Shown one piece after another: positions 1 through 42,191 of a stretch of 42,191 nt of DNA. This DNA comes from Oscillospiraceae bacterium (lineage in GTDB: Bacteria > Bacillota > Clostridia > Oscillospirales > Oscillospiraceae): contig JAFYLI010000032.1 of NCBI GenBank assembly GCA_017537165.1, forward strand, positions 1 to 42,191, in the 5' to 3' direction. A program made the translations under genes and the position numbers. Under the pieces are notes generated by a model. That model had not been told where the DNA came from and ran no database searches. It saw nothing but the letters and a program-made list of their open reading frames with translations. How positions within the stretch are numbered: the first letter of the stretch is position 1; every line of letters starts with the position of its first letter.

Positions 1-1086
1 ATTGCGCAGCTCGAAGCGGCGCTTATTGGGGCTCTTGGCATAGGCAGGAATACGGATAACCGCACTGCGGTTGGAAGTAGCGTAACCCACGGTCACAGGA
101 GCCTCAAAACCAGGCACCAGACGCTTGAAGGAGTTGGTGCTGGGGTTGGTGATGGCGCACAGGGAGGAGATGTGCTTCAGCAGACCGCCCATGAACCAGT
201 GAGCTTCCTTGCTCAGGTGAGAATAACCGTTATCATCGGAGAATACGGGCTCGCCGTTCTTCATAAGGAGCATGTGAACGTGCATACCGCTGCCTGCCTC
301 GCCGTAGATGGGCTTGGGCATGAAGGTTGCGGCCTTGCCGTACTTGAGAGCAGTGTTGTGGATGATATACTTGATCATCATGGTAGCGTCAGCCATCTTG
401 GACATCTCGCCCAGCTGAGGCTCGATCTCGAACTGGCCGGAAGCGGCAACCTCGGGATGATGATAGTTTATCTCGATGCCTGCATTGCCCATGTGCATGC
501 ACATTTCGCTTCTGCACTCGTAAGCAACGTCGAAGGGCTTGGCAACATGGTAAGCCTTCTGCTTGGGAACGATAACGCCCTGACCCTGGGTAGCGCTGTT
601 CCAGTAAGACTGCTGAGCGTCAACTCTTGCGCTGATGCTGTTGGGCTGAACTTCCCAACCTACCTGATCGAACAGATAGAACTCGAACTCGGGCAGGATA
701 TACATGGTATCAGCGATGTCGCAATCTCTCATGTACTGCTCTGCAGCGAGAACGATGTTGCGGGGATACTGAGCCAGAGGACGGTTTTCGGGGCTGTCGA
801 TGATCATTGCATTACCGGTCATGGACAGAGTGGGGATGGAGCAGAAGGGATCGATAACAGCGGTGTCGGGATCGGGAATGAAGACCATGTCGCTCTTCTC
901 TACAACAGCGTAGCCGTAGTTGGAGGCGTCAAAGCCGATACCGCTCTTCATGGTATCTTCGGAGAAGTTCTTTGCGGGAATGGTAACGTGGCGGTACTGA
1001 CCATTGATATCGACCATCTTGAAGTCGACCATTTCAATACCGTTTTCCTCAATAATCTTCAGAATATCCTGAACGCTTTTACTCAT
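1..1086 (-). CDS. glnA: Glutamine synthetase (type I), C-terminus cut by window edge
   Basis: ATP-dependent condensation of glutamate with ammonia to glutamine; cytoplasmic, dodecameric in the family. The frame stays open from the ATG at 1086 to the window edge (362 codons), so roughly 80 C-terminal residues are probably missing compared with the usual ~440. Visible motifs: PEFEFYLFD (about residues 129-137, metal-binding glutamates), YHHPEVAASGQ (about 207-217), the ATFMPKP signature (about 252-258) followed by GSGMHVHM, and NPSTNSFKRLVPG (about 314-326). The start is supported by an AGGGGTG ribosome site about 7 bases upstream. It is a single gene with its own putative promoter, pointing off the left edge. 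I cannot judge adenylylation because that region lies outside the window. Confidence 0.97.
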   Translation of the reverse strand, partial: MSKSVQDILKIIEENGIEMVDFKMVDINGQYRHVTIPAKNFSEDTMKSGIGFDASNYGYAVVEKSDMVFIPDPDTAVIDPFCSIPTLSMTGNAMIIDSPENRPLAQYPRNIVLAAEQYMRDCDIADTMYILPEFEFYLFDQVGWEVQPNSISARVDAQQSYWNSATQGQGVIVPKQKAYHVAKPFDVAYECRSEMCMHMGNAGIEINYHHPEVAASGQFEIEPQLGEMSKMADATMMIKYIIHNTALKYGKAATFMPKPIYGEAGSGMHVHMLLMKNGEPVFSDDNGYSHLSKEAHWFMGGLLKHISSLCAITNPSTNSFKRLVPGFEAPVTVGYATSNRSAVIRIPAYAKSPNKRRFELRN

Positions 1087-1122
1087 AATTTCACACCCCT
1101 GATGTGTTAAAAATTTGTTTTA

Positions 1123-1151
1123 ATGATATACTAACTTTTTCAAAATAACAA
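1123..1151 (-). promoter_or_regulatory. Putative sigma-A promoter of glnA
   Basis: On the minus strand TTGTTA (1146-1151) and TATCAT (1123-1128) are separated by exactly 17 bases, about 37 bases ahead of the glnA start. Both boxes match the consensus only moderately, so this is a candidate. Confidence 0.4.
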
Positions 1152-1196
1152 TACTGATGCGTTATTTTTTTGTATTTTTTTATTGTACAAAACAGC

Positions 1197-1247
1197 AAAA
1201 AAGCACGGAGCACCCGATACTGTACATCGGTCTGCTCCGTGCTTTTT
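1197..1247 (-). terminator. Rho-independent terminator after the URO-D-like gene
   Basis: A perfect stem (arms at 1197-1212 and 1233-1247) with a smaller nested hairpin in the loop (CCGAT/ATCGG) is followed on the minus strand by a T-rich run. It lies 25 bases past the stop of the URO-D-like gene and separates it from glnA. Confidence 0.85.
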
Positions 1248-1271
1248 ATAATTCACAGTTCAACTTGCCCG

Positions 1272-2252
1272 TTATTCGCCGAATTCGGCAGCGAAGCGAG
1301 CTATTTCGTCAGCAATAATGGGGTCGATATGACCGTTCAGGCTGCCGGGACCGCCTGCTGTGGGCGAGGGAATGAAATGACCGCCGGGAATATAGGTCGA
1401 GCATACGCGGCGAACTTCTGCGCGTACGGTTTCTTCGGTGGCATCGGGGAAATCCACCTTGGCTGCATCGATACCGCCCATCATTATCATATTACCCTTC
1501 AGGCGGGACTGGATATCAACGATATCGTTCTGAGGAAGAACGCCCTGCCAGATATCGATACCGATCTCTTCCATATCCTCAATAAGAGGCTCAAGGAAGC
1601 TGTCGGAATGATGCATGATGAGAACGCCCTGCTCGTGGAGGTATTCATAAAGACGCTTATAACCGGGCTTGAAAATTTCGCGCCAGGTATCGGGACTCAT
1701 GAACATGGATGTCTTTGCGCCCCAGTCGTCATGCTGGAACAGAACGTCGGGAGCAAGGTTCTCGCAGATCTGCTTATAGCATTCCATACGGTAATCCACG
1801 ATAAGGTCTACCATTTCTTTCATTATTTCAGGCTCTGCCACAAGGTTCATAAGGCAGTTTTCAAAGCCGGTGATATTACGCAGCAGCTCAAAATTGCCTA
1901 CGGGAACGAGCGTAAGGCTGAGCTTACCCTGAGCGCGTGCAGCAGCCTGCTGACCCTTGAAGGGTTCCCAATCAAACTGCATATTGGCAACGTCAGGCTT
2001 TTTGAGCACCTCTCTCCACTTTTCAACGTCGGGGCAGACCACGTACTCACCTTCTACGGGCATTACACCGGGCTGTCCCAAGGGCCAACTCATATGCACT
2101 CCCCATGCGTCCACAAGGGTCATACCGGGAGCCTGAGGCGACACGGCTATGGTAACGGGATTCATCATAAACTCAAATGGTTCCCAACCGTTTATAACGG
2201 ACACGGGCTTAGTACCATCAAGCATAGCAAGAAGTTTTTCTTTAGCTGTCAT
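1272..2252 (-). CDS. Uroporphyrinogen decarboxylase (URO-D) family protein, methyltransferase-like
   Basis: 326 residues from the ATG at 2252, chosen because AGAGGTG lies 6 bases upstream; an earlier in-frame GTG falls inside that ribosome site. The protein reads as a URO-D/corrinoid-methyltransferase TIM barrel, with conserved stretches such as LLRNITGFEN, LFQHDDWG, MMGGID and a C-terminal IPGGHFIPSPT. The segment aligning with the zinc-binding His-x-Cys of MtaA/MtbA-type methyltransferases reads MHHSDS (about 213-218), so the Cys ligand is absent. It is therefore more likely one of the broad clostridial URO-D-like proteins of unknown substrate than a haem-pathway HemE or a proven corrinoid methyltransferase. 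It sits 38 bases after a LysR gene on the same strand and is probably cotranscribed with it. No corrinoid protein is encoded nearby. Confidence 0.85.
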   Translation of the reverse strand: MTAKEKLLAMLDGTKPVSVINGWEPFEFMMNPVTIAVSPQAPGMTLVDAWGVHMSWPLGQPGVMPVEGEYVVCPDVEKWREVLKKPDVANMQFDWEPFKGQQAAARAQGKLSLTLVPVGNFELLRNITGFENCLMNLVAEPEIMKEMVDLIVDYRMECYKQICENLAPDVLFQHDDWGAKTSMFMSPDTWREIFKPGYKRLYEYLHEQGVLIMHHSDSFLEPLIEDMEEIGIDIWQGVLPQNDIVDIQSRLKGNMIMMGGIDAAKVDFPDATEETVRAEVRRVCSTYIPGGHFIPSPTAGGPGSLNGHIDPIIADEIARFAAEFGE

Positions 2253-2290
2253 TAATAACACCTCTTTCGTCTGTTTTCATATATTTACGC

Positions 2291-3184
2291 TTATTCTCCG
2301 TCCGTATCCGGATTATCTGAGAACAGCTTTATTAACTCGTCTGCAATGATATGGGTATTTGCATTTGATGTAACTGAGGGGTAAATAATATTGGTGGGAA
2401 ATGTATTGTTGAGCGGCAAATATTTGTACTCAGTATTGCTGACCACGTTGTCCCACTCAGTGAAAAACATAACACCCTTTCCGCAGGACATCTCAAACAG
2501 AGCGTTGGAATACTGGCCGCAGTTTCTCAGGTTTGCCGCAATACCGTATTCCATACAAATCTTTCTGATTGTCTGACCGAATTTCTTATCCAGGTCAACA
2601 TCATAGGTCAAGAAATCTACACCGTCTAAATCATAAATAGACTCTACATGTTCAAACCAAGCCTTTGCACAAAGCACTCCGCATCCGGTATCCGCAATAT
2701 GTTTCACTTCAAGGCCATACTGAACAGGCGGATAAAAATCATGGGTCATGATAATATCCAACTTACCCGACTGCAGACGCGATAGCAGTTCCGGCAGGCG
2801 AAAGCACTCTATATCCAGCTTCACCGCAGGATAGTACTCGTCGAAATACGCCTTTATCTTGCCGTAAAACTTATTGGGATTCCAGGTTTCGGGGCATCCG
2901 ATTTTCACGGAACCGAAAGGCTCTTCCAGATTGCTGTGGATATTAGCAAGCAGCTGCGTATATTCTTCACTGCTCTTTTTCAGGAAATCATAAAGTGCGC
3001 TGCCGGCCGGAGTAAGTCTCAAAGATCCCGATCTGCGCTCCAGCAGCACAAATCCCAGTTCTTCTTCCAGTTTTGATATACTTTTGCTTATAGCAGGCTG
3101 GGAAATGAACAGCGAGTTGGCTGCCTTTGCAAAGCTCTTCTCTTCTACAACAGTTATGAAGCAATTTATCTGTCCGTTTGTCAT
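2291..3184 (-). CDS. LysR-family transcriptional regulator
   Basis: 297 residues. The N-terminal winged helix-turn-helix (about residues 3-60) carries the classic SFAKAANSLFISQPAISKSI pattern. An effector-binding domain of the periplasmic-binding-protein fold follows (about 88-290, with VKIGCPETWNP at its start). The start is set by AAGGAG about 8 bases upstream. The gene precedes the URO-D-like gene by 38 bases on the same strand, so it probably controls that gene and itself. A perfect palindrome overlaps its predicted transcription start, which suggests autoregulation. The effector cannot be deduced from the sequence. Confidence 0.94.
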   Translation of the reverse strand: MTNGQINCFITVVEEKSFAKAANSLFISQPAISKSISKLEEELGFVLLERRSGSLRLTPAGSALYDFLKKSSEEYTQLLANIHSNLEEPFGSVKIGCPETWNPNKFYGKIKAYFDEYYPAVKLDIECFRLPELLSRLQSGKLDIIMTHDFYPPVQYGLEVKHIADTGCGVLCAKAWFEHVESIYDLDGVDFLTYDVDLDKKFGQTIRKICMEYGIAANLRNCGQYSNALFEMSCGKGVMFFTEWDNVVSNTEYKYLPLNNTFPTNIIYPSVTSNANTHIIADELIKLFSDNPDTDGE

Positions 3185-3211
3185 AGTTTTGTCTCCTTAC
3201 TTCGGAGGTAA

Positions 3212-3229
3212 TATAACTCATAAGTTATA
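3212..3229 (-). promoter_or_regulatory. Palindromic operator candidate for the LysR regulator
   Basis: TATAACT-CATA-AGTTATA is a perfect 7+7 inverted repeat just downstream of the -10 box, covering the predicted +1. LysR proteins usually bind T-N11-A dyads upstream of promoters and this sits further downstream, so autorepression is an inference. Confidence 0.4.
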
Positions 3230-3232
3230 AAT

Positions 3233-3261
3233 ACTTTAGCATATTCCGTGTAAATTTTCAA
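3233..3261 (-). promoter_or_regulatory. Promoter of the lysR/URO-D operon
   Basis: Minus strand: TTGAAA (3256-3261), 17-base spacer, TAAAGT (3233-3238), ending about 48 bases before the LysR start codon. Confidence 0.65.
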
Positions 3262-3442
3262 TAGTTCAGTTTAAGCTTCTCAGAATATTTTTTCATTCAC
3301 CCCGAGTTTTTTATTTTTGCTGCCAAACAAACATTTTTAGTTTTCTGCAAGTTTCTTTTACTATTGGCAAATCACTGCCCCCAGCGCCCTATTTCCAGCC
3401 CGAATTTCGTTGGTTTTTGCCAAAAATTAATTGGATTCTATC
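3262..3442. other. Intergenic stretch between divergent lysR and atp promoters
   Basis: With the flanking promoters and the atp leader this makes a 400-base gene-free region (3185-3584). This AT-rich core holds no credible ORF, no terminator and no strong inverted repeat that I can see. Confidence 0.5.
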
Positions 3443-3471
3443 TTGAAATATTTGTAATTAAATAGTATAAT
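3443..3471 (+). promoter_or_regulatory. Main promoter of the ATP synthase operon
   Basis: TTGAAA (3443-3448), 17-base spacer, perfect TATAAT (3466-3471). Transcription would start near 3478, leaving a leader of about 107 bases before atpZ. No other comparable promoter was seen inside the operon. Confidence 0.8.
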
Positions 3472-3584
3472 AGTGTTCCAACATAAATTGAGCATGTTCA
3501 GTTTTGCGTTTTTTTATAACATTTCACCAAAAAATGTCCTCGCTCCTTTGCGTTGCTGTTTTTTATGCCGAAACGGAGATAATT

Positions 3585-3842
3585 ATGAAAGATGTAAATC
3601 TTCTTATATGGCTGATGCAGTTGGGAATCTCTGTAGCAGTCCCGCTGGCAGGATTTATCCTCCTGTCGGTTTGGCTTCACAATGCCCGCGGTTGGGGTTC
3701 CTGGGTCGTCATCGTCGGCATCGTTCTCGGCATTTTATCTGCAGTCAGCGGGTTGCGCAGTTCTTTGGATTACCTCAGCAAGGCCTCAAAATCAAAGGAC
3801 GAAGATGAACAAAATGTTATATCTTTTAACGAACATGAATGA
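3585..3842 (+). CDS. atpZ: AtpZ/AtpI-like ATP synthase accessory membrane protein
   Basis: 85 residues from the ATG at 3585, chosen over an earlier in-frame ATG because GGAG lies about 6 bases upstream. Two hydrophobic helices (about residues 7-28 and 34-55) are joined by a short loop containing NARGWGSW, and a charged tail follows (KSKDEDEQ). This is the layout of the small AtpZ-type protein at the head of many clostridial atp operons, thought to help Mg2+ supply or c-ring assembly. First gene of the operon; the next gene starts 16 bases after its stop. The assignment rests on size, topology and position rather than a sharp motif. Confidence 0.75.
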   Translation: MKDVNLLIWLMQLGISVAVPLAGFILLSVWLHNARGWGSWVVIVGIVLGILSAVSGLRSSLDYLSKASKSKDEDEQNVISFNEHE

Positions 3843-3858
3843 TATCCGGAGGGAATAT

Positions 3859-4254
3859 ATGAACTCTCGTAAAATTGCCTTGCACGAAACAGGCATTATT
3901 GCCATAGGTGTGCTTATCGGGACAGCCATCCTTGTGGGCATATTCGCTTTGCTCGGCAAGTTCACACCCAGTGTTCTGCTGGGCGGCATAATAGGTGCCA
4001 TCCTCACAATCGCCAACTTTTTCGGCATGGCCGTAATCAGCACGCTTGCTGCCGACAGAGCCGAGCAGCAGGATACAGAGGGCGGAAAAAAACTTATAAA
4101 AAGCTCCTACCCCATTCGCATACTCGTTCTTGCCGCGCTACTTATCGTATTTGCCAAGAGTGGTTTCTGCAATGTTATCACCCTTGTTCTCCCCCTGGCA
4201 TTTGTAAGACCCACTATTACAATATCTGAATTTTTCAGAAAGAAAGGAGAATGA
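3859..4254 (+). CDS. atpI: ATP synthase subunit I
   Basis: 131 residues starting at MNSRKIALHETG, with a strong CCGGAGGG site 5 bases upstream. Four hydrophobic segments are visible: about residues 11-30, 35-58, 84-100 and 103-119. Between the second and third lies a charged loop (ADRAEQQDTEGGKKL). Size, topology and position directly before atpB fit the ATP synthase I family, which assists assembly of the c-ring in related systems. It ends 3 bases before the atpB start, so the two are probably translationally coupled. Confidence 0.82.
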   Translation: MNSRKIALHETGIIAIGVLIGTAILVGIFALLGKFTPSVLLGGIIGAILTIANFFGMAVISTLAADRAEQQDTEGGKKLIKSSYPIRILVLAALLIVFAKSGFCNVITLVLPLAFVRPTITISEFFRKKGE

Positions 4255-4257
4255 CCG

Positions 4258-5142
4258 ATGGAACTTGATATTACCGGCGCGTTTATATACTTTACCATCC
4301 CCGTCCTCGGTGGCATAAGGGTAACGCAGACCATGTTATCCACCCTCGTTGTTACTCTCATCATCTGCATTGCCTGCGTCATCTGCGGCAAAGATCTGAA
4401 AAAAAGACCCGGCGGACGTCAGGTCATGGTCGAAAAAGGCGTTATGATGCTGCGCAAAATGGTAACCGACACCATGGGCGAACACAATGCCCACTGGACA
4501 CCTTTTATCGGCACCATCTTCCTTTCCTCCATTCTCGGCACCTACATCGGACTGACCGGTTTTCTTCGCTCTACTACCGCAGATATCAGCTGCGTAATGG
4601 TGTGGGCAGTAATGGTTACTCTTATAATATGGTATAACAAAATCAAACATGAGGGTATTCTCGGTTGGCTCAAAGGATTCACCGAGCCCATAGTAGTAAT
4701 GACCCCCATGAATATCGTTTCCGAAATCGCCCAGCCCATTTCCATGGCATTCCGTCATTTCGGCAACGTAGCGGGCGGCGGTGTTATCACTACTCTTATA
4801 TACACCGCTCTTACCATCGCTTCCACCGCAGTTATCAACCTTATCGCGGCCAGCGGCTGGGTCATTGCTGCCGTACTGCTTGCCGTAGGTGTTGTCCTTA
4901 TAGTCCTTTGGAAGAAGAGCGGAAAGAAAGTCGCTCTGGTTTTCGGTATCATTTCTGCTGTTCTCGGCCTCTTTGGCCTTCTCGAGGCAATCGGCATTCT
5001 GGCAGGAGTTCCCATTCTTACCTACGGTCTCCCCGCAGTTCTTTCCTGCTACTTCGACCTCTTCTCCGGTTTTGTTCAGGCATATGTATTCTGCCTGCTT
5101 ACCATGGTTTATATTTCCGGCGCTCTTCCTGAGCCCCAGTAA
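4258..5142 (+). CDS. atpB: F0F1 ATP synthase subunit a
   Basis: Membrane stator subunit forming the ion half-channels against the c-ring. 294 residues, with the essential helix-5 arginine at Arg166 in PISMAFRHFGNV and the terminal FSGFVQAYVFCLLTMVYIS helix. The protein is longer than the usual 220-250 residues. The extra length lies between the Arg-bearing helix and the last helix, where two additional hydrophobic stretches (about 198-219 and 225-247) surround a WKKSGKK turn. It starts 3 bases after atpI; a 70-base gap with an AGGAGG site then leads to atpE. The insertion may be lineage-specific. Confidence 0.95.
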   Translation: MELDITGAFIYFTIPVLGGIRVTQTMLSTLVVTLIICIACVICGKDLKKRPGGRQVMVEKGVMMLRKMVTDTMGEHNAHWTPFIGTIFLSSILGTYIGLTGFLRSTTADISCVMVWAVMVTLIIWYNKIKHEGILGWLKGFTEPIVVMTPMNIVSEIAQPISMAFRHFGNVAGGGVITTLIYTALTIASTAVINLIAASGWVIAAVLLAVGVVLIVLWKKSGKKVALVFGIISAVLGLFGLLEAIGILAGVPILTYGLPAVLSCYFDLFSGFVQAYVFCLLTMVYISGALPEPQ

Positions 5143-5212
5143 TCCCGGCATTCAATAAAGTTATCCATTTTAAAACACCAATATATAATAATTTTTTAGG
5201 AGGATATTAATT

Positions 5213-5458
5213 ATGGATTTGGCATCTGCAATCGCAATCGCCGGTAAGGCTATCGGCGCAGGTCTTTGCATGGGTATCGGCGCTATCGGCCCCGGTATCG
5301 GTGAAGGTAACGCCGTTGCTCACGCTCTTGATGGCATGGCTCGTCAGCCTGAGTCTACCAGCACTCTCCGTTCCACTATGATCATGGGCTGCGCTATCGC
5401 CGAGACCACCGGTATTTACTCTCTCATTATCGCGCTGCTTATTATGTTCCTTCTGTAA
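5213..5458 (+). CDS. atpE: F0F1 ATP synthase subunit c, two-carboxylate Na+-type signature
   Basis: 81-residue hairpin of two helices forming the rotor ring, with the polar loop ARQPE (43-47). Helix 1 ends GPGIGEG, placing Glu31 where the Na+ ring of Ilyobacter has its Gln. Helix 2 has IAETTGIYS, with Glu64, Thr65, Thr66 and Tyr69 at the Na+-coordinating positions. This matches the two-carboxylate sodium motif described for Fusobacterium nucleatum, so sodium coupling is a reasonable inference, though not proven by sequence. The start is fixed by AGGAGG about 9 bases upstream. Codon use is strongly biased, as expected for the most abundant subunit. Confidence 0.97.
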   Translation: MDLASAIAIAGKAIGAGLCMGIGAIGPGIGEGNAVAHALDGMARQPESTSTLRSTMIMGCAIAETTGIYSLIIALLIMFLL

Positions 5459-5493
5459 GAACCTTCAATACTATTTGAAAGGAGTCTGCAAAA

Positions 5494-6000
5494 GTGGCAC
5501 AATTTGAGGCATTTATTGGCGTAAACCTTTGGACTGCCCTGTTCACTCTGCTCAATACTCTCACAATCTTTTTCGTTGCAAGAAAATTTCTGTTCCGTCC
5601 CGTTATGAAGATCATAGAAGATCGCCAGAAGGAAATTGACGGAATGTATTCCGCTGCCGACACCGCAAAGGTTGAGGCCGATGCCATGCGCAGCGAATAT
5701 CAGCAGAAGCTCAACGAAGCTCACGCTACTTCCGACCGCATCGTGAAGGAAGCAGTTGTCCGCGGCCAAAACCGTGAAGAGGAAATAATCCGCCAGGCTC
5801 ATCAGGAAGCCGACGCTATTATGACCAAGGCTGCCGCAGATATTGAGTTGGAGCGCAAAAAAGCAATCAACGACGCCAAGAATGAAATTTCCGGCATAGC
5901 TATCGCGATCGCCGGTAAGGTCGTAGGCCGCGAGCTGAACGAAAACGATCAGGCCGCTTTGATCGACCACTTTATCAACGAATTGGGTGAAGAAGCATGA
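5494..6000 (+). CDS. atpF: F0F1 ATP synthase subunit b
   Basis: 168 residues starting with GTG; AAAGGAG lies 9 bases upstream and no in-frame ATG gives a full N-terminus. One membrane helix (about residues 8-30, NLWTALFTLLNTLTIFFVA) is followed by a long charged amphipathic helix, the peripheral stalk. The C-terminus matches the delta-binding end (GKVVGRELNENDQAALIDHFI). Only one b gene is present, so it presumably works as a homodimer. Its TGA overlaps the atpH ATG (ATGA). Confidence 0.95.
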   Translation: MAQFEAFIGVNLWTALFTLLNTLTIFFVARKFLFRPVMKIIEDRQKEIDGMYSAADTAKVEADAMRSEYQQKLNEAHATSDRIVKEAVVRGQNREEEIIRQAHQEADAIMTKAAADIELERKKAINDAKNEISGIAIAIAGKVVGRELNENDQAALIDHFINELGEEA

Positions 6001-6536
6001 GCCAGATAGGAAGTGTTTATGCTCAGGCACTCTATTCGCTGGCAGAAGAGGAATCTCTTGCAAAGACTATCCTCGATGAGCTTATGACTCTCGACGGCAT
6101 AATATCCGCCGAGGGAGATTTTCTGCGTCTGCTGTCTGCCTCTACCCTTTCCAAGGACGAGCGCTGCGGCATCGTGGACGAGATTTTCCGGGACAAGGTG
6201 CATCCCTATGTCCTCAACTTTATGAAGATCCTCACCGAAAAGGGATATATGCGCTATTTCAGCGACTGCTGCAAGGCTTATCGCAAGCAGTACAACAAGG
6301 ATAACGGTATCCTTGCCGTTACCGCCGTTACTGCCGCTCCCCTTTCCGAGGATCAGACCGAAAAGCTGACCGAAAAGCTCACCAAGATTACCGGCAAGAC
6401 CATCGAGCTGGAAAACAAGATAGATCCCTCCTGCATCGGCGGCATACGCCTTGACTACGACGGCAAGCGCACGGATGACACGGTAATTCACCGTCTTGAC
6501 ACCCTGCGCAACATACTCAACAATACCGTACTATGA
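5997..6536 (+). CDS. atpH: F0F1 ATP synthase subunit delta
   Basis: 179 residues, the usual size for OSCP/delta. The N-terminal helical domain begins IGSVYAQALYSLAEEE, and the C-terminal region has the family pattern IDPSCIGGIRLDYDGKRTD (about 140-160). Delta links subunit b to the alpha N-termini. Translation is coupled to atpF through the 4-base ATGA overlap. Confidence 0.94.
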   Translation: MSQIGSVYAQALYSLAEEESLAKTILDELMTLDGIISAEGDFLRLLSASTLSKDERCGIVDEIFRDKVHPYVLNFMKILTEKGYMRYFSDCCKAYRKQYNKDNGILAVTAVTAAPLSEDQTEKLTEKLTKITGKTIELENKIDPSCIGGIRLDYDGKRTDDTVIHRLDTLRNILNNTVL

Positions 6537-6560
6537 TTCGCGGTAGAAAGCAGGTACAGT

Positions 6561-8075
6561 ATGGAATTAAGACCCGAAGAAATAACTAAAGTAATACGCA
6601 GCAAAATAAAAAACTATGAAGCAAAGCTGGAGCAGAGCGAAACCGGCGTTGTCATCCTCGTAGGTGACGGTATCGCCCGCGTTTCCGGCCTTGAAAAGTG
6701 TATGGCAGGCGAGCTTATCGAAATGCCCAACGGTTCCTACGGTATGGCTCAGAATCTCGAAGAGGACACCGTTTCCGTTGTTATCCTCGGTACCGATAAC
6801 GGCATCAAGGAAGGCGACACCGTAAAGCGTACGGGCAAGGTCGTTTCCGTTCCCGTTGGCTCCGCTCTTATAGGCCGCGTTGTTGACGCGCTCGGCGAGC
6901 CCATTGACGGCAAGGGCCCCATTGAGGCAGAAACCTACCGTCCTATCGAAATGCCCGCTCCCGGTGTTATCGAAAGAAAGCACGTAAGCCGTCCCATGCA
7001 GACCGGTATCAAGGCTATCGACTCCATGATACCTATCGGTCGCGGCCAGCGTGAGCTTATCATCGGCGACCGCCAGACCGGCAAAACCACTATCGCTACC
7101 GACACCATCCTCAACCAGAAGGGTAAGGATGTTATCTGCATTTACGTTGCAATCGGCCAGAAGCGTTCCACCGTTGCTCAGCTCGTTGAGAACCTTACCG
7201 TAAACGGCGCCATGGATTACACCATCGTTGTTTCCGCAACCGCATCCGAACTGGCTCCCATGCAGTACATCGCACCCTATGCCGGCTGCTCCATGGGCGA
7301 GCACTTCATGCATCAGGGCAAGGACGTCCTCATTATCTATGACGATCTTTCCAAGCATGCAGTTGCTTACCGCGCAATTTCTCTGCTTATCCGCCGTCCC
7401 CCCGGACGTGAGGCATACCCCGGCGACGTTTTCTACCTCCACTCCAGACTGCTTGAGCGTGCAGCTCAGCTTTCCGATGCTCTCGGCGGCGGCAGCCTTA
7501 CCGCTCTGCCCATTATCGAAACTCAGGCAGGCGACGTTTCCGCATACATCCCCACCAACGTAATTTCCATCACTGACGGCCAGATATTCCTTGAAACCGA
7601 GCTGTTCAACGCAGGCGTTATGCCCGCTGTTAACCCCGGCATCTCCGTATCCCGAGTCGGCGGTGACGCCCAGATAAAGGCTATGAAAAAGGTTTCCGGC
7701 AGCCTCAAGCTCCTCTACTCTCAGTATCGCGAGCTGCAGAGTTTTGCCCAGTTCGGTTCCGATTTGGATCAGGACACCAAGGAACGTCTTAATCAGGGTG
7801 AACGCATCGTTGGCGTACTGAAGCAGAAGAACAACTCCCCCGTTGAGGTTGCTCATCAGGTATGTATCATCTACGCCGTTACCAACGGTTTCCTTACCGA
7901 TATTGATGTAGCCGACATCCCTGAGTTCGAGACTCGTCTGCAGGAGCACATGGATCTGCGCTACCCCAATGTTCTTGAAGCTATCCGTACCAGCGGCAAG
8001 CTTGAACCCGAGACCGAAGAAACCCTCAAGGCCGCAATCGACGAGCTGGTATCGGATTTCGCATCTGAAAACTAA
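6561..8075 (+). CDS. atpA: F0F1 ATP synthase subunit alpha
   Basis: 504 residues, full length. Non-catalytic nucleotide-binding subunit of the F1 head: DGIARVSGL in the N-terminal barrel, Walker A GDRQTGKT (about 169-176), Walker B-type [11 protein letters not shown], and the family signature [14 protein letters not shown] with the conserved Ser-Arg. The 24-base gap after atpH holds the ribosome site GAAAGCAGG. Nothing is missing compared with functional homologues. Confidence 0.98.
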
Positions 8076-8090
8076 GGAGGGAGACACACT

Positions 8091-10772
<2,682 letters not shown>

Positions 10773-10778
10773 AAACTT

Positions 10779-10820
10779 CACCCCCGAATTTCCGAGGAAA
10801 TTCGGGGGTGCTTCATTTTA
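10779..10820 (+). terminator. Terminator of the ATP synthase operon
   Basis: A long GC-rich perfect hairpin (arms 10779-10793 and 10796-10810, very tight loop) is followed by CTTCATTTTA. It starts directly after the atpC stop and faces the convergent gene that ends at 10836. Confidence 0.9.
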
Positions 10821-10835
10821 TATGGTTTTGGCTTA

Positions 10836-11258
10836 TCAGTTTTCCTGAGCAGCCTTCTCGGCCTCTTCTCTCTCGATCTCTTCCTTTATGTAGAGTTCTT
10901 CGTAGATGATGCCTTCTCTATACATGCTGATCAGCATCTCACGCTGGCAGGTGGGAACCTGCTTGAGAGCCATATGGAAAGCGATACACTTGCGGCAGTC
11001 GCCAAAGAAGGGGCACTTTCTGTTCCAGCAGTTGCAGTTCATCTTGTCGGCGTCGCGGCCAATCTGCATAGCCTTTCTCATGTCACCGCGGATCTTCTTG
11101 GGGGGCTGACGGAGCCACTTCAGAGGATCTTCCTGATGGAGCACGTCGTTCTCATCCATGGGAGGGATATCCTCCAGAACAATCTTGGGCATGGGGGGAG
11201 CCTTTGCGGGATCAAAATCAGGGGGCATCTTGCCGGGTTCAAACTTTTCGTCTGCCAT
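10836..11258 (-). CDS. Cysteine-rich small cytosolic protein, function unknown
   Basis: 140 residues with no signal peptide. The N-terminal third is rich in Pro, Asp and Lys (PPDFDPAKAPPMPK) and looks disordered. A compact Cys cluster follows at residues 75-104: Cys75, 77, 82, 88, 91 and 104 plus His95. A Glu/Lys-rich helix forms the tail. The order C-x-C...C...C-x2-C...H...PxC resembles small clostridial DUF6485-type peptides, so a zinc or iron-sulfur site is plausible, but I do not recognise the family with certainty. GGAAAGG lies about 10 bases upstream of the ATG. It is monocistronic, with its own promoter, and converges on the atp operon. Confidence 0.75.
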   Translation of the reverse strand: MADEKFEPGKMPPDFDPAKAPPMPKIVLEDIPPMDENDVLHQEDPLKWLRQPPKKIRGDMRKAMQIGRDADKMNCNCWNRKCPFFGDCRKCIAFHMALKQVPTCQREMLISMYREGIIYEELYIKEEIEREEAEKAAQEN

Positions 11259-11323
11259 TTCAGCACAACCTTTCCAATCAGAATAAGCGGCCCTATTATT
11301 TCGGCCACTAAAACATTAAATAC

Positions 11324-11352
11324 ATTCTAACACAGTATTCGTGCATAATCAA
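11324..11352 (-). promoter_or_regulatory. Promoter of the Cys-rich protein gene
   Basis: Minus strand TTGATT (11347-11352), 17-base spacer, TAGAAT (11324-11329), about 65 bases before the start codon. Confidence 0.6.
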
Positions 11353-11418
11353 CAGCTATTTGCTTTTTATATACACCACTTCATATATTTTATACAAGGC
11401 TAAACTTATAAGCCGGCC

Positions 11419-12522
11419 TTATACGTCCTCGTCGAGGCCAAAATACATCTGCTCCCATATTCCCTGCTCTTCAACACACTCCACTACGGTATCACCCTCG
11501 AAACGCTCAAGGGTAACATTGCCGAACAGTCTGAGATAACTGGGTGCCAATTTACACAGCTTTACCAGCCACAGCAAGGCGGGTCCAGCCGTAGCGCTGG
11601 CATTGTTCTTATTGGCTTGGGCAGCTGTGAAATACTCTATTATCTCCTTCGCCCTATATGTAATTCTGTAATGCTGCTTTCCGTCATCGTAATCGTAAAC
11701 AATGGTTTTGTGATAATGCTTTTGGGTAACGGGATCAAACTCCGCGTCGCTTTGGGCATAAGTTACACAGTTGGGGTCATCGCCTATTTTCTCTCCGTTT
11801 TTCAGCAACAGATATATTTTAAAATGCTCGTAACCGTATTCCTTGCGGGCGGTAATATAACTTGTAATAGCCTGATATTCACCTATTTTTGCCCTGCCCC
11901 AGTACCAGTGGTGCATAAGCCAGAACATACCCGTATTTCCCCAGTTATGGTCATGGTAACCGGTACCTTTCAGCGTCATCGTTTTGCCACCTGCGCTGAT
12001 CTCCGCTACTGCGCTTCCTTCGGGAACAGAGGGCAGCCATGCAAAATACTTACGCTCATTGAAAAAGATGTGTCCCGTTTCGGGGCGCCAGGAAGCCGCG
12101 TTGCCTACAAGCTCCACGTGAGCCTTAACTTTGTCATTTTCAAAATGAACGGTGTATTTATTCAGGTCGCCTTCTATCCAGCAGCGATCCGAAAGCACTA
12201 CCCGACAATGATCTCGGGCAAACTCACAGTTTTTGATATCAGCAGCAAAGGACTCGTAATACTCTTCCTCACCGCAGGTAAGTGAAAACGTTGCACTGGG
12301 CTTATATCCCGGAGTTGCCGCAGTAACGGGCTGAGAGAAAAAGATGATAACAAGATTCCAGCCGTCCTCGAGTCTGAAATCGGAGTACCACCACTCATAT
12401 TCTCCGAATACGCCGTTAGTCCTCAAGCCGTCTTCCCATGGCAATATATGATCCGGAAGAATATTAAGCATTCCGAAATCTTCAGGTTTCGAAGCAAGTC
12501 TTGCAATCTTTTTAGCACACAT
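11419..12522 (-). CDS. AttH/CrtC-like (lipocalin-type hydratase/cyclase fold) protein
   Basis: 367 residues from the ATG at 12522, where AAAAGGAGA sits about 8 bases upstream; an upstream in-frame start would lie before that site. Two hallmark blocks of the AttH/CrtC family are visible: EYEWWYSDFRLEDGW (about 41-55), matching the paired-Trp opening strand, and GTGYHDHNWGN (about 186-196), the conserved His-Asp-His core. Relatives include carotenoid 1,2-hydratase, AttH and natural-product pericyclases, all acting on hydrophobic substrates. No carotenoid genes are present, so the substrate is unknown. No signal peptide is apparent. It diverges from the glycyl radical enzyme gene with 126 bases between them. 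Confidence 0.78.
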   Translation of the reverse strand: MCAKKIARLASKPEDFGMLNILPDHILPWEDGLRTNGVFGEYEWWYSDFRLEDGWNLVIIFFSQPVTAATPGYKPSATFSLTCGEEEYYESFAADIKNCEFARDHCRVVLSDRCWIEGDLNKYTVHFENDKVKAHVELVGNAASWRPETGHIFFNERKYFAWLPSVPEGSAVAEISAGGKTMTLKGTGYHDHNWGNTGMFWLMHHWYWGRAKIGEYQAITSYITARKEYGYEHFKIYLLLKNGEKIGDDPNCVTYAQSDAEFDPVTQKHYHKTIVYDYDDGKQHYRITYRAKEIIEYFTAAQANKNNASATAGPALLWLVKLCKLAPSYLRLFGNVTLERFEGDTVVECVEEQGIWEQMYFGLDEDV

Positions 12523-12574
12523 ATAGGGTCTCCTTTTCCGCACCCAATCGCGCGAAATGAATAATATTTTATCG

Positions 12575-12603
12575 TAGACAAACCGCGGTTACTTTTATAT
12601 AAT
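12575..12603 (+). promoter_or_regulatory. Promoter of the glycyl radical enzyme gene
   Basis: TAGACA (12575-12580), 17-base spacer, TATAAT (12598-12603), 45 bases before the start codon. Confidence 0.7.
12581..12590. promoter_or_regulatory. Palindrome in the promoter spacer, operator candidate
   Basis: AACCGCGGTT is a perfect 10-base palindrome placed directly between the -35 and -10 boxes of the glycyl radical enzyme promoter, in the divergent region shared with the AttH-like gene. A repressor bound here could block both genes; this is inferred from position only. Confidence 0.35.
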
Positions 12604-12648
12604 TATATCATAAGTTTTAAACGAATGTAAACAAGGAGGTATTCCGCC

Positions 12649-15099
12649 ATGTATGAATTCAGACCTGCAACCGAGCGTATTCTGCGAATGAAGGAAAAGG
12701 TTCGCGACCGTATAGTCGTTCTTGATTCCGAAAGAATGAATATTCTCACAGAGGCATACAGCCAGCTCACCGACGTTGTGCCTATAGTTCAGCGCTCCCT
12801 TGCCTGCAAATATCTTATTGAAAGAACAAGCATAAGAGTATTCGAAGACGAAATAATCGTCGGCGCAACCGGCCCCCACTTCTTCACCTCCCCTCAGTAT
12901 CCCGAATGGGGCAACATAAGTGACTGGGTCATCGGCGCTATTGACAGCGGCGAGTGGGAACTGCGCGACGGCATATACTACAGCCCTCCCACCGACGATT
13001 TGAAGCAGTGCATGAGCGAACAGGCATACAAGGACGTTAAGGAAAGAATGCCCTTCTGGACAAACCATAAGGTCGGCCGCGTTGCCGATGCATGGCAGCC
13101 TGCTCATCACGCAGAGCTGGAGCGTATCGCCGCATCCAGCTACACCAAGGGCGGCATGGGTCTTTGCACTCTCCCCGAGGGTCATCTCATAGCAGGCTAT
13201 GATAAGGTTATTTTCAAGGGTTACAAGGCCATCCGTGCTCAGGCAGAGCTGTGGATAGAATCTCACTACGGCAATCTCATGGGCGATGACGTAAACAAGT
13301 GGCTGTTCTACACCGCTGCCATCAACTATCTCGACGCCGCAAGCCTGCTCTGCAAGCGTTATTCTGCCGAATGCGCCCGTCAGGCAGCTGAATGCACCGT
13401 TCCCAAGCGCAAGGCCGAGCTGGAGAAAATGGCCGACGGTCTTGACTGGATAAGTGAAAATCCCGCCCGTACCTTCTGGGAGGCCTGCCAGGCAGTCATG
13501 ACGTATCAGTTGCTTATTCAGCTGGACAGCAAGATCCCCGCACCTGCGCTGGGTCGTTTCGACCAGTACACCTGGCCTCTGCTCAAGAAGGATCTTGAAG
13601 CAGGCACTATCACCCTCGATGAGGCTCAGGAGATAGTTGACGCATTCTTCCTCAAGGCCAACTGCTTCTATTCCGGCGGCCCTGCCAAGCTGGTCAGCAC
13701 CACCGGTATAGGCAACACCTATCAGCACACCACCATCGGCGGCGTTGATCCCAAGACCGGCGAAAACGCAGAGAACCCCGTAACCTACATGGTTCTTGAG
13801 TCTGTGGGCCGTCTGCAGCTCCACGATCCCACCATTTCCCTGCGAATCAACAAAAACACCTCCGACAAGCTTTGGGGTCTTGCCCTGCAGACCTCCCGCA
13901 TGGTCGGTGGTCTCCCCCTCTATCAGAACGACGAGGTCATAATTCCCTCTCTCATTAAGGAACTTGGCTTCGAACTCGAGGATGCAAGAAATTACGGCAT
14001 TATCGGCTGTCAGGAAATCGTCGGCAGCGGCTGCGACTATCCCGCTCCCAACGGCGTACATCCTCCCCACGCTTCCGTATTCTGGGGCACTATCTTCGAC
14101 ATGGCTATCAACAACGGCATAAACCCCGCCAACGGTGAGCAGGCCAGCGTCCACACCGGCTATCTCTACGAAATGAACTCTATTGAGGAAGTCCGCGACG
14201 CAGTGAAGACCATGGGCACCCATATTATGAAGATGTTTATCTCCACCAATAACTACTCCGAATGTCTCTCCTCTTACTACGCTCCCCAGACCGCGCTCTC
14301 CATCACCGTTACCGGCTGCATGGAATCCGGCCGCGATCTGGTTCAGGGCGGCGCCAAGTACAACTCCTACGGCGGCACAGCCACCGGTCTTGCAACTCTC
14401 GCCGACTCCCTTTCCACTATCAAGTACATGTGCTTTGACAAAAAGCTCTGCACCACCCGCCAGCTTTATGATGCGGTTATGGCAAACTGGGAGGGCCACG
14501 AGGAGCTGCGCCAGCGTATTCTTAACGAAGTTCCCCATTACGGCAACGGCGATCCTTATGCCGATATGGAGCTGAAGTGGTGCGTTGACCTCTACTATGA
14601 CCTCTGCAACCAGATGTATTCCGTCCGCTCCAAGAAGTACAAGGCCGGTCTTTACGGCGCATCCGACCATATTGCTCAGGGCTATACCACATGGGCTACC
14701 CCCGACGGCCGCAAGTACGGCGAACCCCTTGCCGACGCAATGAGCCCCGCTCAGGGCCGCGACGTTAACGGCCCCACCGCAGTATTCGAGTCTACGGGCG
14801 TATTTGACCACCATCACTACATGGGCGGCATCGCATTGAATATGCGCATGCATCCCAACGTTCTCGCTACCGACGCAGGTATTGAAAAGCTCCGCGACAT
14901 GACCAAGACCTACTTCGAAGAAGGCGGCCTTGAAGTTCAGTACAACGTCGTTGATACAGAAACTCTCCGCGCTGCTCAGCAGACTCCTGAGAATTACCGC
15001 GATTTGGTAGTTCGCATCGCAGGCTACTCGGCATACTTTGTAGAAATGGGTGCCGACCTGCAGAACGATATTATTTCCAGAAACGAAAACATGATCTAA
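12649..15099 (+). CDS. Glycyl radical enzyme (PFL/dehydratase/decarboxylase superfamily), substrate unknown
   Basis: 816 residues, full length for the superfamily. The active-site loop reads IIGCQEI, with the thiyl Cys454 and a Glu two residues later (Glu456), as in the dehydratase and decarboxylase branches. The glycyl radical site is VVRIAGYSAYF with Gly792. The GCQEI loop differs from the common GCVEP, so I cannot assign a substrate (glycerol, choline, hydroxyproline, isethionate or an arylacetate). The radical SAM activase needed to install the radical is not encoded next to it nor elsewhere in the window. AAGGAGG precedes the ATG by about 10 bases. It has its own promoter and terminator, so it is monocistronic. 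Codon use is highly biased, suggesting high expression. Confidence 0.95.
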   Translation: MYEFRPATERILRMKEKVRDRIVVLDSERMNILTEAYSQLTDVVPIVQRSLACKYLIERTSIRVFEDEIIVGATGPHFFTSPQYPEWGNISDWVIGAIDSGEWELRDGIYYSPPTDDLKQCMSEQAYKDVKERMPFWTNHKVGRVADAWQPAHHAELERIAASSYTKGGMGLCTLPEGHLIAGYDKVIFKGYKAIRAQAELWIESHYGNLMGDDVNKWLFYTAAINYLDAASLLCKRYSAECARQAAECTVPKRKAELEKMADGLDWISENPARTFWEACQAVMTYQLLIQLDSKIPAPALGRFDQYTWPLLKKDLEAGTITLDEAQEIVDAFFLKANCFYSGGPAKLVSTTGIGNTYQHTTIGGVDPKTGENAENPVTYMVLESVGRLQLHDPTISLRINKNTSDKLWGLALQTSRMVGGLPLYQNDEVIIPSLIKELGFELEDARNYGIIGCQEIVGSGCDYPAPNGVHPPHASVFWGTIFDMAINNGINPANGEQASVHTGYLYEMNSIEEVRDAVKTMGTHIMKMFISTNNYSECLSSYYAPQTALSITVTGCMESGRDLVQGGAKYNSYGGTATGLATLADSLSTIKYMCFDKKLCTTRQLYDAVMANWEGHEELRQRILNEVPHYGNGDPYADMELKWCVDLYYDLCNQMYSVRSKKYKAGLYGASDHIAQGYTTWATPDGRKYGEPLADAMSPAQGRDVNGPTAVFESTGVFDHHHYMGGIALNMRMHPNVLATDAGIEKLRDMTKTYFEEGGLEVQYNVVDTETLRAAQQTPENYRDLVVRIAGYSAYFVEMGADLQNDIISRNENMI

Positions 15100-15107
15100 C
15101 ACCATAA

Positions 15108-15143
15108 GAAAACGCTCCGAAGGACATTCGGAGCGTTTTCTTT
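15108..15143 (+). terminator. Terminator after the glycyl radical enzyme gene
   Basis: Perfect 13-base stem (15108-15120 and 15128-15140) with AAAACGCTCCGA arms, ending in T-rich sequence, 9 bases after the stop. Confidence 0.9.
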
Positions 15144-15184
15144 GTATATAATAAAATTTTCATCAAATAATGAAAATGAGGCCA

Positions 15185-15213
15185 TGGTCAAATCCATATC
15201 ACTGTGATACAAT
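15185..15213 (+). promoter_or_regulatory. Candidate promoter of the small duplicated protein gene
   Basis: TGGTCA (15185-15190), 17-base spacer, TACAAT (15208-15213). Just upstream (15156-15177) ATTTTCAT and ATGAAAAT form a perfect 8-base inverted repeat around CAAATA. Confidence 0.4.
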
Positions 15214-15248
15214 CCCACAGTTCCAATAATATGACAAGGAGACCCAAA

Positions 15249-15482
15249 ATGACTAACTTTGCAAACATTTCCAACAACGAAGAAGCGCTGAACGCCATAA
15301 CCACCCTTGAGAAGGAACTTTCCGCTAAGCTGGGCAAGGACGTAGCTGTTGTTGCTTACAGCCCCGTAAAGTACGCTTCCCTTGATAACGATGAGGCTTC
15401 CCTCGCCAAGATCACCGAGCTTGAGCAGGAAATCTCTGCCAGAACCGGCAAGGACGTAGTTCTCGTAGCATTCACCATTTGA
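15249..15482 (+). CDS. Small internally duplicated protein, function unknown
   Basis: 77 residues from the ATG at 15249, with AAGGAGACC upstream; a longer in-frame start would run through the promoter. It is made of two tandem copies with a 38-residue period: copy 1 about residues 10-37 (ITTLEKELSAKLGKDVAVVA) and copy 2 about 48-75 (ITELEQEISARTGKDVVLVA). Each reads as an amphipathic helix ending in a Gly-Lys-Asp turn and a short hydrophobic strand. There is no signal peptide and no Cys. Codon use is strongly optimised and the gene has its own terminator, so it is probably well expressed. I do not recognise the family. Confidence 0.8.
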   Translation: MTNFANISNNEEALNAITTLEKELSAKLGKDVAVVAYSPVKYASLDNDEASLAKITELEQEISARTGKDVVLVAFTI

Positions 15483-15500
15483 CAAAACCTCTTCTCACCC

Positions 15501-15537
15501 AAAGACCCGCAGGATAAAATCCTGCGGGTCTTTTTCT
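15501..15537 (+). terminator. Terminator after the small duplicated protein
   Basis: GACCCGCAGGAT stem (15504-15515 with 15519-15530), AAA loop, then TTTTT. Confidence 0.92.
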
Positions 15538-15684
15538 GCATCGGGCAATATTTTCCACTCATTGAATTGGTTATAATATATTTTCATATTGTACCAAATT
15601 TATTCCTTGATTATTTCAGGTAAACACTGTATACTATAATCGGGAATAAAATTAAGATTTAGTAAATTTTGAGGGAGAAATGTT

Positions 15685-16572
15685 ATGGACAACACCACAC
15701 CCAAGCGCAAAAAGCGCTGGGGCGATCGCTCTGACGGACGCCTGCTGCGCTCTTTGGAACCTTTTTACACCTTCATTCCTTTTATCATGAAGGAAAGAAG
15801 TGATGCAAGCAATTTCTTTGCCGACAGCCTTGACATCTCTGCTGCCGACGCCTATCTGCGTCAAAAGCGAGAAGAGGGTCTTAAAGGCATCGGTATGCTA
15901 CACCTGTTTCTTGCCGCATACGTGCGCTGCGTGGCTCAGTATCCCGGAATAAACCGCTTCGTGGCCGGACAAAGAGTTTACGCCCGCAATGACATTGCCA
16001 TCTCCATGGCAGTAAAGCGTTCTTTCTCTCTCGGCAAAGGCGAGACTACCATCAAGGTAATATTGGAACCCACTGATAAAATCGAGGATATTTTCCGCAA
16101 GATGAACGTTGAAGTGTCCAAAATCAAGGATTCTCCCGAGGCCAATGGAGTAGACAAGGTAGTTGGAATTTTCAAAAAGTTCCCCCGCCCCATTTTCCGC
16201 TTCGCCGTAAAGCTCCTTTATTGGATGGACTATCACGGACTGATTCCCAAGGCACTTCTTCACATCAGTCCCTTCCACGCCTCTTTCTTTATCACCGACC
16301 TGGGTTCTCTTGGCATTCCGCCCATTTACCATCATCTTTACAATTTCGGTACCGTGCCCGTTTTCCTGGCCTTCGGCGCAAAGCACAAGCAAATCTATAC
16401 CAAGCCTGACGGTACGACCGAAATCCGCCGCTACATAGACTACAAGATCGTTACCGATGAGCGCATCTGCGACGGTCATTATTACGCCACCGCTTTCAAG
16501 CACATCAAGCACTATCTGCGCAATCCCCACCTTCTCGACGAACCCGTAACTCCCGTGGAAGATGTGGATTAA
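15685..16572 (+). CDS. Stand-alone 2-oxoacid dehydrogenase E2/CAT-like acyltransferase domain, catalytic His replaced
   Basis: 295 residues resembling the trimeric catalytic domain shared by E2 acyltransferases and chloramphenicol acetyltransferase. The matches are a buried FFITDLGSLGI strand (about 211-221) and the C-terminal active-site block DERICDGHYY (258-267). The family motif is DHRxxDG or HHxxxDG; here Glu259 replaces the catalytic His, so ordinary acyl transfer is doubtful. There is no lipoyl domain, no E1-binding domain and no E1 or E3 gene nearby. The N-terminus is basic (KRKKRWGDR). GAGGGAG lies about 7 bases before the ATG. Comparable stand-alone proteins occur in Clostridia with no proven role. 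Confidence 0.8.
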   Translation: MDNTTPKRKKRWGDRSDGRLLRSLEPFYTFIPFIMKERSDASNFFADSLDISAADAYLRQKREEGLKGIGMLHLFLAAYVRCVAQYPGINRFVAGQRVYARNDIAISMAVKRSFSLGKGETTIKVILEPTDKIEDIFRKMNVEVSKIKDSPEANGVDKVVGIFKKFPRPIFRFAVKLLYWMDYHGLIPKALLHISPFHASFFITDLGSLGIPPIYHHLYNFGTVPVFLAFGAKHKQIYTKPDGTTEIRRYIDYKIVTDERICDGHYYATAFKHIKHYLRNPHLLDEPVTPVEDVD

Positions 16573-16593
16573 ATCGTTTCTCCGGCTTTCGAC

Positions 16594-16621
16594 TTGAAAT
16601 ACAATCAAACTATGATATAAT
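16594..16621 (+). promoter_or_regulatory. Promoter of the tRNA-Gly gene
   Basis: TTGAAA (16594-16599), 16-base spacer, perfect TATAAT (16616-16621). The tRNA begins 33 bases downstream of the -10 box. Confidence 0.75.
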
Positions 16622-16650
16622 CAAGGCAGCAGATATTTCTGCTGCCTTGA
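16621..16650. repeat. Perfect inverted repeat in the tRNA leader
   Basis: A 13+13 perfect inverted repeat (arm TCAAGGCAGCAGA, loop TATT) starts on the last base of the -10 box and ends 3 bases before the tRNA 5' end. It lacks a T-run, so it is not an evident terminator. It may be a processing signal for the precursor or a binding site overlapping the transcription start. Confidence 0.6.
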
Positions 16651-16653
16651 TGT

Positions 16654-16727
16654 GCGGGTATAGTTCATCGGTAGAACGCGAGCTTCCCAAGCTCGATAGG
16701 AGGGTTCGACTCCCTTTACCCGCTCCA
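16654..16727 (+). tRNA. tRNA-Gly (anticodon CCC)
   Basis: Folds as a cloverleaf: acceptor GCGGGTA/TACCCGC, anticodon stem CGAGC/GCTCG with loop TTCCCAA giving anticodon CCC (reads GGG), T-loop GGTTCGACTCC, discriminator T and an encoded CCA (16725-16727). It is transcribed alone from its own promoter and ends in a strong terminator. Its cognate synthetase gene lies 12 kb away in the same window. Confidence 0.96.
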
Positions 16728-16728
16728 C

Positions 16729-16766
16729 AAAAAACCTCTTTTGTCCGCAGACAAAAGAGGTTTTTT
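16729..16766. terminator. Bidirectional terminator after tRNA-Gly
   Basis: A 17-base perfect stem (16729-16745 and 16750-16766, CGCA loop) has A-runs and T-runs on both flanks. It terminates the tRNA on the plus strand and can serve the zinc-ribbon gene on the minus strand. Confidence 0.93.
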
Positions 16767-16803
16767 CAATAATTTTCGTTTTCGCCTAAATAGCGATATT
16801 GCA

Positions 16804-17034
16804 TTACACCAGCCACTCACCGCAGTGCGGACAATATTTTACCCACAATGGCCCCAATGGTTTTCCGCAGGTAGGACAGCGCCAAAATTTTACGGCCACG
16901 ATACATTCAATCACGCATACTACACATGCAGCTATCACGAGGCCAACACTCTGTGTTATAGCAGAAATTATCATAAGCACAATAGACGCGCCCGCCAACA
17001 ACAAGCTGAGACCTCTTACCTTATCAATGTCCAT
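16804..17034 (-). CDS. Small membrane protein with C-terminal zinc ribbon
   Basis: 76 residues. Two hydrophobic helices (about 8-25 and 28-49) are followed by a cytosolic-looking zinc ribbon, CPTCGKPLG...CPHCGEW (Cys53, Cys56, Cys68, Cys71). AAGGAGG lies 8 bases before the ATG and a consensus promoter precedes it. Such two-helix/zinc-ribbon peptides are widespread in Clostridia with no assigned role. Confidence 0.85.
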   Translation of the reverse strand: MDIDKVRGLSLLLAGASIVLMIISAITQSVGLVIAACVVCVIECIVAVKFWRCPTCGKPLGPLWVKYCPHCGEWLV

Positions 17035-17063
17035 AATCTGAGCCTCCTTATTGCGTTTTATAA

Positions 17064-17092
17064 ATTATACTGTATTTTATAAAACATTTCAA
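17064..17092 (-). promoter_or_regulatory. Promoter of the zinc-ribbon membrane protein
   Basis: Minus strand TTGAAA (17087-17092), 17-base spacer, perfect TATAAT (17064-17069). It lies back to back with the promoter of the phosphatase gene. Confidence 0.78.
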
Positions 17093-17109
17093 CCGCACCC
17101 GAACACGCA

Positions 17110-17138
17110 TTGCAAAATTCTGCTTTTCGGTATATACT
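17110..17138 (+). promoter_or_regulatory. Promoter of the PAP2 phosphatase gene
   Basis: TTGCAA (17110-17115), 17-base spacer, TATACT (17133-17138), 33 bases before the start codon. Confidence 0.65.
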
Positions 17139-17171
17139 ACCACCAAACGGCAAAGGAGCTGATAACCATAT

Positions 17172-17726
17172 ATGTTCAACACTATCGACGCAAATATACT
17201 GCTGTTTTTCCAGCAGCTTCGCAATCCGGTAACCGATCCGATAATGGCATTTTTCTCTATTATCGGCAACACCGGTTGGATATGGATAGTCACGGCAGTG
17301 GCGCTTCTCATTTTCAAAAAGACTCGCCGACACGGAATACAGTTGGCACTCTGCCTCTTGGCATCGCTGCTCATCAACAACATTATTCTCAAAAATCTTG
17401 TGGCGCGCCCCCGCCCCTTCACAGAGATAGAAGGGCTTACGGTAATGCTCTCTTCCAAGCTCGCGGATGCAGGCTCCTTGTCCTTTCCCTCCGGCCATGC
17501 AGGCAGCAGTTTTGCAGCCGCATACTCTCTCAGCCGCAGCTATGGTAAAAAGCTCAACTGGGTATGGATAGTCGCTGCATTGGTAGCACTCTCCCGTCCT
17601 TACATCGGCGTACACTATCTCTCGGATATAATCTGCGGTTCAATTTTCGGCGCTGCAGGTGCTGCTCTTGTATGTATACTGTGGCGCAAGCTCGTTCCCG
17701 CCGCGGAGAAAATAAGACTGATATAA
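17172..17726 (+). CDS. PAP2-family membrane phosphatase (undecaprenyl-diphosphatase or lipid phosphatase type)
   Basis: 184 residues with about five membrane helices. All three catalytic motifs of the PAP2 superfamily are intact: K-x6-RP (Lys74 to Pro82), PSGH (106-109) and SRPYIGVHYLSD (141-152, catalytic His148). It should dephosphorylate a lipid pyrophosphate or phosphate on the outer face of the membrane; recycling of undecaprenyl pyrophosphate (BcrC-like) is most likely, but sequence alone does not exclude PgpB-like activity. AAAGGAG lies about 13 bases before the ATG, a long spacing; no better start exists. Monocistronic. Confidence 0.93.
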   Translation: MFNTIDANILLFFQQLRNPVTDPIMAFFSIIGNTGWIWIVTAVALLIFKKTRRHGIQLALCLLASLLINNIILKNLVARPRPFTEIEGLTVMLSSKLADAGSLSFPSGHAGSSFAAAYSLSRSYGKKLNWVWIVAALVALSRPYIGVHYLSDIICGSIFGAAGAALVCILWRKLVPAAEKIRLI

Positions 17727-17728
17727 AC

Positions 17729-17765
17729 AAAAAATGCTTATGGAGTAATTCCATAAGCATTTTTT
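17729..17765. terminator. Bidirectional terminator between PAP2 and lipoprotein genes
   Basis: AAAAATGCTTATGGA and its complement flank a short GTAA loop, giving T-runs in both directions between two convergent genes. Confidence 0.92.
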
Positions 17766-17767
17766 CG

Positions 17768-18886
17768 TTAATAGATGATATCCCCTAACGCCATCGCAGG
17801 GGTATTGCAGGCAGGATACAACTCTCTATCCCATGAATAATAGTCATCTGCGGCGCTGTCTGACATAAATGCCTCCGCATCGCTTATCGCTGCAGCCGTA
17901 AACAGGTCAAGATGATACATATCTCCACGGACATTAACTATGTTCCAGTAATGCACCTCATCGTTGCGTCGGCCTTCTACGACATAGGACTCAATCCCCG
18001 CCGCGCTGCACAACAGCTTAGTCGCCATGGCAAAGCCTTCGCTGTCGACGATACCGTCTCCTACCAGCGCGTTATACGCATCGCTTTTACCGATATCCGT
18101 ATCCGGCGCGCAGCGGCTCAGCACAGTTCGGCATACGTGCGCTATATCTCCGTAGTAGGAGGGCGTTATAACGCCGATAGTGTAGTCATACAGTTCATCG
18201 TACATTTCCCGCAGCAGATCAGCAGAGTAAGCATACTCTATTCTAATCTCCGTTATTTCCTGAATGTTATTATCAGGTGCGGCATAGGACGTTACTTCAA
18301 CCTGCGGACACACAATAACTCGAAGCGGATCGGCGCGATAGAATTCCTCTACGTATTTTTCTATTTGCTCTTGCTCAACGTCGGTAGAAACCTGCATTAC
18401 CGCCAAAGAGCTTTCAAAGTTTTCCACTTTTTCTTTCAGCAGAGCCTGCAGTTCTTTGCCCGCACGGACTGTAACAACATCCGCTATTTCTTCGGCCGTA
18501 TGTCTGTAGGTTATATACACATCTATCTCGTAATAAGAAACGATAAGGTTTACGCTGTGGGTTATATAGTCAACCGCATATATTCCCATAGGTTCTTCTC
18601 TGGTAACCTCAATGCAGGCCTTTGATATATCAGCCTCGGGGTCACCGTTATACTTCTCCGTTCTTATCTTTCCATATTCCGCCGCGCTGTTTATCAGGTT
18701 CATCAGCGCGTTTTTCATGCTGCGATAGTTTTTTACTTCCTGGACAGAAGTCTCGTCCTTTATTTCGAAATACTCGTCCACATAGACTTCTTCGCTGCGA
18801 TATTCCTTGTCAAAAATAGGTTTGCAGCCCGAAAGGAGCATAACGACGGCACATACCATCGCGGTTATCCGCATTTTATTTTTCAC
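17768..18886 (-). CDS. Transglutaminase-like lipoprotein with Ser in place of the nucleophilic Cys
   Basis: 372 residues starting with GTG (GGAG 8 bases upstream). An N-terminal signal with lipobox LLSG-Cys21 marks it as a membrane-anchored lipoprotein. The C-terminal part (about 250-345) follows the transglutaminase-like fold. Where active relatives read GVCxGYA this one reads IVDSEGFA (Ser282). The partner His312 (VHYWNIV) and Asp327 (YHLDLF) are kept. It is therefore either a pseudo-enzyme that binds peptide or cell-wall ligands or an unusual serine variant. It starts 27 bases after the topoisomerase A gene on the same strand and is probably the last gene of that transcript. Confidence 0.82.
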   Translation of the reverse strand: MKNKMRITAMVCAVVMLLSGCKPIFDKEYRSEEVYVDEYFEIKDETSVQEVKNYRSMKNALMNLINSAAEYGKIRTEKYNGDPEADISKACIEVTREEPMGIYAVDYITHSVNLIVSYYEIDVYITYRHTAEEIADVVTVRAGKELQALLKEKVENFESSLAVMQVSTDVEQEQIEKYVEEFYRADPLRVIVCPQVEVTSYAAPDNNIQEITEIRIEYAYSADLLREMYDELYDYTIGVITPSYYGDIAHVCRTVLSRCAPDTDIGKSDAYNALVGDGIVDSEGFAMATKLLCSAAGIESYVVEGRRNDEVHYWNIVNVRGDMYHLDLFTAAAISDAEAFMSDSAADDYYSWDRELYPACNTPAMALGDIIY

Positions 18887-18913
18887 TTGTGCCTCTCCTT
18901 TCCGTACGATTTA

Positions 18914-21157
18914 TCAAAAAATGCTTATCTGCTCTTCACCGCTGTCCTCGGGTTTGAGCAGTGCACCTGCTGCGGGCAGGCTTCTTACTCTGTAGCGGGA
19001 AATATTCTGAATAGAGGTTTCCTCCAGCCACATTGCCCCGCGCAGCTTATACTTTGTCTTAAGGGTCATTACAGCCACACCCTGAGAATCTCTCGTACTC
19101 TTGGGCGCGAGCTGAGCAGAATTGAACACCAGTGCTCTGCCTTCTGTGGAGAACATAGCGATTTCCTTCTCTTCGCTTACGGGAATTATAGTTCTCAAGG
19201 GAGACTTATCGGAATAAGCACCCGTGAGCTTTTTACGGTTGGTCTTGGTGGCATAGGAGGCCAGCGATACGCGGGCTACCTTGCCGTTTTCAAAGAAGAA
19301 GAGAATATTGCCGGTGTAATCCCCGGGCTGCATGATATATATGGCGTTCTCGCCCTCGTCCATCTGCAGCTTTGCAGGCAGGAAGGTACCCAGCGCAGAT
19401 GCCTTGGTATCCTCAAACTCGGATACACGAGTCTTATAGACCTGACACTTATCGGTAAATACCAGCAGTTCGGTATTGTTGCCCGTTTCGAAACTGATGA
19501 AGGGGCCGTCTTCTTCCTTATACTTCTGCTCGCTGTTCATGCGCAGAGACTGGGGAGTTATCTTCTTGAAGTAGCCGTGGCGGGACATGAACACGGTAAC
19601 GGGATAGTCTGCGACTTCTTCCACTACCTGCATCTCTTCCACCACTTCATGCTCAAAGACAATATCGGTCTTACGGGGCTGACCGTACTTCTTTATAACA
19701 TTCTGCAGCTCTTCAATGATTATTTTCTTTATTCTGCTCTTGTTCTTGGTGATATCCTCGAGATCTGCGATTTCCTTTTCAAGACTGTCAGTCTCTTCAA
19801 CGCGCTTGAGGATATATTCGCGGTTTATATTACGCAGTTTGATCTCAGCTACGTATTCTGCCTGAATTTCGTCAATTCCAAAGCCTATCATCAGGTTGGG
19901 AATAACGTCGGCTTCCAGCTCGGTTTCGCGGATTATGCGGATGGCCTTATCAATATCCAGCAAAATCTTGCCCAGACCTTTGAGCAGATGCAGCTTTTCC
20001 TTTTTGCGGGTCAGTTCATAATATACGCGTCTGCGTACAGAATCGATACGCCATGCGCTCCACTCGTCCAGTATCTCGTGCACACCCATTACGCGAGGCA
20101 TACCCGCGATAAGGATATTGAAGTTGCAGGAGAAAGTGTCCATGAGAGGTGTCATTTTAAACAGCTTCTGCATGAGCTTCTCGGGATCGGTGCCGCGCTT
20201 AAGGTCGATAGCCAGCTTCAGACCGCTCAGGTCTGTCTCGTCACGCATATCGGCAATTTCCTTCACCTTGCCGCTCTTTATAAGTTCAGCCACCTTATCA
20301 ATAATGGCCTCTGCGGTGGTGGTGTAGGGTATCTGGCGGATCTCAATAATATTCTGATCCTTGACAAACTCCCACTTGGCGCGAACTTTAAAGCTGCCGC
20401 GACCCGTTTCGTATACCTGTTCCATCGCAGCGCGGTTGAAGATAAGTTCGCCGCCGGTGGGGAAATCAGGGGCCTTAAGCGTCTCAAAAAGGTCGCACTG
20501 AGGGTCTTTGATGTACTCAATAGTGGTTCGGCAAACCTCTTCAAGGTTAAAGCCGCATATCATACTTGCCATACCTACCGCGATACCCTGATTCGAAGAA
20601 ACGAGGATATTGGGGAAGGTTGTAGGCAGCAGCTGAGGCTCCTTCATGCTGCCGTCATAGTTATCCATAAAATCCACGGTATCGTGGTCGATATCCTTGA
20701 ATATCTCAGCGCATATGGGCGACAGTTTAGCCTCGGTATAACGGGATGCGGCGTAGGCCATATCTCGGGAATATACCTTACCAAAGCTGCCCTTGGAGTC
20801 TACGAAAGGCGCCAGCAGTGCCTCGTGGCCCTTGGAAAGACGCACCATGGTTTCGTATATAGCGCTGTCGCCGTGAGGATTAAGGCGCATGGTCTGTCCA
20901 ACGATGTTGGCAGACTTCGTACGACTGCCGTTGAGCAGTCCCATTTTATACATGGTATAAAGCAGCTTACGATGTGAGGGCTTAAATCCGTCTATTTCGG
21001 GAATAGCGCGTGACACTATAACGCTCATGGCATAGGGCATATAGTTGGTTTCCAGCGTATCCGTTATCGCCTGCTCCAGCACCTCCGCATGCAGGCCCTC
21101 AACCTTAGAAGAGTCCACCTTGGGAGCACTGCTATTTTCCTTCTTTTTTCTTGCCAT
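18914..21157 (-). CDS. Type IIA topoisomerase subunit A (ParC/GyrA-like)
   Basis: 747 residues. Breakage-reunion domain with the catalytic Tyr140 in AASRYTEAKLS, the PHGDSAIYET quinolone-pocket block and the MPYAMSVIVSRAIP N-terminus, then a coiled-coil (LEKEIADLEDITKNKSRIKK) and a C-terminal beta-propeller. The canonical gyrase box QRRGGRG is not visible; the matching place reads TNRKKLTGAYSD, so topoisomerase IV-like or a second, diverged topoisomerase is more likely than gyrase. GAAGGAAAG lies upstream of the ATG. It follows the B subunit gene by 23 bases. Confidence 0.92.
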   Translation of the reverse strand: MARKKKENSSAPKVDSSKVEGLHAEVLEQAITDTLETNYMPYAMSVIVSRAIPEIDGFKPSHRKLLYTMYKMGLLNGSRTKSANIVGQTMRLNPHGDSAIYETMVRLSKGHEALLAPFVDSKGSFGKVYSRDMAYAASRYTEAKLSPICAEIFKDIDHDTVDFMDNYDGSMKEPQLLPTTFPNILVSSNQGIAVGMASMICGFNLEEVCRTTIEYIKDPQCDLFETLKAPDFPTGGELIFNRAAMEQVYETGRGSFKVRAKWEFVKDQNIIEIRQIPYTTTAEAIIDKVAELIKSGKVKEIADMRDETDLSGLKLAIDLKRGTDPEKLMQKLFKMTPLMDTFSCNFNILIAGMPRVMGVHEILDEWSAWRIDSVRRRVYYELTRKKEKLHLLKGLGKILLDIDKAIRIIRETELEADVIPNLMIGFGIDEIQAEYVAEIKLRNINREYILKRVEETDSLEKEIADLEDITKNKSRIKKIIIEELQNVIKKYGQPRKTDIVFEHEVVEEMQVVEEVADYPVTVFMSRHGYFKKITPQSLRMNSEQKYKEEDGPFISFETGNNTELLVFTDKCQVYKTRVSEFEDTKASALGTFLPAKLQMDEGENAIYIMQPGDYTGNILFFFENGKVARVSLASYATKTNRKKLTGAYSDKSPLRTIIPVSEEKEIAMFSTEGRALVFNSAQLAPKSTRDSQGVAVMTLKTKYKLRGAMWLEETSIQNISRYRVRSLPAAGALLKPEDSGEEQISIF

Positions 21158-21180
21158 TAAAATCTTTCCTTCTCAATTAA

Positions 21181-23160
21181 TCAGGAGATGTCTGCCAAAT
21201 CCAGATATTTATAACCGTTGTCTGCGATATGGTCTTTTCTGCCCTGAAGATTATCGCCAAGCAGCAGGTCAAACATTTGAGCGGTTGCTTCCATGTCAGA
21301 GGGCATAACCTTGATAAGGCGGCGTGTCTCAGGGTTCATGGTGGTCAACCACATCATCTCGGGGTCATTCTCACCAAGACCCTTGGAGCGGTTTATAGTG
21401 TACTTTCCCTCAATCTGAGTCAGTATCTCAGCCTTTTCCTTTTCGGAATAGGCAAACCATGTCTTATCCTTGCTGTTTATCTCATAAAGAGGAGACTCTG
21501 CGATATACACATATCCCTCGTTGATGAGGGTGGGCGCAAGACGATATATCATGGTAAGGATAAGAGTACGGATCTGGAAACCGTCTACATCGGCATCGGT
21601 ACAGATGATTATCTTATTCCAGCGGAGATTTTCAAGGCTGAATGCACTCATATCCTTGGTGTGCTTATTCTGAATTTCAACACCGCAACCCAAAACCTTG
21701 ATAAGGTCGGTGATTATCTCGCTTTTGAAAATGCGGTCATAATCAGCTTTAAGACAGTTGAGTATCTTGCCGCGAACGGGCATGATGCCCTGGAACTCAG
21801 CATCACGGCTGGTCTTTACGGAACCGAGAGCGGAGTCACCCTCTACGATGTATATCTCGCGCTTTGTAACGTCCTTACTGCGGCAGTCTACGAATTTCTG
21901 TATACGGCTGGTAATATCCACGCTGCCCGACAGCTTTTTCTTAAGGTTAAGACGGGCCTTTTCCGCATTTTCACGGCTGCGCTTATTTACAAGCACCTGC
22001 TCGGCAATTTTCTCTGCGTCGATATGGTTTTCGATGAAATATATTTCAAGACGCTCTTTGAAGAACTCAGTCATTGCATCCTGAATAAATTTATTGGTAA
22101 TTGATTTCTTGGTCTGGTTCTCGTAAGAGGTGCGGTTAGAGAAGCAGTTTGTAACCAAAACAAGACAATCCTGAATATCCGCAAAGGTTATCTTACTCTC
22201 GTTCTTCTGGTACTTGTTTTGGGCTTTCAGATATGCGTCCAGCGCGGAAACGAAGGCACTTCGCACTGCCTTATCGGGTGCACCGCCATGCTCCAGCCAA
22301 GAAGAGTTATGATAATACTCTATCTTGTTCACGCGATTGGAGAAGGACATTGCGGCAGATATCTTCAGCTTATAATCTTCCTTGTCCTCTCTGTCGCGGC
22401 CTTTGCGTTCTGCTTCCATGAAGAAAGGCAGCGTCATGGAGTCCTCACCGCTTATTTCCGCAACGTAATCCATGATACCGTTTTCGTAAAGATAATCTGT
22501 GGTTTCAAACTTGCCGTTGACCTGACGGCGGAAGCGGAAAGTAACACCCTGATTTACAACAGCCTGACGCTTGAGCACATCGCGGTAATACTCATCGGGA
22601 ATGTTGATGTCGGTAAATACCTCTCTGTCAGGCTTCCAGCGAGTAACAGTACCCGTACGCTTACCCTTTTCTTCAATGAAGCTGAGACCGCCTACGTTCT
22701 CGCCCTTTTCAAAATGAAGGCTGTACTTCTTTCCATCTCGCCATACGGTTACATCCATATACTCGGAGGAATACTGGGTAGCGCAGGCGCCGAGACCGTT
22801 AAGACCCAGAGAATACTCGTAGTTCTCGCCTTCCTTGTTGTCATACTTACCACCTGCGTAAAGCTCGCAGTAGACCAGCTCCCAGTTGTAGCGCTGTTCT
22901 ACAGGGTTATAGTCCAACGGGCAGCCGCGACCGAAGTCCTCAACCTCGATGGAGTTATCCTCGTAAGCTGTGAGAACGATCATCTTTCCGTGACCTTCAC
23001 GAGCCTCGTCGATGGAGTTGGATAGAATTTCAAAGACTGCGTGCTGGCAGCCTTCAAGGCCGTCGGAGCCAAAGATTACGCCTGGACGCAGGCGAACTCT
23101 GTCCGCGCCTTTAAGCAGGGATATACTGTCGTTACCGTAGTTTTCGGAACCCTTTTTCAT
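21181..23160 (-). CDS. Type IIA topoisomerase subunit B (ParE/GyrB-like), diverged TOPRIM
   Basis: 659 residues from the ATG at 23160, chosen for the TAGGAGGA site upstream; the longer reading reaches past the promoter. GHKL ATPase: FEILSNSIDEAREG (Glu44, Asn48) and LGLNGLGACATQYSS. TOPRIM: VEGDSALGS (about 438-446) and DADVDGFQIRTL (about 521-532). The metal-binding Glu and DxD are intact, but the usual EGDSAGGSA and DADVDGxHI blocks are altered (Leu for Gly, Gln for His). This points to a diverged second topoisomerase of the type usually named ParE in Clostridia. It leads a three-gene operon with subunit A and the lipoprotein. Confidence 0.92.
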   Translation of the reverse strand: MKKGSENYGNDSISLLKGADRVRLRPGVIFGSDGLEGCQHAVFEILSNSIDEAREGHGKMIVLTAYEDNSIEVEDFGRGCPLDYNPVEQRYNWELVYCELYAGGKYDNKEGENYEYSLGLNGLGACATQYSSEYMDVTVWRDGKKYSLHFEKGENVGGLSFIEEKGKRTGTVTRWKPDREVFTDINIPDEYYRDVLKRQAVVNQGVTFRFRRQVNGKFETTDYLYENGIMDYVAEISGEDSMTLPFFMEAERKGRDREDKEDYKLKISAAMSFSNRVNKIEYYHNSSWLEHGGAPDKAVRSAFVSALDAYLKAQNKYQKNESKITFADIQDCLVLVTNCFSNRTSYENQTKKSITNKFIQDAMTEFFKERLEIYFIENHIDAEKIAEQVLVNKRSRENAEKARLNLKKKLSGSVDITSRIQKFVDCRSKDVTKREIYIVEGDSALGSVKTSRDAEFQGIMPVRGKILNCLKADYDRIFKSEIITDLIKVLGCGVEIQNKHTKDMSAFSLENLRWNKIIICTDADVDGFQIRTLILTMIYRLAPTLINEGYVYIAESPLYEINSKDKTWFAYSEKEKAEILTQIEGKYTINRSKGLGENDPEMMWLTTMNPETRRLIKVMPSDMEATAQMFDLLLGDNLQGRKDHIADNGYKYLDLADIS

Positions 23161-23225
23161 GAGCTTCCTCCTATATAAGCAAAGGCTCTCCGTTTCGGCG
23201 GAAATCGCCCGTTTACACAAAATAT

Positions 23226-23253
23226 AGTATACCGCGCGTTGCCACGCGTGCAA
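23226..23253 (-). promoter_or_regulatory. Promoter of the topoisomerase operon
   Basis: Minus strand TTGCAC (23248-23253), 16-base spacer, TATACT (23226-23231), 65 bases before the B-subunit start. Confidence 0.6.
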
Positions 23254-23307
23254 ATATGCATTTAATGCCATTCTTTAATTTATCACAACAAAACTTATAA
23301 ATCAAGT

Positions 23308-23345
23308 AAAAAGGCTGCTGACAAGGTATGTCAGCAGCCTTTTTT
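23308..23345 (-). terminator. Terminator of the carD-like gene
   Basis: AAAAGGCTGCTGAC stem with its exact complement around a short loop, T-run on the minus strand, immediately after the carD stop. Confidence 0.9.
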
Positions 23346-23346
23346 A

Positions 23347-23859
23347 TTATCTTCCAAGAGCTCCGCCGATACGGTCGGAAATATACTGTGATACAGCACT
23401 GCGCTCTATCCCCAGCGCTGCGGCAAACTCTCCGAAAAGCATATCCTCCGCTCGCTTCATATAGCGTTCATCCAGCGCACCAAATTTCTTCTTTACCTGA
23501 GCGCAAAGGCGCTTCTTATCATAAAGCGACAGCAGCAGTTCAATAAGTTTGGCACAGTCATAGAGCTTGATGATGTTTTCATAATACTCTGTAAGCTGGC
23601 GCAAAACTTTATTATGGTAAGCCTCTGCATGGGTATGAGGAATGGTATCAATAAGTCTGTCAACCTCTTCCCTGCTGATTATGTGGCGCATAACTATCTT
23701 TTCGTTATCCACGGGGGTCGAAACAGCGCAGGTCTGGTAAATGGGCTGGAGAATATAGAACTGACCCTGCCCGCCTCCGGGCAAATTGCGAAGCTCTACT
23801 GCCTCGACGCGGCAGACACCCATACTGCCGTAAATTATAAGTTCACCTATCGAGAACAA
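23347..23859 (-). CDS. CarD-family transcriptional regulator
   Basis: 170 residues. The N-terminal CarD/CdnL RNA-polymerase-interaction domain opens with FSIGELIIYGSMGVCRVEAV (about 2-21) and continues to IPVDNE-like sequence near residue 55. The rest is helical, as in CarD proteins. Such proteins bind the RNA polymerase beta subunit and stabilise open promoter complexes. I choose the TTG at 23859 because GGGGAGG lies 8 bases upstream and the conserved domain begins immediately after. A longer reading would run through the leader hairpin. Monocistronic, with promoter, structured leader and terminator. Confidence 0.88.
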   Translation of the reverse strand: MFSIGELIIYGSMGVCRVEAVELRNLPGGGQGQFYILQPIYQTCAVSTPVDNEKIVMRHIISREEVDRLIDTIPHTHAEAYHNKVLRQLTEYYENIIKLYDCAKLIELLLSLYDKKRLCAQVKKKFGALDERYMKRAEDMLFGEFAAALGIERSAVSQYISDRIGGALGR

Positions 23860-23897
23860 TACTGCCGCCTCCCCTTTTATACATAGGTAAAACAATA

Positions 23898-23943
23898 CAG
23901 TTCTGACGCTCGGACTTACGTTGATCAGAACTGCACACAACAT
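23898..23943 (-). promoter_or_regulatory. 5' leader hairpin of the carD transcript
   Basis: CAGTTCTGA and TCAGAACTG form a perfect 9-base stem around an 18-base loop. It begins almost exactly at the predicted transcription start and is followed by TATTGTTTT. This could be a 5' stabilising stem or an attenuator. Confidence 0.5.
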
Positions 23944-23947
23944 GCAT

Positions 23948-23975
23948 ATTTTACCACTTTTTGATAGTTTTGCAA
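23948..23975 (-). promoter_or_regulatory. Promoter of the carD-like gene
   Basis: Minus strand TTGCAA (23970-23975), 16-base spacer, TAAAAT (23948-23953). Confidence 0.7.
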
Positions 23976-24054
23976 GTATTTTAAATTATTCTGCTGCAAA
24001 TTTATATTTTTTGGCGCAAACATTCGACCCAAATTTGCGCAGATAAGTTTAAAG

Positions 24055-24082
24055 CTGACAGCTCGCGAATAGAATATAGTAT
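24055..24082 (+). promoter_or_regulatory. Candidate promoter of the DUF2508-bofA pair
   Basis: CTGACA (24055-24060), 16-base spacer, TAGTAT (24077-24082), 15 bases before the GTG start. The leader would be very short. Confidence 0.4.
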
Positions 24083-24097
24083 ACCTGAGAAACGGAA

Positions 24098-24385
24098 GTG
24101 ATCGCCATAAAATCAAAACATGAGCTAAGGTTTTCCATAAAAGAAGCTGCGAAGCTCACACGTCAGCTGCGAGAAGTGAGCTGCGATCTGCGCTGCGCCT
24201 GGGCCGCCTTCAACGCAGCAGTTGAAGACGACCTTATATACTCATGCATATACGAGATCAACATGCTCCGCGCCCGACACACATATCTTCTCAGGCGCAT
24301 AAAACAGCTGCATCCTGAGGATGCTCCCGAAAGGAAGGAACAATGGATATCATCATCGGTGCAGGTGCAGCCGTCATCGGAATAA
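24098..24385 (+). CDS. DUF2508 (YaaL-like) protein
   Basis: 95 residues, starting with GTG and only a weak ribosome site (CGGAAG). The helical pattern LRCAWAAFNAAVEDDLIYSCIYEINMLRARHTYLL matches the DUF2508 family: a Phe/Ala helix, then Asp-Leu-Ile, then a Glu-containing helix with an Arg-rich end. In Bacillus and many Clostridia this gene sits directly upstream of bofA, as here. It overlaps bofA by 43 bases in another frame, so its last residues may vary. Function unknown. Confidence 0.78.
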   Translation: MIAIKSKHELRFSIKEAAKLTRQLREVSCDLRCAWAAFNAAVEDDLIYSCIYEINMLRARHTYLLRRIKQLHPEDAPERKEQWISSSVQVQPSSE

Positions 24386-24612
24386 TCCTGCTGATCGTAA
24401 CCGTGAGAATTTTTGCATCGCCCATCAAGTTGGTCTTGAAATTGGGTATCAATACCCTGCTTGGCTTCGTCAGTCTGATAGCCGCCGATATTTTCGGCGC
24501 TTACATAGGTCTTGGTATAGGCGTAAATTTTATAAATGCCGCTGTAATAGGCATTCTCGGACTCCCCGGTTTCGCACTGCTTTTTCTGATCAAGTGGCTA
24601 TGCGCGTTTTGA
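24343..24612 (+). CDS. bofA: BofA-family pro-sigma-K processing inhibitor-like membrane protein
   Basis: 89 residues, almost entirely hydrophobic. The family layout is visible: an N-terminal helix (about 3-23), FASPIKLVLKLGINTLLG, then GIGVNFINAAVIGILGLPG and a last helix. In Bacillus BofA holds the SpoIVFB protease inactive until late sporulation. In this lineage it suggests a sporulation-competent ancestry. AAGGAAGG lies about 4 bases before the ATG. It ends flush against the stop of the convergent HAD gene (no base between), with no terminator visible. Confidence 0.85.
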   Translation: MDIIIGAGAAVIGIILLIVTVRIFASPIKLVLKLGINTLLGFVSLIAADIFGAYIGLGIGVNFINAAVIGILGLPGFALLFLIKWLCAF

Positions 24613-25245
24613 TTATCCCAAAATTTCATCCGCAAGGGCAGGCAACTCGCAGATAGAGTTGATGCTGTATTGCGCCTCGGGTGCCGTTCCAAAACCGTAG
24701 GCAGCGTGAATGAAAGGCAGACCTGCGTAGACAGCGCCTTCATAATCCCCCTGCGTATCTCCCACGTATATGGCTTTATCAAAGCCGTTGCGCTTTACAA
24801 GCAAGGCGATATTCTCACCCTTGGAGAAACCGTTGTTACCGAAGCATTCAATATCGGCAAAATACTTGCCCAATCCGTGAGCGGCAAAAAAGGTTTCTAT
24901 ATATCCGCTTTGGCAGTTGCTTATGATGCCAAGGGTATACTTCTCCCCCAGTTGAGTCAGTATCTCTTCCAAATTCGGAAACAGCGTACCGCCTGTCCGT
25001 GCCAGCACTATATGCTCTTCCTCTGCGCACTCATCAATAAGCGCAGTCTGCTCTTCCTTAGTATGTTCCGGAAAAAGCATGGCCGCGATAACGTCCATCT
25101 GCTTGCCCATCATTCCGTGAATTTTTTCCACGGTAAGATCAGGCTCCATGCCCTTTCTTTCCAGCACACAATTCCATGCCTTGCAGACACCTACCGCAGA
25201 ATCCCAAAGTGTTCCGTCAAGGTCGAACAAAACAGCCTTCTTCAT
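24613..25245 (-). CDS. HAD-superfamily hydrolase (phosphoglycolate phosphatase-like)
   Basis: 210 residues. HAD motif I FDLDGTLWDS (Asp8 nucleophile, Asp10), motif II IISNCQSG, motif III Lys in GFSKGEN, motif IV YVGDTQGDYEGA. The alpha-helical cap between motifs I and II is of the C1 phosphoglycolate phosphatase/beta-phosphoglucomutase type. The substrate is a small phosphorylated metabolite that cannot be told from sequence. GGAGG lies 6 bases upstream. A small GCGGT-GGA-ACCGC hairpin precedes the ribosome site. Confidence 0.92.
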   Translation of the reverse strand: MKKAVLFDLDGTLWDSAVGVCKAWNCVLERKGMEPDLTVEKIHGMMGKQMDVIAAMLFPEHTKEEQTALIDECAEEEHIVLARTGGTLFPNLEEILTQLGEKYTLGIISNCQSGYIETFFAAHGLGKYFADIECFGNNGFSKGENIALLVKRNGFDKAIYVGDTQGDYEGAVYAGLPFIHAAYGFGTAPEAQYSINSICELPALADEILG

Positions 25246-25288
25246 GTTAATCCTCCATGCGGTTCCACCGCGCTACTCCTTCTTTCGG

Positions 25289-25325
25289 AAAACGGGTTTT
25301 GCAAAAAGAGCAAAACCCGTTTTTC
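25289..25325 (-). terminator. Terminator of the mnmG-mnmA operon
   Basis: AAAACGGGTTTTGC paired with its exact complement around a 7-base loop, 14 bases past the mnmA stop. Confidence 0.85.
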
Positions 25326-25338
25326 GTTACCTTCAAAC

Positions 25339-26355
25339 TTAAACTATGGTGCCTCCGCCCAGCAGCACATCGCCGTTGTAGAAAACCGCAGCCTGCCCTG
25401 CCGAGGGTGCTTTTATTTCTTCGTCAAAGAGTATGTCCACTCCGCCCTCTTTGGGCACAAGTGTGGCAGGATAGCTAACTTTAGAGTAGCGCACCTTGAC
25501 TTCCGCGCGGAACGGTTCCCCTGACGGGGGCATAGACACCCAGTTTACCCCCTCTGCGCGAATCTCCTTAATGAACATTTTATCAAGATCCGAGAGAACT
25601 ATCTCGTTTTTCTCAGTATCAATGCGGGAAACAAATATACGTCTGCCTGCCGAAACTCCAAGACCGCGGCGCTGACCAACTGTATAATGGACTATACCCT
25701 TATGGCGGCCCAAAACTTTGCCCTCTTCGTCTACAAAGTTACCCTCGCGGGACTCGTAACCTCGGCTTTGGATATACTTTCCGTGGTCGTTATCGGGAAT
25801 AAAGCAAATCTCCATGCTGTCCGATTTATGGGCAACTGAAATTCCCGCATCTTCCGCCATTTGGCGAACGGTTTCTTTCTCCAATTCTCCCAAGGGGAAA
25901 ATCACGCGAGAAAGAATATCCTGACTAAGGCCGCAAAGCATATAGCTTTGATCCTTACTGCTGTCGGCGCGAACGAGGCGGTATCTACCGCTCATTTCAT
26001 CCCGCTCCACGCGGGCATAATGCCCGGTGGCTATATACTCGGCGCCTATTCTGTCCGCAGCGCGGACGAGAGCAGGAAACTTTACCGTGGGGTTACACAT
26101 AACGCAGGGGTTGGGCGTTTTTCCGCTCAGATAAGCTTCCGCAAAAGGTTTGCATACCTTCGCCTCCAGCTCATCGCGGATGTCAACAGTTTCAAAGGCT
26201 ATTCCCAACTGCTCGGCAACCGTCTTTGCGTCCTCAGGCGACGTAATGCCTATATCAAGGAACACTCCGTACACTTCATGCCCCGCATCCATGAGCATAC
26301 GCGCTGCCAGCGCAGAGTCTACTCCGCCCGAAAGGCCGAGAACAACCTTACTCAT
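25339..26355 (-). CDS. mnmA: tRNA-specific 2-thiouridylase MnmA
   Basis: 338 residues from [11 protein letters not shown]. The start ATG lies inside the last codons of mnmG (8-base overlap) and AAGGGTG precedes it. ATP-pyrophosphatase P-loop GLSGGVDS (7-14); catalytic cysteines Cys87 (NPCVMCN) and Cys184 ([11 protein letters not shown]); TGHYAR; C-terminal beta-barrel with VGQRRGLG. It inserts sulfur at position 2 of the wobble uridine of tRNA-Lys, Glu and Gln, the same base modified by MnmG, which explains the coupling. Slightly shorter than Gram-negative homologues, normal for Clostridia. Confidence 0.96.
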
Positions 26356-28225
26356 TTCGCTCACCCTTTTCCAGATAAACCATAAGCGCGGCAATATCCG
26401 CAGGGCTTACGCCCGATATGCGGGATGCCTGACCGAAATTGGCAGGACGCACTTTGGTAAGTTTCTGTCTTGCTTCAGTTCTGACACCGTGGATGGACAT
26501 AAAGTCTATATCCTGCGGAATGCGTTTATTTTCAAGGCGCTTGAACTCCTCTGCCTGCTTCAACTGACGCTTTATATATCCCGCGTACTTTACGGTTATC
26601 TCAACCTGCTCGCGGATGACCTTGGACAGTTCGGGTCGGTTTTTATCAAACTGTGCCAATTCCTCATACCCCAGCTCGGGACGGCGGATGAGATCCGCTA
26701 CGCAGGCACCCGAAGGAGGCACGGAACTGTTCTTGCTTTCAAGGAACTCACGAAGTTCGGGAGTAGTTGCTATATGGGTATGCTCAATACGCTCTGCCTC
26801 TTCCTCAACGGCGGCATACTTATCCTGCACCCTCTGCCAGCGCTCATCGGAAACAAGACCAATGCGGTGGCCTATGCCGCACAGACGGATATCCGCATTG
26901 TCCTGACGGTGAAGCAGACGGTACTCGCTGCGTGAGGTCATCATACGGTAGGGTTCGTTTGTGCCCTTGGTAACAAGGTCATCAATAAGGGTGCCTATAT
27001 ACGCCTGACTGCGGTCAAGTATCATAGGCTCTTCTCCCTTTATCTTCAGCGCTGCGTTTACACCTGCCACAAAACCCTGGACAGCAGCCTCTTCATAGCC
27101 GGAAGAGCCGTTAAACTGACCTGCACCGTAAAGACCCGAAATTTTCTTGGTCTCAAGAGTGGGCAGCAGTTCCAGCGGATCTATGCAATCGTACTCGATA
27201 GCGTAGGCAGGGCGCATCATCTCCGCATTTTCGAGGCCGGGAAGTGTGCGCAGCATTCTTATCTGCACATCCTCGGGCATGGAAGAAGAAAAGCCCTGAA
27301 TATACATTTCCTCGGTGTCCGTTCCCATAGGCTCCACGAATATCTGATGGCGCTGTTTTTCCGCAAAACGCACTACCTTATCCTCAATTGAGGGGCAGTA
27401 GCGGGGGCCTACACCCTCTATAACGCCAGAAAACAGAGGACTTCTATGGAGGTTTTCGCGAATGATATTGTGGGTCGTTTCATTGGTATAGGTAAGCCAG
27501 CAGACAGCGCGGTTATTGGGCACGTCCTCCGTTTCAAAGGAGAACGGCACCGGCTCGGCATCTCCGGGCTGCATTTCCATTTTGGAATAATCTATACTGC
27601 GGGAATTTACACGGGGAGGCGTACCGGTTTTGAAGCGGCGAAGATCAAGGCCAAGCTCCAGAAGACTCTGAGTAAGCTTTGTTGCGGCAAACATTCCGTC
27701 GGGGCCGCCCTCCTGAGTTACCTCACCGATAATAGTGCGGCCTGCAAGATAGGTACCGGTACAAATTATCGCAGCCTTGGTATTGTAAATAGCGCCGGTG
27801 CGGGTCTTTACATAGGTGACCTTTCCGTCTTCAGCGCCCACTTCCACTATTTCTGCCTGCTTCAGGCTAAGCTTCTCCTGCTTTTCAAGAGTATGCTTCA
27901 TCACGTTCTGATAAAGTCTTCTGTCAGCCTGCGCGCGCAGTGAATGGACTGCGGGGCCCTTGCCGCGATTGAGCATACGATACTGTATGCATGCCTTATC
28001 GGCAGCTTTACCCATTTCTCCGCCAAGTGCGTCCAGTTCGCGGACAAGGTGGCCCTTTCCCGTTCCGCCTATGGCAGGGTTGCAGGGCATATTGCCCACT
28101 GCGTCCAGATTTATGGTAAAGCAGATGGTTTCAAGGCCCATCCTTGCCGCCGCCAAAGCGGCCTCTATACCTGCGTGTCCCGCGCCAATAACGGCTACGT
28201 CGCAGTTTCCTGCTATATAATCCAT
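26348..28225 (-). CDS. mnmG: tRNA uridine-5-carboxymethylaminomethyl modification enzyme MnmG (GidA)
   Basis: 625 residues, full length. FAD-binding [17 protein letters not shown] near the N-terminus; [20 protein letters not shown] and [12 protein letters not shown] family signatures; C-terminal tRNA-binding region ending [16 protein letters not shown]. With MnmE it builds the cmnm5 group on U34. mnmE is not in this window. GGAAGGGAG lies 9 bases before the ATG. A good promoter sits about 45 bases upstream, divergent from glyQS. Confidence 0.97.
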
Positions 28226-28269
28226 ACGTTAAAACTCCCTTCCGGAGCAAATTATCAAAAATCACACTT

Positions 28270-28298
28270 ATTTTAATAAACCCGCTTGTAAAATGCAA
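28270..28298 (-). promoter_or_regulatory. Promoter of the mnmG-mnmA operon
   Basis: Minus strand TTGCAT (28293-28298), 17-base spacer, TAAAAT (28270-28275). Confidence 0.7.
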
Positions 28299-28326
28299 TA
28301 AAAAACATAGATTTTGCTTTGAAATG

Positions 28327-28354
28327 TTGACATTAGCGGCCAAAAGTATATAAT
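28327..28354 (+). promoter_or_regulatory. Promoter of glyQS
   Basis: Perfect TTGACA (28327-28332), 16-base spacer, perfect TATAAT (28349-28354). The leader of about 45 bases is too short for a T-box riboswitch. Confidence 0.85.
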
Positions 28355-28405
28355 TTCAATGATATGCTTTTGAAAAAATAACCAAAGAATGTGATGGTGA
28401 AAATA

Positions 28406-29827
28406 ATGCTTAAGAATACTGAAAAGACCATGGACAAAATCGTTGCTCTCTGTAAAAACAGAGGCTTCGTATTCTCCGGCTCCGAGATTTACGGCGGTCT
28501 TGCCAACACCTGGGACTACGGCCCCCTCGGCGTTGAGCTCAAGAACAATGTAAAGAAGGCTTGGTGGAAGAAGTTCGTTCAGGAGAACCCCTACAACGTA
28601 GGTCTGGACGCAGCTATCCTCATGAATCCTCAGGTTTGGGTAGCTTCCGGTCACGTAGCAACCTTCAACGATCCCCTTATCGACTGCAAGTCCTGCAAGT
28701 CCCGCCACAGAGCTGACAAGCTCATCGAAGAGTGGAACAAGGAAAATAACGTTACCGACGTTGTTGTTGAGGCTATGAACAACGATGAGATGATGGAGTA
28801 CATCCGTGAAAAAGGCATTGCCTGCCCCGAGTGCGGCAAGTCCGACTTCACCGACATCCGCAAGTTCAACCTGATGTTCAAGACCTTCCAGGGCGTTACC
28901 GAAGACTCCGCAGCTACCGTTTATCTGCGTCCCGAAACCGCTCAGGGTATCTTCGTAAACTTCCAGAACATCCAGCGTACTACCCGCCGCAAGCTCCCCT
29001 TCGGCGTTTGCCAGATCGGTAAGAGCTTCAGAAATGAGATCACCCCCGGTAACTTCACCTTCCGTACCCGTGAGTTCGAGCAGATGGAGCTTGAGTTCTT
29101 CTGCAAGCCCGGCACCGAACTCGAGTGGTTTGACTACTGGCGTGCATACTGCCATGAGTGGCTCAAGAGCCTGAACATGCAGCCCGAAAACATCCGTCTG
29201 CGTGACCACGAGCAAGCAGAGCTCAGCCACTACTCCAACGCTACTACCGACTTCGAGTTCATGTTCCCCTTCGGTTGGGGCGAACTCTGGGGCGTTGCAT
29301 CCCGTACCAACTTCGACCTCAATGCTCACCAGACCACTTCCGGCAAGGATCAGAGCTACTACGATCAGGAAGCCAACGAGCATTACATCCCCTACGTTGT
29401 TGAGCCTTCCCTCGGTGCAGACCGCGTTACCCTCGCTTTCCTTATCGACGCATACGATGAGGAAGTTGTTGACGCCGAGAAGAATGACACCCGTGTTGTT
29501 CTCCATCTGCATCCCGCCCTCGCTCCCTTCAAGGCAGCAGTTCTTCCCCTATCCAAGAAGCTGAGCGGCAAGGCAGAGGAAGTTTACCACATGCTCCAGA
29601 AGCACTTCATGGTCGACTTCGACGAGTCCGGCTCCATCGGCAAGCGTTATCGCCGTCAGGACGAGATCGGTACTCCTCTCTGCATCACCGTTGACTTTGA
29701 CACCGTTGGTGACGAGAACACCCCCGCAGATAACTGCGTTACCATCCGTGACCGCGACACCATGCAGCAGGAGCGCGTAAGCATCGACGATCTGGTCGAC
29801 TACATCTCCAAGAAGATCGCATTCTAA
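28406..29827 (+). CDS. glyQS: Glycyl-tRNA synthetase, single-chain class II type
   Basis: 473 residues from [15 protein letters not shown] 6 bases upstream supports this ATG over two earlier in-frame starts. Hallmarks: [20 protein letters not shown], an insertion with paired cysteines (CKSCKS and CPECG) likely to bind zinc, motif 2 [21 protein letters not shown], motif 3 [13 protein letters not shown] and a C-terminal anticodon-binding domain with DEIGTPLC. It charges tRNA-Gly, one copy of which is in this window. Confidence 0.97.
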
Positions 29828-29845
29828 TTTCCGCACTTGATTTGG

Positions 29846-29882
29846 CGGGAGCCGACCCGCAGTGGATTGGCTCCCGTCTTTC
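29846..29882 (+). terminator. Weak terminator-like hairpin after glyQS
   Basis: CGGGAGCC (29846-29853) pairs with GGCTCCCG (29869-29876) and is followed by TCTTTC. Partial read-through into the transketolase genes is possible, as no strong promoter was found between them. Confidence 0.55.
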
Positions 29883-29916
29883 AGTAAATAAAAGAGCATA
29901 GAAAGGACAGAACGAA

Positions 29917-30753
29917 ATGGAAGTCAGTCAGCTTGCCCTGACCGCGGCTAAGGCCCGCGTTCTTGGTCTGGACATGGTTTATAAAGCCAATTCCGGCCAC
30001 ATTGGCGGCTCTTTTTCCGCCATGGATGCAATCACCACCCTCTATTTCCACGTCATGAACATAGACCCCGCTAACCCCGCTGATCCCGAGCGCGACCGCT
30101 TCGTGCTCTCCAAGGGTCACTGCACCCCCGCACTCTACCCCGTTCTCGCTCTCCGCGGTTTCTTCCCCGTGGATGACTTGAATATGTTCCGCTCCATTGA
30201 CGGTCACATGTCCGGCCACGCAGAGATGCGCCACGTAAAGGGCGTTGATATGTCCACCGGCTCTCTCGGTCAGGGCATCTCCACCGCTGTCGGCATGGCT
30301 CTTGCCGGCAAGCTGGACGGCAAGTCCTACCGCGTATACACCGTTCTTGGTGACGGTGAGCTTGGCGAAGGCCAGGTTTGGGAAGCAGCTATGGCAGCAG
30401 CCAAGTTCAAGCTCTCCAACCTCTGCGCTTTTGTTGACGTAAACGGTCTGCAGATAGACGGCCGCACCGCCGACGTTATGCCTACCGAGCCTCTGGACAA
30501 GAAGTTCGAAGCTTTCGGCTGGCGCGTTATCAAGGCAGACGGCCACGATTTCAACTCCCTTATCGCAGCCTATGAAGAGGCAAAGCAGGATGACGGTCGC
30601 CCCGTTGTAATTCTTGGTAAGACCACCAAGGGTAAGGGCGTTTCCTTCATGGAAGACAATGCAGGCTGGCACGGCAAGGCTCCCAATGCCGAGCAGTACG
30701 AACAGGCAAGAGCAGAGCTTGCAGCCAAGGTTGCAGAAGTGGAGGGTAAGTAA
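29917..30753 (+). CDS. Transketolase, N-terminal subunit
   Basis: 278 residues: the thiamine-diphosphate-binding (PP) half of a split transketolase. Visible: NSGHIGGSFSAMD near the N-terminus, SKGHCTPALY, GSLGQGISTAVGMA and the ThDP motif GDGELGEGQVWEA (about 147-159) ending in N-x3-DVNG. Transfers two-carbon ketol units between sugar phosphates. GAAAGGA lies about 9 bases upstream. The stop is one base before the next gene's ATG. Confidence 0.96.
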   Translation: MEVSQLALTAAKARVLGLDMVYKANSGHIGGSFSAMDAITTLYFHVMNIDPANPADPERDRFVLSKGHCTPALYPVLALRGFFPVDDLNMFRSIDGHMSGHAEMRHVKGVDMSTGSLGQGISTAVGMALAGKLDGKSYRVYTVLGDGELGEGQVWEAAMAAAKFKLSNLCAFVDVNGLQIDGRTADVMPTEPLDKKFEAFGWRVIKADGHDFNSLIAAYEEAKQDDGRPVVILGKTTKGKGVSFMEDNAGWHGKAPNAEQYEQARAELAAKVAEVEGK

Positions 30754-30754
30754 T

Positions 30755-31696
30755 ATGGAAAACATTGCTACTCGCGCAGCTTACGGTCAGGCTCTCGTAG
30801 CTCTGGCCGAGGAATATCCCGAGCTGGTCGTTCTGGACGCCGATCTCTCCGGCTCCACTATGACCGCTTCTTTCGCAAAGGCATATCCCGACCGTTTCTT
30901 CAACATGGGTATTGCTGAAGGCAACATGGCAGGCGTAGCAGCCGGCCTCGCAGCCTGCGGCAAAAAGCCTTTCTTCAACTCTTTCGCCATGTTCTCCGCA
31001 GGCAGAGCATGGGAGCAGGTTCGCAACTCCATCGCCTATCCTCAGCTGAACGTTAAGGTCATCGGCTCTCACGGCGGCCTTTCCGTTGGTGAAGACGGCG
31101 CTACCCATCAGTGCATTGAAGACTACGCCATTATGCGCGCTATCCCCGGCATGATGGTAGTTTCCCCCTGCGACGGCCCCGAAATGCGCGCCGCAGTAAA
31201 GGCTCTGCTGGATTACGATGGCCCTGCATACATGCGTCTTGGCCGTCTCGCTGTTGACTCTATAACCGACGAGCTGGAAGGCTACGAGTTCAAGCTCGGC
31301 AAGGGTGTTACCATCCGCGACGGCAAGGATGTTACCATCGTTGCCACCGGTATGATGGTTCAAATGGCCGCTCAGGCAGCTGAAATGCTGGCAGCCGAGG
31401 GCATCTCCGCACGCGTTTTGGATTTCCACACCATTAAGCCCATTGACGAAGAGCTTCTTCTCAAGGCTGCCAAGGAAACCGGCGCTATCGTCACCACCGA
31501 AGAAGCCAACGTCATCGGCGGTCTCGGTTCCGCAGTTTGCGAGTTCGTGGCAGAGAACTGCCCCGTTCCCGTTGTTCGCCACGGTGTTTATGATGAGTTC
31601 GGCCGTTCCGGCGCTGCCAAGAAGGTTCTGGCTGCTTACGGTCTTGATGCCGAGCACATCGCAGAGGCTGCAAGAAAGGCAGTCGCAAGAAAGTAA
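30755..31696 (+). CDS. Transketolase, C-terminal subunit
   Basis: 313 residues from MENIATRAAYGQ; the ribosome site GGAGGG lies in the end of the N-terminal subunit gene. It holds the pyrimidine-binding domain (FFNMGIAEGNMAGVAAGLA, with the catalytic Glu) and the transketolase C-terminal domain (VLDFHTIKPIDEELLLKAA; EEANVIGGLGSAV). Forms the active enzyme with the upstream subunit. A strong terminator follows. Confidence 0.96.
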   Translation: MENIATRAAYGQALVALAEEYPELVVLDADLSGSTMTASFAKAYPDRFFNMGIAEGNMAGVAAGLAACGKKPFFNSFAMFSAGRAWEQVRNSIAYPQLNVKVIGSHGGLSVGEDGATHQCIEDYAIMRAIPGMMVVSPCDGPEMRAAVKALLDYDGPAYMRLGRLAVDSITDELEGYEFKLGKGVTIRDGKDVTIVATGMMVQMAAQAAEMLAAEGISARVLDFHTIKPIDEELLLKAAKETGAIVTTEEANVIGGLGSAVCEFVAENCPVPVVRHGVYDEFGRSGAAKKVLAAYGLDAEHIAEAARKAVARK

Positions 31697-31717
31697 GATA
31701 TTCACTGTTTATAAAAC

Positions 31718-31757
31718 AAACCCGAAACGGATTTTATGCTCCGTTTCGGGTTTTTCT
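31718..31757 (+). terminator. Terminator after the transketolase genes
   Basis: AAACCCGAAACGG pairs with CCGTTTCGGGTTT (31741-31753) and runs into TTTTTC. Confidence 0.92.
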
Positions 31758-31773
31758 TATTACTGCTAATGCA

Positions 31774-31807
31774 TAAAAAAATCGGCACCGCATAAGCGGT
31801 GCCGATA
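31774..31807 (-). terminator. Terminator of the membrane protein gene
   Basis: ATCGGCACCGC/GCGGTGCCGAT with an ATAA loop; on the minus strand it ends in seven T. It lies 15 bases past the stop of the gene ending at 31822. Confidence 0.92.
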
Positions 31808-31821
31808 TGTATGCGCATTGA

Positions 31822-32364
31822 TTATTCGCCGGGGCCGGAGAGGAACGCATCAGCGGGTCTGGTCTTGAGCTCCATGATGCAGTATACGATGCTAACGATG
31901 GTAGCAACGAAGGTGAGAGCGATGAGAACGATCTGAACCAGGCGGATTGCGGGATGATTGCAGAACTCGTTCATGAAGGGGTTTTTGAAGTAACCAACAA
32001 GACCCCAAACGCTGAAGATAAGAGGCATAATGTTGATGGCAATACCGCGCTTGTTTGCGCAGGTGATGATGCCGATAATGCCGGTGATAGCCATGATAAC
32101 GACTACGTGCAGCTGTCTGAGGCTGATGTACTTAATGTCCATAACCTTTTCCATCTGCAGGAAATTGCTGGGCAGGAGCATGATGCCCCAAAGGCTCTTA
32201 GAATCCTTATAACCCTTGCTCAGACCCCAGTCTGCTTCGGGATAAGTGAAATAAGGAAGAAGCCAGGTAATGAAGGTGAGAACGATACCGGCCAACATAG
32301 CGTAGCGCAGTATGGTAACCATCTTCAGAATTTTTTCTCTTTTGCTGTCAACAATCATATCCAT
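31822..32364 (-). CDS. Four-helix integral membrane protein, function unknown
   Basis: 180 residues from the ATG at 32364 (TTGGAGG about 11 bases upstream). Helices at about residues 17-40, 83-101, 109-128 and 138-165 separate a polar loop (TYPEADWGLSKGYKDSKSLWG) between helices 1 and 2 that is probably outside the cell. The C-terminus is short and polar. No catalytic motif is recognised. It is monocistronic with its own promoter and terminator. Confidence 0.8.
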   Translation of the reverse strand: MDMIVDSKREKILKMVTILRYAMLAGIVLTFITWLLPYFTYPEADWGLSKGYKDSKSLWGIMLLPSNFLQMEKVMDIKYISLRQLHVVVIMAITGIIGIITCANKRGIAINIMPLIFSVWGLVGYFKNPFMNEFCNHPAIRLVQIVLIALTFVATIVSIVYCIMELKTRPADAFLSGPGE

Positions 32365-32421
32365 TGTATGCAAGACCTCCAACTCAACCTCATAATAGTG
32401 GGATTCGCGATTGCTAAAAGA

Positions 32422-32450
32422 AGTTTAGCATAAAACTTGATGAATTTCAA
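32422..32450 (-). promoter_or_regulatory. Promoter of the four-helix membrane protein
   Basis: Minus strand TTGAAA (32445-32450), 17-base spacer, TAAACT (32422-32427). Confidence 0.7.
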
Positions 32451-32537
32451 GAACAATTTTAAATATTTTGCATAAAAGATACAGCATTCATCATTTAACT
32501 TCTTTGGCACTATGCAAAAACACCAACAAAAACACTG

Positions 32538-32575
32538 TAAGGGCCCATTGAGGACTCCCCGGAGCCCTTATTTTA
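32538..32575 (-). terminator. Weak hairpin after the DUF1508 gene
   Basis: TAAGGGC pairs with GCCCTTA across an imperfect GC-rich interior. A short T-rich stretch follows on the minus strand after a few bases. Confidence 0.4.
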
Positions 32576-32585
32576 CATATTATAA

Positions 32586-32954
32586 TTACTCAGCAACGAT
32601 CTCAGCGTCAACTGCATTCTTCTTAACGGACTCAATGCCGTTTACGCAGCTGGCCTCTGCCGTATAGCCCTCGGAGGTAGCGATGACCTGGCCGTTGGTA
32701 GCCTTCAGGCGGAAACGATACTCGCCTGCCTTGTCAACATACATCTCAAACTTGGGATGCTTCTGAACTGCATAACCCTCCTGGGTCTGATTCTCAACAG
32801 CAGCGATAGGAGCATTCTTCTGAACGCTGGCGATACCGTTGCGGCAGGCAGCCTCGGTGGTATAAACTTCGGAAGTAGCGATAACCTGGCCGTTGGTGGC
32901 CTTCAGATCAAACTTAATGCCGGTGTTAACCTTGCGAATAACAAACTTACCCAT
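32586..32954 (-). CDS. Two-repeat DUF1508 (YegP-like) protein
   Basis: 122 residues with two DUF1508 repeats: repeat 1 about residues 3-48 (FDLKATNGQVIATSEVYT) and repeat 2 about 68-114 (FRLKATNGQVIATSEGYT), each ending in NGI-x-SVxKNA. This matches the YegP family, small proteins of unknown role that pair as a swapped beta dimer. The two repeats share the identical block LKATNGQVIATSE. AGGAGGA lies about 8 bases before the ATG. Confidence 0.93.
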   Translation of the reverse strand: MGKFVIRKVNTGIKFDLKATNGQVIATSEVYTTEAACRNGIASVQKNAPIAAVENQTQEGYAVQKHPKFEMYVDKAGEYRFRLKATNGQVIATSEGYTAEASCVNGIESVKKNAVDAEIVAE

Positions 32955-32999
32955 TTATATAATCCTCCTAAAAATGTTTTATAAAAAATCTATATCATT

Positions 33000-33028
33000 A
33001 GAATACAATAGAAAACCACTTAATTCAA
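33000..33028 (-). promoter_or_regulatory. Promoter of the DUF1508 gene
   Basis: Minus strand TTGAAT (33023-33028), 17-base spacer, TATTCT (33000-33005), back to back with the blaI-like promoter. Confidence 0.6.
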
Positions 33029-33071
33029 GGAAAATTTTCATTTTCCGCCCCATATCTCGGAAATTTTTCTC

Positions 33072-33100
33072 TTGACAAAGTCGGTCTATAATCATAGACT
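33072..33100 (+). promoter_or_regulatory. Promoter of the BlaI/M56 operon
   Basis: Perfect TTGACA (33072-33077), 17-base spacer, TAGACT (33095-33100). A proximal TATAAT-like sequence inside the spacer is too close to the -35 box to be used with it. Confidence 0.65.
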
Positions 33101-33126
33101 ATATTCAAGGTCGATAGATATAGACC
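33083..33126 (+). promoter_or_regulatory. Twin inverted-repeat operators for the BlaI-like repressor
   Basis: Two copies of GGTCTAT-N4-ATAGACC. Site 1 (33083-33100) spans spacer and -10 box with one mismatch in the last base; site 2 (33109-33126) lies just past the predicted start, also with one mismatch. Their centres are 26 bases apart. The layout is that of BlaI/MecI autorepression. Confidence 0.75.
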
Positions 33127-33146
33127 ACCTTAAGGAGGTATGTCTT

Positions 33147-33509
33147 ATGGAAATGCTTAAACTTTGTGAAAGCGATCACCGCTTTATGACAGTTATATGG
33201 GACAATGAGCCCCTTTCTTCGGGCGAACTGGTAAACATCTGTGCCCGCGAACTTGGCTGGAAGAAGTCCACCACTTACACCGTTCTTAAAAAGCTATGCG
33301 AAAAAGGCTTCACCAAGAACGAAGACACTGTAGTCACAACCCTCATCCCCCGCAGCGAAGTGCAGGCTTACGAAAGCGAACGTTTTATAGAGCGCAGCTT
33401 CGGAGGTTCCCTGCCCGGTTTCCTCACCGCTTTTCTGGGCGGCAAGACAATTTCCGCAAAGGAGGCCGCCGAACTCAAGCGGCTGATCGACGAACACAAG
33501 GAGGATTAA
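33147..33509 (+). CDS. BlaI/MecI-family transcriptional repressor
   Basis: 120 residues from the ATG at 33147 (TAAGGAGG upstream; a longer reading would start inside the promoter). Winged helix-turn-helix: DHRFMTVIWDNEPLSSGELV, then KKSTTYTVLKKLCEKGF (recognition helix, about 41-57). The C-terminal dimerisation part contains SFGGSLPGFLTAFLGGKTIS (about 80-99). In known systems the membrane M56 protease triggers cleavage of this repressor. The partner starts 2 bases after its stop. No beta-lactamase or PBP gene is adjacent. Confidence 0.94.
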   Translation: MEMLKLCESDHRFMTVIWDNEPLSSGELVNICARELGWKKSTTYTVLKKLCEKGFTKNEDTVVTTLIPRSEVQAYESERFIERSFGGSLPGFLTAFLGGKTISAKEAAELKRLIDEHKED

Positions 33510-33511
33510 TT

Positions 33512-36500
33512 ATGGAATCCGTATTTTCCTTGATTCTTGATATGAGCCTTACCGCCTCTTTCGTTATCTTCGCGATACTGCTCATACGTCAGCTTTTGAA
33601 AAAAGCACCCAAGAAATACTCTTACGCGCTTTGGCTTGTGGCTGCATTCCGCCTTATCTGCCCCGTGAGCATAGAATCTGCATTCAGCATATTCAATCTC
33701 AAATTCGGCAAAAGCGGAGCATCGCTCACTGATGTTCCCACCTACCTGCCTCCCACTAATATCGCTCCCGCGCAGCCCGCACCCAGCATTGCGCCATCCG
33801 GCTCTGCTGCTATCGTGCTTCCCAATGGCGCCACAAATATCGGCACGGCGCAGACCGTTCCCATAGTTCCTACGGAACCTGCAGCATCGGTAAACATGAT
33901 GGGTGTACTGGCAATTATATGGTGCCTCGGCATTGCCGCGCTGCTTATCTACAGCATATATACATATATAAAGCTGAAGCGCCGGCTTTCCACTGCCGTA
34001 CTTCTGCAGGATAACATACGGCAGGCAAGCGGCATCCGCTCCCCTTTCATTCTTGGCTTTATCCGCCCGCAGATATACGTTCCTTACCATCTCAGTGATG
34101 GTGAAATGGACTATGTACTGGCTCACGAACGTTTCCACCTTAAGCGCCGCGACCACATAATTAAACCTCTCGCTTTTCTTATCCTCGTTCTCCACTGGTT
34201 CAATCCCCTTGTATGGCTGGCTTTTTATCTGATGGTCAGGGATATGGAAATGAGCTGCGACGAAAAAGTTCTCTCCCGCGACGAAAGCATCCGCAAGGAT
34301 TACAGCAGTACGCTCCTTTCCTTCGCTGCAGGCCGCTCCTTCCCCGCCCCCAGTCCTCTTTCTTTTGGTGAGGGCAGCGTGAAGAGCCGCATCAAGAACA
34401 TTCTCAACTGGAAAAAGCCCGCGCTGTGGCTGACAGTTGCCGCCATCGTAATATGCGCGGCAGTTATAGCCGTATGCGGCACCAATGCCAGAATCAGCTT
34501 GCCCGCCGACAAAATAAGCGAAGTCTCCGCAAACGGTGAAACAATTCCCTCCGAAGCCGCCGAAGATCTGATAGATCTCATAAACAGCCACAGCAAAACC
34601 GCTTATCACAAGGCTCCCGCAGAAGTTGGCAATGCAGACAGCCGCGTCGCCATAACCTTCGAGGATGGCAGCAGCTATTATCTCCACCACTGGTATTGCA
34701 GCGGCTTCTCATTCAATCCCGCCCACTTCGGCGAGGACGATTACTACACCATCCTCAGCCGCCTTGACGAAAATGGCAACCCCGTAAAAAGTTGGAAGAT
34801 GGAATACAGCTTCGACAAAGTATTCCTCGATTGGCTTGAAAAGTATTCCGCAAACAATCTCCATCCCTTCGGCAGCGAGTTCACCCTTTCCGAGGCCATA
34901 TTCACAAGGGACAACGGCGCAAAGCTCTCCTTTGAAACAGCCGAAGGCATTCTACTCGACAGCAGCAGAACTCTCTACGCAGGCAGCGAGCCTCTCGGCA
35001 GCTTTGAGCAGATAACGCTGTCTGGAAGCAACTGGGATAACTATCTAACCGGTGCAAGAGGCACATGGCTGACATACAGTGCCAAAGAACTGCGCCGCCA
35101 TAATTCCCGCGCATGGCGCATAGTAAACAGCGACCGTTATTACTATCTGCTTCTGCAGGATGACGGCACGCTGTACCTTGCAGGCGGCTACTACGATGCC
35201 GAGGGCGAATATGATTCCGAATCCGATGACTCCAACATTTTCTGCATCTATGAGCTTGCGGGCGAAGGCAGCGCTATTCGCTGGCAGTATGTCCAATACG
35301 AGCAGCCTGACTACTTCCCTCTTGATTTCGATTTTGAGTACAGCAGCATTCGCTTCGTGGCAACCGAGGGTTCTATCCGCGCCATTGACGCAGCAGGCTA
35401 CCCGCTGCAGGGCGTGGATGTCGAGGTTTCTGCTCAGTGCAGCGAAATCGGCTGGGTACATCCCATTGATGCCAATATGAGTGCTTCCCTCAGGCAGGAG
35501 GGCAACAGAGAAAAGATCGCGCCCTTTGCAGAGGTATTCTTCACTGCCACCCTCTCCGACGGCGAAACTCTCAGCGGCACGCTTATCATCTCCCGCCCCG
35601 ACAAACGCGACCGCTATCTTTATGAAATAACCCTCGATTCCGACACTTTGGGCATAAAGCGCGCTCCCAAGGGCGGCGCAGTAATCTATGTTACCACCGA
35701 AAGCGTCACCGCTCCCGCCGCAGATATTTATGCCCCCATCTCCTGCCTTTACATGGCTCCCCACAGTTCCTATTACCCTTGGGGCGGCGACAGTGGCTGC
35801 CGATACATCATTGACAGCGACAGCATCATCGTGGAACGAATGGATGGCAGCAGCAGCGAAGTTATCTTTTTTGACAGTTGGAATTACAGCGTACTCGAAC
35901 CTTATTCCGAAGAATGGACATCTATGTTCGTTGTAAATGCCCCCACCTTTGAAAACATCAAAAAGCCTCTTTATCTGCATATCTCCAATGAATTTTTCCT
36001 CCTCAACCTTGACGGTCAGCTTTGCATCGGCGAAGTTCATGACGGTCTCGTGTGGGATATCTACGCCATCGTACCCGAGGCTCAGCTTGGCATCGCCGTA
36101 TGGGAATACAGACCCGAACTCAGTTCCCGTTCCCCCTGGTTCGAGTTTGAGTTCGATATGGAGTATGAAAGTCTGCAGATAAGCAGTTCCCGCGGCGATC
36201 TCTTCTCCGACGGCAGCAGATATGCCGACACTCAGTTGGGTCTGCCCTACGGAAGTACGGTACGTTGGTCACCCTCCGCACAATATGACCGACATTCCGG
36301 TACACAGCTGCTGTTTACTGTCAACTTCGTTGATGGCAGCATGATGCAGGGCACGATTTACATTAGCTCTGAGAACAACCTCTACACCGCAGTTCTGCGC
36401 GCCGACGGCCTGCATCTCTCCAATGATGAAGATTACGGACACGCCGTCATACGGCTTACAGACTCGTCTGCCGTTATCGGCGGCACAGACCACGCATCCC

Positions 36501-38494
36501 TCGTTGCCAACAAGCTGAGCGAAACCATCAATATGGGCGGTTCCTACTATCTCACCCCCCATATCGCAGACCACGGCAAGCAGGATACCCTGCTGATAGA
36601 CCGCAGAAGCGATATATCCGGCTTTATCCGCAACTGCCGTCTTACTCCCATCGAAGCGCCCTTCACCGAGCCCAGTGATTATTGGATAGAAATCAGCGGC
36701 ATTATATCCGACACCAAAATCACCGTATGGCATGGCACCCGGGACACTCTACAGCTTACCTCAACAGAAGGCACACAGTATTACCGCGTGGACAGCAGTG
36801 ATCTTGCCGCCGAACTAATGGAGTTTTACTTCAACAACGCCCCCTATGTGCCCGAATTCACCACCGACCTCAACGAGTTGCTGAACAAATGGCAGGCAGA
36901 AGGAGTGGCAGAGCTGAGTTCTGAAAAACTTCTGCTGTTGAACCGGAACTTCGTTGCCACAATAACAGGCGAGGGCAATCCTCTCAGTAATTTCTTCACA
37001 TGTTACTACGCTCGCACCGAAGAACTCAACCTTGCTGCATTCCTGCAATATAACTTCGTTTCGAGCGCAGCATATACCGAAGAGGATTTCTACGCGCTGA
37101 AGCAACAGTATCCCAACCACGGACAACTTGACGGTTCGGACACCTATGAGGATGCGGTAAAATTCCGCAATCCCATCCATAAGTTCCCGCGCGAAAAGGT
37201 AGACGAACAGCTTATGCGCTATATGGGTATTACCACCGCGGATATTACCGCCGAAATAGATTTGGAAAACTCCGGCTTGGTTTATCTCGCCGAAGCCGAC
37301 GCTTATTTCAACTTCACCAGTGACATGGGTGCCGGCATCTTCCGTGCCGACTCCGGCAAAATCGTGGGTGATACCGTATATCTCCGCAGCGGCTTTGCTA
37401 CCCTTACCCTACGAAAAAACGGAGATACATGGCTCATTTATTCCCACACCTATGACACAGAGTCCGCCACCAGAGCGTATATTTCAAACGGCATTCTTGA
37501 AATATTCGACGTGGACGGGCAGATGGATATCACCGAATATTCAGACAACGGAGCCAAGGGTGCAGTGCTCACCATCACCGACCGAGAAACTGCCGAGCGC
37601 TACAGCCGAATGCTGCAATCCTGTATATTTACCAAGGTAGACGCTCCCGCTGAACCCATAGATGTTCCCCGGCTTGAGTTCACCCCCACTCAGCCCACCA
37701 ACCGCCTTATCATTTGGGACAGTGAAACTCCCCTGCTGCGTTACAGTCCCCGAGGGCGGCATGAGTATTACACCTTCACCTCGGACGTTTGGGACAACCT
37801 CTACGATGAGCTTTACAAGAGCTTCGACGGCAGGCTGCAGCAGATGTACCTTGAGGAAAACAGCACATACACCACCGACCTCAACGATCTTCTAAACAAA
37901 TGGCAGGCGGAAGGCGTTACTACTCTCAGTCAGGAGCAGTGTACACAGCTGAGCAAAAACTTTATCCCCACAAGCTGGAACAAAAACGGCCCCGGCATAG
38001 CCTCCGTCAATCCCCTCAGCGGTTTCTTCTCCTATTATTACGAGCGCCCCGAGGACATTGACCTTAAAGAGTTTCTAAGATACAACTTCGACCTCGACAT
38101 AGGTTTCACCGAAGATGATTTCAACTTGCTTAGGCAGTACAAGGTGCAGATAGCCGATTTGTCTGCCGATGAGACCTATGAGGACGCAGTAAGAATGCAG
38201 ACTCCCATCCACAAATATCCCCGCAAAAAGGTTGATGCTCTGCTGACAAAGTACGCAGGCATCACCACCGCCGATCTAAGCAGTGAGCCGAACATGGTAT
38301 ATCTTGACGAATTCAATTCCTATTACAACTTCACCAGTGACTACGGCCCGATTCCATTCAATTGCTACGCAGGCAAAATAGACGGCGATATGGTATATTT
38401 GAGCGATGGCAGCGCAACGCTAACTCTCCGTAAGAACGTCGATGAATGGCTGATTTATTCTCATATTTTCTACGGTTCCGTTGAGTTGCACTGA
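33512..38494 (+). CDS. Giant M56 (BlaR1-like) membrane metallopeptidase with repeat-containing C-terminal region
   Basis: 1660 residues; BlaR1-like proteins are usually 300-700. AAGGAGG lies upstream of the ATG. N-terminal M56 unit: helices at about 5-25 and 33-50, a Pro-rich loop, a helix at about 129-152, and the zinc motif HERFH (His205, Glu206, His209) followed by LHWFNPLVW and DMEMSCDEKVL. A fourth membrane helix (about 305-325) leads into about 1330 presumably extracellular residues. These contain two repeat families: R1 about 604-729 and 877-989 (Phe-Asp-x-Glu-Tyr start), and R2 about 1117-1310 and 1454-1655 (start TTDLN-x-LLNKWQAEGV, end ATLTLRKN...WLIYSH). No penicillin-binding domain is visible. 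It probably senses an external signal and cleaves the adjacent BlaI-like repressor. Confidence 0.88.
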   Translation: MESVFSLILDMSLTASFVIFAILLIRQLLKKAPKKYSYALWLVAAFRLICPVSIESAFSIFNLKFGKSGASLTDVPTYLPPTNIAPAQPAPSIAPSGSAAIVLPNGATNIGTAQTVPIVPTEPAASVNMMGVLAIIWCLGIAALLIYSIYTYIKLKRRLSTAVLLQDNIRQASGIRSPFILGFIRPQIYVPYHLSDGEMDYVLAHERFHLKRRDHIIKPLAFLILVLHWFNPLVWLAFYLMVRDMEMSCDEKVLSRDESIRKDYSSTLLSFAAGRSFPAPSPLSFGEGSVKSRIKNILNWKKPALWLTVAAIVICAAVIAVCGTNARISLPADKISEVSANGETIPSEAAEDLIDLINSHSKTAYHKAPAEVGNADSRVAITFEDGSSYYLHHWYCSGFSFNPAHFGEDDYYTILSRLDENGNPVKSWKMEYSFDKVFLDWLEKYSANNLHPFGSEFTLSEAIFTRDNGAKLSFETAEGILLDSSRTLYAGSEPLGSFEQITLSGSNWDNYLTGARGTWLTYSAKELRRHNSRAWRIVNSDRYYYLLLQDDGTLYLAGGYYDAEGEYDSESDDSNIFCIYELAGEGSAIRWQYVQYEQPDYFPLDFDFEYSSIRFVATEGSIRAIDAAGYPLQGVDVEVSAQCSEIGWVHPIDANMSASLRQEGNREKIAPFAEVFFTATLSDGETLSGTLIISRPDKRDRYLYEITLDSDTLGIKRAPKGGAVIYVTTESVTAPAADIYAPISCLYMAPHSSYYPWGGDSGCRYIIDSDSIIVERMDGSSSEVIFFDSWNYSVLEPYSEEWTSMFVVNAPTFENIKKPLYLHISNEFFLLNLDGQLCIGEVHDGLVWDIYAIVPEAQLGIAVWEYRPELSSRSPWFEFEFDMEYESLQISSSRGDLFSDGSRYADTQLGLPYGSTVRWSPSAQYDRHSGTQLLFTVNFVDGSMMQGTIYISSENNLYTAVLRADGLHLSNDEDYGHAVIRLTDSSAVIGGTDHASLVANKLSETINMGGSYYLTPHIADHGKQDTLLIDRRSDISGFIRNCRLTPIEAPFTEPSDYWIEISGIISDTKITVWHGTRDTLQLTSTEGTQYYRVDSSDLAAELMEFYFNNAPYVPEFTTDLNELLNKWQAEGVAELSSEKLLLLNRNFVATITGEGNPLSNFFTCYYARTEELNLAAFLQYNFVSSAAYTEEDFYALKQQYPNHGQLDGSDTYEDAVKFRNPIHKFPREKVDEQLMRYMGITTADITAEIDLENSGLVYLAEADAYFNFTSDMGAGIFRADSGKIVGDTVYLRSGFATLTLRKNGDTWLIYSHTYDTESATRAYISNGILEIFDVDGQMDITEYSDNGAKGAVLTITDRETAERYSRMLQSCIFTKVDAPAEPIDVPRLEFTPTQPTNRLIIWDSETPLLRYSPRGRHEYYTFTSDVWDNLYDELYKSFDGRLQQMYLEENSTYTTDLNDLLNKWQAEGVTTLSQEQCTQLSKNFIPTSWNKNGPGIASVNPLSGFFSYYYERPEDIDLKEFLRYNFDLDIGFTEDDFNLLRQYKVQIADLSADETYEDAVRMQTPIHKYPRKKVDALLTKYAGITTADLSSEPNMVYLDEFNSYYNFTSDYGPIPFNCYAGKIDGDMVYLSDGSATLTLRKNVDEWLIYSHIFYGSVELH

Positions 38495-38511
38495 ACAACC
38501 CATACCTTCAC

Positions 38512-38540
38512 AATGCGGCAGGTCATCCTGCCGCATTTGT
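38512..38540 (+). terminator. Hairpin after the M56 gene, likely terminator
   Basis: AATGCGGCAGG and its perfect complement around TCAT, 18 bases after the stop. The T-run is short (TTTGTG), so termination may be partial. Confidence 0.6.
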
Positions 38541-38568
38541 GCGTTTACGGCAGGGTGCAATTTCAAAC

Positions 38569-38781
38569 GGAACGGTCAAGACCGTTCCCTACGAACATCG
38601 AATAACTTCCGCTCAACCATGTAGGGAATGAGCCTGCCCATTCCGCCATTAACGGCAATGCCGTTAATACTGTAGGGCGCGTTGCCCTCAACGCGCCGAG
38701 GACGCAGAGTGCAGTAACGAACCATGCACCGCAGTAAAAAAATATGTCATTGCGAAGAGCGTCGAGGGCGACGCTCCCTAC
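38569..38781. repeat. Array of five short hairpin modules (GTAGGG/CCCTAC-framed)
   Basis: Five successive inverted repeats fill this intergenic stretch: 38569-38588 (GGAACGGTC/GACCGTTCC), 38625-38644 (GGAATGAGC/GCCCATTCC, one mismatch), 38648-38668 (ATTAACGGCA/TGCCGTTAAT), 38676-38697 (GGCGCGTTG/CAACGCGCC) and 38757-38776 (GAGCGTCG/CGACGCTC). Several are bordered by GTAGGG or CCCTAC. No plausible coding frame exists. They resemble dispersed hairpin repeats seen in Oscillospirales intergenic DNA. Confidence 0.7.
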
Positions 38782-38836
38782 AACAGAACCACCACACCAA
38801 ATCACCGAACATCTCAAATCTCAATTCTCAATTATG

Positions 38837-38866
38837 TTTACAATCCCTTTATGCCTGTGATATAAT
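38837..38866 (+). promoter_or_regulatory. Promoter of the flavin reductase gene
   Basis: TTTACA (38837-38842), 18-base spacer, perfect TATAAT (38861-38866), 42 bases before the start. Confidence 0.65.
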
Positions 38867-38908
38867 TGGCTATCATTAACTTAGCTAACAACAGAAAGGA
38901 AGATGAAC

Positions 38909-40900
38909 ATGGGCTCTCGTTACGAGCACGTATTTTCCCCTATCCGCATTCGCGGCGTTGACTTCAAAAACCGTATTGAGCTGGCACCCCCCTCTCTCAA
39001 TCTGGCCAGCCTTGACCACAAGGTTACTCACGAATTCGTTGACCTGAACCGCTCCATCGCTTACGGCGGCGCTGCTATCCTCTCCGTCGGCAACGTTATG
39101 GTCGACATCAACGAATGCTGCAACGAAGAACTGCAGCTGGACATGAGCACCGATGAGTGCATCCTGCCCCTGAGCTGGTTCTCCCAAATGTGCGAGGGCT
39201 TCGGCGCTCACGCTTCTCTCGAGATTAACCACGGTGGCAAGGACTCTCAGTTTGACCGCACCGGTCGCCCCGCTTACGCTCCCTCCGAGTATTATTCCAC
39301 TTGGGAACTGATGAGCGCCAAGGCCGCAGGCCGCGAGCCTCTCAAGACCATTGAGATGACCCGCGAGCACATCCACGAGCTGGTAGAAAAGTACGCCATG
39401 GCTGCTTACCGCGCAAAGCGCGCAGGTATGCGCATGTGCATGATCCACGGCGGACACGGCAACCTTATCAGCCAGTTCTCCAGCCCCCTCTACAACTTCC
39501 GTACCGACGAATACGGCGGAAGCCTCGAAAACCGCGCCCGCTTCACCATTGAGGTACTTGACCGCGTACGTGAGCTGTGCGGCGAGGACTTCGTTATCGA
39601 GTTCCGTATCTCCGCAGATGAGATCAAGCCCGGCGGCATGGGCTATGACGAGACCCTGAAGTACATAGCAATGATTCAGGATAAGATCGACATTCTCCAC
39701 GTTTCCGCAGGTCTCCACGGTGAATTCGAATACATGCGCAACTGGTGGCAGAACTACATGATGGACCGCGAGTACAACGTTCACTACGCAGCCTCCATCA
39801 AGAAAGAGTTCCCCAACCTGCTCATCAACACCGTCGGCTCCATTATGAGCATCGAGCGCGCCGAGTACATCATCGCCAACGGCATGGCAGACTTCGTTTC
39901 CATGTGCCGTCCTCTGCTGGCCGACCCCGAAATGCCCCGCAAGTACGCTGAGGGTCGCGAGGCTGAGCACCGTCCCTGCCTGCGCTGCCAGTTCTGCGGC
40001 GGTCTGACTCACAAGGTTATCGGCTGTGCAGTTAACCCCTTCCTTGGCAATGAGCGCGAGTTCCCCCTCGGCCGCGTACAGAAGGCCGACGTCAAGAAGC
40101 GCGTCGCCGTTATCGGCGGTGGCCCCGGCGGTATCACCGCTGCAAAGATCCTCTGCGACAGAGGTCATGACGTTACTCTCTACGAAAAGAGCGGTCAGCT
40201 TGGCGGTACCATGCGCTACGCTGCTCTGCCCTCCTTCAAGCAGGACGTTGCTGACTACGTTAAGTTCCTCGTTCATCAGGGCGAGACCTGCGGCGCAAAG
40301 ATCCTGCTGAACACCGAGGCTACCCGCGAGATGCTTGAAAAGGAAAACTATGACGGCATTATCGTCGCTATCGGCGGCGATCCCATCGTTCCCGAGCTGC
40401 CCGGCATCCACAAGGATCACGTTCACTGGGCTCCCGAAGTCGATGCAGGTGAGAAGCCCTGCGGCCAGAAGGTCGTAGTTGTCGGCGCAGGTCTTGTCGG
40501 TCTCGAAGCCGCCATCGACCTGAAGAAGGAAGGCAAGGACGTTATCGTTATCGAGCTGCAGAATGACTACCGCAACCTGCAGGCCTCCGCAAGAGCCGTT
40601 GCATCTGAGTTCATGACCCTCATCGACGAGCTGAAGCTTGATGTACGTCTTGGCCACAAGCTGCTCGAGGTTACCGACGATGCAGTTATCTGCCAGAACG
40701 TAAACACCGGTGAGACCCTCACCCTCCCCGCAGACACCGTTCTGCTGGCAATGGGTCTGCGTCCCAAGGTAGACGAGGCCAATGCTCTTCGCCGCGCCTG
40801 CCCCGAAACCAGTTCTTACCTCATCGGCGACTGCCTCTATGTAGGTCAGAACGTTGCCGCCGCTACTCAGGGTGCCCTGAAGGCCGCAGCTTATATGTAA
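38909..40900 (+). CDS. Old-Yellow-Enzyme/FadH-type NAD(P)H:flavin oxidoreductase (FMN, 4Fe-4S, FAD)
   Basis: 663 residues from the second of two close ATGs; AGAAAGGA is 8 bases from this one but only 2 from the first. The N-terminal FMN barrel (about 5-345) contains INHGGKDS and HGGHGNLISQFSSPLYNFRTDEYGGSLENR-type sequence. The iron-sulfur ligands are Cys357, 360, 363 and 373. The FAD domain starts VAVIGGGPGGI (about 400) and the NAD(P) domain has VVVVGAGLVGLEAA (about 522). This is the architecture of 2,4-dienoyl-CoA reductase, enoate reductase and the bile-acid enzymes BaiCD/BaiH, which reduce activated C=C bonds. The substrate cannot be set from sequence. Monocistronic, strongly codon-biased. 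Confidence 0.94.
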   Translation: MGSRYEHVFSPIRIRGVDFKNRIELAPPSLNLASLDHKVTHEFVDLNRSIAYGGAAILSVGNVMVDINECCNEELQLDMSTDECILPLSWFSQMCEGFGAHASLEINHGGKDSQFDRTGRPAYAPSEYYSTWELMSAKAAGREPLKTIEMTREHIHELVEKYAMAAYRAKRAGMRMCMIHGGHGNLISQFSSPLYNFRTDEYGGSLENRARFTIEVLDRVRELCGEDFVIEFRISADEIKPGGMGYDETLKYIAMIQDKIDILHVSAGLHGEFEYMRNWWQNYMMDREYNVHYAASIKKEFPNLLINTVGSIMSIERAEYIIANGMADFVSMCRPLLADPEMPRKYAEGREAEHRPCLRCQFCGGLTHKVIGCAVNPFLGNEREFPLGRVQKADVKKRVAVIGGGPGGITAAKILCDRGHDVTLYEKSGQLGGTMRYAALPSFKQDVADYVKFLVHQGETCGAKILLNTEATREMLEKENYDGIIVAIGGDPIVPELPGIHKDHVHWAPEVDAGEKPCGQKVVVVGAGLVGLEAAIDLKKEGKDVIVIELQNDYRNLQASARAVASEFMTLIDELKLDVRLGHKLLEVTDDAVICQNVNTGETLTLPADTVLLAMGLRPKVDEANALRRACPETSSYLIGDCLYVGQNVAAATQGALKAAAYM

Positions 40901-40911
40901 TCCGTATCCCC

Positions 40912-40947
40912 CAACAGCGCAGTGGACTTCCACTGCGCTGTTGTTTT
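40912..40947 (+). terminator. Terminator after the flavin reductase gene
   Basis: A 15-base perfect stem (40912-40926 and 40929-40943) followed by TTTT. Confidence 0.9.
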
Positions 40948-41019
40948 GCCCGCACCGCTCCGACATTTTCTCCCCTTGACATAATTTGCTTTTACACTTA
41001 TACCAGCATATTTTATCGG

Positions 41020-41142
41020 GATGTGGCTAAGTTCGGTATAGACCATAAAACAGCGCAAACCAAAATCGGTCACGCCAACATATCCACTACTATGTACATA
41101 TACGCACACCACTCCACCTTAATGAGCCAAAGTACCACTTAA
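41020..41142 (+). pseudogene. C-terminal remnant of a tyrosine recombinase/integrase
   Basis: One frame reads DVAKFGIDHKTAQTKIGHA, followed by NISTTMYIYAHHS and a few more residues before the TAA at 41142. This is the box II end of phage/transposon integrases (usually LGHANISTTM-x-x-YAH), including the catalytic Tyr. There is no start codon, and nothing upstream in this frame resembles the rest of the catalytic domain, so about 90% of the gene is gone. It marks an old integration site. Confidence 0.75.
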
Positions 41143-41214
41143 AAGGTAGACGATATTCTCTTTGCTTAATGATCCACTATGACAATATACCGTAGGTATT
41201 GCCTGCTAGCAGAC

Positions 41215-41235
41215 GAGGCACAGAGCCTCATTTTT
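41215..41235 (+). terminator. Small terminator downstream of the integrase remnant
   Basis: GAGGC-ACAGA-GCCTC followed by ATTTTT, 72 bases past the remnant's stop; probably the original integrase terminator. Confidence 0.6.
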
Positions 41236-41240
41236 GCATT

Positions 41241-41314
41241 TGTCGCCGAAATGTCGCCGCAGTAAAACAGACTAATCACAACTAATCACGAATACTTACG
41301 ACTTACCACGAATC
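41241..41314. repeat. Direct-repeat cluster, possible att/arm-binding region
   Basis: TGTCGCCG occurs at 41241-41248 and 41252-41259; ACTAATCAC at 41271-41279 and 41281-41289; CACGAAT at 41286-41292 and 41308-41314, the last opening a CACGA-A-TCGTG palindrome. Stacked short direct repeats just downstream of an integrase end are typical of attachment-site arms. The function is inferred. The gene-free stretch 41143-41431 otherwise holds only the two hairpins listed. Confidence 0.5.
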
Positions 41315-41323
41315 GTGAATACA

Positions 41324-41362
41324 CAAAAAGAAAGACCCGATATCCTAAGATATCGAGTCTTT
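41324..41362 (-). terminator. Terminator of the doc-like gene
   Basis: A 14-base stem with one mismatch (41331-41344 and 41349-41362, CTAA loop) runs into CTTTTTGTG on the minus strand. Confidence 0.75.
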
Positions 41363-41431
41363 ACTATGGCAAAGGTACATGAAGTAAATACAATTTTACA
41401 GGAAACGGCGATGCAACAGCTACTAATAATG

Positions 41432-41875
41432 TTATTCTTCTGCTATTGCAGTGTAGTATCTGAATTTCACATCTTCGTTTTCGTCGAAGTTGCCTCTCAT
41501 GATACTGTCAAGAATGTCATGCAGAAGGTCTTTGTCTATGTGACCCGCAGCCACATGATAGCTGATATTTTCAGTTTCTCTAAAGAACGTCTGCGCAACA
41601 GCCAAGTATCCGTTAATCAGTAGGAACTGTACCGACAAGGTGATCGCCAAACGTTTATTGCCATCCTCAAAACTGTGGAATTTGCAAACGCAAAAGAACA
41701 GGTGCGTCAGCTTGTCCACAAATGTAGGATAATAATCATCATTCTGTATGTGGGTTAAAACACTTTCGATTTTTCCAAAGTCGAGTATGCCTTCTGCTCC
41801 GCCGCCGCTGTGCTTAATTGTCAGCAAATGGATATCTTTGGCCTTCTCGGCGTCAATGTAATGGAACTTTGCCAT
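41432..41875 (-). CDS. doc: Doc-type (death-on-curing, Fic fold) toxin-like protein
   Basis: 147 residues. The Fic/Doc motif HSFEDGNKRLA (His67 to Ala77) is intact, with catalytic His67 and the Doc-type GNKR ending. The flanking helices match the family (TFVDKLTHLFFCVCKF before, LSVQFLLINGY after). Doc phosphorylates elongation factor Tu; canonical Fic proteins AMPylate, and the Gly-Asn here leaves both possible. AAGGAGCG lies upstream. The start is 1 base from the stop of the preceding gene, indicating translational coupling as in toxin-antitoxin or toxin-partner pairs. Confidence 0.88.
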   Translation of the reverse strand: MAKFHYIDAEKAKDIHLLTIKHSGGGAEGILDFGKIESVLTHIQNDDYYPTFVDKLTHLFFCVCKFHSFEDGNKRLAITLSVQFLLINGYLAVAQTFFRETENISYHVAAGHIDKDLLHDILDSIMRGNFDENEDVKFRYYTAIAEE

Positions 41876-41876
41876 A

Positions 41877-42191
41877 TCAATTGCGCTCCTTCAGACGCTT
41901 CAGCACGTCCGCATTCTCGGCCATCAGCTGCTCAATCTGATCGGCTTCCGCGCCAAGGAACCGCTGGTATTCACTTTCCTCCAAAGGCTGGATGTATTCT
42001 TCCAACTGCTTATGGAAAGCATCACGCAAAGCAAGGTCACGGCTTGCCATCTTAGTTCTGGCTCGGTTAATCAGCGGCTTCCACAGAGGAAGATTTTCGA
42101 ATGCACGGAAAATATCATTCACTTCCCAGTTTGTCAGCTTTCTACCCAACTGCTGAGACTGATCCCGAATCATTGCGGCCAGTCCACACTC
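41877..42191 (-). CDS. Partial gene coupled to doc, function unknown (N-terminus outside window)
   Basis: The frame is open to the window edge; at least 104 residues are visible, and an internal ATG at 42173 need not be the start. The sequence is helical and charged, with LTNWEVNDIFRAFENLPLW and a Glu-rich C-terminal half (EEYIQPLEESEYQRFLGAEA). It carries no Phd/AbrB signature. Its stop precedes the doc-like ATG by 1 base, so it is probably the upstream partner or regulator of the module. I do not recognise the family. Confidence 0.65.
   Translation of the reverse strand, partial: ECGLAAMIRDQSQQLGRKLTNWEVNDIFRAFENLPLWKPLINRARTKMASRDLALRDAFHKQLEEYIQPLEESEYQRFLGAEADQIEQLMAENADVLKRLKERN

Follow-up and report, generated by a model that had tools for sequence, protein, structure and literature searches.

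The 816 amino acid protein (P0001) encoded at positions 12649..15099 on the forward strand of the window, by which we mean the whole 42,191-nucleotide stretch of Oscillospiraceae DNA analysed here, is a glycyl radical enzyme (GRE). The gene encodes an intact, oxygen-sensitive radical enzyme of a plant-fibre gut bacterium, and it belongs to a clade that is marked by a Gln residue following the catalytic Cys (GCQE). GRE-rich genomes related to its own hold many more GREs than GRE activases, and the host also carries a standalone activase that is conserved in its relatives. A passage of a review (PMC11574389) describes many abundant gut GREs that lack a known function, and therefore an uncharacterised GRE is not news in itself. 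What is less expected is how far the clade has expanded and how few activases accompany it. We give an even chance to the explanation as a whole, namely that this is a working eliminase-type GRE, activated in trans by a standalone activase whose best candidate is located on contig C139, and acting on a phenolic or methoxylated substrate.

The GRE gene and its catalytic residues

The ATG start codon is located at position 12649 and the stop codon ends at position 15099. Both domains of the superfamily score above their cut-offs (PF02901, 463.8 bits with 24.3 needed; PF01228, 109.1 bits with 22.2 needed), and the catalytic Cys and radical Gly are present. Codons C454-Q455-E456 (14008..14016, + strand) specify the thiyl Cys, the clade-marking Gln and the catalytic Glu, and are aligned to C433-V434-E435 of glycerol dehydratase (GDH). 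This triplet is invariant in all 77 full-length clade rows, which were picked for having the Cys and the Gln. The same 77 rows all retain H179 (13183..13185, +), the equivalent of GDH His164, and the radical glycine G792 (15022..15024, +), which resides in the sequence RIAGYSAY and is identified by the PF01228 match and by alignment. Thus, C454, E456, G792 and the GCQEI loop are all found where a preliminary description of this DNA had placed them.

Comparison with an 87% identical relative at locus L057 yields a dN/dS of 0.09 over 816 codons, which indicates purifying selection. Judging from its sequence, the gene very probably encodes a working GRE. An antisense open frame of 836 amino acids (12595-15105, - strand) spans the entire gene, and is best viewed as a by-product of codon use because none of the 817 GRE codons is TTA, CTA or TCA.

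An unnamed clade of GREs

There are 113 GREs in our tree, which was built by a quick search without bootstrap and has long reference branches and an unsure deep order, and the GCQE proteins form a single branch of 82 rows within it (SH-aLRT 100). For named-organism loci, the tree was restricted to GREs longer than 560 amino acids that carry an R[VI]AG[YF]S motif. The GCQE branch is nested in a branch of 101 rows (SH-aLRT 100), the remainder of which are GCVE GREs from similar genomes. GDH, CutC, HypD, HplG, YbiW and PflD are all located outside the GCQE branch. Gln follows the catalytic position in 81 of the 82 clade rows and in none of these six named GREs. The loop is therefore atypical, as first described, when set against the named enzymes, but it is the rule within its clade. 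Since the loop is fixed across the clade, a lone oddity or sequencing error is ruled out. The one exception, a GRE of the branch at L102:480-2978, reads GFQE, wherein the Gln is kept and the catalytic Cys is replaced by Phe; its radical glycine loop and 832 amino acid frame are intact despite this loss.

The window GRE also remains under the cut-off of every named NCBIfam equivalog. Its scores are 394.9 bits against a cut-off of 1050 for the choline TMA-lyase CutC (TIGR04394), 416.6 against 1100 for the trans-4-hydroxyproline dehydratase HypD (NF043068), 381.1 against 1100 for indoleacetate decarboxylase (NF033718), 297.7 against 1150 for 4-hydroxyphenylacetate decarboxylase (NF033715) and 99.9 against 994.2 for pyruvate formate-lyase (TIGR01255). 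Sulfopropanediol dehydratase is a further member of the superfamily whose equivalog cut-off is far above the score obtained. Seven other GREs of the same genome were scanned, and these likewise reach no named NCBIfam equivalog. The tree and the cut-offs together rule out membership in a named group. This includes the groups of CutC and HypD, which share the GRE eliminase fold with the window GRE and which the preliminary description had named as the ones that would speak against a new branch. The proposal of an uncharacterised branch is thus borne out, in that the protein clusters outside all of the references used.

The nearest relatives of the GCQE GREs are GCVEP GREs (mostly of the AGFS type) from the same genomes, which fall in the same 101-row branch. 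They differ by having Val in place of Gln, are about 40% identical and are also without a family name. Labels of clade members include Oscillospiraceae, Lachnospiraceae, Peptococcaceae, one Spirochaetes and Sporobacter termitidis, and many of the records name sheep, goat, horse or buffalo samples. No paper describing the GCQE clade by title or abstract was found in the open-access full-text literature, a scope in which subscription papers are mostly not included.

A standalone activase as candidate partner

The window corresponds to the entire contig C24 of a 2.04-Mb genome that is divided among 159 contigs and is 95.9% complete. Profile searches of this genome produced no TIGR02494 match and no PF04055 radical SAM match on C24. 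The earlier statement that the 12 kb upstream and the 27 kb downstream of the gene hold no activase is therefore right, yet because the window is the whole contig this means only that there is none on C24. There are 13 PF02901 matches in the genome, five of them at contig ends where some may be halves, which gives 11-13 GRE genes. The gene is thus not a single orphan: its genome encodes 11-13 GREs, and the members of its clade usually stand alone.

Five GRE activases are encoded elsewhere in the genome. Those on contigs C44, C152, C25 and C122 are each located beside a GRE, whereas the fifth, on contig C139, has no GRE nearby. The search for unpaired activases that the preliminary description had proposed has therefore returned a single candidate. 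Activases of the C139 type also lack an adjoining GRE in the relatives G072 and G298. The gene order around C139 is matched in G072, which belongs to the same genus, and includes genes resembling those of a phosphohexomutase, RlmH and MurA (as judged from their sequences). Similarly, the activase of G298, the genome that contains L057, adjoins the same phosphohexomutase-like gene, after which the contig ends. In these three related genomes the standalone activase is found at L145:1654-2613, L171:5889-6878 and L172:5151-6110, and its site has a housekeeping appearance.

In an activase tree, which omits the L161 and L166 activases as copies of others that it contains, the C139, G072 and G298 activases are sister (100/100) to those of L109 and L134. 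The latter lie directly upstream of GCQE GREs, and because L109 and L134 are near copies they amount to little more than one independent case. The C139 protein is the best candidate for an activator in trans. It is not the sole possible one, because activases of several lineages adjoin GCQE GREs, and further activases may be missing from a genome that is 95.9% complete. The suggestion that the window GRE is activated by an enzyme encoded elsewhere is strengthened by the five activases off the contig, one of them unpaired, and activation in trans is in our judgement likely.

The strongest competing explanation is that the true activase is missing from the assembly, or that the window GRE is activated only by a paired activase of the C25 type. 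The 159 contigs and 95.9% completeness leave room for a missing gene. In addition, a GCQE GRE and an activase of the C25 type are about 6.4 kb apart in the congener G072 (L158), and activases of the C25 lineage adjoin GCQE GREs in L090, L092, L094 and L165. However, the contig extends 12 kb and 27 kb beyond the gene, and the same standalone activase is present in G072 and G298. These findings cause us to consider this explanation unlikely, albeit the most serious of the alternatives.

GREs outnumber activases

An activase is found within three genes of a clade GRE in at least 11 of 74 clade loci, which is a lower bound because contig ends truncate many of the loci. The locus counts cover 74 of 79 loci, namely those with a called GCQE gene, and the gene calls for the neighbour counts were made by a purpose-written codon-usage script rather than by a standard gene finder. 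GREs outnumber activases in every one of the 27 family genomes with at least six GRE candidates (333 versus 133, or about 2.5:1), where the GRE numbers represent first-look candidates that were scored in part. A Spearman value over 29 genomes is disregarded here, because no single rule governed the choice of those genomes. The same excess is evident in all nine genomes behind the named loci, with 127 GRE matches and 44 activases when pieces at contig ends are counted. The most extreme examples are Eubacterium sp. RGIG2447 (G301; L090, L161-L164), with 28 GRE matches and 5 activases in a 2.6-Mb genome, and Lachnospiraceae RGIG5636 (G302; L094, L159-L160, L165-L166), with 25 GRE matches and 4 activases in 2.2 Mb. 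Many of the GREs in these two genomes are arranged in tandem arrays.

Some loci place several GREs in a unit with one activase. At L121 the order is URO-D, GCQE GRE, activase and GCVEP GRE, wherein only 5-41 bases separate the genes. L073 likewise combines one activase with a GCQE and a GCVEP GRE, and L165 combines one activase with three GREs, so that the two GRE types have activase units in common at all three loci. In Escherichia coli, the single activase PflA serves both PflB and TdcE. GREs exceed activases there as well, but the GCQE genomes reach 28 GRE matches with 5 activases.

Gene associations and the possible substrate

The surroundings of the window GRE offer no informative operon. 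The gene downstream (15249..15482, +) encodes a 77 amino acid protein that lacks Cys and is composed of two similar halves. It is 97% identical in L057 (dN/dS 0.024), where it stays beside the GRE while the other flanks differ, and no further copy was found in the loci examined beyond the window and L057. A shared operon was rejected, as this gene is the sole conserved companion found. The divergent neighbour (11419..12543, -; 374 amino acids) has weak lipocalin-like matches (AsqO_C / CrtC) below cut-off, and homologues of it are absent from the other loci of the clade. Elsewhere in the window there is a URO-D family methyltransferase-like protein (1272-2261, -) and a 1732 amino acid frame (33296-38494) with a BlaR1 M56 peptidase domain only near its start.

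Located 24 kb from the GRE is a gene for a flavin enoate-reductase-type protein of 665 amino acids (OYE/BaiCD-like; 38903..40900, +). By sequence comparison, the proteins closest to it are encoded beside GREs of the clade at other loci: it is 64% identical to the OYE of L061, two genes from a GRE, 54-55% identical to those of L068/L069, which are next to a GRE, and 51% identical to that of L101, while the other OYEs listed reach at most 36%.

Among the clade loci, 15 OYE-type flavoproteins occur within three genes of a GRE versus 4 farther away (p 0.002), and the corresponding numbers are 12 and 3 for activases (p 0.005) and 5 and 0 for TRAP transporters (p 0.016), all uncorrected over 16 tests. 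URO-D-like genes (14 near, 9 far; p 0.07), SDR genes (6 and 8) and ABC genes show no significant enrichment near clade GREs, and were rejected as specific partners on that basis. The neighbour signals are modest and non-independent, with several loci being near copies.

At L131, an SDR gene and a GCQE GRE are followed in a row by a methyltetrahydrofolate methyltransferase (over cut-off) and a corrinoid protein (just under cut-off), and then by a second GCQE GRE, an OYE and an iron alcohol dehydrogenase (named by eye). On contig C25 of the host genome, URO-D, methyltransferase and corrinoid protein genes adjoin the activase/GRE pair. Upstream of the GCQE GRE of L126 are an acylating aldehyde dehydrogenase (PduP/EutE type) and a butyrate kinase (BUK), both over cut-off, as well as a phosphotransbutyrylase-type protein (PTB) under cut-off. 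Parts of this set also accompany GCQE GREs in L103 and L165, which brings the total to only three or four loci. The host genome has 17 URO-D (PF01208) and 15 OYE matches, pieces included.

There are 13 GRE matches in Sporobacter termitidis, an organism that, according to a passage in PMC4585845, grows on methoxylated aromatics via O-demethylation and ring cleavage. Together with the neighbouring genes, this hints at plant phenolics and at a carbonyl product. The substrate of the window GRE can only be weakly inferred from such associations, and a phenolic compound is a tentative choice to which we assign somewhat less than an even chance.

Fold, pocket and type of reaction

The AlphaFold2 model, made from 59 of the available rows (alignment A1), has a pLDDT of 92.7 and a pTM of 0.92. 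Its top match among solved folds is the B12-independent glycerol dehydratase 1r8w (Z 46.3, rmsd 2.0, 784 residues, 32% identity), with propanediol dehydratase (5i2a, 9rco; Z 46.0) almost level, and the fold is shared over the full length. Matches to arylacetate decarboxylase (7e7l; Z 41.5) and to hydroxyphenylacetate decarboxylase (HPAD; Z 39.7-39.9) are lower. Identity to any solved GRE is at most 32%. E456 completes the C-x-E pattern of GRE eliminases. This pattern is also kept in GRE decarboxylases, and thus it is not decisive. An elimination akin to that of the diol dehydratases is nonetheless the more probable reaction.

One possibility is that the window GRE is an ordinary dehydratase of small polyols such as glycerol or 1,2-propanediol whose loop has drifted. 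Glycerol and propanediol dehydratases are the best matches in sequence and structure, with the Cys, the Glu, the His164 equivalent and the radical Gly in common, and the acylating aldehyde dehydrogenase, PTB and BUK genes near a few clade members would suit such a pathway. In contrast, His281, Ser282 and Asp447 of 1r8w, the polar residues that bind substrate in GDH, are replaced by P297, A298 and P473. Pro occupies position 297 in 53 of 77 rows and position 473 in 64 of 77. The window GRE further differs from GDH by the Gln after the Cys and by a longer segment following the loop. The low identity also makes this possibility improbable, as does the presence of at least 10 GREs in many relatives, for which small diols would hardly account.

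A slightly poorer candidate is a decarboxylase of the arylacetate type, with aromatic acids from plants as its substrates. Neighbours of aromatic type and the shared C-x-E pattern are consistent with this reaction, but the fold ranks lower and the scores for the HPAD and indoleacetate decarboxylase equivalogs are far under their cut-offs, and we hold it to be improbable as well. The gene is most unlikely to be a non-catalytic or decaying paralogue: it is solitary, without an operon partner of known function, and its relative at L102 lacks the catalytic Cys, but its own catalytic residues are all intact and its dN/dS is low.

The pocket positions equivalent to those of GDH are no more variable than the clade average. 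Thus, many different substrates are not favoured, and a diversified pocket was rejected as a sign of them.

A possible mechanism

In the eliminase-type mechanism that we prefer, a standalone radical SAM activase, for which the C139 protein is the candidate, would generate a radical on Gly792. The radical would move to Cys454, which would then abstract a hydrogen from the substrate at a carbinol carbon. Glu456 and His179 might shift protons while an adjacent leaving group is expelled, leaving an aldehyde or ketone. Q455 and the prolines at positions 297 and 473 may give the enzyme a pocket unlike that of glycerol or propanediol dehydratase. Such a pocket may suit a larger and less polar substrate, for which a phenolic or methoxylated compound from plants is the most likely choice. 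The clade has multiplied in fibre-gut and digester Clostridia, where its members would share a small number of activases.

A far more specific proposal, which we regard as a long shot when all of its parts are taken together, is that the GCQE clade comprises anaerobic lyases for the side chains of plant phenolics. In beta-aryl ethers of the lignin or lignan type, for example, an aryloxy group could be eliminated from the glycerol chain, and an aldehyde would result. This might then be oxidised via acyl-CoA and acyl phosphate, with flavin reductases acting on the enoates so formed, and the methoxyphenol released could be passed to the URO-D/corrinoid demethylases. On this view the paralogous GREs, which number up to 28 in one genome, would be an arsenal diversified by substrate, and a small set of activases would serve them in common.

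Biological implications

Some of the most demanding bond cleavages in anaerobes are catalysed by GREs, and known members underlie the formation of trimethylamine, skatole and sulfide in the gut. The present findings describe a whole unnamed branch of these enzymes, whose genes have neighbours of methoxyaromatic type; the genomes concerned measure about 2 Mb and often encode at least 10 GREs. The existence of a shared, standalone activase means that the question can be tested directly by heterologous expression. If the branch does act on plant phenolics, it would provide a handle on the anaerobic opening of lignin-like compounds.

Follow-up and report, generated by a model that had tools for sequence, protein, structure and literature searches.

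The giant receptor described here, from a gut Oscillospiraceae bacterium, is predicted from its sequence to carry, in place of the penicillin-binding part of BlaR1, a long series of outward-facing domains, most of them duplicated. It belongs to a widespread but little-described set of BlaI-M56 receptors that differ in their ectodomains, and within this set it is an extreme example and not a one-off because replaced sensor parts are common in its relatives. The parts recovered fit a BlaI-coupled M56 receptor with an exchanged ectodomain, and the protein probably works as a self-regulated, one-protease receptor for an envelope or extracellular ligand that is not a beta-lactam.

The receptor gene occupies positions 33512–38494 on the forward strand of contig JAFYLI010000032.1, the whole stretch of DNA analysed (42,191 nucleotides, hereafter the window). 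ORF analysis gave a frame that starts with ATG, is stop-free throughout and encodes 1660 amino acids; the ORF was called mechanically from 33296, and the ATG at 33512 is preceded by a ribosome-binding-like AGGAGG. Directly upstream and translationally adjacent, with two bases between its stop codon and that ATG, lies a BlaI/MecI-type repressor gene (33147–33509, forward strand, 120 amino acids) containing the winged-helix Penicillinase_R domain of the BlaI family (E 4.7e-19). Such a repressor adjoining the M56 gene is what is expected of a BlaR1/MecR1 beta-lactam receptor, and the initial annotation had read this adjacency correctly, together with the absence of a nearby beta-lactamase: a scan of flanking ORFs in the window recognised neither a beta-lactamase nor a PBP. 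On the other side of the repressor a divergent gene (32586–32954, reverse strand) encodes a two-copy DUF1508 protein, which is kept in the contig of the ortholog (L003, see below) and is apparently a mere neighbour.

The N-terminal part is a standard M56 unit, as had been proposed (residues 8–297; 33533–34402, forward strand). It scores 185 bits against PF05569, for which the cut-off is 31 (E 1.8e-54), and it matches the BlaR1 structure 8exs; indeed, the sequence matches of the receptor in the PDB are BlaR1 structures only. The zinc residues are complete, with H205 and H209 in the HExxH motif HERFH (residues 205–209; 34124–34138, forward strand) and E246 and D250 in the ExxxD motif EMSCD (residues 246–250; 34247–34261, forward strand). 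The spacing of 41 residues between both motifs is that of BlaR1, where the zinc residues are H201 and E242 (PMC9834060), and it was found in all 126 surveyed relatives that have HExxH. With the NCBIfam model blaR1_generic the receptor reached 94.9 bits, below the cut-off of 400. Hydropathy peaks appear at residues 7–25, 42–60, 129–147 and 304–322, plus one within the protease unit, and the peak at 304–322 (34421–34477, forward strand) would correspond to TM4, with the chain beyond it predicted to lie outside. The tail is therefore placed outside the cytoplasm by homology with the topology of BlaR1, a prediction that the lipoprotein relatives of the tail modules support (see below). The M56 gluzincin with HExxH and ExxxD, the BlaI partner and, as predicted, the arrangement of transmembrane segments with a C-terminal part following TM4 are common to the giant receptor and BlaR1/MecR1 of S. 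aureus (8exs, 8exp; PMC9834060), although the former is more than twice as long in total and has, instead of the class-D-like penicillin-binding sensor, five module types in nine copies.

These nine domains make up the roughly 1335 residues after TM4 (326–1660), in which no Pfam or NCBIfam family was matched; homologs of the modules likewise fall into no family of either collection. Self-comparison and profiles gave the order N1-(M-A)2-(X-B)2, which follows from the duplication of B, A, X and M-A each. All on the forward strand, the chain begins with N1 (residues 326–450; 34487–34861), which bears the motif YxSGFSFxPxHxGEDDY and has 12 homologs in M56 proteins, followed by M1 (450–605; 34859–35326, profile comparison), A1 (604–735; 35321–35716, self-comparison, profile and model), M2 (736–870; 35717–36121, homologs and profile) and A2 (866–990; 36107–36481, homologs, profile and model), both A domains being Ig-like in the models. 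It continues with X1 (997–1116; 36500–36859, self-comparison and fold match), B1 (1117–1316; 36860–37459, self-comparison and alignment), X2 (1320–1453; 37469–37870, self-comparison) and B2 (1454–1660; 37871–38491, self-comparison and alignment).

The strongest repeat is that of B1 with B2 (1117–1310 and 1454–1655; phmmer E about 1e-60). A1 and A2 (about 578–733 and 849–988) match at E 3.5e-4, and X1 and X2 (997–1116 and 1320–1453) more weakly than B1 and B2; neither the A nor the X score was reached in any of 500 shuffles. Duplication of the M-A unit is seen in the comparison of profile with profile (E 2.7e-11), and M1-A1 is detected at E 4e-8 by a profile built from M2-A2 homologs together with the receptor's own M2-A2. 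M1 and M2 compared alone as single sequences gave no significant match, and no relatedness between N1 and X was detected. Two repeat families, each present twice, had been proposed before; these are real and correspond to A and B, but the list was incomplete, X and M being duplicated as well. A Pfam beta-trefoil match in the receptor at 0.13 was discarded as chance, as was the likeness of calmodulins in the PDB to the profile of module B (E 0.003–0.03), which was put down to an LTEEE-type helix, because the acidic loop residues are unconserved in the B alignment. Residues 326–1660 gave no Pfam match to a transpeptidase (penicillin-binding) domain and contain no KTG/KSG box, which agrees at the level of sequence with the earlier statement that a recognisable penicillin-binding domain is absent; the PF00905 matches of this genome sit on other contigs.

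The AlphaFold models of the tail are well formed, with pLDDT 83.6 for residues 326–997 and 83.5 for residues 990–1320, and Foldseek searches with both returned no match at E below 0.001. When the models were compared with known structures by VIA-align, A1 and A2 gave best Z values of 5.1–6.8 over 80–101 residues with Ig-like domains, without a Pfam Ig match, and X1 gave Z 8.2 (rmsd 3.4, 114 of 122 residues) with the C. perfringens lipoprotein 4r7r, without a sequence match; all these Z values fall in the range possible for a merely common arrangement. No convincing fold match was found for N1, M or B, and no catalytic feature was seen in the tail models. A penicillin-binding fold did not appear among the VIA-align matches listed, which by itself proves nothing.

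The upstream region suggests how the operon would be controlled. A putative promoter, TTGACA-N17-TAGACT (33072–33100, forward strand), was read from the sequence and is kept in L003; it overlaps a predicted BlaI operator, the perfect inverted repeat GTCTAT-N4-ATAGAC (33084–33099, forward strand), and a second predicted operator with one mismatch, GTCGATAGATATAGAC, follows at 33110–33125 on the same strand and is also kept in L003. An inverted-repeat operator in the own promoter is the other characteristic looked for in the BlaI family. The twin operators lie between the conserved TTGACA and blaI and are preserved in L003 while the neighbouring bases drift. The GTCTAT-N4-ATAGAC element was present upstream of 33 of 100 BlaI-M56 operons, compared to 0.65 in shuffles, with a spacer that is nearly always of four bases. 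Its half-sites are those of the C. thermocellum BlaI_0696 motif obtained by DAP-seq and EMSA, which has a spacer of five, and not the four counted here (PMC8457756). The systems of BlaI_0696 and BlaI_1845 are also clostridial BlaI-BlaR1 operons with twin GTCTAT inverted-repeat operators and a small autoregulated regulon, although BlaI_0696 also acts on genes beyond the operon that encodes it (PMC8457756), whereas no such target was found here among the matches listed; the passages on these systems do not go into the ectodomains of their BlaR1 proteins. No second operator pair appeared among the matches listed for this genome (about 96% complete) or for that of the ortholog. Single sites, allowing at most two mismatches, were fewer than in the reversed-pattern control and are not taken as a wider regulon. 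Since paired operators were seen only at its own promoter among the matches listed, the visible regulon is the operon itself, to which weaker sites, sites beyond those matches and the 4% of the genome that is missing may add.

It is evident from the relatives that a non-penicillin ectodomain is ordinary. BlaI adjoins the M56 gene in 104 of 115 M56 loci, and none of 99 close-relative ectodomains, a sample picked by similarity to the giant receptor, matched the transpeptidase model; DUF4825 occurs in 17 of them, and M23, MreC, PASTA, SH3_3, GW, LRR, FG-GAP and Big_14 in one or two each. As this sample was chosen by similarity, 30 relatives were searched directly, and there PF00905 overlapped none of the 40 M56 genes over the cut-off. 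The proposal of a new class made in the initial annotation thus has to be abandoned, the non-PBP ectodomain being the rule here and BlaI its usual companion. Domain databases already list M56 architectures with non-penicillin ectodomains, and we found no paper on such receptors in the open-access literature, outside which many journals lie. Large size is not unique either: M56 frames of 1000–1900 residues recur in relatives, and 11 of 102 complete proteins exceed 1000 residues, the giant receptor and its ortholog being the longest of these. The plan of an M56 unit with a variable ectodomain is common to the giant receptor and the M56 proteins carrying DUF4825, M23, MreC, PASTA, LRR, FG-GAP or Big_14, although the N1-(M-A)2-(X-B)2 series was not seen in the latter; apart from the giant receptor, that series was seen in the ortholog L003 and in no other. 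This genome carries a further BlaI-M56 pair (L002, G000:C15:16487-17401) with a different ectodomain that ends in Big_14 (Ig-like), which is the expected picture if specificity resides in the ectodomain.

Cell-wall-linked domains (M23 peptidase, PASTA, SH3_3, GW, MreC) in the ectodomains of some relatives would also agree with a receptor that still serves the beta-lactam response, responding not to the drug but to its effects, either wall damage or peptidoglycan fragments, or to a penicillin-binding protein that acts as its partner. BlaI, the operator and the protease are those of beta-lactam systems, and induction in B. licheniformis is reportedly triggered by a peptidoglycan fragment (PMC3305447). 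However, the scanned flanking ORFs hold no recognised beta-lactamase or PBP, nor was the operator pair found elsewhere in the genome among the matches listed, and we consider this explanation rather unlikely.

Each of the tail modules is found again in other M56 proteins. About a dozen of them have N1, M is widespread, including Papillibacter and Paenibacillus, A occurs together with M, B stands directly behind M56 in L114, L115, L116 and L118, and X occurs in the M56 protein L151. By genomes, B was present in 34 of 300 from the family, 21 of 394 from the order and 11 of 391 from the class. The modules are not confined to receptors: B appears in at least 10 loci as M56-free proteins with lipoprotein-type signal peptides (lipobox), among them L117, L119, L120, L121 (two copies), L122, L125, L126 and L127, and M-A in one case (L138) as a lipobox-bearing stand-alone protein. 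Stand-alone secreted versions of the repeats, anticipated as support for a sensor role, do therefore exist as lipoproteins; nevertheless, no M56 or BlaI gene was found within the 1–1.5 kb flanks of the B or M-A lipoproteins, so these modules may serve a role other than sensing. L121 (1252–3021) is a stand-alone lipoprotein whose two B domains follow each other in tandem, which shows that duplication of B is not restricted to M56 proteins. The L134 protein (1486–2904, reverse strand) has M1-M2-A2 and starts at what would be the final transmembrane helix of an M56 unit; its flank showed no M56, and it is perhaps a split or frameshifted receptor.

Lipoproteins with the same modules and no M56 are also what would be expected if the ectodomain served chiefly for adhesion or envelope binding (or as an effector), with M56 as a regulated anchor and sensing secondary. 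With its tandem Ig-like and other modules the ectodomain resembles surface proteins, the weak fold matches include pilus adhesin domains, and the receptor operon is the sole operator target detectable among the matches listed. Yet the catalytic residues, BlaI and the operators are conserved, and the repeated joining of tail modules to M56 units favours a signalling link, which makes a mainly structural role unlikely in our estimation.

For the BlaI-coupled receptor that we favour, BlaI dimers on the twin operators over the promoter would keep the operon repressed, while the M56 protein would sit in the membrane with its zinc protease toward the cytoplasm and its 1335-residue ectodomain, made of N1 and the duplicated M, A (Ig-like), X and B modules, outside. 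A non-beta-lactam extracellular or cell-envelope ligand, or envelope strain, would move the ectodomain and so activate the protease allosterically, and the activated protease would cleave BlaI and so lift repression from the operon and from other targets, if there are any. What is proposed here on orientation, on allosteric activation and on how BlaI is cleaved is carried over from BlaR1 (PMC9834060), and we infer from the architecture that the ectodomain is what senses the ligand. This ligand is likely to be other than a beta-lactam and is probably an envelope or extracellular molecule; the cell-wall domains of sister receptors hint at this, without showing it. The M. tuberculosis BlaR1 homologue also combines an M56 protease and BlaI without a penicillin sensor, although it is described without an equivalent sensor domain where the giant receptor has a very large unrelated one (PMC9834060). 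A further-reaching scheme, in which the M56-BlaI pairs of Clostridia form a combinatorial family with swappable, internally duplicating ectodomains common to surface lipoproteins, and the operon is a closed loop whose induced product is the giant receptor itself, with an ectodomain that is effector as well as sensor, seems to us quite improbable.

BlaR1 is known as a beta-lactam receptor, but that ligand rests on the penicillin-binding domain, which none of the 40 M56 genes examined in relatives has. Should these pairs sense other envelope signals, the automatic annotation "BlaR1 beta-lactam sensor" would mislead resistome surveys, and gut Clostridia would possess a one-protease signalling system that has hardly been studied. 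The common operator and the occurrence of the modules as lipoproteins make searches for ligand and regulon practical.

The ortholog L003 comes from the Oscillospiraceae MAG RGIG6375 (sheep rectum) and consists of BlaI and a 1917-residue receptor (906–6659); a contig with its content appears also as G249:C168. Its receptor has the identical domain order followed by one more X, the third, and by a last domain of another kind, which indicates gain or loss of modules among species within a single genus. Identity per domain is 53–79%, and the dN/dS ratio comes to 0.13 in the M56 part and to about 0.23 in the tail, with dS near saturation and B2 left out, for which there is no estimate. The receptor gene is intact and under purifying selection. 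A long frame in a metagenome assembly could raise the suspicion of a chimera or a decaying gene, as could the greater divergence of B2 from the ortholog (53%), but the ortholog in a second MAG keeps the order, dN/dS is low wherever estimable and internal stops are absent. The artefact joining separate genes that was contemplated at the outset is ruled out by this shared order, and chimerism or decay in general is extremely improbable.

B2 (37871–38491) has 53% identity to its counterpart in L003 (5340–5894), compared to 58–79% for the other tail domains, falling to 0.29 near residues 1521–1560, and its divergence possibly reflects module replacement by recombination between repeats. Beyond the receptor, repeat-like elements occupy the intergenic stretch 3' of the gene (38510–38780), and a Fic/DOC domain match (E 3e-9) lies in a short ORF at 41432–41875 on the reverse strand.
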